From contig MELC01000018.1 of NCBI GenBank assembly GCA_001767455.1, forward strand, positions 1 to 46,332: a stretch of DNA of 46,332 nt. The letters run 5' to 3'. Of the stretch, positions 1 to 46,332 are shown piece after piece. Numbering within the stretch: position 1 is the first letter of the stretch; each line of letters begins with the position of its first letter. The notes beneath the pieces were generated by a model. It made no database searches and had not been told where the DNA came from. It saw only the letters and a list, made by a program, of their open reading frames with translations. The position numbers were made by a program, and so were the translations under genes. The stretch comes from Acidobacteria bacterium RIFCSPLOWO2_12_FULL_66_21 (lineage in GTDB: Bacteria; Acidobacteriota; Vicinamibacteria; Vicinamibacterales; 2-12-FULL-66-21).

Positions 1-78
1 AGATTGGAGACGCAGCCGGTAGGATAGGTCAACGCAGCCAACACAATTAACCTGTCCACCGAATCGGATCAGGGCCAG

Positions 79-315
79 TTGGACGGCAATAAGGCTATTG
101 AAGGATCAACCATCGAAGACCTTGGTGTCGTCGGTGCCTTGACGATGCACATCACTGATGTGGCATCCCACGCGTGGGGTAAATGGCACTTCGACCGTTC
201 TAAGGGGTCATTCGAAGAGTACCTGAGGGCAGCCCAAGCCTTGAAGAGCGCATGTGTATCCCGCATTCTCAGCGAGGGAGCAAGCTCGAAGGTCAAGTCT
301 GACGCGGCTGGTTGA
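79..315 (+). CDS. Hypothetical protein, possibly 5'-truncated
   Basis: The frame is open from base 28, after an in-frame TAG at 25-27. The only plausible start is TTG at 79, which has no clear ribosome binding site. The product of about 78 residues has a protein-like composition (HITDVASHAWGKWHF, then a predicted helix around FEEYLRAAQALKSA). I do not recognise a family. It could be the C-terminal end of a longer gene broken by the stop at 25, or a small gene of its own. Bases 316-484 between it and the kinase hold no convincing gene. Confidence 0.3.
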   Translation: MDGNKAIEGSTIEDLGVVGALTMHITDVASHAWGKWHFDRSKGSFEEYLRAAQALKSACVSRILSEGASSKVKSDAAG

Positions 316-484
316 GCCGCGTGGCAACGAGCTCGAGTGCGTAGATATGCCTTCCAAGGCAGACGCTGCCCGCCTAACCGCGCGCTGGAGCCGACGGCCG
401 ACGTGGATCATGTCTATTGCGGTGGCGCGTCGTCCGCGGCTCAGCGCGGATCGGTAGGGCAGTTCATGTGAAAGTTTGGAACGA

Positions 485-1825
485 ATGCGGCCAAAGTCCG
501 GCGATCGGTACGGACCGTATACGCTCGTCCGGAAACTTGGGCGAGGCGGAAACGCTGTGGTGTGGCTCGGCCAGAATGAGTCGGGGGACACGGCTGCGAT
601 AAAGGTTCTGCATCGCTGTGGCACCGAACCCCTCGCACGCTTTCGTGATGAGATCCACTTCTTAAGATCTCTGGCAGGACGCCCCGGAGTCATCCCTCTG
701 CTTGACGCCTATTCTCCGGACTTCCTTTCTGCTGACGACCATCCGTGGCACGCTACGCCGGCTGGTGACCCGCTAGATAAAGTCAGTAACGAGCTGTCGT
801 TCACCGAAACCGTCGAGGTAATAGCGAATATCGCTCGCGTCCTGGAGGCACTTCACGAAGACGGCAGTTATCATAGAGACATCAAGCCCTCAAACATCCT
901 CCGAATCGAAGGGGGATGGTTTCTCGGCGACTTCGGGCTGGCGGCGTTTTCCGGTCGTGCAGGTGTCACCGCCCCTGGAGACAAGTTGGGACCCCTGTTC
1001 TACATCGCCCCGGAGATGCTCAATCTCCGGACAGATTCATTTGGGCCGGCCGACGTATTCTCTCTCGCGAAGACTTTGTGGGTACTGGCTACCGGCCAGA
1101 AATATCCTCTTCCCGGAGAGCTACTCATTGAATACCCTGGGGCAAGAATCAGCTCGTACGAGCCGTCTCCTCGGGCGGCGCTTCTGGAGCGTCTACTGTA
1201 TCAATGCACAAGAACTGATCCATCGCTTAGGCCATCAATGGGTCAGTTCCGCGCAGAGTTGGATCGGTGGATGTCTGACGTGACAGGAGCTGCGAATCAG
1301 GATGAACCTGACCTCTCTGATCTTCGCGCCCGCCTCGAAGCGGTGACCGAAGCCAGCGTTCGTCAGGCCGAGCATGACGAGAACTTGGGGGCTGAGTTTG
1401 AGTCCCTTGTCAGTCATGTCGACAGACTCCTCGAAGCGGTCAATCGTGCACTCATCCGCGCTGTTCCATTCGAGGTGGGAAAAGGTCGGCATGGATTGGG
1501 CCCGGGTCTGGCGACAGAGCCGTCCGCCCGAGTATTACGCACTGCCGGGATCCACGTGCGTTTCGGCAGCCCTCGACCAAGCCGGACGAAGCTTCAGGCC
1601 GACGTTACGCTCAGGTTGACCGAGGACGAACAGGTTGAGGTGGGTGCTGCGTGGGTGCTGCGTGGTGGCAGCGAAATCGTGGTGTGGCGCAGTGATCCGG
1701 CACGGCTACTCCTTGGGTCCGTTTCGACAGGACAGATCTTGTCGACGCTCGTCGGTCAGCTGCACGACCAGTTGCCCAGTGCCGTCCGGAAGTTCACTGA
1801 AACAGTTGAAGCCGCTCGAAGCTAA
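485..1825 (+). CDS. Hanks-type serine/threonine protein kinase
   Basis: A cytosolic protein kinase of 446 residues counted from ATG 485; TTG 476 is in frame and would add three. The complete kinase core is visible: glycine loop GRGGNAVV (19-26), ATP-anchoring Lys in AIKVLH (K40), a Glu in the next helix (E56), catalytic loop HRDIKPSN (130-137), metal-binding DFG (149-151) and APE (175-177). After about residue 270 comes a helical stretch likely to form a coiled coil, then an unrecognised C-terminal domain ending near the stop. There is no transmembrane segment and no PASTA repeat, so it is not a PknB-type cell-wall sensor. Its neighbours are the nuclease-like gene downstream and small toxin-antitoxin-type genes. 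The kinase activity is well supported; the role is unknown. Confidence 0.9.
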   Translation: MRPKSGDRYGPYTLVRKLGRGGNAVVWLGQNESGDTAAIKVLHRCGTEPLARFRDEIHFLRSLAGRPGVIPLLDAYSPDFLSADDHPWHATPAGDPLDKVSNELSFTETVEVIANIARVLEALHEDGSYHRDIKPSNILRIEGGWFLGDFGLAAFSGRAGVTAPGDKLGPLFYIAPEMLNLRTDSFGPADVFSLAKTLWVLATGQKYPLPGELLIEYPGARISSYEPSPRAALLERLLYQCTRTDPSLRPSMGQFRAELDRWMSDVTGAANQDEPDLSDLRARLEAVTEASVRQAEHDENLGAEFESLVSHVDRLLEAVNRALIRAVPFEVGKGRHGLGPGLATEPSARVLRTAGIHVRFGSPRPSRTKLQADVTLRLTEDEQVEVGAAWVLRGGSEIVVWRSDPARLLLGSVSTGQILSTLVGQLHDQLPSAVRKFTETVEAARS

Positions 1826-1961
1826 CGGTGTGAACCGTCTGATAACGACTTCAAACCGGAGCACTGATCAGCAGGCATCATCGTGAGCCACCGCAGGTGA
1901 GCGCCCACGTTGCGCGGATTCGGATGATTCGGGCGCCAGCGAGAGAAAGAGGTTGAGCAGC

Positions 1962-3250
<1,289 letters not shown>

Positions 3251-3254
<4 letters not shown>

Positions 3255-3469
3255 GCATCGGCACGGGAAGGCCTGCATTCGGGGCACCCGCATTCCGGTT
3301 TCGGTGGTGCTGGCGATACAACCTGGCCAAGGGTCTCACCTCGGAGCAAATCGTGCAGAGCTACCCAACGCTGACGCCCGTCGCGATTCAGGCCGCGCTC
3401 GCGTATGCCGCCGACCTCGCCGAAGAACGGGTGATTACCGACAGGCTGGCGGATGCGCGCGAAGCTTGA
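3251..3469 (+). CDS. DUF433 family protein (antitoxin-like)
   Basis: A 72-residue protein whose GTG start overlaps the stop of the nuclease-like gene (GTGA). The C-terminal half has the DUF433 signature: [20 protein letters not shown], then [16 protein letters not shown], a short helix-turn-helix-like unit. DUF433 proteins usually precede DUF5615 PIN-like genes and are regarded as antitoxins. Here the next frame starts inside this gene and reads as the beginning of a DUF5615 protein. The N-terminal 28 residues are atypical: the usual opening ('IRGTRI'-like) is replaced by [15 protein letters not shown], so the true start or the N-terminus may be altered. Confidence 0.7.
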
Positions 3470-3548
3470 CGAGAACATGCCGACCGAGTCCGTCGCGGTT
3501 CTCAAGGCCGCCACGGCCGCAGCAGGCCTTAATCTTAGTTCAGGCTGA
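3453..3548 (+). pseudogene. Truncated DUF5615 (PIN-like toxin) remnant
   Basis: A 31-codon frame starts at ATG 3453, 17 bases inside the DUF433 gene, which is the usual overlap for this pair. It begins [20 protein letters not shown], the characteristic opening of DUF5615 proteins with the first acidic residues (DEN) of the PIN-like site. After about residue 20 the similarity stops and the frame ends at TGA 3546-3548. The remaining 80-90 residues expected for the family are not in the following 90 bases in any frame. The toxin is therefore almost certainly non-functional. Confidence 0.6.
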
Positions 3549-3633
3549 ACAATGGGTGAGCCGCGGTCCGAACCGAAGGATTCCCGGGGCCAGTCCACGC
3601 CAGGTACCGAGACATACACCGAGGCGGGGTCCG

Positions 3634-3954
3634 TCAGAGGTCTTCCGGCAAAACGAAGCGCTCTTTCGGGGTGAGGTCCTTTGCCTGGACGAATCCGACC
3701 TGATGCCTCTTTGGATCAGTTCTCAGAATCCAGGCGATCTCCTCCATGTCGCGGACAGACGGGTGCTGACGACTGACGTGCTGGGTGCAAGAGGTAACGG
3801 GGAACCGGATCCGGTTGTGACCCGACGCGAGCATTCCGCATTCGACGAGGGCGTCCTGAAGGCGAGCGCCCTTCACGACGATCGCGTGCCGACAGCTCAG
3901 GCACAGGGATGGTTCGTCCGCGCGGGCGGTGCCACCTTCGATCCTGATACGCAT
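3634..3954 (-). CDS. Conserved hypothetical protein with Cys motif
   Basis: A 106-residue cytosolic protein. A CxxC near the N-terminus (LCLSCRHAIVVKG) is followed by single cysteines in VECGML and VTSCTQHV, a four-Cys arrangement that could hold a zinc ion. The C-terminal half (SVRDMEEIAWILRTDPKRHQ, then VGFVQAKDL) looks like a folded domain. I know no function for the family. It sits alone on the minus strand between the DUF433 and DUF4160 modules. The flanks at 3549-3633 and 3955-4182 contain nothing I can identify. Confidence 0.6.
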   Translation of the reverse strand: MRIRIEGGTARADEPSLCLSCRHAIVVKGARLQDALVECGMLASGHNRIRFPVTSCTQHVSRQHPSVRDMEEIAWILRTDPKRHQVGFVQAKDLTPKERFVLPEDL

Positions 3955-4182
3955 GGCGTGCCTCCTACAGGTGCGTCATGCGACACCTCCTCTCCGGGAA
4001 CATGGGACGACGATGCCATCGTCAAAGGCCGCGAGTCAAACCGACTGTGTTTCACGACATCCGCTGTGCCGCCCGCATCAAAACATGAACCGTGCTGCGG
4101 CGGCATCTTCAAGGTGAAGGGCTCATGCGGCTTGGTTCTTGTGCGCGGCGCGGGGCGACCGGAAACCTGCGAGAATGGTGGC

Positions 4183-4428
4183 GTGAGTCCGACCGTCCTG
4201 AGGAGCGGCCCGTACCGTTTCTTCTTCTTCGCGAGCGACCGGAATGAGCCGGCGCACGTCCATGCCGCCAGAGAACGCAAGACGGCGAAGTTCTGGCTGT
4301 CGCCGGTCCGAGTCGCGTACAACTACGGGTTCACACCGAACGAGCTGACCCGAATCCAAGGTCTCGTGCAGGAATACGAGGCCGAACTATTGAAGGCGTG
4401 GCATGAGTACTTCAAGCCTGGCGACTGA
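4183..4428 (+). CDS. DUF4160 family protein
   Basis: An 81-residue protein starting at GTG 4183. The start is placed by family length and by the opening MSPTVLRSGPYRFFFFASD. The hallmark follows: aromatic residues, then DRNEPAHVHA, with the histidines seen throughout DUF4160. Members are commonly paired with DUF2442 genes in a toxin-antitoxin-like arrangement. That is the case here: the DUF2442 ATG lies 26 bases before this stop. No strong ribosome binding site is visible. The biochemical role of the family is not established. Confidence 0.75.
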   Translation: MSPTVLRSGPYRFFFFASDRNEPAHVHAARERKTAKFWLSPVRVAYNYGFTPNELTRIQGLVQEYEAELLKAWHEYFKPGD

Positions 4429-4780
4429 AACGGCTGCGAAATCCGCGCGGGTCACCGCACGGGCGTTGATCGTCGAGCTGCAGGACGGCCGAACGGTATC
4501 GGTGCCGCTTCAGTGGTATCCGCGGCTGGCGCATGGTTCTCCAAGCGAACGGCAACACTGGGAGTTGATTGGGCCGGGCATCGGCATCCACTGGCCTGCC
4601 CTCGACGAGGACATCTCCATCGACGGCCTGCTTCAGGGCCAGCCCTCCGGCGAAAGCAAAGAGTCGTTCAGACGCTGGCTGAATTCGCGACCCCGCCCGG
4701 CGAACAGGCGCTCGCATCCGACGAAGGCGCGTCGGAAGCCGGCGCAGAAACGCACACCGCGCAAGCGCCTTCGCGGCTGA
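4403..4780 (+). CDS. DUF2442 family protein with basic C-terminal tail
   Basis: A 125-residue protein. The DUF2442 domain covers about residues 15-75: ARALIVELQDGRTVSVPL and WYPRL, then HWELIGPGIGIHWPALDEDI and a following 'IDGLL'. This small fold is found alone or next to DUF4160. The last 35 residues are an Arg/Lys/Pro-rich tail (ANRRSHPTKARRKPAQKR) that is longer than usual and could bind nucleic acid. The gene overlaps the DUF4160 gene by 26 bases, so the two are translationally coupled. Confidence 0.75.
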   Translation: MSTSSLATETAAKSARVTARALIVELQDGRTVSVPLQWYPRLAHGSPSERQHWELIGPGIGIHWPALDEDISIDGLLQGQPSGESKESFRRWLNSRPRPANRRSHPTKARRKPAQKRTPRKRLRG

Positions 4781-4790
4781 AGCGCGATCG

Positions 4791-6455
4791 TCAATTAACG
4801 GCGTCCGATCGACGATGTCGCATTGGAGAGTCCGGCGCATCGACGAACCGTCGCATGTGGTGGAGCCCGAGCAGGAGAAGCGCCGCGCCGATACTCCAGC
4901 ACATCAGCCCGAGCCACGGATACGCGAGTACGCTCAGCCGCTCGACCATCTCTGTGATGGCGAGCTGCGGCGGACGAGGCCCGCCCAGCTCGTAGAACCG
5001 CTGCGCCGACTTGGTCAGAACGCCCGTGAAGAGCAGCAGTTGCGCAATGGAAATGCCGGCTGCAAAGACCAGCGCGTAGGCGACGAGCCCGAACAGAAGC
5101 CGGCGGAACGCTGGGCTTCCCCACCATGTCGAGAGACCAAAGCCGAGCGCCGCCCCGAGCGGCCCAGCCAGGAAGTGAAGGTAATAGCCGGCGGCGAGCC
5201 GTCCTTCTCCGATGTATGCGATCCGCAGCCAGACATAGTAGGCAAGGACGGCCAGCATCGCGAGCAGCAGCCACCCGGGCAGACGGGCAACCGGCGGCCA
5301 GCCGACGCGGCACAACGCGGCCGCGTATGCTCCGGCGCTCACCAGCACGAGGACGCCAAGTGGCACGAAGAACAGATATGGCGGTCGTGCAAGCGACCAC
5401 GATCCCGGCCAGGCCACGGTCGCCACGAGCGCGGCATGACCACGGATCAACGCGGCGACGGAGAAACGGCTCGTCAGCCCGTTGAGGAGCCCATCGGTCC
5501 GCCGGGATGCGGCCAGGTCATAGTACTGCTGCCAGTTCTCCAGATACCACCAGCCGGCAATCGCGCCAGCCGTTGCAAACATGACGGTTATGGCTGCCGC
5601 GCGGCGACTGACCGATTGGTTGGCGCCGGCGTCCAGACAGACATATGCCGCGAGAGCCGCAGCCACCGGGATGAAGAACGCTTTTGTCAGAAGACCCGCA
5701 CCGACGAGGAGCCCCAGCATCAGCGCCGGTCCCATTCGAACGATCCGTTCGCGGCACCGAACCGCGATCAGCCAGATCCCGCTGACGAGGGCGGCGCTGA
5801 ACGCATCGTTGCCGAGACGCGCCATGTCCGCAAACCAGGCAGGAAAGCAGAACGGCCAGACGGAGACGCCGAGGAGCGCCCATTGCCATCTGACGCGATC
5901 GATCCCTGCGGTCGCCCGGGCGCCGGTCGCACATGCTGCCGCGGCGACTGCCAGCGAGAGCCAGGCGACAAGGTACGCCGCCACACGCAGACTCCACAAG
6001 TGCGCTGCCCAGCTCAAATGCGCGGTTGCCAGATAGACGGGCGCAAGAGCCAGATAGGCCAGCGGCGGATGCTGCTGTTGCCAGTTGACCAGCTCGCCGG
6101 CGACATACCGACGGGGCGATGATGGAGGGTTGTGAATCGTGGCTCGCCCGGCGGCGACTCTGCCGGGTGGTGCCTCGAAGAAAGTCCGATACGTGAAGCG
6201 GGCTGGCCGCGTGTCGTACGGCAGCGGCGCCCGCTGCGCGTAGTCCTCCACGTCTCGCGAGAGAAAACTGGCCCCGCGCCTGGGGACCTGGTTGGAGTCG
6301 ACAAGCTGCTGCAGATAGGAATGATGCGCCGTTTCATCGAATCCTTCCCAGGGAGGCAGAACGGAGATGTAGGCGATACCCAGTGCGAGCGAGGCTGAAA
6401 GGAGCAGCAGCGTCGTGCGTCGCAGGGCAGGCGGAACGGCGGGATCAGCCGACAT
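4791..6455 (-). CDS. Polytopic membrane protein, GT39/DUF2142-like
   Basis: A 554-residue membrane protein. ATG 6455 overlaps the end of the LpxL-like gene by 11 bases. After a first membrane segment (TLLLLSASLALGIAYISVL) comes PPWEGFDETAHHSYLQQL, an acidic periplasmic loop of the kind found in PMT/ArnT-type (GT-C) glycosyltransferases and DUF2142 proteins. At least eight more hydrophobic segments follow. Such enzymes transfer sugars from a polyprenyl-phosphate donor outside the inner membrane. The operon partner is a lipid A-type acyltransferase, so a cell-envelope glycolipid role is plausible, but donor and acceptor cannot be read from sequence. Confidence 0.65.
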   Translation of the reverse strand: MSADPAVPPALRRTTLLLLSASLALGIAYISVLPPWEGFDETAHHSYLQQLVDSNQVPRRGASFLSRDVEDYAQRAPLPYDTRPARFTYRTFFEAPPGRVAAGRATIHNPPSSPRRYVAGELVNWQQQHPPLAYLALAPVYLATAHLSWAAHLWSLRVAAYLVAWLSLAVAAAACATGARATAGIDRVRWQWALLGVSVWPFCFPAWFADMARLGNDAFSAALVSGIWLIAVRCRERIVRMGPALMLGLLVGAGLLTKAFFIPVAAALAAYVCLDAGANQSVSRRAAAITVMFATAGAIAGWWYLENWQQYYDLAASRRTDGLLNGLTSRFSVAALIRGHAALVATVAWPGSWSLARPPYLFFVPLGVLVLVSAGAYAAALCRVGWPPVARLPGWLLLAMLAVLAYYVWLRIAYIGEGRLAAGYYLHFLAGPLGAALGFGLSTWWGSPAFRRLLFGLVAYALVFAAGISIAQLLLFTGVLTKSAQRFYELGGPRPPQLAITEMVERLSVLAYPWLGLMCWSIGAALLLLGLHHMRRFVDAPDSPMRHRRSDAVN

Positions 6456-7446
6456 GCCGGTCCATGGGGTGGCGTCTCGGTCCGGACGTGTTCCGTCGCG
6501 CGGCGAGTCGGGCGCTATCGAGATCGAACGCGCTCCAGCGATCCCAGTCGGCCGGGTGATCGATGACGTGACGCTCGAGCTGGTTGGCAAATGTCTGGAC
6601 CGCCGCTTCCAGGCCGCTCCTGCGGTTGCCGTTGGTATCGACGGCCGCGACCGGCTCGATGACGACCGTATACCGGTTGGGCGCCCGCCGGTAGCTATGG
6701 ACGGTCAGCAACGCCGCACCAGTCGATCGCGCAAGCGCCGGGGCTCCCGTGGCGAAAACGGCCGGGTCGCCAAGCACTCGGACTGCCACCCCCGTCTCAC
6801 TTCTGTGTTCGCCTGCAATCGACACAACGGCGTTCTCACTCAAGCGGCGCTTCAGCGTGCCCACGTGCCCGAGCGACCAGGTCAGGGGCATGACCACGCG
6901 CTCGGCGAGGTAGCGATTCTCCGACTTCTGGGCCCATCGATTCAACACGTTGACGGCGACCCACGAATCGGAGAACCCGCCATGAAGAGCCGCGCTGAGA
7001 TGCACAACCGAAAAGCCGCGCCGGCTGATACCCAGCTTCGGCACCACGTGACCGCAGAAGGACATCGTCCAGAGAATCGCGCCCCGCCCGCGGGCCAGCG
7101 CATCGGCGAGGTGGTCGCGGCCTTCGAGCTCCACCTCGGGGTGCCAGCCGCAGGGATGCATGTCGAGCACCCGACCCAGCAGGTGCTCGTAGCGTAAGGT
7201 GAGATGTTGCCGATACAGCGCGCGCGGGACGAGTCCATCGATTCGCCCTGCCAGCCGGCGTTCGATGACGGCCACGCGTTCCGCGGTCGTGCGAGGCTGC
7301 GCCCGGAGCGTGACCGTGGCGAGCCGTGCAGCCAGGGGTGGCAGTTGTTGGGCCCGGAGCACGCCGGTCGCCGCCCACGCGGCCGCCACTTCGGCCACGC
7401 CAATGAGATCGTTCGTCGTGGCCCACGGCCGTCCGCTAGCGAGCAT
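6445..7446 (-). CDS. LpxL/HtrB-like lysophospholipid acyltransferase
   Basis: A 333-residue protein resembling bacterial lipid A-type acyltransferases, which transfer an acyl chain to a lipid at the inner membrane. Visible landmarks are GRGAILWTMSFCGHVVPKLG, where the family normally has its HxxxxD block, and FATGAPALARSTGAALLTVH, the conserved second half of the domain. There is also an Arg-rich segment and a C-terminal WDRW. The His-to-Asp spacing of the classical motif is not obvious, so the catalytic site is either divergent or impaired. It lies in a five-gene minus-strand operon and overlaps the membrane glycosyltransferase gene. Confidence 0.65.
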   Translation of the reverse strand: MLASGRPWATTNDLIGVAEVAAAWAATGVLRAQQLPPLAARLATVTLRAQPRTTAERVAVIERRLAGRIDGLVPRALYRQHLTLRYEHLLGRVLDMHPCGWHPEVELEGRDHLADALARGRGAILWTMSFCGHVVPKLGISRRGFSVVHLSAALHGGFSDSWVAVNVLNRWAQKSENRYLAERVVMPLTWSLGHVGTLKRRLSENAVVSIAGEHRSETGVAVRVLGDPAVFATGAPALARSTGAALLTVHSYRRAPNRYTVVIEPVAAVDTNGNRRSGLEAAVQTFANQLERHVIDHPADWDRWSAFDLDSARLAARRNTSGPRRHPMDRHVG

Positions 7447-7455
7447 ACAGGGACA

Positions 7456-7623
7456 CTAGGGTTTGGTCGCCGCGCAGGCGATGAGATAGCCGTGCCGGCG
7501 TATGGCGGGCAGCGTCCGTTCGCACTCCGCGTAGTACGACGTGGACGCCGCGCCCTTCAGCGACGGAAAGGTCTCACCGACCTCGTCCCAGAACGACCGG
7601 TAGCCGGGCGCGTCATTGGACAT
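7456..7623 (-). pseudogene. Remnant of a class I SAM methyltransferase
   Basis: A 55-codon frame starts at ATG 7623 and overlaps the DUF2617-like gene by 11 bases. The first 35 residues (WDEVGETFPSLKGAAST, then SYYAECERTL) match the N-terminus I know from a class of SAM-dependent methyltransferases, whose next segment should carry the SAM-binding 'KTDLWDEA' region. Instead the frame runs directly into RRHGYLIACAATKP, which reads like such a protein's C-terminus. The simplest explanation is an in-frame internal deletion of about 200 codons. The SAM site is gone, so no activity is expected. Confidence 0.45.
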
Positions 7624-8134
7624 CGGCGATGATGGCGATTCGGCTCTGGCTGCGGACACCCCGGCCTTCCTCCGGATAGGTGTGGACGGTTTCGACGAGC
7701 AGGTCCTCGTTCGCGCACCAGCCGATACAGGTCAGCGGCGCGGATCCCCCAAAGGGCGATTCGTACGCGAACCGCAGGCGATCGGAAACGGGGAACGCGT
7801 GGGCGAACCCGTCGGTCCACCCGTCCAGCGCGAACGGCGTGACATCGCACTGGTAGCGCAAATCGTCGACGGTGGTTGAGACCGAGTAGGGAACGTCGAC
7901 CCGCGAGGTGGCCAGCACCTCGTGGGCGCCAGCCACCGGCGTGCAGCTCAGGAGCTCCAGGACCGCCACGCGACTGCGACCTTCCACCGATACCGCATGA
8001 CTGGTCCCGAGGATGTAGAAGACGGTCCGGCGGCCGCGCCAGAGAATCTGCCGCGAATCAAAGATTCGGAGCCGATGCAGGTCGGCTCGACCGCGAATCA
8101 GCAGGAAACACAGTTGGTCGGCGCGGTGTTTCAC
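7613..8134 (-). CDS. DUF2617-like protein
   Basis: A 173-residue soluble protein. The C-terminal half carries the conserved run CIGWCANEDLLVETVHTYPE followed by 'EG', 'VRSQSR', which I associate with DUF2617. The N-terminal half has a β-rich look (RRTVFYILGTSHAVSVEGRS). The family's function is unknown to me. It starts 27 bases after the acyl-CoA ligase stop and is translationally coupled to the methyltransferase remnant, so it belongs to the same operon. The family name is moderately certain; the gene itself is secure. Confidence 0.55.
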   Translation of the reverse strand: MKHRADQLCFLLIRGRADLHRLRIFDSRQILWRGRRTVFYILGTSHAVSVEGRSRVAVLELLSCTPVAGAHEVLATSRVDVPYSVSTTVDDLRYQCDVTPFALDGWTDGFAHAFPVSDRLRFAYESPFGGSAPLTCIGWCANEDLLVETVHTYPEEGRGVRSQSRIAIIADVQ

Positions 8135-8161
8135 AGGGCGGTATCGTAACAGATGGGGCCG

Positions 8162-9688
8162 CTAAACCAGCCCCAATGTCTTGGCCAGACCGATTCGCTG
8201 GACTTTCCCGGTGACGCCCTTCGGAAGCTCGGGCACGAAGACGATCCGGCGCGGCACCTTGAAATCCGCCAGGCGCTCGGCCGTGAAGCGGCGGAGCTCG
8301 CGCGTGGTCAGATCGCTGCCGTCCACCCGCACGACCGCCGCCGCCACCTCCTCGCCGAGGCTCGCATCGGGCATCGCAAACGCGACCACCTGCTGGACGT
8401 GGGGATGTCCCCTCATGACCGCCTCGATCTCCAGCGGCGAGACCTTCTCTCCCCCGCGGTTGATGAGCTCCTTCAGACGGCCCGTCAACCAGAGGTATCC
8501 GTCCCGATCGAGGCGTCCCTGGTCGCCCGTTCGCAGCCAACCGTCGACATACGCCGCCGCATTCGCCTCTGGGTTGTCCGCATAGCCCGGCGTGACGTTT
8601 GGCCCGCGGATGACGACCTCACCGATCTCTTCCGGTGGGGCGGGTCGGCCTGTCTCGTCGAGGATCGCGACCTCGGCGCCCGCCGGGAGACCGACCGATC
8701 CCGCTTTACGTGGCCGCGGAGGCAACGGATTCGAGGCGATCTGGTGCGAGGCCTCGGTCATCCCGTAGCTTTCGATGACCGGCGCCTGAAACGTTTGTTC
8801 GACTCGCGTCATCAGATGCGGATCGAGCGGGGCCGACGAGGATCGGATGAAGCGCAGCCGGCTGCCGGCGACCGCATCCGCATGGCGCTCCGCGCGCGCG
8901 AGGATCGCGTAGTGCATGGACGGGACGGCGGTATACCAGGTCGGCTGCGTCTCCTTCATCCACTCGAAGAACCGCAACGGGTTGAAGGCGGGGGGACAAA
9001 CCACGTGGCCGCCCGAGCCCAGCGTTGACAGCACGGCGGCCATCAGGCCGTGGATGTGAAACAGCGGCATGATATTCAGGCAGACATCGGACGCCGACAA
9101 GTCGAGCGCGGTGATGATGTGCCGGGCGCTGGCAGTGATGTTGCGCTGTGTGAGGGGCACGATCTTGGGCCGCGACGTCGTGCCGGACGTGTGGAGCACG
9201 AGCGCCACATCGTCGGCGGCCGCCAGACCCGGTGCCGAAGCTCCACACGAGTTGGCCGAGAGCGCCTCGAGGGTGAAGGTTCCGGCGCCGCGGTGGGACT
9301 CGGGCCGCACCTCCGCGATTGGCACACCGATATCGGTTGCGATCGAGCGGGCGGGCGAGGGGACGCTCGCCTCCACGATCAGCATCTTCGGCTGCAGGTC
9401 GGTCAGGTAGAAGTGAAACTCGTCGGCCCGATACGCGGGATTGAGCGGCGCGGCCGTCGCGCCGGCCGCAACGGCGCACAGCGCCGCCGCCATCTGCGGA
9501 CCGCTTGGCAGCACGATGGCGACACGGTCATTCCGGCCGACACCCCACCTGTTGAGTCGCTGAACGGTCGCGCCCACGAGCGCGCGCAGGGCGTCGTAGG
9601 TCAGCGATGGCGCTCCAGGCGTGCCGAAGGCCGGCGCAGCACCGGAACCGTGTTGAAGCAGGGCATCGAGCGTCTCGGCGTGACCCAT
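8162..9688 (-). CDS. AMP-forming acyl-CoA synthetase (ANL superfamily)
   Basis: A 508-residue enzyme that activates a carboxylic acid to an acyl-adenylate and then to acyl-CoA. Core motifs are in order: P-loop TSGTTSRPK (about 168), PLFHIHG, ESYGMTEASHQ, GWLRTGD, hinge GRLKELINRGGEKVSP, and C-terminal PKGVTGKVQR with the catalytic Lys. The run YGMTEASHQIASNPLPPRPR followed by GSVG is close to the Pcs60/AAE3 branch (oxalyl-CoA synthetase). An oxalate or short dicarboxylate substrate is therefore possible, but it cannot be settled from motifs. It is the first gene of the minus-strand operon that continues into envelope-lipid genes. Confidence 0.9.
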   Translation of the reverse strand: MGHAETLDALLQHGSGAAPAFGTPGAPSLTYDALRALVGATVQRLNRWGVGRNDRVAIVLPSGPQMAAALCAVAAGATAAPLNPAYRADEFHFYLTDLQPKMLIVEASVPSPARSIATDIGVPIAEVRPESHRGAGTFTLEALSANSCGASAPGLAAADDVALVLHTSGTTSRPKIVPLTQRNITASARHIITALDLSASDVCLNIMPLFHIHGLMAAVLSTLGSGGHVVCPPAFNPLRFFEWMKETQPTWYTAVPSMHYAILARAERHADAVAGSRLRFIRSSSAPLDPHLMTRVEQTFQAPVIESYGMTEASHQIASNPLPPRPRKAGSVGLPAGAEVAILDETGRPAPPEEIGEVVIRGPNVTPGYADNPEANAAAYVDGWLRTGDQGRLDRDGYLWLTGRLKELINRGGEKVSPLEIEAVMRGHPHVQQVVAFAMPDASLGEEVAAAVVRVDGSDLTTRELRRFTAERLADFKVPRRIVFVPELPKGVTGKVQRIGLAKTLGLV

Positions 9689-9831
9689 GCCGACGACATT
9701 CTAGACGGGGACTTGATGGATTCCAACGTCCGGCTGAAGGACGCCGCAGAGTGGGAGCGTGTCGATCACCGGATTCGGCCTGTGACGATGCCGGTTATCG
9801 GCCGCGGCTCAGGGTTAGAATCACTCGCGAG

Positions 9832-9942
9832 ATGCGCCCCGCTCCGATCGTGCTGCTCCTCTTTCTCGGCGCGGCGCCGACGGCCGCGAACTGGCCGCAG
9901 TGGCGCGGCGGATCGACCGGCTGCTGGCGCGGCGAGGCCTGA
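9832..9942 (+). pseudogene. Broken start of a PQQ-type beta-propeller gene
   Basis: A 36-codon frame begins with a good signal peptide (MRPAPIVLLLFLGAAPTAA) and continues ANWPQWRGG. NWPQWRG is the typical mature N-terminus of secreted PQQ-like beta-propeller proteins in Acidobacteriota and Planctomycetes. The frame then meets TGA after WRGEA. A +1 frame stays open to about 10091 without showing propeller blades. It is most likely the 5' remnant of a lost gene, lying just upstream of an intact propeller gene on the same strand. The rest of the gap 9689-10117 shows nothing else. Confidence 0.5.
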
Positions 9943-10117
9943 CGGCGACGTCGGAGGAGAGCGGCGCGACCGACACGTGGGCAGAGGAAGCGCCGACGCT
10001 CGCCGGCCTTGCCGCGGCAGGGGAACGCAGGGGCGGAGGCACACGGAGACCGAGGCGATCAGTTACGGTTGCTCAAGTGGTTTCATGCTGAGAGACTGAG
10101 TGTGGAGGCAGGTTTCG

Positions 10118-11374
10118 ATGACCGTACTGAATCTGGCATGGCGCGGGAGCGGCTCGGTCGCGGCGTCCGCGCTCTGCACGGTGTTGGCGCTGGCGCAGTC
10201 GGGCGCTTCGCCTGTCGGCCCGCTCCGGACGGCGCCCAGGGAGACGCTCACCGTCAATCCCGGGTTCAGGGATTGGGGACCCGCGACGATCACGGGCACG
10301 ACGATCCTCGCCGGCAACTCGTCGAATCGCGGCGGTCTCTTTGCCGTCGATACGCTCACCGGCAAAGTGAAGTGGACGTCGCGGCCTTCCGGATACGGGA
10401 ACCCATGGGTGGCGACCGCGCCCGCGGTCTCGGGCGACATCGTCATCACGATCATGCATAACACGCTGGTGGCCTTGTCGCTCGCGACGGGCAGGGAAAC
10501 CTGGCGCGGCCCAGCGACGATGCAGGAGGCGACGGTTGCCGTCAGCTCCGGTCTGGCCTATGTTCTCGGCGACGACGCCAACTTCTACGCGCTGGAGGTG
10601 GCCACCGGTCGTGAACGATGGAAAGTGGCGTTCCGTCGCGCAGGTTCCTGTCATGCTCTCCCGATCGTGCGCGAGGGCAGCGTGTACGTGTCCGCCATGG
10701 TCCTTGACCGGCCGGCCGACGCGAACAGATCCGCGGAGGCCTCCGAGCACCTCTTCGCCCTCGACGCGACGACAGGGCAGGAACGCTGGCGGTATCCGCA
10801 GGCGGGCTCGGGGAGTGCCTGTTTGGAACAACCCATCGTCACCGCCGACACGTTTTACGGGGTGCGAAGCCAGGCGCTCTATGCCGTGCACCTGGGGACC
10901 GGACGGGAGCGCTGGAAGCCCGTCGAGGTTCGCCGACCGGTGGAAGGCCGGGTCCGTGGGGTCGCGATAGCCGGTCTGGTGGATGCCGGTTCGGTCGTAA
11001 TCGGCATGACGCCCGGCTCCCTCATCGCCTTCGACAAGTCCACCGGCCAGACCGCCTGGGAGATTGCCGGTCAGTACAGCGTCGGGTCTCCGTCGACGGC
11101 GGTTGCGGGTGGAGTTCTCTATTTCCAGGGACACCCAGGCGCGCCTCCGGCGGCGGAGGTTCAGGGCAGGGTTCTCTACTCCGGGGGCCGCGCCGTGAAT
11201 CAACCCGCGGCACTGCCGCCGGGCACGTTGAACGCGCTCGATCTCGGCACTCGCACCGTCCTGTGGTCGTTCTCACGCCCAACCGCCGAGCCCAACTGGC
11301 CCTTCGGCTTTGTGACCCTCTTCGATGGCGGCCTGTGGGTGGATTCGTATCAGGCGCTCGTGAAACTGCAGTGA
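10118..11374 (+). CDS. Secreted PQQ-like beta-propeller protein
   Basis: A 418-residue exported protein. ATG 10118 is chosen because GTGGAGGCAGG (10101-10111) lies just upstream. An N-terminal hydrophobic stretch (SVAASALCTVLALAQSG) looks like a signal peptide. At least seven blade-type repeats follow, each with the 'ALD..TG...W' pattern: FAVDTLTGKVKW, VALSLATGRETW, YALEVATGRERW, FALDATTGQERW, YAVHLGTGRERW, IAFDKSTGQTAW and NALDLGTRTVLW. This is the fold of quinoprotein dehydrogenases, but the length and the lack of dehydrogenase residues suggest a PQQ-independent, possibly scaffold-like propeller. The stop overlaps the GTG of the next gene. Confidence 0.8.
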   Translation: MTVLNLAWRGSGSVAASALCTVLALAQSGASPVGPLRTAPRETLTVNPGFRDWGPATITGTTILAGNSSNRGGLFAVDTLTGKVKWTSRPSGYGNPWVATAPAVSGDIVITIMHNTLVALSLATGRETWRGPATMQEATVAVSSGLAYVLGDDANFYALEVATGRERWKVAFRRAGSCHALPIVREGSVYVSAMVLDRPADANRSAEASEHLFALDATTGQERWRYPQAGSGSACLEQPIVTADTFYGVRSQALYAVHLGTGRERWKPVEVRRPVEGRVRGVAIAGLVDAGSVVIGMTPGSLIAFDKSTGQTAWEIAGQYSVGSPSTAVAGGVLYFQGHPGAPPAAEVQGRVLYSGGRAVNQPAALPPGTLNALDLGTRTVLWSFSRPTAEPNWPFGFVTLFDGGLWVDSYQALVKLQ

Positions 11375-12618
11375 CGACGGCCGGGCATTGTGAAGAGGCC
11401 GGGGAGATTCTCTCCTCCGCCGACGCGCGTCGTCTCGCGCTCAGCTCGCTCGGGTTCGCCGCGAAGAAGCCGCGCCGCGCCGGTGTGGCGCACGTGCGCG
11501 CCACGGCCGAACGGCTGGGGGCGATTCAGATCGATTCGGTGAACGTCCTCGCGCGCGCGCACTACCTGCCGGCGTTCTCGCGTTACGGGCCGTATCCGCT
11601 GTCCGCTCTCGACGGCCTCGTTCATGACAGGCGAGAGCTGTTCGAATACTGGGGTCACGCGGCGTGTTTTCTGCCGCTCGATCTCTACCCGCTGTTGCGC
11701 TGGCGGATGGAGAACCAGTGCGAGGCATGGGCCGGCGTCAAAAGGAAACAGAAAGACTTCATAAAGGCCGTCCACGCCGAAGTGGCCGAACGCGGACCGC
11801 TATCCGCAGGCCAGCTCTCGAACGGCGGCAGGAGCAAGGGACCCTGGTGGGGTTGGTCGGACGGCAAGGAAGCCCTCGAGCTCCTGTTTCGCATGGGGCA
11901 AGTCGCGATCGCCGGGCGCCGGAACTTCGAGCGCTTGTACGACATTCCCGAGCGCGTCTTCTCGAAGGCGCTGCTTGGGGCTGCGCCGGTCGCAGCCGCG
12001 GATGCCAAGAAGGCGCTGCTCGTCCGCGCCACTCGCGCGATGGGGGTCGGAACGGCGAAAGACATCGCGCAGTACTTCCACATCGACGCGTGGTGGGATC
12101 GCTTGACGGTGAACGGACGACGGGCGCCGGCGAAGACGGACGAGCTGTTCGACGAGCTCGTCGAGGCCGGCCGTCTCGAGCGGGTAAGTGTCCAAGGCTG
12201 GAAGCAGCCGGCCTACGTCGTCCCCGGCGTGCGCATCCCGCGATCCGTCGATGCGCGCGCCATCGTGTCGCCGTTCGACCCGCTGCTGTGGGAGCGGAAG
12301 TGGACGAAAGCGGTGTTCGATTTCGACTATCAGATCGAGATCTACGTGCCCGGTCCGAAACGCATCTACGGCTATTATGTCCTCCCGTTCGTGATGGGCG
12401 ACCGATTCGCGGCGAGAGTCGATCTCAAGGCCGACCGGAAGACGTCCACGTTGATCGTGCACGCGGCGTTCCTCGAGGATCGTGTTGACCCCAGCGCGGT
12501 CGTGGCCGCGCTGGCCGGCGAGTTGAGGTCGATCGCGACGTGGCTCTCACTCGAGTCGTTCGCTGTTGGATCGAAAGGGAATCTGGCGAGTCCATTGAAG
12601 CGCGCGCTGGGCAAGTGA
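11371..12618 (+). CDS. YcaQ/AlkX-like crosslink-repair DNA glycosylase (HTH_42 family)
   Basis: A 415-residue winged-helix DNA glycosylase family protein starting at GTG 11371, which overlaps the upstream stop (GTGA). Family landmarks: AERLGAIQIDSVNVLARAHY near the N-terminus, RELFEYWGHAACFLPLDLYP, and late IVSPFDPLLWERKW followed by YCQIEIYVP-type 'YQIEIYVPGPKR' and 'YGYYVLPFVMGDR'. The IQID run contains the Q-x-D catalytic motif of the YcaQ (AlkX) branch, which removes alkylated bases from DNA including interstrand crosslinks; AlkZ has QxQ there. Activity on crosslinks is inferred from that motif. It acts in the cytosol and has no repair partners beside it. Confidence 0.8.
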   Translation: MTTAGHCEEAGEILSSADARRLALSSLGFAAKKPRRAGVAHVRATAERLGAIQIDSVNVLARAHYLPAFSRYGPYPLSALDGLVHDRRELFEYWGHAACFLPLDLYPLLRWRMENQCEAWAGVKRKQKDFIKAVHAEVAERGPLSAGQLSNGGRSKGPWWGWSDGKEALELLFRMGQVAIAGRRNFERLYDIPERVFSKALLGAAPVAAADAKKALLVRATRAMGVGTAKDIAQYFHIDAWWDRLTVNGRRAPAKTDELFDELVEAGRLERVSVQGWKQPAYVVPGVRIPRSVDARAIVSPFDPLLWERKWTKAVFDFDYQIEIYVPGPKRIYGYYVLPFVMGDRFAARVDLKADRKTSTLIVHAAFLEDRVDPSAVVAALAGELRSIATWLSLESFAVGSKGNLASPLKRALGK

Positions 12619-12643
12619 CGGCGCGTCACAAAGAGGTGATCGC

Positions 12644-14110
12644 GTGCACGCTCGCATCCATTCAGGTTTCGCGGCCTGCCTCACGGCGGCACTGATCGCG
12701 GTTCCGTGCAGCATCCATCGCCCGCTGTACGCCCAATCCGCAGCCAACCCCCGCTTCGACGCCGTCGCCTCGCTCGCCGAAGCGAAGATGAAGGAGTACG
12801 GCGTGCCCGGGGTCGCCCTCGGGATCGTCGCCGACGGCGCGGTGACGATCCGGGGGCTCGGCATCACCAACGTCGAGGATCCGCTGCCGGTCACCGCACA
12901 CACCGTCTTCCCGATCGCGTCCATCTCCAAGACCTTCACGGCGACCGCGATGATGCGGCTCGTGGAGCAGGGGAAGGTCGACCTCCGCGCGCCCGTGCGG
13001 ACGTATCTGCCGGACTTCCGCGTGCGCGATGAAGCCGCGAGCCGCGACGTGACGGTGTGGCATCTTCTGACGCACCTCGGGGGCTGGGAAGGGCAGGTGT
13101 CTGGCCCGGACCGCGGCACGGAGACTCTCAAGAACTTCGTCGGCTCGATTACCGACCTGATGCAGGTCGCGCCGCCGGCAAAGGCGTGGAGCTACAACAA
13201 CGCGGGATTCAGCATCGCGGGGCGTGTGATTGAAGTCGCGACGGGCACGTCGATTAATCGCGCCATGCGCGATCTCGTGTTTCAGCCGCTCGGCCTCGAA
13301 CACGCCGGGACGACGGCAGGCGATTTCATCGTGCAGCGGTTCGCGGCCGGACACACGACGCGCGACGGCAGGACGACGCTTCAGCGGCCATTCGCGGCAT
13401 CGACGAGCGTCACGGCCGGCGGCGTCGGCGTCTGCATGACCGATCTGCTGGCGTACGCGCGTTTCCACATGGGCGACGGCACCGCCGTCAACGGCGAGCG
13501 CGTCCTCCAACGGGCATCCCTGGAGCAGATGCGCACCGCGCAGCTAGGCAAGCAGGGGACAGACGACGACATCGGGCTCGCGTGGCACATGCGCCAGGCC
13601 GGACCGATTCGCACCTTCGGGCACGGCGGCACGTTGGGAGGCCACATCCTGCTGCTGGAGATCGTGCCCGAGCGGAACTTCGCTATCGCGATCCTGACGA
13701 ATGCGAACACCGGCTGGCGCCTCATCCAGGACGTCGAGCGCGACGCATTGAAGTCGTACCTTGGCGCCACGTACGCGCTCAATCAGGCCATCGCGCACCG
13801 CGGCCTCGTGGAGACGCTCCCCTCGGTGCAGCCTCTCGCGCAACAACCGGACCCGGCGCCGTATCTCGGCACTTACGCGCGGCCGAACAATTCCTACGTG
13901 GTACGGGCCGACGGCGGGAAGCTGTTCGTGCAGGCTCGTCCGAACGGTGGGGGCACTCCGAGAGAGTCTCCCGTCACCTTCTACGGGCCCGACCGTGTCG
14001 TGGTCACGGACGGCCCGGATCGGGGCCAGTCCATCGAGTTTGTCCGCGACGACAGCGGCCGCGTGAACTGGATTCGTGTCGTCGGACGCGTCGCCGTGCG
14101 GACGCGCTGA
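12644..14110 (+). CDS. Serine hydrolase, beta-lactamase (class C/PBP-like) family
   Basis: A 488-residue exported protein starting at GTG 12644, seven bases after AAGAGG. The signal peptide is followed by the serine beta-lactamase/transpeptidase fold: catalytic SxxK in FPIASISKTFTA, YxN in WSYNNAGFSIAGRV, and HGG in TFGHGGTLGGHI. The C-terminal 100 residues (YLGTYARPNNSYVV, then a β-rich DUF3471-like region) form a lipocalin-like extra domain common in this group. Members hydrolyse D-amino-acid peptides, esters or lactams. The substrate is not readable, and resistance should not be assumed. Confidence 0.85.
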   Translation: MHARIHSGFAACLTAALIAVPCSIHRPLYAQSAANPRFDAVASLAEAKMKEYGVPGVALGIVADGAVTIRGLGITNVEDPLPVTAHTVFPIASISKTFTATAMMRLVEQGKVDLRAPVRTYLPDFRVRDEAASRDVTVWHLLTHLGGWEGQVSGPDRGTETLKNFVGSITDLMQVAPPAKAWSYNNAGFSIAGRVIEVATGTSINRAMRDLVFQPLGLEHAGTTAGDFIVQRFAAGHTTRDGRTTLQRPFAASTSVTAGGVGVCMTDLLAYARFHMGDGTAVNGERVLQRASLEQMRTAQLGKQGTDDDIGLAWHMRQAGPIRTFGHGGTLGGHILLLEIVPERNFAIAILTNANTGWRLIQDVERDALKSYLGATYALNQAIAHRGLVETLPSVQPLAQQPDPAPYLGTYARPNNSYVVRADGGKLFVQARPNGGGTPRESPVTFYGPDRVVVTDGPDRGQSIEFVRDDSGRVNWIRVVGRVAVRTR

Positions 14111-14189
14111 CCGGCGTCTGCAGTCGCGCGGCGCTGGTGATGCGCAGGCGTTGGGCCGACTAAGGACGATGGAAGGTTAGGAGAGCAGA

Positions 14190-14630
14190 ATGACATCGCG
14201 CGAGAAGGCCACAACGGCGGCCATGCTCACGGTGCTTGTAGCTCTTCTTCTTGTCGGCCTGGCAAGCGGCACGATCATTCGCCACGCGGTGCAGGTGGTC
14301 CCAGTACTCCTTGCCACCGTGGTCGTCGTGGCTCGGCCGGCCTGGAGCCGATTTGCCGCGATGCCGGTATTCGCCTTCTGGCTCTTCATCATGCTACTGA
14401 TCTGGTCGTATCTTCTCGGCTTGGCGAACGTGATTACCGGTCAGTTCACACCCGCCGAGGTAGGCCTAACAGTTGTTATCGGCCTCGCCTGTGTAGCCGG
14501 CTTGGCGGCGTCGGCACGCGAGACCAGGCGCTCACCCGTGTGGGCGTGCGTTGCCGCGTTCGTGATATTTGGGGCGCTTCAGGTTGGCGCCATGTGGTTG
14601 AGTCTGCAGCCTGCGCTCGCGATCCGCTGA
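14190..14630 (+). CDS. Small integral membrane protein, unknown
   Basis: A 146-residue protein with about five hydrophobic segments (AAMLTVLVALLLVGLASG, VVPVLLATVVVVA, FAFWLFIMLLIWSYLLG, VGLTVVIGLACVAGLAA, VWACVAAFVIFGALQVGA). ATG 14190 is preceded by GGAGAGCAG at a suitable distance. No conserved charged or catalytic motif is visible and I do not recognise a family. It is a stand-alone gene between the hydrolase and the tadA remnant. Confidence 0.6.
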   Translation: MTSREKATTAAMLTVLVALLLVGLASGTIIRHAVQVVPVLLATVVVVARPAWSRFAAMPVFAFWLFIMLLIWSYLLGLANVITGQFTPAEVGLTVVIGLACVAGLAASARETRRSPVWACVAAFVIFGALQVGAMWLSLQPALAIR

Positions 14631-14742
14631 GACGCAGCAATCCAAGCGGCGATTCGGGCGCGGGTGCGGTTAGCGGCCGGTTAGGAGCGTGGGCGTCCAG
14701 ATACCGGTCGGATGGTAGAGGCGCACTGGCCACGGAGCGTCC

Positions 14743-14952
14743 ATGAATGACACTGCCCTGATGAGAGAAGCCCTCCGTGAAGCGCAGGCCGCGGATGACC
14801 GCGGTGAATGCCCGGTCGGCGCGGTCCTCGTGCGAGATGGCACCATCGTCGCGCGTGCGGGAAATCGAGAGTCGGAGCTACACGATCCGACGGCACATGC
14901 CGAGATCCTCGCAGAGACATCTTCGTCCGATGGATCAAGAGAAGAGGCTTGA
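14743..14952 (+). pseudogene. Truncated tRNA adenosine deaminase (tadA-like)
   Basis: A 69-codon frame whose first 55 residues are a good CDA-fold deaminase: MREALREAQAADDRGECPVG, VLVRDGTIVARAGN, then PTAHAEILA with the catalytic HAE. In TadA the following 90 residues should contain the PCxxC zinc ligands. Here the frame changes to ETSSSDGSREEA and stops. Without the two cysteines the zinc site cannot form, so the gene is inactive. Another intact tadA should exist elsewhere, because this function is normally essential. Confidence 0.6.
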
Positions 14953-14998
14953 CCTTCATCCTCGAACATGAGGGTCTCTAACTAATTGGTGTTCGTCT

Positions 14999-15676
14999 AT
15001 GAGCAGAAGACTGCGTTACCAGGTTGCTGTGAGCCTGGACGGCTTCATCGCCGGACCCAACGGTGAAGCCGACTGGATCGTGATGGACCCGTCGATAGAC
15101 TTCGGCGCCCTGCTCAAGGAATTCGACACGGCGGTGATGGGCCGGAAGACGTATGAAGTTGTGACTGCGCACGGTGGGCACGGTGCCATGCCGGGCCTCG
15201 AGGTCGTTGTCTTTTCGCGGTCCCTGCCACCCTCCAGACATCAGGGCGTTCGCATTGTCAATGATGATCCGCGTGAAGTCGTCGCGGAGCTGAAAGCGAA
15301 GTCAGGGCGCGACATCTGGCTCTTCGGCGGAGGCGCTCTCTTTCGGTCGCTTCTCGACGCGGGGCTGGTGGACACCGTGGAGCTCGCGGTCATTCCGGTG
15401 CTCCTGGGATCCGGTGTTCCGCTCCTGCCGCCGGGCGGGACGACAAAATTGGTACTGGCTGACCAGAAGACGCTCCCGACCAGCGGCATTGTGGCCCTTT
15501 CGTACTCGGTGCCCGGAGGAGCTGGCCCTGCACCGCGCATCCGATACATCAAGACACGCAGGTCCAAACCGAAGAAGAAGCAAAGCTCACACGTCGGCAA
15601 GTCGGTGCCGAGCCCGCGGCGGAAGGCTTCAACAAAGAGAGGCGGCGTGAGGTCACGGCCGCGCCGGGCTGGCTGA
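14999..15676 (+). CDS. Dihydrofolate reductase-fold protein with basic tail
   Basis: A 225-residue protein. Residues 1-175 form a RibD C-terminal/DHFR-like reductase domain: YQVAVSLDGFIAGPNGEADW, then MGRKTYEVV, IWLFGGGALFRSLLDAGLVD and VIPVLLGSGVPL. These proteins bind NADPH, but the reduced substrate is usually unknown. After about residue 180 an unusual 45-residue Lys/Arg-rich tail is attached (KTRRSKPKKKQSSHVGKS, then RRKAS, RSRPRR). It looks disordered and capable of binding nucleic acid. ATG 14999 is the first in-frame start. Confidence 0.75.
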   Translation: MSRRLRYQVAVSLDGFIAGPNGEADWIVMDPSIDFGALLKEFDTAVMGRKTYEVVTAHGGHGAMPGLEVVVFSRSLPPSRHQGVRIVNDDPREVVAELKAKSGRDIWLFGGGALFRSLLDAGLVDTVELAVIPVLLGSGVPLLPPGGTTKLVLADQKTLPTSGIVALSYSVPGGAGPAPRIRYIKTRRSKPKKKQSSHVGKSVPSPRRKASTKRGGVRSRPRRAG

Positions 15677-15731
15677 CATCGGCGTGCAGTCGACGGATCA
15701 TCCTGCCGGCGGCTGGATCGTTCCCTGAGCG

Positions 15732-16502
15732 CTATTTCTTCGGCGGTGCGTCCGCTCGCGCGCGCGCAAGCGAGAGATCGAGCAGCATCCGCAGATCGTC
15801 GATCGTCGTGTCGGGATGATTGTTCATGTCCACGAGCGGGTGGCTCACGATCCGCTGGCGCCATCGCTCAAAGACGACTGATCGCACAATTTCGAGCGCC
15901 GGCTGGCGATGATGGTAGCGCCCCATCCGTCCCTCGACCGCCGTGTAGAGCGCGCAAAAAAGGCCCGTCACCTCCGCTTCGCCGGGCGGGCAGGATTGAT
16001 CTTCTTTGCGATTCCAGTGCGCCGGCGTCCTGAACTTCGCGAGCGCGGTGCCCAAGATCGCGATGTCGTCCTCCGTCGCGGGAGGAGACGCGGCCAGGTC
16101 GAGAACGAGCGACACGTCTTTCGCCGATCGGTCGCACGCGCTGCAGTCTTTCGGCGCCGTGTCCAGCTCGCGCCACTCCCGGATCAGCAGCCAGGCGAGG
16201 CCGGTCCGGAACACGAGCCTGCGTTCGACGCCGCGTTCTTCGGCAATCTCGAAGGAGGTCTCGACCTTGGGCAGGGAGAGATTGCCCCGCCATGGGGGCT
16301 GATCGCGCGGACCGGACGTGATCCAGATCTTGACGCCGTTCTCGAACGGGAGACGCATCCGCGTGCCTGGCGGGCCCGCTTCGACCTGGCATTCGCCGCC
16401 CAGGCCGTAAGGCCTGAGGGAGAGCACACAGCGGGCGGTCTGGGCTGCGGCAGTCCCGGCCGCGACGATCGTCAAGAGAGAAACAGCCACGAAGAGGCGC
16501 AT
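15732..16502 (-). CDS. Secreted protein of unknown function
   Basis: A 256-residue protein starting at ATG 16502, with a strong AAGGAGG ribosome binding site just upstream on its strand. A clear signal peptide (MRLFVAVSLLTIVAAGTAAA) precedes the mature protein. Cysteines come in CSACD and single positions (CVLSL, ECQ, SCPPGE, FCALY), suggesting disulfides. The C-terminal half is helical and ends with DMNNHPDTTIDDLRMLLDLS. I do not recognise a family. The 16503-16725 gap holds its probable promoter region but no gene. Confidence 0.65.
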   Translation of the reverse strand: MRLFVAVSLLTIVAAGTAAAQTARCVLSLRPYGLGGECQVEAGPPGTRMRLPFENGVKIWITSGPRDQPPWRGNLSLPKVETSFEIAEERGVERRLVFRTGLAWLLIREWRELDTAPKDCSACDRSAKDVSLVLDLAASPPATEDDIAILGTALAKFRTPAHWNRKEDQSCPPGEAEVTGLFCALYTAVEGRMGRYHHRQPALEIVRSVVFERWRQRIVSHPLVDMNNHPDTTIDDLRMLLDLSLARARADAPPKK

Positions 16503-16734
16503 GACAACCTCCTTGCGAGCTTTCGTGAGCGGAAAGCCAGCAGTGTATACCACAGGCTGGTATGCTCCATCTCGACTCCTCCTTGCTTTGACACGTGACG
16601 GCGGCCGGATTGGGGAACATACGCTAGGTTCGATGGTGTCGCCGCTTCTTGACGACGTCGATGGTGACGGGCGGGCGGAGCCGTGGTCGCTGAATGTCGA
16701 GCGAGTCAAGAGGTGATGGCGGTCGGTGCTAATC

Positions 16735-17109
16735 ATGCAGAGGGTGTACGCTAGCTTCGCGTCCGGAGTCCTGCTGCTCGGCCTGGTGCACACGCTGTCC
16801 ACGCCGAGAGCCCTGACGCCTCAGGCGCTGTGGTTTGCCAGCGGCGGCTTGACGATGCTCCTGACTGGAGCCTTGAACCTGCTGAATCGCGCGTATGGCG
16901 CGGCGGCTCCCGGGCTGCGCCGAACCTGCATCGGGACGAATGTCGTCATGACCGCGTTCGCCGCGCTCTCCGGAGTCGTCGGCGGCGCAACCGCACCGCA
17001 GCTCGTCGTCGTCGTGGGACTGTTCGCCGGCACCACGGCGCTTGGTCTGACGCGGCACGCGCTGCATCCGACGGTCCCGCCGAGCGTCTTCGAGCGAAAA
17101 GGAGCCTGA
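16735..17109 (+). CDS. Small four-helix membrane protein
   Basis: A 124-residue membrane protein from ATG 16735; GTG 16726 would add three residues. Four hydrophobic segments are visible (FASGVLLLGLVHTL, ALWFASGGLTMLLTGALNLL, NVVMTAFAALSGVVGG, LVVVVGLFAGTTALGL). No enzymatic motif is evident. Its end lies 57 bases before the ComB-like ATG on the same strand, so the two may share a transcript. Confidence 0.55.
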   Translation: MQRVYASFASGVLLLGLVHTLSTPRALTPQALWFASGGLTMLLTGALNLLNRAYGAAAPGLRRTCIGTNVVMTAFAALSGVVGGATAPQLVVVVGLFAGTTALGLTRHALHPTVPPSVFERKGA

Positions 17110-17165
17110 TCGAGGCGTCGTACATCGGCGCAACGCTGGAGAGCGCGGTTGGTCTGGATCAGACG

Positions 17166-17894
17166 ATGACACCATTCGGCCAGGAGGCTTGGGCGTGTCG
17201 ATGCGAGTGGGGCCCTGCCGCCGTAGAGGCCCTCGCCCCCGCGGACGTCACCATCGTCGTGGACGTCTTCTCTTTCACGACGTGCGTTGACGTGGCGGTT
17301 TCGCGTGGTGCCGCGATTCTGCCCTATCCCTGGAACGATCCCTCGGCGGTGGAGTTCGCCCGGACCCAACGAGCCGAACTGGCTGGCCGCCGGCGCCAAG
17401 CGCGATACTCGCTCGCGCCGGAGTCGTACCTCGAAGCGCCCGAGGGCCTCCGCTGCGTCCTCCCGTCGCCAAACGGAGCGCAAGTGACGCTCGCCGCGGC
17501 CCGAACGGCTCCCGTCGTCCTTGCAGGTTCGCTCAGGAACGCTCGAGCGGTGGCGGAGGCGGCACAGCGGCTGGGAAGCAGCTTCAACGTTGTTCCGGCT
17601 GGCGAGCGCTGGCCGGATGGCTCGTTGCGGCCTGCACTGGAGGACTGGCTAGGGGCCGGAGGCATCCTTCGATGGCTCCCCGGCAGTCGTTCACCGGAAG
17701 CGGAGTCCGCCGCAGCGCTGTTCGAACGGCATCGCGATACGCTTGTCGCAATATTGGACCAATGTGGCTCGGGACGCGAGCTCGACGAACGGGGTCACCG
17801 CAAGGACAAGTTGATTGCGGGGGAGCTGGACGTCAGCTCCGCGGTCGCGCGGTTCGATGGCATCGCGTTCGTGGCTGCGCTGCGGGTGAGGTGA
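17166..17894 (+). CDS. 2-phosphosulfolactate phosphatase (ComB) family
   Basis: A 242-residue protein starting at ATG 17166; the frame is open further upstream without a better start. ComB family landmarks: VTIVVDVFSFTTCVDVAVSR near the N-terminus, where Mg-binding acids lie, then CVLPSPNGAQVTLAA and VVLAGSLRNARAVAEAA, and RPALEDWLGAGGIL. ComB dephosphorylates 2-phosphosulfolactate in the coenzyme M/sulfolactate route of archaea. Bacterial homologues without the rest of that pathway, as here, have unknown substrates. It is followed two bases later by a small membrane protein gene. Confidence 0.75.
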   Translation: MTPFGQEAWACRCEWGPAAVEALAPADVTIVVDVFSFTTCVDVAVSRGAAILPYPWNDPSAVEFARTQRAELAGRRRQARYSLAPESYLEAPEGLRCVLPSPNGAQVTLAAARTAPVVLAGSLRNARAVAEAAQRLGSSFNVVPAGERWPDGSLRPALEDWLGAGGILRWLPGSRSPEAESAAALFERHRDTLVAILDQCGSGRELDERGHRKDKLIAGELDVSSAVARFDGIAFVAALRVR

Positions 17895-17895
17895 C

Positions 17896-18138
17896 GTGCA
17901 GGACATCATCGAGGAGCTGATTCGCGGCATCGGTTACGTCGCGCTACGGGTCGTGACGTTCCTCCGCTACCGTGGCGGGCGACAGCGCGATCGTCTTCCG
18001 GAGGGCGCTATCGGGCTGGGCATCGTCGTGGTGGTGGCCTATGTGCTACTCCTCATCCGCGCCTGTCCAGTGGCTACCGTGTGCTCTTCGCGAATCGATC
18101 GCAGCTTCGCCTGTGATACGAGCCGGCGTCGGCTCTGA
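17896..18138 (+). CDS. Small single-pass membrane protein
   Basis: An 80-residue protein whose GTG starts two bases after the ComB-like stop. GGTGAGGTGA, overlapping the ComB end, serves as ribosome binding site. It has an amphipathic N-terminal part (IIEELIRGIGYVALRVVTFL), a basic linker (RYRGGRQRDR) and one transmembrane helix (GIVVVVAYVLLLIRAC). The last 20 residues are less protein-like. I do not recognise a family. Confidence 0.5.
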   Translation: MQDIIEELIRGIGYVALRVVTFLRYRGGRQRDRLPEGAIGLGIVVVVAYVLLLIRACPVATVCSSRIDRSFACDTSRRRL

Positions 18139-18197
18139 GACGAAGTCCGCCGTCATCTTCCCGTGGTCTTGCGCGCCCCCACCTCGAAGGCGACATG

Positions 18198-18225
18198 TTG
18201 CATTCCGAGTAAATATGAGTACACT
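18198..18225 (+). promoter_or_regulatory. Putative sigma70 promoter of the tetR-ubiB operon
   Basis: TTGCAT (18198-18203) and TACACT (18220-18225) are separated by 16 bases. The -10 element lies inside the first operator half-site block. Transcription would begin around 18232, about 30 bases before the chosen ATG. Confidence 0.45.
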
Positions 18226-18248
18226 CACGTTAGTTATGAGTGCACTCA
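18216..18248. promoter_or_regulatory. Tandem operator, two TGAGT-n2-ACTCA palindromes
   Basis: TGAGTACACTCA (18216-18227) and TGAGTGCACTCA (18237-18248) each have perfect 5-bp arms, and their centres are 21 bp apart (two helical turns). They overlap the putative -10 element and lie just before the TetR start. This is the classic arrangement for autorepression by two TetR dimers on the same face of the DNA. The binding protein is inferred to be the adjacent TetR. Confidence 0.7.
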
Positions 18249-18260
18249 CCTTCTGATGCC

Positions 18261-18929
18261 ATGGCCGCCCGCACACCTTCCGTCACTCGCCGCGCCAGGC
18301 GGCCTGCCCGGCCGAGGGGACGCCGCGCCGCCGCCAAGGCCGCCACCCGCGAGCGCATCACCGCCGCCGCGCTCCACCTCTTCGCGTCGAAGGGATTCGA
18401 CGCCACGACCACCAGGGCGATCGCCGTCAGGGCCCGCGTCGCCGAAGGCACCGTCTTCAACTACTTCGCCACCAAGGAGGACATCGCCCTCCACTTCTTC
18501 GAGCAGGAGGTGGACTCGGCCATCGCCGCGGTCCGCAGGAACGCGCGCCTCCGGAAGGCGCCGCTCGAGGAAAAGCTCTTCGCGCTCATCCAGAGCCAGA
18601 TCGAGTACCTCACGCCGTACGAGAACTTCATCGGCGCCGCCTTCGTCCAGGCGCTCCGCCCCTCGTCGACGCTCGCGTTCTCGCTGCGCGCCTTCGCGCT
18701 GCGCGCGCGCTATCTCGCGTTCGTCCAGGAGCTGATCCAGGAATCGCTGCCCAGGCACGGCGCCAACGCCATGGCCTGGGCCGCGCCGCAGGCGTTCTGG
18801 ATCTACTACCTCGGCATGCTGCTGTACTGGCTGCACGACCAGTCGCCCGGCAAGCAGAACACGCTCGCGTTCCTCGACCGGTCCCTCGCGCTCGGCGTGC
18901 GCATGCTCCGCAAGGGCACGCTCGGATGA
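18261..18929 (+). CDS. TetR family transcriptional regulator
   Basis: A 222-residue repressor from ATG 18261; GTG 18240 is in frame but falls inside the operator. The DNA-binding domain follows an Arg/Ala-rich N-terminus: RERITAAALHLFASKGFDAT, TRAIAVRARVAEGTVFNYFA, then TKEDIALHFF. The C-terminal ligand domain is helical with aromatic residues (AFWIYYLGMLLYWLHD) that suggest a hydrophobic ligand. Its stop overlaps the ATG of the UbiB-like kinase (ATGA), so it very likely controls that gene together with itself. Confidence 0.9.
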   Translation: MAARTPSVTRRARRPARPRGRRAAAKAATRERITAAALHLFASKGFDATTTRAIAVRARVAEGTVFNYFATKEDIALHFFEQEVDSAIAAVRRNARLRKAPLEEKLFALIQSQIEYLTPYENFIGAAFVQALRPSSTLAFSLRAFALRARYLAFVQELIQESLPRHGANAMAWAAPQAFWIYYLGMLLYWLHDQSPGKQNTLAFLDRSLALGVRMLRKGTLG

Positions 18930-20227
18930 CTCGACGCGACGGACCGGTCCGCCGCGCGCTGCGGATGGCGGCGATGGGCGCCGGCGTGACCGGCAGCTAT
19001 CTCGGCTACATGGCGCAGAGCGCGTTCCTGAGCGGCGACCAGAGAGCCGTGCGTCTCAAGCGCGCGCACACGAGGGCGGCGCGGCGGATGAGCGACGAGC
19101 TGCAGGCGCTGCGAGGCCCCGCGATGAAGCTGGGGCAGGCCCTCAGCCTGCAGCACGGCGTCCTGCCCGACGAGATGCTCGCCGAGCTCGCGACGCTGCA
19201 GATGCGCGCGCCGGGAATGCATCCGGCGCTGGTGCGCGCGCAGTTCACGGGGAGCATGGGACGCGAGCCGGAACAGGTGTTCCGCTCGTTCGAGACCACC
19301 CCGTTCGCCGCCGCCTCGCTCGGCCAGGTGCATCGCGCGACCTTGAAGAACGGAGAACCCGCGGCGGTCAAGATTCAGTATCCCGGGATCCGGGACGCCA
19401 TCAAGAACGACTTCACGTGGTTCCGGGCGATCTCCAAGCCGGCGCAACTCTCCAGGCACCTCCCGCCGGATGTCATGGACGAACTGGAGGCGCAGATCCT
19501 CGCCGAATGCGACTACGAGCGCGAAGCGAAGAACATCGCGTTCTTCAGGAAGGGGCTCGCCCCGCTCCCGTTCGTCGAACTTCCTGTCGCCCACCGCGCG
19601 TATTCGACCGACCGGGTGCTGACGATGTCCATGGTGCGCGGCGCGCATCTCGACGACTTCCTGGCGCGCCGGCCGTCGCAGGCGCTCCGCGACCGTGTCG
19701 GCGAACGCCTGTTCGAGCTGTTCTACTTCCAGATCCTCGAGCTGCATGCGCTGCACGCCGACCCGCACTGGGGCAACTACCTGTTCGGGAGCGACGGAAC
19801 GATCGGGCTGGTCGATTTCGGGTGCGTGAAGTACTTCCAGGCGCCGTTCGTCGCCAACATGCGGAAGGTGTTCCTCTACGCAGGCTCGCGCGAGTCCGCG
19901 CATTTTCGTCAGATACTCGAGGAGCGGTACGCGACATCGGGCACGCGCCTCTCTCGTGCCGCGGTGCGCGCGCTGGCGCGGATATCCGTCGAGTTCTACG
20001 GCCGTGTGTATCCGGCCGATCCTGCCACGGACGGGATTCCGTTCGACTTTGCCGATGACGCCGTCATCAGGGACTACCTGCGCGAATCGACCAGGGTCGG
20101 ACGCGCCAGGGCGACGCTGCCGGAGTATGTGTTCCTCGGCCGCGCCGAGAGCGGGCTGTATCAGACCCTGCATCGCCTGCGGGCGCGCGTGCACACGAGC
20201 GCCATCGTACGGAAGTACCTGCGATAG
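18926..20227 (+). CDS. ABC1/UbiB (AarF)-like atypical kinase
   Basis: A 433-residue protein with the atypical kinase features of UbiB/ABC1/COQ8: the KxGQ motif in AMKLGQALSLQ (68-71), the Ala-rich loop AAASLGQVHRA, ATP Lys in AAVKIQYPGI, catalytic HADPHWGNYLF and metal-binding LVDFGC. It is about 100 residues shorter than E. coli UbiB because the C-terminal membrane helices are absent. One hydrophobic patch near the start (MAAMGAGVTGSYLGYMA) may touch the membrane. UbiB proteins support quinone biosynthesis or lipid handling. Coupling to a TetR with a hydrophobic pocket suggests lipid or quinone-responsive control (inference). Confidence 0.85.
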   Translation: MTRRDGPVRRALRMAAMGAGVTGSYLGYMAQSAFLSGDQRAVRLKRAHTRAARRMSDELQALRGPAMKLGQALSLQHGVLPDEMLAELATLQMRAPGMHPALVRAQFTGSMGREPEQVFRSFETTPFAAASLGQVHRATLKNGEPAAVKIQYPGIRDAIKNDFTWFRAISKPAQLSRHLPPDVMDELEAQILAECDYEREAKNIAFFRKGLAPLPFVELPVAHRAYSTDRVLTMSMVRGAHLDDFLARRPSQALRDRVGERLFELFYFQILELHALHADPHWGNYLFGSDGTIGLVDFGCVKYFQAPFVANMRKVFLYAGSRESAHFRQILEERYATSGTRLSRAAVRALARISVEFYGRVYPADPATDGIPFDFADDAVIRDYLRESTRVGRARATLPEYVFLGRAESGLYQTLHRLRARVHTSAIVRKYLR

Positions 20228-20255
20228 CCGTCGCCGCGCGGTATATCCTTGAACC

Positions 20256-20642
20256 GTGACCAGGCGCCTGCTTCCCCGTTCGGTCGCCGCGGCCATCGAC
20301 CGCAGCAAGATCCTCGGCGTCCGCGCGGGACGCGGGTCCACGCATCGCTTCATCGGCGTCTGGCCAATCGTCCTCGACGGCCGCGTGTTCGCGCGATCGT
20401 GGACGGTGACGCGCGGCGGGTGGTACCGTACGTTCCTGGAGGATCCGCGCGGGACGATCCAGGTCGCCGAGCGGGAGATCCCCGTCCGCGCCGTTCCCGT
20501 CCGATCGGAGCGCCTCCGCGACAGGATGGAGCGCGCCTACGCCGAGAAGTACCCGACGCCAGGCTCGCGGAAGTACGTGCGCGGATTCCGCGCGGCGCGA
20601 CGCCGCGAGGCCACCGTGGAGTTCCTCGCGGGCCGATCCTGA
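20256..20642 (+). CDS. DUF2255 family protein
   Basis: A 128-residue soluble protein with GTG start at 20256. It fits DUF2255: an Ile/Val-rich strand with WPIVLDGRVFARSW, a Trp-Tyr pair in TRGGWYRTFLEDPRG, then RMERAYAEKYPTPGS and a final strand REATVEFLAG. The family has a compact β-rich fold and no known activity. It is a probable monocistronic gene 28 bases after the UbiB-like stop, so read-through is possible. Confidence 0.7.
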   Translation: MTRRLLPRSVAAAIDRSKILGVRAGRGSTHRFIGVWPIVLDGRVFARSWTVTRGGWYRTFLEDPRGTIQVAEREIPVRAVPVRSERLRDRMERAYAEKYPTPGSRKYVRGFRAARRREATVEFLAGRS

Positions 20643-20786
20643 TCCCGAAGCTCGACGCGGAGGCATCATGCGAAGCTCTGCTGAAATCGTGGGTGTGCCG
20701 GGAGTGGAGAGGGCAGCCGGGGTACGATGGCGACGGCCGGCGCCTGAGGCAGGGATATGACGGCGGCGGCCGCACAGGAGGCTGTT

Positions 20787-21194
20787 GTGAACGACGAGAA
20801 CCTCGAGAAGCGGATGTCCGAGCTGAGCGACGTGGAACTGATCCGCCTCCTCACGACCGACAAGGAGGACAGTGCGCCTGGCGTTCTGACTGTCGCGGAA
20901 GCCGAAGCGAACCGTCGGGGCCTGCCGATCGACGAGGCTTTTATTCCCGCGGCCGCTGAAGACGATGGCAGCTCCGCGCAACTGGCGCGATTTGAAGCTG
21001 GAGGCCGGGCCGTCGCATGCGCGCATTGCGGGAACGACCGGTTCGAGACGCGCGAAACCCTCCTGAACACCCGCGGCCTGACTTTCATGAATCTCGATTG
21101 GCTCAACCGCTCCGCGACGGCGCTGGTGTGTGGCAATTGCGGTCTCGTTCAGCTCTTTGCTACTGCACCCGAGGCTCTCGACGAGACGGAGTAG
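20787..21194 (+). CDS. Zinc-ribbon protein of unknown function
   Basis: A 135-residue protein. GTG 20787 is preferred over ATG 20757 because AGGAGG (20776-20781) lies five bases before it. The N-terminal half is acidic and helical (EKRMSELSDVELIRLLTTD). The C-terminal half is a zinc ribbon: CAHCGNDRF, a short strand pair, then LVCGNCGLVQLF. Such ribbons are common in uncharacterised nucleic-acid-associated or structural proteins. Its stop is 7 bases before the BNR protein start. Confidence 0.65.
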   Translation: MNDENLEKRMSELSDVELIRLLTTDKEDSAPGVLTVAEAEANRRGLPIDEAFIPAAAEDDGSSAQLARFEAGGRAVACAHCGNDRFETRETLLNTRGLTFMNLDWLNRSATALVCGNCGLVQLFATAPEALDETE

Positions 21195-21201
21195 CGGGAA
21201 C

Positions 21202-22422
21202 ATGCTGAAACCAGCCGCCCTCGTCGCCGTCACACTGGCCGCGGTGGCCGGATCCGCCGCAACCGTTCCACAGGCACTGCCGGAATGGTCCCTGAAGGTG
21301 GACGAGGTCCCCTCGCCGGCGGGACCCAACAGCGCACTCCCCCAGCTCACAGCATCGGGTCGCGGTCTGGTGCTCAGTTGGGTCGAGGAGAACGGCACGC
21401 AGGCGACGCTGAAGTATTCCGAGCGCACCAGCGGGAGATGGAGTCCCGCGCGCGCGGCGGCGTCCGGGACGAACTGGTTCGTCAACTGGGCCGACGTCCC
21501 CTCTGTGGTTCGGCTGGACAACGGGACGCTCGTCGCGCATTGGTTGCAGAAGAGCGCCAACGCGACGTACGCCTACGACGTGAAGCTGTCCCACTCCACC
21601 GACGAGGGCAAGACGTGGTCCGCGCCGTTCCAGCCGCACAACGACGGCACGAGGACTGAGCACGGGTTCGCGTCGCTGTTCCAGATGCCGGGCGGCGGGC
21701 TCGGTCTCGTCTGGCTCGACGGCCGCGCGATGGCTTCAGCCGGATCGTCTCACGCGTCCGGCGACATGTCGCTGCGGTTCGGGTCGTTCGGAACGGACTG
21801 GAGACAATCGGCGGAACGCGCGATCGACACCCGCGTCTGCGAGTGCTGCCCCACCGCCGTGGCCGTGACCAGCGAGGGGCCCATCGTGGCTTATCGGGAT
21901 CGCAGCCCGAAGGAAGTGCGGGATATCTACATCGCGCGTCTCGAAAACGGCGCATGGACGGCCGGTTCGCCCGTTCACGCCGATGGCTGGCGCCTCAACG
22001 CCTGTCCCGTGAACGGACCATCGCTCAGCGCGCGCCGCCGTGACGTCGCGGTCGCGTGGTTTACCGGCGCCGGCGACAAGCCCCGGGCGTTCGCCGCGTT
22101 CTCCACGGATGCGGGGCGCACCTTTGGGCGGCCCATCAGGCTGGACGATGAGGCGTCGCTTGGGCGAGTCGACGTCGAACTGCTGCCGGACGGGGCGGCC
22201 GCGGCGGCCTACGTCGAGTTCGGCAGCCAGACGGCGCAGTTCCGGATCAGACGCGTGACGCGCGACGGCAACCGTTCCGCGCCTGTCACGATTTCCGGCA
22301 TCGCCGGCAACCGCTCAGGCGGGTACCCGCGGATGGCGAGCACGCCCGGCGAGCTGGTGTTCGCGTGGACCGACCGGCAGGCGGGCTCACAGGTCCACAC
22401 CGCGGTTGCCATCATTCGCTGA
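21202..22422 (+). CDS. Secreted BNR/sialidase-fold protein with CxCC motif
   Basis: A 406-residue exported protein with a signal peptide (MLKPAALVAVTLAAVAGSAA). Two Asp-box blades (SHSTDEGKTW and FSTDAGRTF) and repeated β-strands indicate a sialidase-type beta-propeller. It contains exactly four cysteines, three in RVCECCPTA (213, 215, 216) and one in ACPVNGPS (268). I know both blocks as conserved in a family of uncharacterised secreted proteins. The usual sialidase Arg triad is not evident, so it should not be called a sialidase. The four cysteines could bind a metal (inference). A Tat-linked redox module follows 45 bases downstream. Confidence 0.65.
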   Translation: MLKPAALVAVTLAAVAGSAATVPQALPEWSLKVDEVPSPAGPNSALPQLTASGRGLVLSWVEENGTQATLKYSERTSGRWSPARAAASGTNWFVNWADVPSVVRLDNGTLVAHWLQKSANATYAYDVKLSHSTDEGKTWSAPFQPHNDGTRTEHGFASLFQMPGGGLGLVWLDGRAMASAGSSHASGDMSLRFGSFGTDWRQSAERAIDTRVCECCPTAVAVTSEGPIVAYRDRSPKEVRDIYIARLENGAWTAGSPVHADGWRLNACPVNGPSLSARRRDVAVAWFTGAGDKPRAFAAFSTDAGRTFGRPIRLDDEASLGRVDVELLPDGAAAAAYVEFGSQTAQFRIRRVTRDGNRSAPVTISGIAGNRSGGYPRMASTPGELVFAWTDRQAGSQVHTAVAIIR

Positions 22423-22467
22423 CCGCTTCTCGTCCGGCGTTCGACACCTCTGTTACCATGCGCAGCC

Positions 22468-23037
22468 ATGAAGAGACGAACGCTGCTGCAGTGGCTCGCC
22501 GCGGGCGCCGCCATTCTTCCGTTCGAGCGCGTCCGGCTGCTGGCGCAGCCGAGGGAACTGACGCCTGAGGCGCTGGCCACGCTGCGCGAGATAGCGCCGA
22601 CGCTCCTGCCGTCGTCGCTCGGGACCGCGGGCGCCTCGGCCGTCGTGGACAGGTTCGCCGCCTGGGTGCGCGACTACCGGGAAGGAGCGCCGCTGGCGCA
22701 CGGGTACGGCCACCCGCGGCTCGCACGGACCGGCCCCACACCGGCGTCCCGGTACCTGTCGCAGCTCGCCGACCTCGACGCCGCCGCGCGCGCGAAGGCG
22801 CCGACGTGGGGGGCGCTCGACCTCGAAGCACGGCGTTCGCTGCTCGACGTGTCGCTGACGAAGGCCGGCGTGCGCAACCTGCCATCGCGCCCAATGGGCC
22901 AGCATGTCGTCGCCGATCTGATGGCGTTCTACTTCCGCAGCAGCGCGGCGAACGACCTTTGCTACAACGCGCAAATCAGACGTGAGATCTGCCGGCCGAT
23001 CGCGATCACCACGAAACGGCCGGCGCCGCTCGGGTGA
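22468..23037 (+). CDS. Gluconate 2-dehydrogenase subunit 3-like, Tat signal
   Basis: A 189-residue protein with a twin-arginine signal (MKRRTLLQWLAAGAAILPF) and the helical body typical of the small subunit of membrane-bound GMC dehydrogenases (LREIAPTLLPSSLG, then DVSLTKAGVRNLPSRPMGQH). In that system the small subunit carries the Tat signal and exports the folded FAD-containing large subunit with it. The large-subunit gene follows after a 70-base gap that holds a hairpin. A separate cytochrome c subunit is not present nearby. Confidence 0.75.
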   Translation: MKRRTLLQWLAAGAAILPFERVRLLAQPRELTPEALATLREIAPTLLPSSLGTAGASAVVDRFAAWVRDYREGAPLAHGYGHPRLARTGPTPASRYLSQLADLDAAARAKAPTWGALDLEARRSLLDVSLTKAGVRNLPSRPMGQHVVADLMAFYFRSSAANDLCYNAQIRREICRPIAITTKRPAPLG

Positions 23038-23089
23038 CAGAAGCAAGGAAGCAGGAAGACGAGCCTCCCCTTCTTCCGTGCTTCTGTTT
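23036..23089. repeat. Heptamer-periodic inverted repeat (hairpin)
   Basis: CAGAAGCAAGGAAG at the left pairs with CTTCCGTGCTTCTG at the right with about one mismatch. The left arm reads as 7-mers: GAAGCAA, GGAAGCA, GGAAGAC. It overlaps the small-subunit stop and ends about 19 bases before the GMC start, so it lies inside a probable transcript. It shares the 7-bp period with the elements at 24696-24813 and 34837-34928. Confidence 0.5.
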
Positions 23090-23107
23090 GAGATACGGAG
23101 ATGACCG

Positions 23108-24696
23108 ATGCCCGTGCACGAATGTGACGTCTGCATCATCGGTGGCGGCATCTGCTCCGCCATGCTGGCCCGGAAGGTCTCGGAGCTGAAGCCAGGCCTC
23201 TCGATCGCCGTCGTCGAGGCGGGCCGCTCGATCTTCGACGTCGCCAACCGCGCGCGTTACCGCCAGCGTACGCTCGACTACGGCGAGCATCCGTGGCCTG
23301 ACGACTTCGTCGAGGATCAGCAGGGCACCGGCACGATCTCGATGACGATGGCCGTGGGCGGGCTGGCGCTGCACTGGGGCGGCGCCTGCAACCGGTTTTC
23401 GGAGGAGGATCTCCGGCTCAAATCGTCATACGGGCTCGCGGTGGACTGGCCGCTCGAGTGGCCGGAGCTCGAGCGGTACTACTGCGAGGCGGAACGCCGG
23501 CTGAACGTCAGCGGCGAGCCGAGCCCATACCCCGGCGACCGCCGATCGGAACCCTATCCGCAACCGCCGATCCCGCTGTCCTACAACCTGCAGGTTCTGA
23601 AAGAGTGGGCCGAGCAGAGCGGCCTCAAGTTCAACGGCCTGCCCATGGCCCGCAATCTCACCCCACACGACGGCCGCGGCAGCTGCTGCGTGTTCGACAC
23701 GTGCGGAGATGCGGAGAAGTATGTCCGACCGGCGCGCGATATTCGCCGGACTACACGTTCCGGCAACTGATCGGACCGAAGAAGATCGTGCTGCACGACC
23801 GCACGCTCGTTCGGCGGCTTCTGCTCGACGAGAGCCGCCCCGTTGTCGTCGCCGCGCAGGGCTACCGTCAGGACAGGCCGGAGCAGCCCATCGAATACCG
23901 CGCGAAGCGCTTCGTCGTGGCGTCTGGCTATTGCTGGAGCTCGCACCTGTTGTTGCTCTCGGCGAACCGGCGGTTCCCGAACGGCCTGGCGAACAGCTCG
24001 GGCCTCGTCGGGCGCTACATGAACGGCCATGCGTTCATCAGCGCGAGCGCGACCATCGACGCGCAGACGTATCCCGGGCTGAACATGACCCACAGCCTGA
24101 TTTCGCGCGAGTTCTTTCGCTGTCCCGTGGACAAGCCGTTCGTCCGCCACGACACGCGCGTCTGGGAGAGCTCGTCGGGGCGCGATCCGCGCCTGCGTTC
24201 GGCGGAGGGCCGCCTGCTGCTCGGCAACGAGCTGCTCGAGGACTGGCGCGCGCGCACGACGGGCAGCTCCGTGCGGCTGCGCGCGTACGTGGACGTGCAC
24301 CCGTCAGCCGACAGCGGGCTGACTCTCGACCCGCAGAAGACGAACCGTTACGGCGACCCCATGCCGAAGATCGAGCATCGCCTGGACGCGCCGTCCATCG
24401 CCCGACAGGCGGCGACGCGAGAGCATGTGCTCGCGCTGTTCAACACGATGGCGAAGGCGAGCAACGGGCGGATCGTGAGCACGGGCGCTGGAGACTATCT
24501 GGACCATCCGGGCGGCGGCTGCCGGATGGGGACCGATCCGTCCACGAGCGTCTGCGACAGCTTCGGGCGCACGCACGATCACGAGAACCTGTTCGTTGTC
24601 GGCGCGCCGACGACGCCGACGGCCGGGTGCACGAACGGCACCCTCACATTCGTCGCGCTGACGCTGCGGTCGGCCGGGGAAATCGCCCGCGCGTGA
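23108..24696 (+). pseudogene. GMC oxidoreductase split by an 8-bp duplication
   Basis: The large subunit of an FAD-dependent GMC dehydrogenase, about 526 residues if intact. Frame 1 (23108-23770) has the FAD-binding start CDVCIIGGGICSAMLA, VVEAG, and AVGGLALHWGGACNRF, then reaches GSCCVFDTCGDAEKY. The second frame, which carries ARYSPDYTFRQLI to the C-terminal HPGGGCRMGTDPS and GCTNGTLTFVALTL, ends at 24696. The shift is explained exactly by TGCGGAGA repeated twice at 23702-23717. Removing one copy gives DTCGEVCPTGARYSPDYTF and one continuous protein. Otherwise both halves look well conserved. It may be a recent mutation, a phase-variable site or an assembly error. Confidence 0.8.
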
Positions 24697-24813
24697 AAAG
24701 CAGGCAGCCGGCAGCATGCGGCAGGCAGTGAGTCGAACTGTCCAACTGGCCACGTGCTCAGCGCGACGGCGTGATCCACTGCCCGCTGCCTGCTGCCCGC
24801 TGCCTGCTGTTTT
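24696..24813. repeat. Heptamer-periodic inverted repeat
   Basis: The left arm (24696-24730) is AAAA plus 7-mers GCAGGCA, GCCGGCA, GCATGCG, GCAGGCA. The right arm (24777-24813) is CACTGCCC plus GCTGCCT, GCTGCCC, GCTGCCT, GCTGTTTT. The arms are near-complementary around a loop of about 46 bases. It follows the GMC stop directly and ends in a T-run, so it could act as a terminator. The SDR gene starts 40 bases later. Confidence 0.6.
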
Positions 24814-24853
24814 CGTGCGCTCGCGGCACTCCCTGGCTTAAGCTATCGTCACC

Positions 24854-25582
24854 ATGGCCATCGCAATCGATCTCTCCGGACAGACCGCCTGGGTCACCGG
24901 CGGCGCATCCGGCATCGGCGCCGGGGTCGTCCAGACGCTTGTCGCGGCCGGCGCCCGCGTGGTCTCGCTGGATCGCAGCCACGTGCCGTCGGCCGACGAC
25001 GGCTCGGTGATTCGAGTCCCGCTCGACGTGCGCGACAGCGCCTCGGTCGACGCGACGGCCGCGTCGCTCATCGAGCGCGGCTTCGCGCCCGACATCCTCG
25101 TCAACAACGCGGGCATCGCGCGCGATGCGGTCGTCTGGAAGCTGAGCGACGCGGACTGGTCGGACGTGCTGGATGTGAACCTGGGAGGGACCTTCCGGAT
25201 GACCCGCGCGTGCGCGCCGTCCATGCGACGCCGGCGCAGCGGCACGATCGTGAACATCGCGTCGATCAACGCGATCCGCGGCAAGTTCGGCCAGTCGAAC
25301 TACGCGGCGTCGAAAGGAGCCGTGGTGTCCTTCACCAAGGCGGTCGCGCGCGAACTGGCGCGGGAGGGCGTGCGGGTGAACGCGATCGCGCCGGGGTTCA
25401 TCGAAACGCCCCTGACCGCCGCGCTCCCCGCAGACGTGCTCGCACAAGCCAACCGCGAAGTCCTCCTCGGACGCATCGGCCGCCCCGCCGACATCGGCAA
25501 CGCGGTGCTTTTTCTCGCCTCGCCGCTTGCCTCTCACATCACCGGCCAGGTGCTCGTCGTCGACGGCGGCCAGTTGATCTGA
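24854..25582 (+). CDS. Short-chain dehydrogenase/reductase (FabG-like)
   Basis: A 242-residue classical SDR: nucleotide site TGGASGIGAG (about 15-24), NNAGIARDAV, catalytic Ser in VNIASINAIRG, and the YxxxK pair in NYAASKGAVVSFTKAVAREL, with C-terminal GRPADIGNAVLFLAS. An Asp after the second strand (SLDRSH) points to NAD rather than NADP. It is likely a soluble 3-hydroxyacyl or sugar alcohol dehydrogenase. Neighbouring genes do not fix the substrate. It lies downstream of the inverted repeat and is probably transcribed independently of the GMC module. Confidence 0.9.
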   Translation: MAIAIDLSGQTAWVTGGASGIGAGVVQTLVAAGARVVSLDRSHVPSADDGSVIRVPLDVRDSASVDATAASLIERGFAPDILVNNAGIARDAVVWKLSDADWSDVLDVNLGGTFRMTRACAPSMRRRRSGTIVNIASINAIRGKFGQSNYAASKGAVVSFTKAVARELAREGVRVNAIAPGFIETPLTAALPADVLAQANREVLLGRIGRPADIGNAVLFLASPLASHITGQVLVVDGGQLI

Positions 25583-25623
25583 TCATCAGCAGAGGGACAG
25601 ATACGTCAGCATCGCGAGCGGAT

Positions 25624-26034
25624 CTAGAGCACCGCTTGCGCGTCCCGGTCCGGATGCGCGCGCCATCCGATCGCGACGAGGAGCACCGACAGCAGCGCGA
25701 ACCATGCGAACGCCGCAACGACCGCGATGGAATGCGCCGACCAGGGCGCGGGCACGACGCCGGGGCCAATCGCGCGCTGGCCCCACACCGCGGCAGCCAG
25801 AGCCATCAAGGAAATGCCACCGAGCACGGGGCGCCTGATTCGAATCAGGCGAATCGCCAGGGTCAGCACCCACACGGCGCAGACAACCAGCCCGCTGTAC
25901 TCGACGGCAAATGTCGTGGCGTTGTCGGTCGTGATGTCGTCGAACGCGGCGTAGGCAAAGAGGACCGCCGTCACCGTGAGCGCGGCGTCCCGCAGGAGCC
26001 CCAGCGACCTGCGCCGGGATTCATTCGTGTCCAT
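25624..26034 (-). CDS. Small membrane protein, unknown
   Basis: A 136-residue protein with four predicted transmembrane helices (ALTVTAVLFAYAAF, YSGLVVCAVWVLTLAI, LGGISLMALAAAVWG, VAAFAWFALLSVLLVAIGW). No family is recognised and no conserved polar motif stands out. It is convergent with the SDR gene and sits 47 bases after the end of the NrfD-like gene on the same strand, so it could be a distal operon member. Confidence 0.55.
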   Translation of the reverse strand: MDTNESRRRSLGLLRDAALTVTAVLFAYAAFDDITTDNATTFAVEYSGLVVCAVWVLTLAIRLIRIRRPVLGGISLMALAAAVWGQRAIGPGVVPAPWSAHSIAVVAAFAWFALLSVLLVAIGWRAHPDRDAQAVL

Positions 26035-26081
26035 TCACTGACTCTCCAGGCCCTCGGCCGTAGCATAGCAGCGAGACGCGG

Positions 26082-27284
26082 TCAGTTGATCTGATACGCC
26101 GCGGGCGTGAGGGGCTTCTTCGGAACCGCGGGCTTCTCGTCCTTCCACGGCGGCAGCAGGTAGATGAGCACGGCGAGAATCACGAAGGGCAGCAGCATGA
26201 CGAGGATCGCCGGCAGCAGCCCTTCACGCGTCGCGAATTCCAGTTTGTAGGTCGTGTAGCCCAGGAAGCTCTTCGAGAAGAGCTGCCCGCCGATGACGAC
26301 GTTCCAGCGCATCGCGAAGATGCCGATGAGCGTGAGCACCCCGGCCACGGAGTACAGCGCCGTGCGGATCCGCGCGGTGAACTTCGTCACCTGGATGACC
26401 GCGAGGATCGCGATCGGCACGAGCGTCCCGACGATGATCTGCAGCACGATCTGCGACAGGAAGAGCCGCGTGTGGACCATGAAATCGAGCGACCGGAACG
26501 ATTCGTCCGCCTCGTAGATGCGGTGAATCAGGTCGATCATCTCCAGCGAGAAGTCGATCAGGAAGGCATAGAACAGGTACCGCCCCACGGTGTCGACGCA
26601 GGCCATGTCCACCTGCTTCCGCCGCCAGATCGTCATGATGATGTACAGCAACATGACGGCGGCGATGCCGGAGACAATCGCGGAAAACAGGAACACGATC
26701 GGCATCATCGGCGTGGACCACCACGGGTTGGCCTTGATCGATCCGAAGATGAAGCCGACGTAGCCGTGCAGCAGGAACGCCGACGGGATGCCGATGATCG
26801 TGACGAACCGGCCCACCTTGTCGTCGATCCGCAGCGCTTCTTCGCTGATGTTGTCGGATCCGAGCGCCAGCACCGTGTACACCAGCCGCACGAAGCCCGT
26901 CTTCGAGCGTTTGGCGAGCACGATGTCCTTCCGGTAGTCGAGCCAGATCTCGACGACCAGCACCACCATCAAGTACCACAGATACACGAAGCCGAACATC
27001 GCCATCGCGGACGTCGTATGCGGCGTGACGAGCATCTCCCACGAGCGCTCGGGGTGTCCCAGGTGGAGCTGCAGGGGCAGCGGCGCGACCAGCATGAAGG
27101 AGAGCGCCGTCAGCAGCGCGAGCCGGTACGTGGGCTTGACCGCCTGCACGTTGAAGACGCGCTCCAGTGAAGCCAGGATGAAGGCACCGGCCACCAGCCC
27201 GGTGATGAATGGGTAGAGCACGATGAGGATGCTCCACTGGAGCTCCACCTCGTTCGGATACATGAACCCCTGCACGCCTGGCAT
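26082..27284 (-). CDS. NrfD/PsrC-type integral membrane quinol protein
   Basis: A 400-residue membrane protein of the NrfD/PsrC/DmsC-like family, which exchanges electrons between the quinone pool and a periplasmic iron-sulfur subunit. ATG 27284 is chosen because AAGGAGT lies just upstream on its strand. About eight to ten helices are visible, starting with WSILIVLYPFITGLVAGAFI. The usual early 'LHLGHPERSWEML' segment, which includes quinone-site residues, is present. It ends with a basic cytoplasmic tail (PPWKDEKPAVPKKP). It is the third gene of a cytochrome-ferredoxin-NrfD operon. Confidence 0.85.
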   Translation of the reverse strand: MPGVQGFMYPNEVELQWSILIVLYPFITGLVAGAFILASLERVFNVQAVKPTYRLALLTALSFMLVAPLPLQLHLGHPERSWEMLVTPHTTSAMAMFGFVYLWYLMVVLVVEIWLDYRKDIVLAKRSKTGFVRLVYTVLALGSDNISEEALRIDDKVGRFVTIIGIPSAFLLHGYVGFIFGSIKANPWWSTPMMPIVFLFSAIVSGIAAVMLLYIIMTIWRRKQVDMACVDTVGRYLFYAFLIDFSLEMIDLIHRIYEADESFRSLDFMVHTRLFLSQIVLQIIVGTLVPIAILAVIQVTKFTARIRTALYSVAGVLTLIGIFAMRWNVVIGGQLFSKSFLGYTTYKLEFATREGLLPAILVMLLPFVILAVLIYLLPPWKDEKPAVPKKPLTPAAYQIN

Positions 27285-27400
27285 TACGACTCCTTGCTTA
27301 ACCGGGGGGCTTCGCCCCGCCGGACCCCCCCCCCGCCGTCGCTCGCGGGGGCCCCACGCCCCGCTCCGCTCCGGCGCGCGCGCCTCACGGCGCGCGTCGC
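27285..27400. repeat. GC-rich hairpin region inside the nrfD-type operon
   Basis: A 116-base gap between the ferredoxin and NrfD genes. It contains GGGGCTTCGCCCC, a UUCG-type stem-loop (27305-27317), a run of nine C, and the complementary pair GCGCGCG/CGCGCGC further on. Such structure between co-transcribed genes may cause RNA processing or partial termination and set unequal subunit amounts (inference). It holds no gene. Confidence 0.5.
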
Positions 27401-28156
27401 TCATCGGACGGCGCCGTCGAGGCCGTTGTAGTAAATCTTCGAGCCCGTCGCCATCTGCGGCTTCAGCACCTGGATGGCATGCGTCCGCAGGAACTCGTGG
27501 ATGGGATCGCTCGGGTTCTTGAGATCCGCAAGCTGCCGCGAGCCGGTCGGGCAGACTTCAACGCACGCCGGCACCAGCCCCTTCGTGATCCGGTGGTAGC
27601 ACAGCGTGCACTTGTCCGCGGTGTGCGTCCGCGGATCGATGTAGCGGCACCCGTAGGGACAGGCCTGGACGCAATAGCGGCACCCGACACAGTAGTCCTT
27701 GTCGATGAGCACCACGCCGTCTGGCGTGATGAAGGTCGCGCCGACCGGGCAGACCTGCGTGCACGGGGAATCCGCGCAGTGATTGCACATTTTCGGCACG
27801 AAGAAGGTCTTGCCCTTGCCCTCCTCGTACGCTTCGGGGAATCCGTCGTACGCGCCGTTCGGCGAGTCGACGATCGGGTGCTCCGCGTCGGTCGCCTCGA
27901 TGTGATACCGCTCCACCCACGTGCGGAAGTAGAACGGCTCGTTGATGACGTCGTTCTCGGTCTTGCAGGCGCGGACGCAGCTTCCGCAGCCGATGCACTT
28001 CTCGACGTCGATGAGCAGCGCCCACCAGTGCTCGGCGGCCTTGTAGGTGTCGACCTTCTCCGGCGTGCCGGCCATCACGTGCTCGAGCGCGGCGGCGGTG
28101 GCGGCGGTCATGAAGAGCATCTTGCCGCCGACCATGATGAATTCGCGTCTATCCAT
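27401..28156 (-). CDS. Four-cluster ferredoxin subunit (NrfC/PsrB-like)
   Basis: A 251-residue periplasmic iron-sulfur protein. The N-terminus has a twin-arginine pair (MDRREFIMVGGKMLFM) consistent with Tat export. Four [4Fe-4S] motifs are visible: CIGCGSCVRAC, CNHCADSPCTQVCP, CVGCRYCVQACPYGC and CTLCYHR followed by ACVEVCP. This is the electron-wire subunit of DMSO/polysulfide/nitrite reductase-type complexes and would pass electrons between NrfD and the tetraheme cytochrome. The start is 10 bases after the cytochrome stop. Confidence 0.9.
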   Translation of the reverse strand: MDRREFIMVGGKMLFMTAATAAALEHVMAGTPEKVDTYKAAEHWWALLIDVEKCIGCGSCVRACKTENDVINEPFYFRTWVERYHIEATDAEHPIVDSPNGAYDGFPEAYEEGKGKTFFVPKMCNHCADSPCTQVCPVGATFITPDGVVLIDKDYCVGCRYCVQACPYGCRYIDPRTHTADKCTLCYHRITKGLVPACVEVCPTGSRQLADLKNPSDPIHEFLRTHAIQVLKPQMATGSKIYYNGLDGAVR

Positions 28157-28166
28157 TGATGCGTCC

Positions 28167-28634
28167 CTAGCTGATGCGCGGGTCGTGCGGCTTGTGGCAC
28201 GACAGGCAGTTCTCGTCGCCCGCGTGCTCCTTGATATCCACGATCGGATATCGCTTCGGCTTGCCCGTCTTGGCTGCGTGGCACCGGACGCACAGCGTCC
28301 TGCCGTCGGGACGAACCGGCTTGGCTGCCTCGGTCCCGTCCGACATGGCCGTCGCGTGCGTCGCGAGCGGGCCGTGGCACGACTCGCAGGCCACCGCCTT
28401 GTGCCGCGCCTGCGCGCGCAGATCGACGACGTCGCTGTGGCAGTCGGCGCAGGCCGTCTGGCCGGCGTAGGAGATCGCGCGCGCGCGGATCTCGTCGACC
28501 GCAGCCGGTCGGTAGTGGCCGTCCTTGCCGAAGTCTTTCGGCCGCATTTCCGCTTTCGCCACGACGAACACCAGCGTGCCGGCGAGGAAGATCGCCGCCA
28601 GGCGGAACAGGTGTTCGACGTCTCTAAACCTCAT
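28167..28634 (-). CDS. Membrane-anchored tetraheme c-type cytochrome
   Basis: A 155-residue protein with an N-terminal membrane anchor (LFRLAAIFLAGTLVFVVA) and four CxxCH heme sites: CADCH, CESCH, CVRCH and CLSCH, with additional distal histidines (ARHKAV, ATHATAM, KEHAGD). It resembles small periplasmic multiheme electron carriers of the NrfB or cytochrome c3/NapC-like type. It is the first gene of the operon with the ferredoxin and NrfD proteins. No molybdopterin or nitrite reductase catalytic subunit is adjacent. Confidence 0.85.
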   Translation of the reverse strand: MRFRDVEHLFRLAAIFLAGTLVFVVAKAEMRPKDFGKDGHYRPAAVDEIRARAISYAGQTACADCHSDVVDLRAQARHKAVACESCHGPLATHATAMSDGTEAAKPVRPDGRTLCVRCHAAKTGKPKRYPIVDIKEHAGDENCLSCHKPHDPRIS

Positions 28635-28823
28635 AGATCCGGTCTCCGCGAGCTGTAAGGAATGCCGTGACTATCGACCCGCAAATTGCAACGGTACGGC
28701 CAGCAAATTCGACAGCATGGAATGTCTTTGATATCAACCACTTGCGGTGATTTTGCGGAGAACCGATGGCCTGGCGAACGCTGGCATGCCGATATTCCGC
28801 CAGCCCATCCAAACAGGATACTT

Positions 28824-28878
28824 CCGGGGTCTGACCCCCGTTTGACTCGGCACGGGCCCGTCCGGGGTCAGACCCCGG
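28824..28878. repeat. Paired GGGGTC-n-GACCCC palindromes
   Basis: GGGGTCTGACCCC (28826-28838) and GGGGTCAGACCCC (28864-28876) lie 25 bases apart. They are extended to CCGGGGTC...GACCCC on both sides, so the two also form an inverted repeat with each other. It sits in the 290-base gap between the cytochrome and ADOP genes; nothing else is recognised there. The same palindrome occurs as a dispersed element in many bacterial genomes. Confidence 0.6.
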
Positions 28879-28923
28879 GCAACTTCGTCCGCAGCCTGCA
28901 CGTCAAACCGCCGGAGACTTCGA

Positions 28924-31455
28924 GTGAATCACCTTCAAGAGGATCTTCGTCTGGCATTCCGGCGATTGCGGCAGCAGCCGGGGTTCACCCTGGTTGCCGT
29001 GCTCACGCTGACGCTCGGCCTCGGCGCCAATACCGCCGTCTTCACCCTCGTGCACGCGCTGATGCTCCGGTCGCTGCCCGTGGAGCGGCCGAGCGAACTG
29101 TACCGGCTGGGCGACACGACCGATTGCTGCGTGAACTCCGGTCTCCAGACCAGCTACTCCCTCTTCTCGTTCAGGCTGTTCGAGCACCTGAAGGCCAACG
29201 CGCCAGAGTTCAGCGAGCTGGCCGCCTTCCAGGCGAATACGACGTCGCTCGGCGTGCGGCGGACCGGCGAGGTGGCCGCGCGCGCGCTGCAGGGCTCCTT
29301 CGTCACCGGCAACTACTTCACAATGTTCGGCGTGAAGCCGGCCGCGGGCCGCGTGCTGGAGGCCGGCGACGATCGGCCGGGTGCGCCGCCGGTGGCGGTG
29401 ATGAGCCACTGGGCGTGGGCCGGGCGATACGGACAGGATCCAACGGTCGTGGGCGACTCCTTCATGGTCAACGGCAGGGCGCTGACCATCGTCGGCATCG
29501 CCTCGCCGCAGTTTTTCGGCGACACGGTCCGGCCGGATCCGGCCGCGTTCTGGATTCCGATCGGGCAGGAGCCGGCGATGCGGGGCGCCGCCTCGGTCGT
29601 CGACCGCGCCGATCAGAACTGGCTCTACGCGATTGGACGAATCAAGCCAGGTGCGAGCCCGGGGCAGATCGGCGCGCGCGTGACGGCGGCGTTGCAGCAG
29701 TGGCTGTTGTCGCAGCCGTTCTTCTCCGACAGCGAGCGCGCAGAGATTCCCAGGTCGCACGTCGTCGTGACTCCCGCCGGCGGTGGCGTTGGTCTCGCGC
29801 GGGTGCAGTACGCGCGATCGCTCAACCTCCTGTTTGCCGCGTCCGCGCTGGTGCTCCTCATCGCCGCCGCCAACCTCGCGAACCTGCTGCTCGCCCGCGC
29901 CGATCGGGGTCAAGCGGCGATACGCGCGGCGCTCGGTGCGTCGAGCCGCCGTCTGATTCAGCAGGCGCTCACGGAGGGAATCGTGCTCGCGGTCATCGGC
30001 GCGGCTCTGGGTGTTGCGGTCGCGGTGGCCGCGACGCGCGCGTTGATCAGCGTCCTGTTCCCGCTCGCCGCATTCGTTCCGGTCGACGGCGCACCGTCGC
30101 TCGCGGTGTGGCTGTTCGCGCTGCTGCTCGGCGTGGTCGCGGGAGCGATCTTCACGGCGGCACCGGCCTGGGCCATGTCGCGAACGCCGCCGCTGGAGGC
30201 GTTGTCAGGAACGGGCCGCAGCGCGCACCTTCGAGCGTTCGTGCCGCGCGGCTCGCTGGTGATCGTCCAGGTGGCGCTCTCGCTCGTGCTGCTGTCGGCG
30301 GCCGGCCTGCTCGCCACCAGCCTTCGCCACCTCGAACGGCAGCCGCTCGGGTTCTCGCCGTCCCATCGGGTCGTCGTGCGCATCGATCCGCCTGCGATCG
30401 CCGGCCAAATCGATCGGCTCGTGAGTCTATATGCACGAATCGACGAGACGTTGCGGCGCGTGCCTGGCGTGGAGCGGGTCGCGTATTCGATGTACAGCCC
30501 GATGGAAGGCAACAACTGGTCGTCCAGGATCAGCCTCGCCGGCCGTGCCAACGACGGGAACGAGCCTGATGTTTCCTCGTGGAATCGCGTGAGTGCCGGG
30601 TATTTCGACACGGTGGGCACGCCGGTGCTGCGCGGGAGGTCGATCGACGAACGCGACACGCCCGCGGCGAAACGGGTCGCCGTCGTGAACGCGTCATTCG
30701 TGCGGCGATTTGTCGGGCAGTCCGACCCGATCGGCGAGACGGTCGGCATCGGCGACGCCGCCCACGGCACAGATTTCGAGATCGTCGGCGTCGTGGAGGA
30801 CGTGAAATACACCGGAGCGACTCAGCGCGACGTCCGGCCGATGTTGTTCCTGCCCGCGTTTCAGACGGTGAAGTACGCCGACGCGACCGCGGGCAACGTC
30901 CAGGCGCGGTCCACGATCCTGCGGGCGATTGTCATCCGTGCCGCTCCCGCCGCCGGAAGCATCGAGGCCGGCGTCCGGCAGGCCCTCGCGGCCGTCGACC
31001 CGAACCTGACCGTCCTGCGTGTGCTGCCGATGACGACCCAGATGAGCGCGAACTTCAGGATGGAGCGGCTGATGGCGCGGTTGACGTCGCTCTATGGCCT
31101 GCTGGCGCTCGCGCTGGCGGCGCTGGGGCTGTACGGCGTGACCGCCTATGGCGTCTCGCAGCGGACGCGCGAGATCGGCGTGCGCATGGCGCTCGGCGCC
31201 GACCGCGGTCTCATCATCCGTGCCTGCGTTCGAGGCCCATTCGTCCAGACATGCGCCGGTCTGGCAATCGGAACGGTGGGCGCGTGGCTCGCGGGCCGCG
31301 CCATCAGCGCGCAACTGTACGATGTCGGCGGCTTCGATCCGGCAGTGATTGGCGCCGCGATGGCTGCGCTGGTGCTGAGCGCCGTCGTCGCGGCGGCGCT
31401 GCCCGCGCATCGCGCGGCGTCGGTGAATCCGGCCACGGCCCTCCGCGGAGAGTAG
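28924..31455 (+). CDS. ADOP-type ABC transporter permease (MacB/FtsX-like, duplicated)
   Basis: An 843-residue permease of the acidobacterial duplicated orphan permease type. It opens with LQEDLRLAFRRLRQQPGFTL and the first helix AVLTLTLGLGANTAVFTL, followed by a MacB-type periplasmic domain. The FtsX block of three helices then appears near the middle (LLFAASALVLLIAAANLANL), a second periplasmic domain follows, and the final FtsX block contains LYGVTAYGVSQRTREIGVRM. No ATPase gene is adjacent, as usual for this group. It is a probable export or mechanotransmission component; the substrate is unknown. GTG 28924 is the only reasonable start. Confidence 0.85.
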   Translation: MNHLQEDLRLAFRRLRQQPGFTLVAVLTLTLGLGANTAVFTLVHALMLRSLPVERPSELYRLGDTTDCCVNSGLQTSYSLFSFRLFEHLKANAPEFSELAAFQANTTSLGVRRTGEVAARALQGSFVTGNYFTMFGVKPAAGRVLEAGDDRPGAPPVAVMSHWAWAGRYGQDPTVVGDSFMVNGRALTIVGIASPQFFGDTVRPDPAAFWIPIGQEPAMRGAASVVDRADQNWLYAIGRIKPGASPGQIGARVTAALQQWLLSQPFFSDSERAEIPRSHVVVTPAGGGVGLARVQYARSLNLLFAASALVLLIAAANLANLLLARADRGQAAIRAALGASSRRLIQQALTEGIVLAVIGAALGVAVAVAATRALISVLFPLAAFVPVDGAPSLAVWLFALLLGVVAGAIFTAAPAWAMSRTPPLEALSGTGRSAHLRAFVPRGSLVIVQVALSLVLLSAAGLLATSLRHLERQPLGFSPSHRVVVRIDPPAIAGQIDRLVSLYARIDETLRRVPGVERVAYSMYSPMEGNNWSSRISLAGRANDGNEPDVSSWNRVSAGYFDTVGTPVLRGRSIDERDTPAAKRVAVVNASFVRRFVGQSDPIGETVGIGDAAHGTDFEIVGVVEDVKYTGATQRDVRPMLFLPAFQTVKYADATAGNVQARSTILRAIVIRAAPAAGSIEAGVRQALAAVDPNLTVLRVLPMTTQMSANFRMERLMARLTSLYGLLALALAALGLYGVTAYGVSQRTREIGVRMALGADRGLIIRACVRGPFVQTCAGLAIGTVGAWLAGRAISAQLYDVGGFDPAVIGAAMAALVLSAVVAAALPAHRAASVNPATALRGE

Positions 31456-31484
31456 CCGCCGCGGAAGGTCACGGATCCTTTTCA

Positions 31485-31542
31485 ACCACGGAAGGACACG
31501 GAATGCTTTGCTTCTCGGTGTCGTTCTGTGTTCTTCCGTGGT
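31485..31542. repeat. Hairpin element with 19-base arms
   Basis: ACCACGGAAGGACACGGAA (31485-31503) pairs with TTCTGTGTTCTTCCGTGGT (31524-31542), with two mismatches and a 20-base loop. It lies 30 bases after the ADOP stop and could terminate or stabilise its transcript. It opens the repeat-rich gap 31456-31915. Confidence 0.6.
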
Positions 31543-31564
31543 CCATGAAGCGGTGTTCATCCGC

Positions 31565-31690
31565 GGGCGTGGTTACCGCGAGTGCGGCCATCATCCGCGG
31601 ATCCGATTTGATTCTCTCCGCGCCCGGCTGCTCGAACCACTGGGAATCGACTCTGGCCCCCGAATGCACCAGCAGCGCGATCAGCTGGTA
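31565..31690 (-). pseudogene. Possible C-terminal remnant of an ankyrin-repeat protein
   Basis: On the minus strand a frame reads YQLIALLVHSGARVDSQWF, then ERIKSDPRMMAALA. This has the helix and turn pattern of a last ankyrin repeat ('LLL..GA.V') with its C-terminal cap. There is no start codon for a complete repeat protein upstream, where the tandem repeats begin, and the frame runs into the hairpin element. It is interpreted as a gene remnant with low confidence. Confidence 0.3.
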
Positions 31691-31759
31691 ACAGGATCTT
31701 CGTGATTTCCACGATGTTCTTTGGCGTCTTCTGACGGAAGTCCTCGCAGGCCTTCAGGC

Positions 31760-31896
31760 GGGCAGCCCTAAAGGGCTGCGCTACACCCCGGCCGCGGGCA
31801 GCCCTAAAGGGCTGCGCTACACCCCGGCCGCGGGCAGCCCTAAAGGGCTGCGCTACACCCCGGCCGCGGGCAGCCCTAGAAAGGGCTGCGCTACAG
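31760..31896. repeat. 36-bp tandem repeat, three copies plus one partial, each with a palindrome
   Basis: Units start at 31760, 31796, 31832 and 31868. Each begins GGGCAGCCCTAAAGGGCTGC, an 8-bp-arm hairpin, and continues with GCTACACCCCGGCCGC. The first three are identical. The last is cut after CTACAG and has two extra bases in the loop (CCCTAGAAAGGG) that leave the arms intact. It lies between two convergent permease genes, 20 bases from the end of the second. The hairpin at 46295-46312 has the same design. Confidence 0.85.
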
Positions 31897-31915
31897 GTGA
31901 TTTGGCAACGTGCCC

Positions 31916-34318
31916 TTAGATCTCGCGCAATCCGGCCACGGGACTCCGAGCCGCGGCGCGGCGGGCCGGCCACCAGGTGGCCACGAGCGCGGTGGCCAGG
32001 AGGAGCGAAGACGCGGCGGCGATCGTGGGCAGATCGAACGTCTGGACGCCGTATAGCTGGCTCCTGAGCACGCGGCCGACTCCCACGGCGCCCACCAGTC
32101 CTATACCCACGCCGGCGCCGAACACCGCGCCGCTGTCCTTCAGGAACATCCAGACAAGGGCGCCTGCGGGAGCTCCCAGCGACATACGGATCGCGATTTC
32201 ACGTTCGCGCTGCTGAACGGCGTACGCCGTGACGCCATAAATCCCGACGCTCGCCACGAACGCGGCCACCACCGCGAAGGCGATCAGTAGAGACGTCAGG
32301 AATCGCGTTCCCGCGAGGCGCCGGTTTTCGCCGGCAACGGGCCGCGGCGCGTTGACAATCGCGTGCGAGTCGATTTCGGCGGCGACCTCGCGCGCGCTCG
32401 CCAGCAGTGACGAAGGAGAGCGATCCGACCGTATGTAAAACGAATTGAAACGGCCCGGCGATGCCTGGGCGAACGGAATGTAGACGTCGCTTGGATCCGT
32501 GTCCGAGTAGGTCTGCCGGACGTCCGCCACGACGCCCACAACGGTCCGCCAGACCCCCGGCCTGGAACGGGCGGGCGTCTGTTCGATAACGCGCACGTGC
32601 CGTCCGGCCGGGTCCTGCCGCGGCCAGAGCCTGTCGGCAAGCGCCTGGCTGATCACGGCGACCGGCTCGCTTCCTGGCGCGTCGGCCCGCGTGAACTCGC
32701 GGCCGGCCCGAAGCTGGAGACCGAGCGTCGTGAAATACCGGGCGCCGACGACCGTCCCCCCGGCGCTCAGGGCCGTGCCGGCTCCGCCGTCGGTGGCTTC
32801 AACCGACAGCCGTGGGAATTCAACAAACGGGGGCCAGTAGGCAAACGCCACCGGCGAACCTGCCACAACCGAAAGCCTCTCGGCGAAGGCATCGTAGAAC
32901 CGCAGAAACGCGGCGGGATCCGGATAGTCCGAGCCGCGAAGCACCACACGCGCGCGAAGGAGACCCGCCGGCTCGAACCCGAGGTCCGTGCGTACCATGA
33001 CGGTCACGCTGCGGATCATCAGCGCGCATCCGACGAGCAGAACGAGCGTGCCAGCGACTTCGAGCGCGATCAGCGCCGAGCGCAAACGACGCGCGGCGCG
33101 GCTCCCGCTGACGGCCGCGCTCTCTCGTCGCAGTGCTTCCGCAAGACCGCGCCGCCACGCCGTCAGCACGGGCACGAACGAGAGCGACAGCGCGATGAGA
33201 ACGCCGGCGCCGCCGACGAGCAGAAGCACCGTGGCGTCGACCGCGATTGCCGACGTGCCGCCCGGAGCCGGGCGTCCGAGCTGCGCCTCGATCAGTGGCG
33301 CGAGCACGACGAGAACCGCCCTCGTCAGCGCAACGGCGAGTGCCAGCGACACGGCGCACAACAGAGACGCCTCGGCGGCGAGCATCCGCAGGAGTCGTGC
33401 GCGGCCGGATCCGAGCGCCGCACGCACCGCCATTTCCTTCTCGCGCCGCATCGTCCGCAGCACCACCAGCACCGCGACGTTCCCGCCGACGATGATCAGC
33501 ACGAGCACCGATGCGGCCATGACGCCGACGAGCACCGGGCGGAGCTCGGCCACGTACCGCTCATGCGCGCCCTCCAGATGGGCTCCGCTCCAGTCCGGCG
33601 GGAGATCGATCGCTACCTGCTTTGCCGCTTCAGTAATCCGCCGTTCCGCGCGCGCGGGAGAGACGCCCTGCTGCAAGCGGACCATGTACGTGCGGACGGC
33701 AGACGCGAGCGGCACGAGCAGATCGACCTTCTGGCCGCTGTCGCGGCCGAAATAGAAGCCCGCTGGAAGGACACCAACAATTCGGACGACCTCGGTGCGC
33801 CCGTTCTGGTTCTCCGCTTCGGCGCGCAGGTAGCCTCCGATGATCGCCGGGTCCGAACCGTAGCCATCGCGCCACATGGAATACCCGATGAGGCCGACTT
33901 TTTCGGATCCGTCCTGAAAGTCGGCGCCCGTCAACGACCGGCCGGCGATCGATCTGACGCCGAGACCCTCGACAAAACCGCGTCCCACCCGCAGCCCCGT
34001 CGCAGACTGGCTGTAAGGTCCGTCCGTCAGGTAAAACGTCTCGCCAGAGGCCGTGATCGGGAACTCGACGACATCATCGAGGGATTTCCAGTCGAGCGCC
34101 GACATGCCGCGCGGCTCCCATGGGCCCGGCGGAGCGTACATCACGTGGAACAGGCGGTCAGCGGCGGCATATGGAAGCGACCGAATCAGGTACGCATTCA
34201 TGACCGCCGTCGTCGAGGCCGTCAGGGCGAAGCCGACGGCGAGCGAGGCAATGGCGGTCAGGGTGAACCCGGGCGTGCGGCGCAGCGCCCGAACGGCGAA
34301 GCGGAAATCACGGAACAT
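31916..34318 (-). CDS. ADOP-type ABC transporter permease, second copy
   Basis: An 800-residue permease of the same family as the gene at 28924-31455 but clearly divergent in sequence. ATG 34318 gives the family opening MFRDFRFAVRALRRTPGFTL. It has a helix, a MacB-like periplasmic domain, a central FtsX block (VLVGVMAASVLVLIIVGGNV) with MRREKEMAVRAALGSGRARL, a second periplasmic domain and a final block with YGVTAYAVQQREREIAIRM. It is convergent with the first copy. There is no partner ATPase. Substrate and trigger are unknown. Confidence 0.85.
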   Translation of the reverse strand: MFRDFRFAVRALRRTPGFTLTAIASLAVGFALTASTTAVMNAYLIRSLPYAAADRLFHVMYAPPGPWEPRGMSALDWKSLDDVVEFPITASGETFYLTDGPYSQSATGLRVGRGFVEGLGVRSIAGRSLTGADFQDGSEKVGLIGYSMWRDGYGSDPAIIGGYLRAEAENQNGRTEVVRIVGVLPAGFYFGRDSGQKVDLLVPLASAVRTYMVRLQQGVSPARAERRITEAAKQVAIDLPPDWSGAHLEGAHERYVAELRPVLVGVMAASVLVLIIVGGNVAVLVVLRTMRREKEMAVRAALGSGRARLLRMLAAEASLLCAVSLALAVALTRAVLVVLAPLIEAQLGRPAPGGTSAIAVDATVLLLVGGAGVLIALSLSFVPVLTAWRRGLAEALRRESAAVSGSRAARRLRSALIALEVAGTLVLLVGCALMIRSVTVMVRTDLGFEPAGLLRARVVLRGSDYPDPAAFLRFYDAFAERLSVVAGSPVAFAYWPPFVEFPRLSVEATDGGAGTALSAGGTVVGARYFTTLGLQLRAGREFTRADAPGSEPVAVISQALADRLWPRQDPAGRHVRVIEQTPARSRPGVWRTVVGVVADVRQTYSDTDPSDVYIPFAQASPGRFNSFYIRSDRSPSSLLASAREVAAEIDSHAIVNAPRPVAGENRRLAGTRFLTSLLIAFAVVAAFVASVGIYGVTAYAVQQREREIAIRMSLGAPAGALVWMFLKDSGAVFGAGVGIGLVGAVGVGRVLRSQLYGVQTFDLPTIAAASSLLLATALVATWWPARRAAARSPVAGLREI

Positions 34319-34436
34319 TCCCGGGCCGCCTCCACGGCCAGAGGTATCCATATTGCGCGGTCGGTCGCGACCGCCCGGACAGAGGACGGAAGGCCAGCGG
34401 CTCTTGTTAACAAACCTCGGCTCGGATGCATGCCGG

Positions 34437-34832
34437 TCAGCCCCGCCTCTTCTCCAGCTCCTCCAGCGTTCGCGGCCAGTCCTCCCTGAGCAACCTCGAC
34501 AATGCCCGATCGGACAGGAGGCGGCCGAGCTCGCCGCCCGCGCGGGCCGCCGGCGTCCCGATCCACCGTTCGAGCGTTCCGCGGGTTGCGTCGTACAACC
34601 GCCGAATCTCTTCGTCGCCGAGCGACTGCGTCAGCTTCATCGGTGAAAGCCGCGCCGTGTGGAGGATCTCATCCGAGTAGGCGTTGCCGATTCCGTTCAG
34701 GATGCGCGGATCGGTGAGCGCGCGCTTGAGCGTGTGGTTCTCGCGTGTGGGCGCGGACGCGAAGGCAGCAAGGTCGCTGTCGAAGATCTCGAGCGCACGT
34801 ATGTACAGAAGGATGTCCGGCAGTTCGGGCAT
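34437..34832 (-). pseudogene. Formamidopyrimidine-DNA glycosylase (Fpg/Nei) with two internal deletions
   Basis: A 131-codon intact frame made of three separate pieces of an Fpg of about 290 residues. It starts MPELPDILLYIRA, which includes the catalytic Pro and Glu. It jumps to the helix-two-turn-helix part (TRENHTLKRALTDPRILNGI, then GNAYSDEILHTARLSP). It then jumps over the zinc finger to the tail GRLLSDRALSRLLREDWPRT. About 110 residues of the β-sandwich and about 40 residues with the four zinc cysteines are missing, both without breaking the frame. It is almost certainly inactive as a glycosylase. Confidence 0.65.
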
Positions 34833-34836
34833 GATT

Positions 34837-34928
34837 CAGCTCTCAGCTCTCAGCTCTCAGCAGAAAGCTGACGGCTGACGGCTGAAAAGCTGAAAGCTGA
34901 AAGCTGAAAGCTGAAAGCTGAAAGCTGC
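34837..34928. repeat. Heptamer array in opposed orientation
   Basis: The array reads as 7-mers: CTCTCAG three times, CAGAAAG, CTGACGG twice, one 8-mer, then CTGAAAG five times. The CTCTCAG block and the CTGAAAG block are roughly complementary and can fold on each other. It lies between the Fpg start and the metalloprotease stop, spanning the whole gap. Confidence 0.75.
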
Positions 34929-34942
34929 ACGGTGCAACACCC

Positions 34943-36958
34943 CTACTGCCGGACTTCGGTCACCGACAAGGCCCGCTTCGCAGGATCGCTTTCCGAAACG
35001 ACGGTCACCGTGACGCGGGCGGAAGCCGCACGGCCTGAGGCGCGGCGGACAAACACGGGCACACGCGCCGACGCCCCGGCCTGGATGGCGACGAGCGCGT
35101 TCTGCACGCCGGCCTCCCAGCCGGACCCTTCGAGCGACACCGACACGCGATAGATGTCGCTCGCAAACGCCGCCACCGCTGCGCCAGGGTGGCCGGCGAC
35201 CCGGTCGGGAGCCGCGCCGGTGTTCGTCACCGTCACGCTGTAGCCCGGCGCGCTGGCATTCGCGCTCGCCGGAGCTGACGCCGGCGCCTCGGCCCGCACG
35301 CCGCGTGTCTGAGGGCCAGCGCCGTCGAGCGACCGGACGCCGACGACGTACGAAAGCACGCCACGGGGATCGGCGCGGCGATCGATGACGTAGAAGTGCA
35401 GCCGGTTGGCCTCGTCTTTCCACTCGTACTGGCTGCCCGACCGCAGTCCCGCATGAAACAGCGCGTCGTTCAACTGCCTGTAGTCTGCCATCGTCCGCAT
35501 GACCCACTCGCCATTCGGCTTCACGAAGTCGACCCGGTTGATGTCCTCCGGATGCGCGTCGATCGCCCACGCGTGGCAACCGTACCCGCACGAGTTGGTC
35601 TGCCGATCCTTGTTCTTCGCGATGAGCACGCCGCTGTCGGGCGTGAACGAGTCGTAACCGATGCGCTGCACGACTTCGACGGAATAGTTGTTGAACACGG
35701 GGTCGCCGGCACAGACGGGGTCGGCAGTGCGATCGCAGGACGGCGTCCGATCCTGGGGCGCTTCGCCGTCGAGCCGGACGATCAGCCCGGCCCACGCGCC
35801 CGGCCCGGGCTCGACCGCCCGGGCCGCCAGGGTCGCGACGACGGGCCCGGAGGCGGCAAGCGCATTTCGATTCACCTGGACGACCTGGTCGATCGGGAGC
35901 AGCTCCATCGCGAGCCGGTTGCGCAGCATGAGGCCGGCCGGCATCGATGCTCCTTCGGCCGCAGGCACCACCCAGCGGCGATGCGGACCGCCGGGGCCGT
36001 TGAACGACCCCCTGTCCATCATGTCCCACGGGCCGGTGCCGACGCGCCGGTACGGTGTGACGTACGGATTGTTGTTGTTGTCGCCGACGCGGAAGACGAG
36101 GTGTCCGAGCTCGTGCGTGATCGTGCCGGAGCTTTCACCCTGCCGCACCGACGACAGGCCCCACTGCTGCGCGCCTGCGAGCCACGACGTCCACGGCACG
36201 TAGCGGGTCGGCACCCATCGCGGCTTCGTCCGGTCCGGGTTGCCCCAGATCTCCGGGATGTCCTCGCGGCCGGCGAACTTCATCTCGCCGAACTCCTGCC
36301 ACACCGAGGTTTCGTCGTACCCGGCGTAGATGCGAAGCTTGATCGGATAGCTGTTCACGACGTCGGCGCCGGCGTCGGCCTGCCAGAGCGCATCCGCGTC
36401 GCGCTCCATGCGGCCGTCGCAGGTGAATCCATCCGGGCATCCGCTCTGCTGGCTGTGCTCGTTCAGGCCGTACTCGAAGAGCCTGCGCGGCATCCGGTAT
36501 GGCCCGAACACATCGATCTGCGGGATGCCGATCTTTCCCCGCGACTGTTCCATCCAGTACTCGTGAATCGTGTGGCCGTGGTTGAGCGGGCCGGGCTTGC
36601 CCCAGAAGTCCGCGTAGAATCTGGCGACCTCACCGCGCGGCACCGGATCGACCTGCGGGTTGCCGAACGGGTCCGAGTGCTTCGGACGCGTGATGACGAA
36701 TGGCTGGTCCTCGAAGTCAATCGCCATGAGCGCGACCTTGAGCGCGCGTCCGGGCGCCTTCGCCCGGTCCCCCCAATTCGTCCCCGGAATCGGCTTGTAG
36801 CCGGCCCAGGTCATGTCCTCCTGGTCCTGCCAGACCTGCGGATCGAGCGGCGCTGGAAACGCGGCCGTGGGAGTCTGCGCGAGTGACACGGTGAGGACAC
36901 CGGCCGAGACGATCGCTGTCAGACCGGAGAGCGCCAGGGTCGTTCGGGATGAAGCCAT
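34943..36958 (-). CDS. Secreted M6-like zinc metalloprotease
   Basis: A 671-residue exported protein with signal peptide (LSGLTAIVSAGVLTVSLA). The zinc site HELGHLVFRVGD (HExxH plus a further acidic residue) and the turn segment GPWDMMDRGSFNGPGG are typical of M6 (immune inhibitor A-like) peptidases. A C-terminal β-sandwich (about the last 110 residues, GYSVTVTNTGAAPDRVAGHP) looks like a Big/CARDB-type adhesion domain. The annotated start removes an uncertain 23-residue extension. It is expected to act outside the cell on protein substrates. It is the first of three minus-strand genes of extracellular character. Confidence 0.8.
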   Translation of the reverse strand: MASSRTTLALSGLTAIVSAGVLTVSLAQTPTAAFPAPLDPQVWQDQEDMTWAGYKPIPGTNWGDRAKAPGRALKVALMAIDFEDQPFVITRPKHSDPFGNPQVDPVPRGEVARFYADFWGKPGPLNHGHTIHEYWMEQSRGKIGIPQIDVFGPYRMPRRLFEYGLNEHSQQSGCPDGFTCDGRMERDADALWQADAGADVVNSYPIKLRIYAGYDETSVWQEFGEMKFAGREDIPEIWGNPDRTKPRWVPTRYVPWTSWLAGAQQWGLSSVRQGESSGTITHELGHLVFRVGDNNNNPYVTPYRRVGTGPWDMMDRGSFNGPGGPHRRWVVPAAEGASMPAGLMLRNRLAMELLPIDQVVQVNRNALAASGPVVATLAARAVEPGPGAWAGLIVRLDGEAPQDRTPSCDRTADPVCAGDPVFNNYSVEVVQRIGYDSFTPDSGVLIAKNKDRQTNSCGYGCHAWAIDAHPEDINRVDFVKPNGEWVMRTMADYRQLNDALFHAGLRSGSQYEWKDEANRLHFYVIDRRADPRGVLSYVVGVRSLDGAGPQTRGVRAEAPASAPASANASAPGYSVTVTNTGAAPDRVAGHPGAAVAAFASDIYRVSVSLEGSGWEAGVQNALVAIQAGASARVPVFVRRASGRAASARVTVTVVSESDPAKRALSVTEVRQ

Positions 36959-37016
36959 GGAGCGTATTATGGACCGCCGAATCGGCTGGCGCCACCACGT
37001 CGAACCACGGGTGCCG

Positions 37017-37961
37017 TCACTTCGCACGCGCGAACACGGCCAGCGAGCTGCCGACCGGGCGTCCAGCCGGATTGTCCGACGAGGTGTTCACGAGCGACGC
37101 CCCGCCGGTCGCCGGATTCCGCATCGCGAGCGACGTCGAGCCGCCGCCGTCGAGGTTCAGCGCGTTCCAGACGCCGTAGTCGGCGACGAGGACGCGCGCC
37201 ACTTCACCAACGGGCATCCCGGCGCTGCCGCCCCGCGCGTCGACCGTGAACAGCGTGAGCGTGGCGGCGTCGCGCGAAAGGCCAATCGCCGTCCGCGCGG
37301 CTGACACGTCGTACCACGAGCTGGCGTTCGAGTAACTTCGCGGGCCGCCGGGCAGGAGCAGGCCGGCGGGATGTTCCGCGTCCCGATAGAGCGGCACCGT
37401 CGCGGCGCCGTCGGTGACGATCTGCGCCGACCCCGACACGGTCGTCCACAGTTCGACGCGTTCGCGGACGTGACTGCCGTCGGCCGCGCTCGCGTCGCGA
37501 TGCACGATCGACGCGCGATTGGTCCGATCGATGTTGAGCCCGGGCGCGTCGGCGACGATCGCGTACCGCGGGTCCGGCGTCTCGAACGCCGAAAAGACCC
37601 GTCCGTCCGAGGCGGCGATGCCCACGAGCCAGGCGGTCGTATCGGCGGACGGGAACGGGAGGAAGAAGTGCGCGTTGATCGCGATCTGCGCGCGCTCGGC
37701 CTCCAGGAAGTCGAGCGTCGTCTGCCGAACCGTCTCGCGGGGACCGTTCGGGGCCGACAGCTCGAATCGTACGCCGGGCGCTTCCAGCTCAATCTGTACC
37801 ACGTGCATGTGCACTGGCCGGGGCGCCGTCTCCGTACGATCGACGTACGTCACGCCAGCGTAGGGATGGGTGACAAGCTCGCTGCCCGGAAGCGGCGTCC
37901 GGACCGTGCCGAGCGGCGCGAGCGCGACCAGGACGACGAGCAGCCGGCGAATGGAACGCAC
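37017..37961 (-). CDS. Phosphodiester glycosidase (NAGPA) domain protein
   Basis: A 314-residue exported protein from GTG 37961; GTG 38030 would add 23 residues and start just after the upstream stop. A signal peptide (SIRRLLVVLVALAPLGTV) leads to a NAGPA domain with the hallmark WNALNLDGGGSTSLAM and INAHFFLPFPSADTTAWLVG. In eukaryotes this domain uncovers mannose-6-phosphate by removing GlcNAc; bacterial members cleave or bind phosphodiester-linked sugars. The specific substrate here is unknown. It follows the amidohydrolase gene on the same strand. Confidence 0.75.
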   Translation of the reverse strand: MRSIRRLLVVLVALAPLGTVRTPLPGSELVTHPYAGVTYVDRTETAPRPVHMHVVQIELEAPGVRFELSAPNGPRETVRQTTLDFLEAERAQIAINAHFFLPFPSADTTAWLVGIAASDGRVFSAFETPDPRYAIVADAPGLNIDRTNRASIVHRDASAADGSHVRERVELWTTVSGSAQIVTDGAATVPLYRDAEHPAGLLLPGGPRSYSNASSWYDVSAARTAIGLSRDAATLTLFTVDARGGSAGMPVGEVARVLVADYGVWNALNLDGGGSTSLAMRNPATGGASLVNTSSDNPAGRPVGSSLAVFARAK

Positions 37962-38033
37962 GATCACGATCCTGCTCGCGAGGCCCACCGGCGCGCGGCA
38001 GCCGCCGGTCGGCGCCTCGCGGAACTGCACATC

Positions 38034-39305
38034 TTACGGCCGCCTCACGACGGCGCCGCCCTTCATCACGAACCGTACGCGCTGCAGCGCCGTGATGTCC
38101 GCCAGCGGGTCGCCATCGACCGCGATGATGTCGGCAAAGGCGCCAGGGGCGAGCGTGCCGACCTGCTTCTCCATCCGCAGCAACTCCGCCGCGCGGGTCG
38201 TCGCGCTGCGGACCGCTTCGATCGGCGGCATGCCGTAGTCGGCCATGTGCACGAACTCGCGCGCGCTGGTGCCGTGCGGGAACGCGCCGACGTCCGTGCC
38301 GAACACGATCTTGACGCCCGCCTTCATCGCCGCCTGGAACGTGCGCTTGTGGCTTGCAATGACGCGGGCCGTGATGTCGCCGGGCGCGGGAAGGCCCGTC
38401 TCGGGCATGTAGACGGACAGCGTCGGGCACCAGAACGTGCCGCGCTCGGCCATCAGCCGCAACAGGTCGTCGTCGAGCATCATCCCGTGCTCGAGCGAGC
38501 GCACGCCTCCTTCGACGGCCGCGCGCGCCCCCGGGCCGCCATACGCATGCGCGGCAACGTCCTTCCGCCACCGCGCCGCCTCGGCGACGACGGCGCGGAC
38601 CTCGTCCACCGACACCTGCGAGAGCGGCTCCAGCGTGACCGGATCGACGTGGCGCAGCGTACCGGTCGCATACAGCTTGATCCAGTCGGCGCCGTACTTC
38701 ACCTCGCGGCGGACCTCCGCGATCATCGCCTCGCGCGAGTCGGTCAGCGCGGCGGGATCCGGCAGCGCGATGTCCGGGTTCATGCCCGACAGGTTCATGT
38801 GCCCGCCGGTAATCGTCAGCGCGTAGGTCGCGACGAGCAGTCGAGGACCCGGGATCACGCCCTTGTTGATCGCGTCACGGAGGGCGACGTCGGCGAACCC
38901 CGCTCCCTCCGAATCGAGATCGCGCATCGTCGTAAACCCCGCCTCGAGATCGAGCTTCACGGCGCGGACGCCTTCGATCGTCCGATACGCCTGCGACTTG
39001 GTCAGGACGGGCGGGGTGATCTCGTCGTCCGGCTGCAGCAGGACGTGGGTGTGGCCGTCGATGAGGCCGGGCATCAGCGTGAGGTTGCCGAGATCCACGA
39101 CGTCAGCGCCGGCGGGGGCCGATGCCGCGACGGAGTCGATCCGATCTCCGCGAATGACGATGACGCCGTTCGACGTGACGCGGCCCGACACAGGGTCGAG
39201 CACGCGCGCGGCGCGCAGCGCGGTCAGACGCGCGGGAGCCGGCTGCGAGGCTTGAAGAGGCAGTGTGAACAGCAGGGCAGCGATGGCGATCGTTCGAATA
39301 GGCAT
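38034..39305 (-). CDS. Secreted amidohydrolase (prolidase-like)
   Basis: A 423-residue metal-dependent hydrolase with signal peptide (TIAIAALLFTLPLQASQ). The amidohydrolase fold is shown by the metal site DGHTHV, carbamylated-Lys region DWIKLYATG, two further His sites (VAAHAYGG and SLEHGMML), and FGTDVGAFPHGTSA with the last Asp. A C-terminal strand (FADIIAVDGDPLADI) closes the composite sandwich. Homologues act on Xaa-Pro dipeptides or imidazole-type substrates. ATG 39305 has no strong RBS. Confidence 0.85.
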   Translation of the reverse strand: MPIRTIAIAALLFTLPLQASQPAPARLTALRAARVLDPVSGRVTSNGVIVIRGDRIDSVAASAPAGADVVDLGNLTLMPGLIDGHTHVLLQPDDEITPPVLTKSQAYRTIEGVRAVKLDLEAGFTTMRDLDSEGAGFADVALRDAINKGVIPGPRLLVATYALTITGGHMNLSGMNPDIALPDPAALTDSREAMIAEVRREVKYGADWIKLYATGTLRHVDPVTLEPLSQVSVDEVRAVVAEAARWRKDVAAHAYGGPGARAAVEGGVRSLEHGMMLDDDLLRLMAERGTFWCPTLSVYMPETGLPAPGDITARVIASHKRTFQAAMKAGVKIVFGTDVGAFPHGTSAREFVHMADYGMPPIEAVRSATTRAAELLRMEKQVGTLAPGAFADIIAVDGDPLADITALQRVRFVMKGGAVVRRP

Positions 39306-39388
39306 GGCGGTGGCGGAGGATGGTAGCACGTGCGGGGGAGGACGGGGGACGGGCTCCGAACGTGCGACGGGGGAGGTGGGCGCGGTTC

Positions 39389-40339
39389 TCAAGCAGCCGT
39401 CAGGCAGGTCGTCGCGCCGTGTACAACGCAGGTATCTCCGGCCTCGTGTCTGTCGCGGCGCAGCCGCGTGATCTGCATCAGCCGGCCCGACATCACCGCC
39501 TGCCCGAGGGCGGCACCGAGTGTTTCATCACGGACGTCCTTCAGGGAGTAGATCGCGACCGGGATCGTCGGCAACGGGCGGACGTGCCAGTCGTTACCGG
39601 CTCGGGTGACCAGCAGTGTGAACCCTTTGCCGATGTTCGCCATCATCGCGGCCTTCATGGCCCCCGGCATGTTTTCTTTCATCGCGCCTGGCGGCAGTTT
39701 CGCCGCGCCAAGGTCGCCAAATCCCGACATCGCGCCCGTGAGCGGCACGAGCAGGCGGCCGCCGTCGCGGAGCGCGTCGAGCCAGGCATCGAGCACGTGG
39801 GTTGCGCCAGCGTGGACCAGCACCACGTCATTGTCGCGGGGCAGATTGGCGGCGCTGTTGCCCTGCTCGATCGCGACCCACGGCCAATCGGTCAGGTTCG
39901 CGGCCGCCTGCCGCGCGAGATCCGGATCGACTTCGATGCCGTGCACGTGTCCGGCCGGGCCGACGATGTGTGCGAGGAGCGCCGTGAAATAACCCGTGCC
40001 GGTGCCGATGTGCACGACGCGTTGGCCCTCGGCGACGCCAGCCTCCTGGAACCAGCGGGCGATCAGGCTCGGTTGACCGTTGTAGAGCTGCCGCGAGAGA
40101 TCGATGGCGACCGCGATGTCGTGATGAACGTGCCGCGGATCGGCGTCGTCGGTGTAGCGCGGCGGTCCGAGGACGTCGGCCATGCCCCGGATGATCCACG
40201 GGCCCGGCGGCAGGAACTTGTCGCGGGGCACCGATCGAATCGCGTCCACGATCCGCGGCAATCGGATGTTGGCGGTGACGCGGATTTCCTCCGCCAGGGA
40301 GCGGCGCGTTTCGGCGGCGGTCATAGGTGCGGCTGTCAT
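39389..40339 (-). CDS. Protein-L-isoaspartate O-methyltransferase-like
   Basis: A 316-residue methyltransferase. SAM motif I is VVHIGTGTGYFTALLAHIVG. The PCMT-type preceding sequence (RSVPRDKFLPPG, then DIAVAIDLSRQLYNGQPSLI) replaces the usual Thr/Ser gate with NGQPS. GHVHGIEVDPDLA and the late LLVPLTG support the fold. Isoaspartyl repair is the family role, but the extra 100-residue C-terminal region is atypical for repair PCMT, so another substrate is possible. ATG 40339 overlaps the stop of the winged-helix gene (ATGA). ATG 40324 is an alternative. Confidence 0.7.
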   Translation of the reverse strand: MTAAPMTAAETRRSLAEEIRVTANIRLPRIVDAIRSVPRDKFLPPGPWIIRGMADVLGPPRYTDDADPRHVHHDIAVAIDLSRQLYNGQPSLIARWFQEAGVAEGQRVVHIGTGTGYFTALLAHIVGPAGHVHGIEVDPDLARQAAANLTDWPWVAIEQGNSAANLPRDNDVVLVHAGATHVLDAWLDALRDGGRLLVPLTGAMSGFGDLGAAKLPPGAMKENMPGAMKAAMMANIGKGFTLLVTRAGNDWHVRPLPTIPVAIYSLKDVRDETLGAALGQAVMSGRLMQITRLRRDRHEAGDTCVVHGATTCLTAA

Positions 40340-40827
40340 TCCTTGCGATCCTTCGGAGGACACAGGCCTTCGCCGGTCCGGCGCCTCGGCCACGGACGCG
40401 TCTTGCCGACCCGGGACGCAACGACATGGGCCGGGTATGCGTACGCGGCTTTCGCCTGCACGTCTTCGCCGCGGTCGCGCTCGGCGATCTCCCCAGACTC
40501 GTGCAGGCGCTTGAGCACGGTGTGAATCGACGCGAGCCCGTTGGAGTAGCGGTCCATGTCGAGGCCTACGGCGATCAGCCGGTCGCGCACCTCGAGCGCC
40601 GTGAGCGGCCGGCCCGAATTGCGGAGCACCATCCGGCAGGCGTCGGTCAGGCCCAGTTGGACCGTGGGCTCGTAGCCGCAGAGTTTCGTCAGCGTGGCAA
40701 TCGATTGTTTGAGTTGAGCGAGGCGCGTCTCGAGCGCCGCGTGCTCGGCGCTCACCTTCTCGTACCCCCGCACGGCCGCGTCAAGGGCGCGCCTGTAGTC
40801 GGCTTGCGACACGCGATATTTATACAT
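40336..40827 (-). CDS. Coiled-coil plus winged-helix protein, putative regulator
   Basis: A 163-residue soluble protein. Residues 1-55 form a coiled coil (YEKVSAEHAALETRLAQLKQ). Residues 60-135 look like a winged helix (MVLRNSGRPLTALEVRDRLI, then LASIHTVLKRLHESGEIAE), as in small DNA-binding modules preceding restriction enzymes or acting as repressors. It precedes and overlaps the methyltransferase gene. An AT-rich inverted repeat over the start codon suggests autoregulation (inference). No exact family is recognised. Confidence 0.6.
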   Translation of the reverse strand: MYKYRVSQADYRRALDAAVRGYEKVSAEHAALETRLAQLKQSIATLTKLCGYEPTVQLGLTDACRMVLRNSGRPLTALEVRDRLIAVGLDMDRYSNGLASIHTVLKRLHESGEIAERDRGEDVQAKAAYAYPAHVVASRVGKTRPWPRRRTGEGLCPPKDRKE

Positions 40828-40842
40828 AGTATGCAAATATGT
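40824..40842. promoter_or_regulatory. AT-rich inverted repeat at the winged-helix gene start
   Basis: ACATA (40824-40828) and TATGT (40838-40842) flank a 9-base centre, and CATAGTATG is nested inside. The repeat covers the ATG of the minus-strand gene, in a stretch of about 45 bases that is far more AT-rich than the surroundings. It could be an operator or a core promoter. The remaining gap to 41037 includes a minus-strand fragment reading SGRVLFLSQANRNLYGVGEA that may be another gene remnant. Confidence 0.4.
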
Positions 40843-41037
40843 GTCACTTAGTATTGTGTAAGCCAACTGAAGGCGGTCACGCTCGTCAGGACGAGAACGC
40901 ACGCTTCGCCGACGCCGTAGAGGTTGCGATTCGCCTGGCTGAGGAAGAGGACGCGGCCTGAGTATTTCCAGCCGCGGTCCACTCGTTGGCTGCGACAGCT
41001 CGTCCGCGATGTGTGTTCGATGCGGCGAGCTTCCGCG

Positions 41038-41658
41038 CTACGTCAGCATCGATAGAAGCAGCAGCGGAATCATCCAGACGACGATGCTGCCGAGCGAGCG
41101 GGGGACGGAGAAATGCTGCACCTCGGCGAGCGTGATGACCTGCAGCACGAACGTCCAAAGCAGCGCTGCAACATAGACGAGGGTCACGGCGAAAAGGAGC
41201 AGAGCCTTCAGAAGCATCGAGGCGCTCGGCGCGTCAACCTGTCCGGGGGCGACCGGTCCGCCGCCCGCGAGCATTACCGGGATCCAGCAGACCGCCGTCA
41301 CCGCAAACGGCGCATAGCTCCAGGCGAGTGACTGACGGATCTCCTCCGGGTCCGCCTGGCCGCCGAACCAGCCGCCGCTGAACGCGAGGAGGAATGGCCC
41401 GATCAGCACGCCGAAGACCACCTGCAGCACGCCAATGATCGTCGGCATCGCCGCCATAGTGAACGACAGCTCGCCCTTCGCCGCGAGGCCGCCCAGCGTC
41501 GCGAGCGCGCCATGGAGCGCGGCCAGTCCCACCACCAGTGTCCAGCCGGGACGCACCTCGGAGGCGAGCAGCTCGCGCATCGTGCGTCGCGGGGAGAACC
41601 AGATCGTGCGCCAGGGCCGCGCCATTACGGGTGCCACCTCGAGGACTTCGGTGGTCAT
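41038..41658 (-). CDS. Yip1-domain membrane protein
   Basis: A 206-residue membrane protein that fits the bacterial YIP1 family. The N-terminal PWRTIWFSPRRTMRELLASE is the usual amphipathic opening ('F.PR...R.I'). Five hydrophobic segments follow, including LVVGLAALHGALATLGGLA, MLLKALLLFAVTLVYVAALL and a final IVVWMIPLLLLSML. The bacterial role is not known. ATG 41658 was chosen because longer readings run through the tRNA remnant. Confidence 0.75.
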   Translation of the reverse strand: MTTEVLEVAPVMARPWRTIWFSPRRTMRELLASEVRPGWTLVVGLAALHGALATLGGLAAKGELSFTMAAMPTIIGVLQVVFGVLIGPFLLAFSGGWFGGQADPEEIRQSLAWSYAPFAVTAVCWIPVMLAGGGPVAPGQVDAPSASMLLKALLLFAVTLVYVAALLWTFVLQVITLAEVQHFSVPRSLGSIVVWMIPLLLLSMLT

Positions 41659-41791
41659 GGAGCGGCATGCTAGCACACCGCGTCGAGGATCTATTTCCGG
41701 CGCTCGGGCTCGAAATCGATGGCCAGTGTACAGCAGAACGGCGACTGCACCTGCTGAAGGTATCAGCTGATTCTCAGTCGCCGTCTGAAAC

Positions 41792-41852
<61 letters not shown>

Positions 41853-42045
41853 GATGGTTTCAGCGAAGAGCGCCGCGTTGCACGGCGCGCGGCTCGATTG
41901 ATCAATTTGGCGGTCTCCGTGGTGTTTGAGCCGTCCTTGGATTCGCGAATTGGAGTCTCTCAGTTCCCGTGGCAGGTGCATGCGCGCACGTTGTCCTTCG
42001 CACGTCCCCTTGTGACAAGCACGTCGCCCCGTCCCACCGTCTCCC

Positions 42046-42894
42046 TTACGCGATGTCCATCCGCGCGAGGCGCCGCATGGCCGTCCACGTGGGCACGACG
42101 ATCCACAGGGAGAGGGACAGCGCAATGAGCAGGGCGGCGCCGCCCGGGCCACCCGTGAAGCGGAGCAGCGCCAGCGAGCCCGCGCCGAACGCGCCGGTTC
42201 CCTCGATCGCGAGGAGCGAAGCCGTGCGGACCGCGTCAATCGGGTTGACCAGCACCGAGCTGATGAGAAGGCGGGACGCATGGCCGGATCGCAGCAGCGA
42301 CGCGGCGGCCAGCACGGCGACGTCGAAGAGGAGCGCAAGGGCGAACCACGTGACCAGCGCGATGGCGAGCGCACGGACGCGCTTGCGTCCATGCTGTCCG
42401 ACCGACACGAGCGCGGCGATCGCGAGAAACACCGCGGTCAGCACGGCTGAACCCGCCGCGACCATGGCGAACCCCGCGAGACCGTCGGAGCCGGTGCGCG
42501 CGAAGATCACCAGGCCGGCGACGCCGAAGCCGAGCGCCTCGGCGGCGACGAGCGCCTCGAAGAGTCCGATCAGCGTGCCGAGCAGCAGGATCGGACGGGC
42601 GATCGGCTGCGCGTAGAGAATCTCCGCGCCGCCGCGCTCCGGCGTCAGCGCGAGGACGCCCATCACGAGCGACGTGAGCGGCACGAGCAGGAGGACGAGC
42701 TGCACGAGCGACGCCGCGGTCCGCGCGAAGTCCTGCAGGCCGCTGCCGCCCGACAGAATGTAGCCGGACGAAGCCACCGCCAGCGACAGCCCCGCGAAGA
42801 CGACCGCAAAGAGCTGCGTCCACCGCGACCGCGCGGCCAGGAGCATCTCCTGGCGCGCGCACAGGATCAACGTCCGAACCGACTCACCGGCCAC
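42046..42894 (-). CDS. nosY: NosY-like ABC-2 permease
   Basis: A 282-residue membrane protein with six helices in ABC-2 arrangement (FAVVFAGLSLAVASSGYIL, VQLVLLLVPLTSLVMGVLAL, ALGFGVAGLVIF, MVAAGSAVLTAVFLAIAALV, LVTWFALALLFDVAVLAAAS and a final IALSLSLWIVV). The periplasmic PERGGAEILYAQPIARP segment is typical of NosY. Together with NosF it forms the transporter that supplies the NosD-dependent copper-sulfide cluster assembly of N2O reductase. GTG 42894 overlaps the nosL stop by 11 bases and gives the usual NosY length. Confidence 0.8.
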   Translation of the reverse strand: MAGESVRTLILCARQEMLLAARSRWTQLFAVVFAGLSLAVASSGYILSGGSGLQDFARTAASLVQLVLLLVPLTSLVMGVLALTPERGGAEILYAQPIARPILLLGTLIGLFEALVAAEALGFGVAGLVIFARTGSDGLAGFAMVAAGSAVLTAVFLAIAALVSVGQHGRKRVRALAIALVTWFALALLFDVAVLAAASLLRSGHASRLLISSVLVNPIDAVRTASLLAIEGTGAFGAGSLALLRFTGGPGGAALLIALSLSLWIVVPTWTAMRRLARMDIA

Positions 42895-43336
42895 GGCTGG
42901 CTCCGGGAGGACCGGCGGGGCCGAAGACGTCGGTCGATGACAGAGGCACGCCGGATCTCGCGGCAGCATCCGCATCGCGCGAGGCCGGGCTCATGTGCGC
43001 GATGATGTGCGATCCCATCGGCGTCGACAGTTCCGGCACGCGCGTGTAGATCGCGTCAGGCGCCGCGATCCAGTCGCCCGTCCGATGATCCGCGACAAAC
43101 GCCACGGCTTCCCCAGGTGCGGGGTGTTGGACGAGATCGCTCACCAGACAGCCGATGTCGTCGTAGATCCGAGGCTCCTCGCCGGGCGCGACGAGTTCGG
43201 CGGCGAAGTGCTTGTCGGACACGGCCATGCGGCAGAACGCGCACGCATCCGAATCGCTGACCGCAACGGGCTTCGGCGCGCCTGAACAGGACAGGAGCGC
43301 ACTCGCGGCGATAACGAGAACAACGGCGCGTCTCAT
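42884..43336 (-). CDS. nosL: NosL copper-binding lipoprotein
   Basis: A 150-residue lipoprotein. The lipobox LLSC ends the signal peptide, so the protein is anchored in the periplasm-facing membrane. Copper ligands are expected in CAFCRMAVSDKHFAAEL (CxxCxM) and further Met/His residues in TPMGSHIIAHMS. NosL delivers Cu(I) to N2O reductase maturation. Its start overlaps the nosF stop (ATGA). Confidence 0.85.
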   Translation of the reverse strand: MRRAVVLVIAASALLSCSGAPKPVAVSDSDACAFCRMAVSDKHFAAELVAPGEEPRIYDDIGCLVSDLVQHPAPGEAVAFVADHRTGDWIAAPDAIYTRVPELSTPMGSHIIAHMSPASRDADAAARSGVPLSSTDVFGPAGPPGASRGR

Positions 43337-44244
43337 TCGGTGTGCTCCGCGCCTCGAGCGACCAGCTCACGGTACAGCGCCTCGAGCCGCCCATCCTCGG
43401 CCACCAGCCCGCGGATCTGCGCGCCAGACGACCGGACGAGGTCGAGCACCTGCGGGCGCAGCGATGCGGCACCCGCAATCACGATTTCATCTCCCACACG
43501 GGAGGCGGACGGAGCGATTCTCCGGATCGCCTCCAGTAACCCGGGGGTGTCGCGATCCAGCCGCACACGCATGGTGCCGCGCGCGGCAAGGCAATCGCGC
43601 AGCGCCGCCTGACTGAGCTCCGCGACGAGCCGCCCGTTCGCCAGCACCAGGAACCGGTCGGCAAGCCGCTCGACGTCGCCGACCTGATGCGATGTGAAGA
43701 AGATCGTCCTCCCGGCGGCCTGTCGTTGCTCGACGAGCGCGTAGAAGGCTCTAAGGCCGTCGGGATCGAGCGCCGCGGTGGGCTCGTCGAGCAGGAGCAG
43801 ATCCGCCTCGGGCAGCATCGCGACGGCAAGACCGAGGCGCTGCACCATGCCGCCGGAGTAAGTGCCGACGGCGCGCTCGCCCGCCCCATTCAGCGACGCG
43901 AATTTCAGGACAGCCTGACTCCGCTCCGCGGGAATGCCGCGCAGCCGGCGATAGAACTCGACGATCTCGCGTCCAGTGAGCGCTTCCGGGAATGCGACCC
44001 GCTGCGGCAGGTACGACAGCACGCGGCGGGCCGAGGGCTCCCACGGCCTGAAGGCGGGTTCGCCAACGAGGACATCGCCGGCGTCCGGCCTGATGAGGCC
44101 GGCGGCCATCTTCAGCGTAGTCGTCTTGCCGGATCCGTTCGGCCCGAGCAGCGCGACGGCCTCGCCGCGCCCGATGCTGACCGTAATCGCATCCACCGCG
44201 GTCTGAACCCCGAACCGTTTGACGGCGGCGCGGTACTCGATCAT
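43333..44244 (-). CDS. nosF: NosF-like ABC transporter ATPase
   Basis: A 303-residue ATPase with Walker A GPNGSGKTT (about 34-42), a Q-loop (LPQRVAF), signature YSGGMVQRLGLA, Walker B LLLLDEPTAALD and switch His TSHQVGD. The C-terminal 80 residues (GTMRVRLDRDTPGLLEA and later AQIRGLVAEDGRLEALYREL) match the NosF-type extension. It powers the NosFY transporter. ATG 44244 overlaps the nosD stop by four bases. Confidence 0.85.
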   Translation of the reverse strand: MIEYRAAVKRFGVQTAVDAITVSIGRGEAVALLGPNGSGKTTTLKMAAGLIRPDAGDVLVGEPAFRPWEPSARRVLSYLPQRVAFPEALTGREIVEFYRRLRGIPAERSQAVLKFASLNGAGERAVGTYSGGMVQRLGLAVAMLPEADLLLLDEPTAALDPDGLRAFYALVEQRQAAGRTIFFTSHQVGDVERLADRFLVLANGRLVAELSQAALRDCLAARGTMRVRLDRDTPGLLEAIRRIAPSASRVGDEIVIAGAASLRPQVLDLVRSSGAQIRGLVAEDGRLEALYRELVARGAEHTE

Positions 44245-45629
44245 GCGTGCGCCCCGCTCAGGACGACGCGACGCCGGCGCCCCGCCGCGAACGGCAACGC
44301 CCCGACAAGAGTGAGCGCCGCCGACGCCAGCAACCCGATTGGCGCACGCCGCACCTCGGCGTTGCGCCACTCCGTCGGCACGTCAAGCACCGGAGGATGC
44401 GAGCGCGGCGACGCGTCCACGACCGGAATCGGATCGAGCACCGGCAGCGCCTGCTCCGCCGCCGCCACGGCGGACGCCGCCAGGCTGCGCGACACCAGAT
44501 CGGCCGCGGTCAGGTTGCCCCGCAGGTGATCGAACAGGCTCGACAGCCGGTACGGCTGATCCGATCGCCCGTCGCCGTCGAGGTCCGGTGATTCGTTGCC
44601 GGACCAGTAGTTGTCCGCGAAGATCGTGTCGGTGCGCCGCCCGCTCAGCGAGAGCGGCGTCAGATTGCCGACGAACGAGTTGCCCGTAAAGCGCGTGTCC
44701 GACGTCGAATCGTAGAGCACGATCGCGATGTCGGACGCGGCGATCAGGTTGCCGCGGAAGACGTTCCGGCTGGAGCCTTCGAGAAAGATCCCTCGCGCGT
44801 TGTCCGCGATGAGGTTCGACTCGGCGACGATGTCGTCGCAATTCTTGAAGAGCAGGCCAACCGAGGCGAAACCGCGGTTGTGAATGAACTGGTTGTGCCG
44901 GAACGTGATCCGCCGCGAATACATCAGGGTCGTGCCCGCGGCGCCGTTCTCGAAGACGTTGTCCTCGAACGTGTTGTCGTCAGAATACATGTAATGGAGA
45001 CCGTAGCGCAGATCGCGCGCGACGTTGCCGCGGACGACCCCGTGCGGCGACGACTGGATGTAGATGCCGTCGCGGACGTCCACGATCTCGTTGTGCAGCA
45101 GCTCGAAACCGTCCGTGTTCCACACATGGAGGCCGGAGCCCTTCTCACCAGGGCTCTTGCCGGGGATGCCGTCGATGCGGCACCGCTCGACGCGGCTGCC
45201 GTTCGCTTCACGGAGATAGATGCCGAAAATCGAGTTCCGCACCCGGCAGTCCCGGATGATGGCACGGGGCGCGGCGATGTGAATGCCGGAGGAATCGCGG
45301 CCGAGGTCGCCGCCTGCGCGTCCGTCGATGTCAAAGCCCTCGACCACGACGTCAGCGGCGCGCACGAGCACGACGCTCCCCGAACCCGATCCGACGAGGA
45401 GCGGACGACCGTGCCCGACGAGGCGCACGGGACGATCGATGTAGAGATCGCCGGTATAGGTTCCGGCGGCAACGTCGATGACGGAGCCGGGCGCAGCCGC
45501 ATCGACGCGCGGCTGAAGGGGCGACAGCCGCGCCGCCGCCGGCCGCTGCTCGAGCGTGGTCGATGCCGAAACGGCCATGTCACCCTGGCCCTGCGCAACG
45601 AACAGCGCGAACAGCACCGGCGCGAGCAT
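44241..45629 (-). CDS. nosD: NosD periplasmic copper-processing protein
   Basis: A 462-residue exported right-handed parallel β-helix protein with signal peptide (MLAPVLFALFVAQGQG). Repeating 'N.I....GI' turns are clear: NSIFGIYLREANGSRVERCR, HNEIVDVRDGIYIQSSPHGV, HYMYSDDNTFEDNVF, and NLIADNARGIFLEGSSRNVF. It contains the conserved late DNYWSGNESPDLDGDG. A C-terminal membrane helix (GLLASAALTLVGALPF) may anchor it. NosD is required to form the CuZ site. GTG 45635 is an alternative start. Confidence 0.85.
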   Translation of the reverse strand: MLAPVLFALFVAQGQGDMAVSASTTLEQRPAAARLSPLQPRVDAAAPGSVIDVAAGTYTGDLYIDRPVRLVGHGRPLLVGSGSGSVVLVRAADVVVEGFDIDGRAGGDLGRDSSGIHIAAPRAIIRDCRVRNSIFGIYLREANGSRVERCRIDGIPGKSPGEKGSGLHVWNTDGFELLHNEIVDVRDGIYIQSSPHGVVRGNVARDLRYGLHYMYSDDNTFEDNVFENGAAGTTLMYSRRITFRHNQFIHNRGFASVGLLFKNCDDIVAESNLIADNARGIFLEGSSRNVFRGNLIAASDIAIVLYDSTSDTRFTGNSFVGNLTPLSLSGRRTDTIFADNYWSGNESPDLDGDGRSDQPYRLSSLFDHLRGNLTAADLVSRSLAASAVAAAEQALPVLDPIPVVDASPRSHPPVLDVPTEWRNAEVRRAPIGLLASAALTLVGALPFAAGRRRRVVLSGAHA

Positions 45630-45631
45630 GA

Positions 45632-46273
45632 TCACACGGCCGCCGTGGCCGGAGCGCGCCGGCCGGCTCGCCACGCGAGCACGATGGCCGCGGCCAGCAG
45701 GACCGCCGTCCCCACGAACAGGTACGTCCCGATCGCCGGATACGAGTACACCTCGAAGTTCGCCATCTGTTTGAAGCCGAACATCGGAGGCATGAACGGC
45801 GGCACTTTCACGGCCGCCGTCGGTGCCAGGTCGTGCCCGTACATGTACATCTTGTGGCCGAACGACCAGAGCGAGAACGCCCCGAAATAGCAGAACATCA
45901 CGGTGCCGTCGACCAGGGCCACCATGCGGCCGTGCGCCGCGGCGCGCAGCAACAGCAGCGCGAGCGCGCCGATGGCAAACGGCATCCACTTGAACTCGGT
46001 GAAATCCTCGTTGGCCAGATCCCGCATGCCGATGTAATGGTTCAGGAGGTTGATCTCTTTCAGGTCCTGTCCGTTGTTCCCCCCCTTGAGCCCCTCGGTG
46101 TAGATGTCCATCCGCAATCCGTCCTGGTATTGCGGCGCGAACATCGTCAGGTTCCACAGCGGCTGCGTCAGCGTGACCACCAGCAGCACGGCTGCCCCCA
46201 CCACCAGCAGGCGCGACGCGAAGTTCAGCGGCAGATCGAGAAAGCGATTCGAGCGTTCGAGTATAGCGTGCAT
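45632..46273 (-). CDS. NosB-like membrane protein of clade II nos clusters
   Basis: A 213-residue membrane protein with four helices (LLVVGAAVLLVVTLTQPLW, WMPFAIGALALLLLRAA, ALVDGTVMFCYFGAFSLWSF, TYLFVGTAVLLAAAIVLAW). Conserved periplasmic motifs are INLLNHYIGMRDL and SFGHKMYMYGHDLAP. In clade II (atypical) nos operons a protein of this type, NosB, lies between nosZ and nosD. Here it directly precedes nosD with overlapping reading frames, which supports that role. The short symbol is withheld because NosB is defined mainly by position. Confidence 0.6.
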   Translation of the reverse strand: MHAILERSNRFLDLPLNFASRLLVVGAAVLLVVTLTQPLWNLTMFAPQYQDGLRMDIYTEGLKGGNNGQDLKEINLLNHYIGMRDLANEDFTEFKWMPFAIGALALLLLRAAAHGRMVALVDGTVMFCYFGAFSLWSFGHKMYMYGHDLAPTAAVKVPPFMPPMFGFKQMANFEVYSYPAIGTYLFVGTAVLLAAAIVLAWRAGRRAPATAAV

Positions 46274-46294
46274 GAATAGCTCATTTGAGACGAG

Positions 46295-46312
46295 GCAGGG
46301 CTAAAGCCCTGC
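46295..46312. repeat. Hairpin element related to the 36-bp repeat
   Basis: GCAGGGCT-AA-AGCCCTGC is a perfect 8-bp-arm palindrome followed by GCAACA. It has the same length, the same two-base centre and the same following GC-n-ACA as the units at 31760-31896, but with different arm bases. It lies upstream of the nosB-like gene; the rest of 46274-46332 is non-coding. Confidence 0.6.
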
Positions 46313-46332
46313 GCAACACGATGACACGAGGC

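Follow-up and report, generated by a model that had tools for sequence, protein, structure and literature searches.

We analyse a locus in which a gene for a TetR-family regulator is followed by a gene for a short ABC1 atypical kinase, with two short palindromes in front of the pair (Table 1). The window, the whole stretch of DNA that we study, is an entire contig of 46,332 bases from a genome of 6.5 Mb.

Table 1. Features of the TetR-ABC1 locus in the window.
Feature	Position	Strand	Remarks
Operator 1 (predicted), TGAGTACACTCA	18216..18227	.	palindrome with one mismatched pair; conserved in L096, L098 and L119 at an equal spacing of 21 bp
Spacer between operators, 9 nt	18228..18236	+	holds the presumed -10 region, read by eye
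Operator 2 (predicted), TGAGTGCACTCA	18237..18248	.	perfect palindrome near the presumed (inferred) start site
TetR-family regulator gene	18261..18929	+	222 aa from ATG; TetR_N and TetR_C_23
ABC1 atypical kinase gene	18926..20227	+	433 aa; short type without C-terminal helices

An earlier, sequence-only reading of this DNA had described two palindromes 21 bp apart lying over the -10 element and a TetR gene fused by ATGA to the kinase gene. Both palindromes are present at that spacing (21 bp, start to start), but the -10-like element, as judged by eye, falls in the spacer between them and is overlapped by neither; likewise the ATGA junction is there, and it is an overlap of the TetR stop with the ABC1 start rather than a fusion. 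By eye, from alignments, the -10-like element reads TTAGTT in the window, TAATAT in the related loci L119 and L096, and TATATT in L098. The window's own promoter is poor, and a scan finds no consensus sigma-70 promoter at its tetR-abc1 operon. An in-frame GTG at 18240, within operator 2, offers an alternative start for the TetR gene. The next gene downstream of the pair encodes a DUF2255 protein (20256-20642); by eye, this gene does not follow the pair in loci L010 or L165, the L098 stretch being too short for comparison, and the neighbours of the pair likewise differ between the loci that we read.

Taken singly, palindromes such as those in Table 1 are nothing unusual. If up to two mismatches are allowed, they give 2 matches in the window against a shuffle mean of 1.5, and at least two matches occur in 43 of 100 shuffles. 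Chance is nevertheless an unlikely source of this arrangement because the palindromes are paired and conserved: The same tandem, at the identical 21-bp spacing, precedes the same gene pair in three other genomes (L096 from Acidobacteria gp6 AA38, L119 from groundwater Acidobacteria and L098 from Bryobacteraceae), where the flanks have diverged. With operator 1 as the anchor, the four loci agree in 24 of 33 operator columns, compared with 3 of 45 in the upstream flank and 0 of 27 in the downstream flank. Chance is also unlikely because TGAGTRYACTCA occurs exactly twice in each of the four genomes (G000, G425, G426 and G427), both times at the TetR-ABC1 operon, while reversed-pattern controls give 0.

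We call the window's type of TetR-ABC1 locus subfamily A; it comprises four loci, of which three are intact, and all three intact loci share the ATGA overlap. In the remaining one, L096 3921-5880 (gp6 AA38), tetR and abc1 are each broken across two frames while the operator is intact, through assembly error or decay; this copy (L096/L011, G002/G427) is used for the operator comparison and is left out of trees and protein alignments. The sequence-only reading had named relatives without the palindromes as the outcome that would speak against it, and we find the palindromes in 4 of 4 subfamily-A loci. A palindromic operator at the regulator's own promoter, conserved among orthologues, is a trait of the TetR family, and this locus has it.

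We also scanned a collection of 84,980 species genomes, in which the window's own record is possibly absent, for pairs of TGAGTNNACTCA lying 6-12 bases apart, and obtained 91 places in 77 stretches. Eight places have the exact 21-bp spacing; three of these eight carry RY centres in both halves, and all three are TetR-ABC1 operons. No relative of the kinase (E<=1e-4) is encoded in the remaining stretches of the scan.

The confinement of TGAGTRYACTCA to its own operon favours autoregulation and disfavours a regulon: the TetR-ABC1 pair looks like an autoregulated two-gene unit, with the TetR most likely acting as a private autoregulator. The wider regulon for which the sequence-only reading proposed to search finds no support: outside the operon, the RY-centred operator is absent from all four genomes. 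With two matches in each of the four, both in front of the gene pair, we reject the regulon reading for this operator.

The window's genome holds three further TGAGTNNACTCA sites with centres other than RY, two of them apparently within genes and one (L042) upstream of an operon. This last site, TGAGTGAACTCA at L042 1501-1512 (G000:C47:19442-19453), precedes a PadR-MacB permease operon by ~110 bp and is a possible second, weak target of the TetR.

Three more TetR-ABC1 loci (L136, L164 and L165) make up a sister subfamily B. L136 is a second TetR-ABC1 pair in the Bryobacteraceae genome that also holds L098, while L164 and L165 come from a search of 250 genomes of that genome's class, of which 3 matched at E<=1e-55, the Bryobacteraceae genome included. 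The subfamily-B kinases are 30-34% identical to the window's kinase and the TetRs 32-38% to its TetR. Their predicted operator is TGAGCATGCTCA, placed just downstream of good promoters that read, by eye, TTGACA-17 nt-CATACT/TATATT/TATTTT; L165 carries an extra TGAGCATGCTCA copy 50 bp upstream. This operator is as confined as that of subfamily A, with 1, 2 and 1 copies in the three subfamily-B genomes, every copy at TetR-ABC1, and 0 in the window's genome. Operator type thus co-varies with TetR subfamily, and the two subfamilies, deeply separated as they are, share one gene order. That both subfamilies occur in one genome with two different operators points to a compact, private regulatory pair.

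The window's kinase belongs to the ABC1 family (PF03109, 198.4 bits against a cut-off of 22.9) and is the only full-length ABC1 match in its genome, at 200 bits, the other 26 matches reaching at most 36 bits. K68/G70/Q71, A129-A130-S131, K149, E194, D279, N284 and D297-F298-G299 are invariant in all six intact TetR-linked kinases, and we take the meaning of these residues from work on ADCK3. The MABP-1 model NF050082 is the second-best NCBIfam model on the kinase (133.7 bits over residues 6-355, far under its cut-off of 800), and 5yjz leads the solved structures by sequence (1.3e-36), with COQ8B close behind (6.1e-35); the 5yjz record is named 'probable conserved ATP-binding protein ABC transporter', and we take this protein to be MABP-1.

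To place the kinase we built a tree from 66 offered loci, of which 61 remained: L031 and L032 fell below the profile threshold, L026 is the broken G002 copy, L035 is short, and L037 was removed because its best match had already entered as L034, which leaves the tree without the second ABC1 gene on that stretch. The six intact TetR-linked kinases group as a single clade, making up one side of a branch among the 61 ABC1 proteins (97/93; 96% of 200 bootstrap trees), and 0 of 500 label shuffles are as low as the observed TetR-linked grouping. They sit in a 36-row half of the tree together with Actinobacteria-type proteins and most plasmid proteins. The absence of C-terminal helices that the sequence-only reading had remarked on is true of the window's kinase, where the highest 19-residue hydropathy after the DFG is 0.45 in the part scanned, yet it is ordinary: hydropathy scoring needed a DFG pattern, which was not found in 26 of 64 rows, and among the 27 scored proteins of the 36-row half (9 unscored) none has a C-terminal hydrophobic segment. 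In the other half (25 rows), 9 of 10 scored proteins show strong hydrophobicity in one or two C-terminal segments, the exception, L025, having none over the threshold.

A profile scan of the fetched flanks, ~1.5 kb long (2.5 kb for plasmids) and in some loci cut by contig ends, finds a TetR at 0 of 63 other ABC1 loci, or 60 distinct loci after 3 duplicates are dropped; as a positive control, the same profile recovers 3 of 3 unrelated TetRs. The 60 loci come from a search for relatives (26), from plasmids (10, hand-picked from 238 records), from the phylum of genome G428 (20 of 44 matches, one per genome, called Actinobacteria through the Acidimicrobiales locus L051) and from genomes reached through loci (4). 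The conserved TetR-ABC1 operon is real in a few Acidobacteriota, and its distribution is patchy. Subfamily A is found in 3 of 60 genomes from the family and order, the window's own included, and a search of the phylum at E<=1e-60, a threshold that would miss subfamily B, returns 1 of 396 genomes, namely the window's own. In titles and abstract openings of the open-access literature, subscription papers being mostly outside the search, we found no report of a TetR-ABC1/UbiB pair; one paper reports that in Streptomyces an ABC1 kinase cluster is syntenic with whiB7 (PMC13118837).

The quinone genes of the genome narrow the possible role of the kinase. The search finds no UbiH-type hydroxylase (TIGR01988) above cut-off in the genome, the best match scoring 86.2 bits against 224.65 and COQ7 lying outside the search, and it finds two MqnA/D-type proteins of the futalosine route to menaquinone. 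Given these menaquinone genes and the lack of a UbiH-type match above cut-off, it is improbable that the kinase serves as the UbiB of a ubiquinone pathway. It shares the ABC1 domain with proteobacterial UbiB, but scores 169 bits on the UbiB equivalog TIGR01982 against a cut-off of 487.55 and lacks the C-terminal helices. We reject the ubiquinone-operon reading as far as these tests reach, and to that extent the earlier statement that the pair is not part of known ubiquinone operons is borne out.

What might the TetR sense? Its family is clear from the TetR_N helix-turn-helix (HTH), which scores 55.1 bits against a cut-off of 24 and matches 6 of 6 members, whereas its sensing domain gives fainter signals. 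TetR_C_23 passes its cut-off in all three intact TetRs of subfamily A and falls slightly short of it in 3 of 3 of subfamily B. The Pfam COQ9 family (PF08511) exceeds its gathering score in the 3 of 3 intact subfamily-A TetRs, with 20.7-21.4 bits against 20.5 over 27-29 residues at the C-terminal end (residues 183-209 in the window), and is above cut-off in 0 of 3 subfamily-B TetRs (11.8 bits at best in one, no match in two) and in none of three further TetRs, one of them the aligned portion of 3c07, a protein that also has TetR_C_23. Because the PF08511 match is borderline, we do not file the TetR as COQ9; the COQ9 family model TIGR02396 gives 31 bits against a cut-off of 74.55. The best NCBIfam model is that of Bacillus FadR (54.6 bits, cut-off 200), and the nearest solved relatives by sequence include 3c07, for which no ligand is stated, and acyl-CoA-binding FadRs. 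Searched by itself against solved sequences, the C-terminal region returns 3c07 (2.9e-6) and weakly 3ni7 (0.12) with no FadR, and its profile finds no COQ9 at E up to 10.

An AF2 model of the TetR from three sequences has a low-confidence pLDDT of 65.1; with it, Foldseek ranks 3c07 best and FadRs next, with COQ9 (6dew) at rank 31 (E 0.035). VIA-align with the same model puts human COQ9 at the head of the list (6awl, Z 10.9, rmsd 4.9, 138 aligned; 4rhp, 10.8; 6dew, 10.7), tied with 3c07 (Z 10.7) and EthR (~10), and such Z values may reflect a common helical arrangement. The control TetR from L113, modelled from a single sequence, is too poor to serve as one (pLDDT 53.7, best Z 6.1). Profiles and model together suggest that the sensing domain faintly resembles COQ9, and these weak hints favour an isoprenoid or other hydrophobic ligand. 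The lipid- or quinone-sensing switch of the sequence-only reading is plausible on these hints, tempered by the Foldseek rank of COQ9.

Taken as a whole, the data are probably best explained by an autoregulated TetR-ABC1 unit that is released by a hydrophobic ligand and whose ABC1 protein handles that lipid or its enzymes. Ligand-free TetR dimers would bind the tandem palindromes that bracket the -10 and block tetR-abc1 transcription, as the conserved anatomy suggests. Binding of a hydrophobic ligand in the C-terminal pocket would then free the DNA; from the hints above, this ligand is most likely an isoprenoid/quinone-type lipid or some other greasy small molecule. The ABC1 protein would be made in step with its own regulator through the ATGA coupling. 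With its ATPase/kinase fold, this protein might handle the ligand lipid, or the enzymes of that lipid at the membrane, in the manner proposed for COQ8. The scheme resembles TetR autoregulated operons of the FadR, EthR and AcrR types in its TetR_N HTH, helical ligand domain and palindromes over its own promoter, and differs from them in its ABC1 kinase target, its tandem 21-bp operator and the lack of any other RY-centred copy in the genome.

The literature on COQ8B and MABP-1 would frame two leading readings of such a unit, as an isoprenoid-lipid device or as a xenobiotic cassette. COQ8B is an ATP-hydrolysing protein that CoQ metabolites stimulate slightly and COQ3 together with COQ6 ten-fold, and it supports the function of the COQ assembly (PMC7615680). 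A specific form of the lipid reading, to which we give rather little credence, is that the locus represents a bacterial COQ9/COQ8-like pair that has kept its transcriptional form, in which a COQ9-related TetR with an isoprenoid pocket would sense a prenyl lipid (menaquinone or a precursor), induce the ABC1 ATPase and perhaps hand the lipid over. Like COQ8 and COQ9 in ubiquinone synthesis, the locus joins one ABC1 protein to one TetR-fold protein, with the short COQ9 Pfam match and the VIA-align tie for the top. Unlike them, the bacterial TetR keeps its TetR_N DNA-binding domain and conserved operators in a genome with no UbiH-type hydroxylase above cut-off, its Pfam match to COQ9 is short, and Foldseek places COQ9 no higher than rank 31. 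The FadR model and the solved FadRs, of T. thermophilus and B. subtilis, which stand above COQ9 by Foldseek, would instead fit a FadR-like switch, with long-chain acyl-CoA as the signal for the TetR and a part for the ABC1 protein in adjusting fatty acids or membrane lipids; no FadR remains when the C-terminal region is searched alone, the operon has no fatty-acid gene and the genome no other RY-centred operator, and we hold this to be quite improbable.

A xenobiotic cassette would be a device for inducible tolerance: on sensing an antibiotic or another xenobiotic, the TetR would switch on an ABC1 protein able to bind or handle the compound, in the way that the mycobacterial ABC1 protein MABP-1 (Rv3197) deals with macrolides. 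MABP-1 is described without transmembrane regions, is erythromycin-inducible and confers resistance, which mutants of the nucleotide site lose (PMC6208485). The window's kinase is likewise of a type without C-terminal helices, has the MABP-1 model and 5yjz among its best matches, and comes with a private TetR and a patchy distribution that fit this idea. Against it, six neighbouring frames scanned contain no efflux or drug-modifying family, the kinase groups apart from the Actinobacteria-type branch (MABP-1 itself lying outside the tree), the 20 Actinobacteria-type ABC1 loci have no TetR in their flanks, and the COQ9-like hints point toward lipids; we regard such a cassette as possible, if doubtful. 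That another factor binds the tandem palindromes, with the TetR standing next to the ABC1 gene by coincidence, is hardly credible, given that each operator stands at its own operon only and follows the TetR subfamily, with gene order kept between the subfamilies.

The function of ABC1/UbiB/COQ8 proteins is still debated, and here an ABC1 gene comes with a co-encoded ligand sensor as its apparent sole regulator. The molecule that releases the TetR would then be a strong candidate for the compound handled by the ABC1 protein. Should the COQ9/COQ8-like reading be true, it would illustrate how a functional partnership between a lipid-sensing TetR and an ABC1 kinase arose outside ubiquinone synthesis.

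Similar tandem palindromes occur in other settings. A TetR HTH is encoded in two other stretches of the TGAGTNNACTCA pair scan, L113 and L051, both with 20-bp spacing. At L113 5724-5755 (Spirochaetales), TGAGTACACTCA-8 nt-TGAGTGTACTCA stands, by eye, before an SDR-like gene that is followed by the TetR, so that the same half-sites as in the window precede another kind of target gene; at L051 6707-6738 (Acidimicrobiales), TGAGTGGACTCA/TGAGTAGACTCA lie between the TetR gene and, by eye, a divergent hydrolase-like gene. A spacing of 22 bp is found at 70 of the 91 tandem places (such as L047, L049 and L055, among L045-L120), mostly in records titled Prevotella or with another Bacteroidales name; single genomes such as DDPY01 contribute many of the loci. 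These 22-bp-type places are not TetR-ABC1; most of the 15 places listed read TGAGTTAACTCA, and several have a third unit close by. Finally, TGAGTRYACTCA itself forms arrays of three and five palindromes at 23-bp spacing (L046 7806-7863 and L092 5964-6067; Streptococcaceae MAG Xx448).
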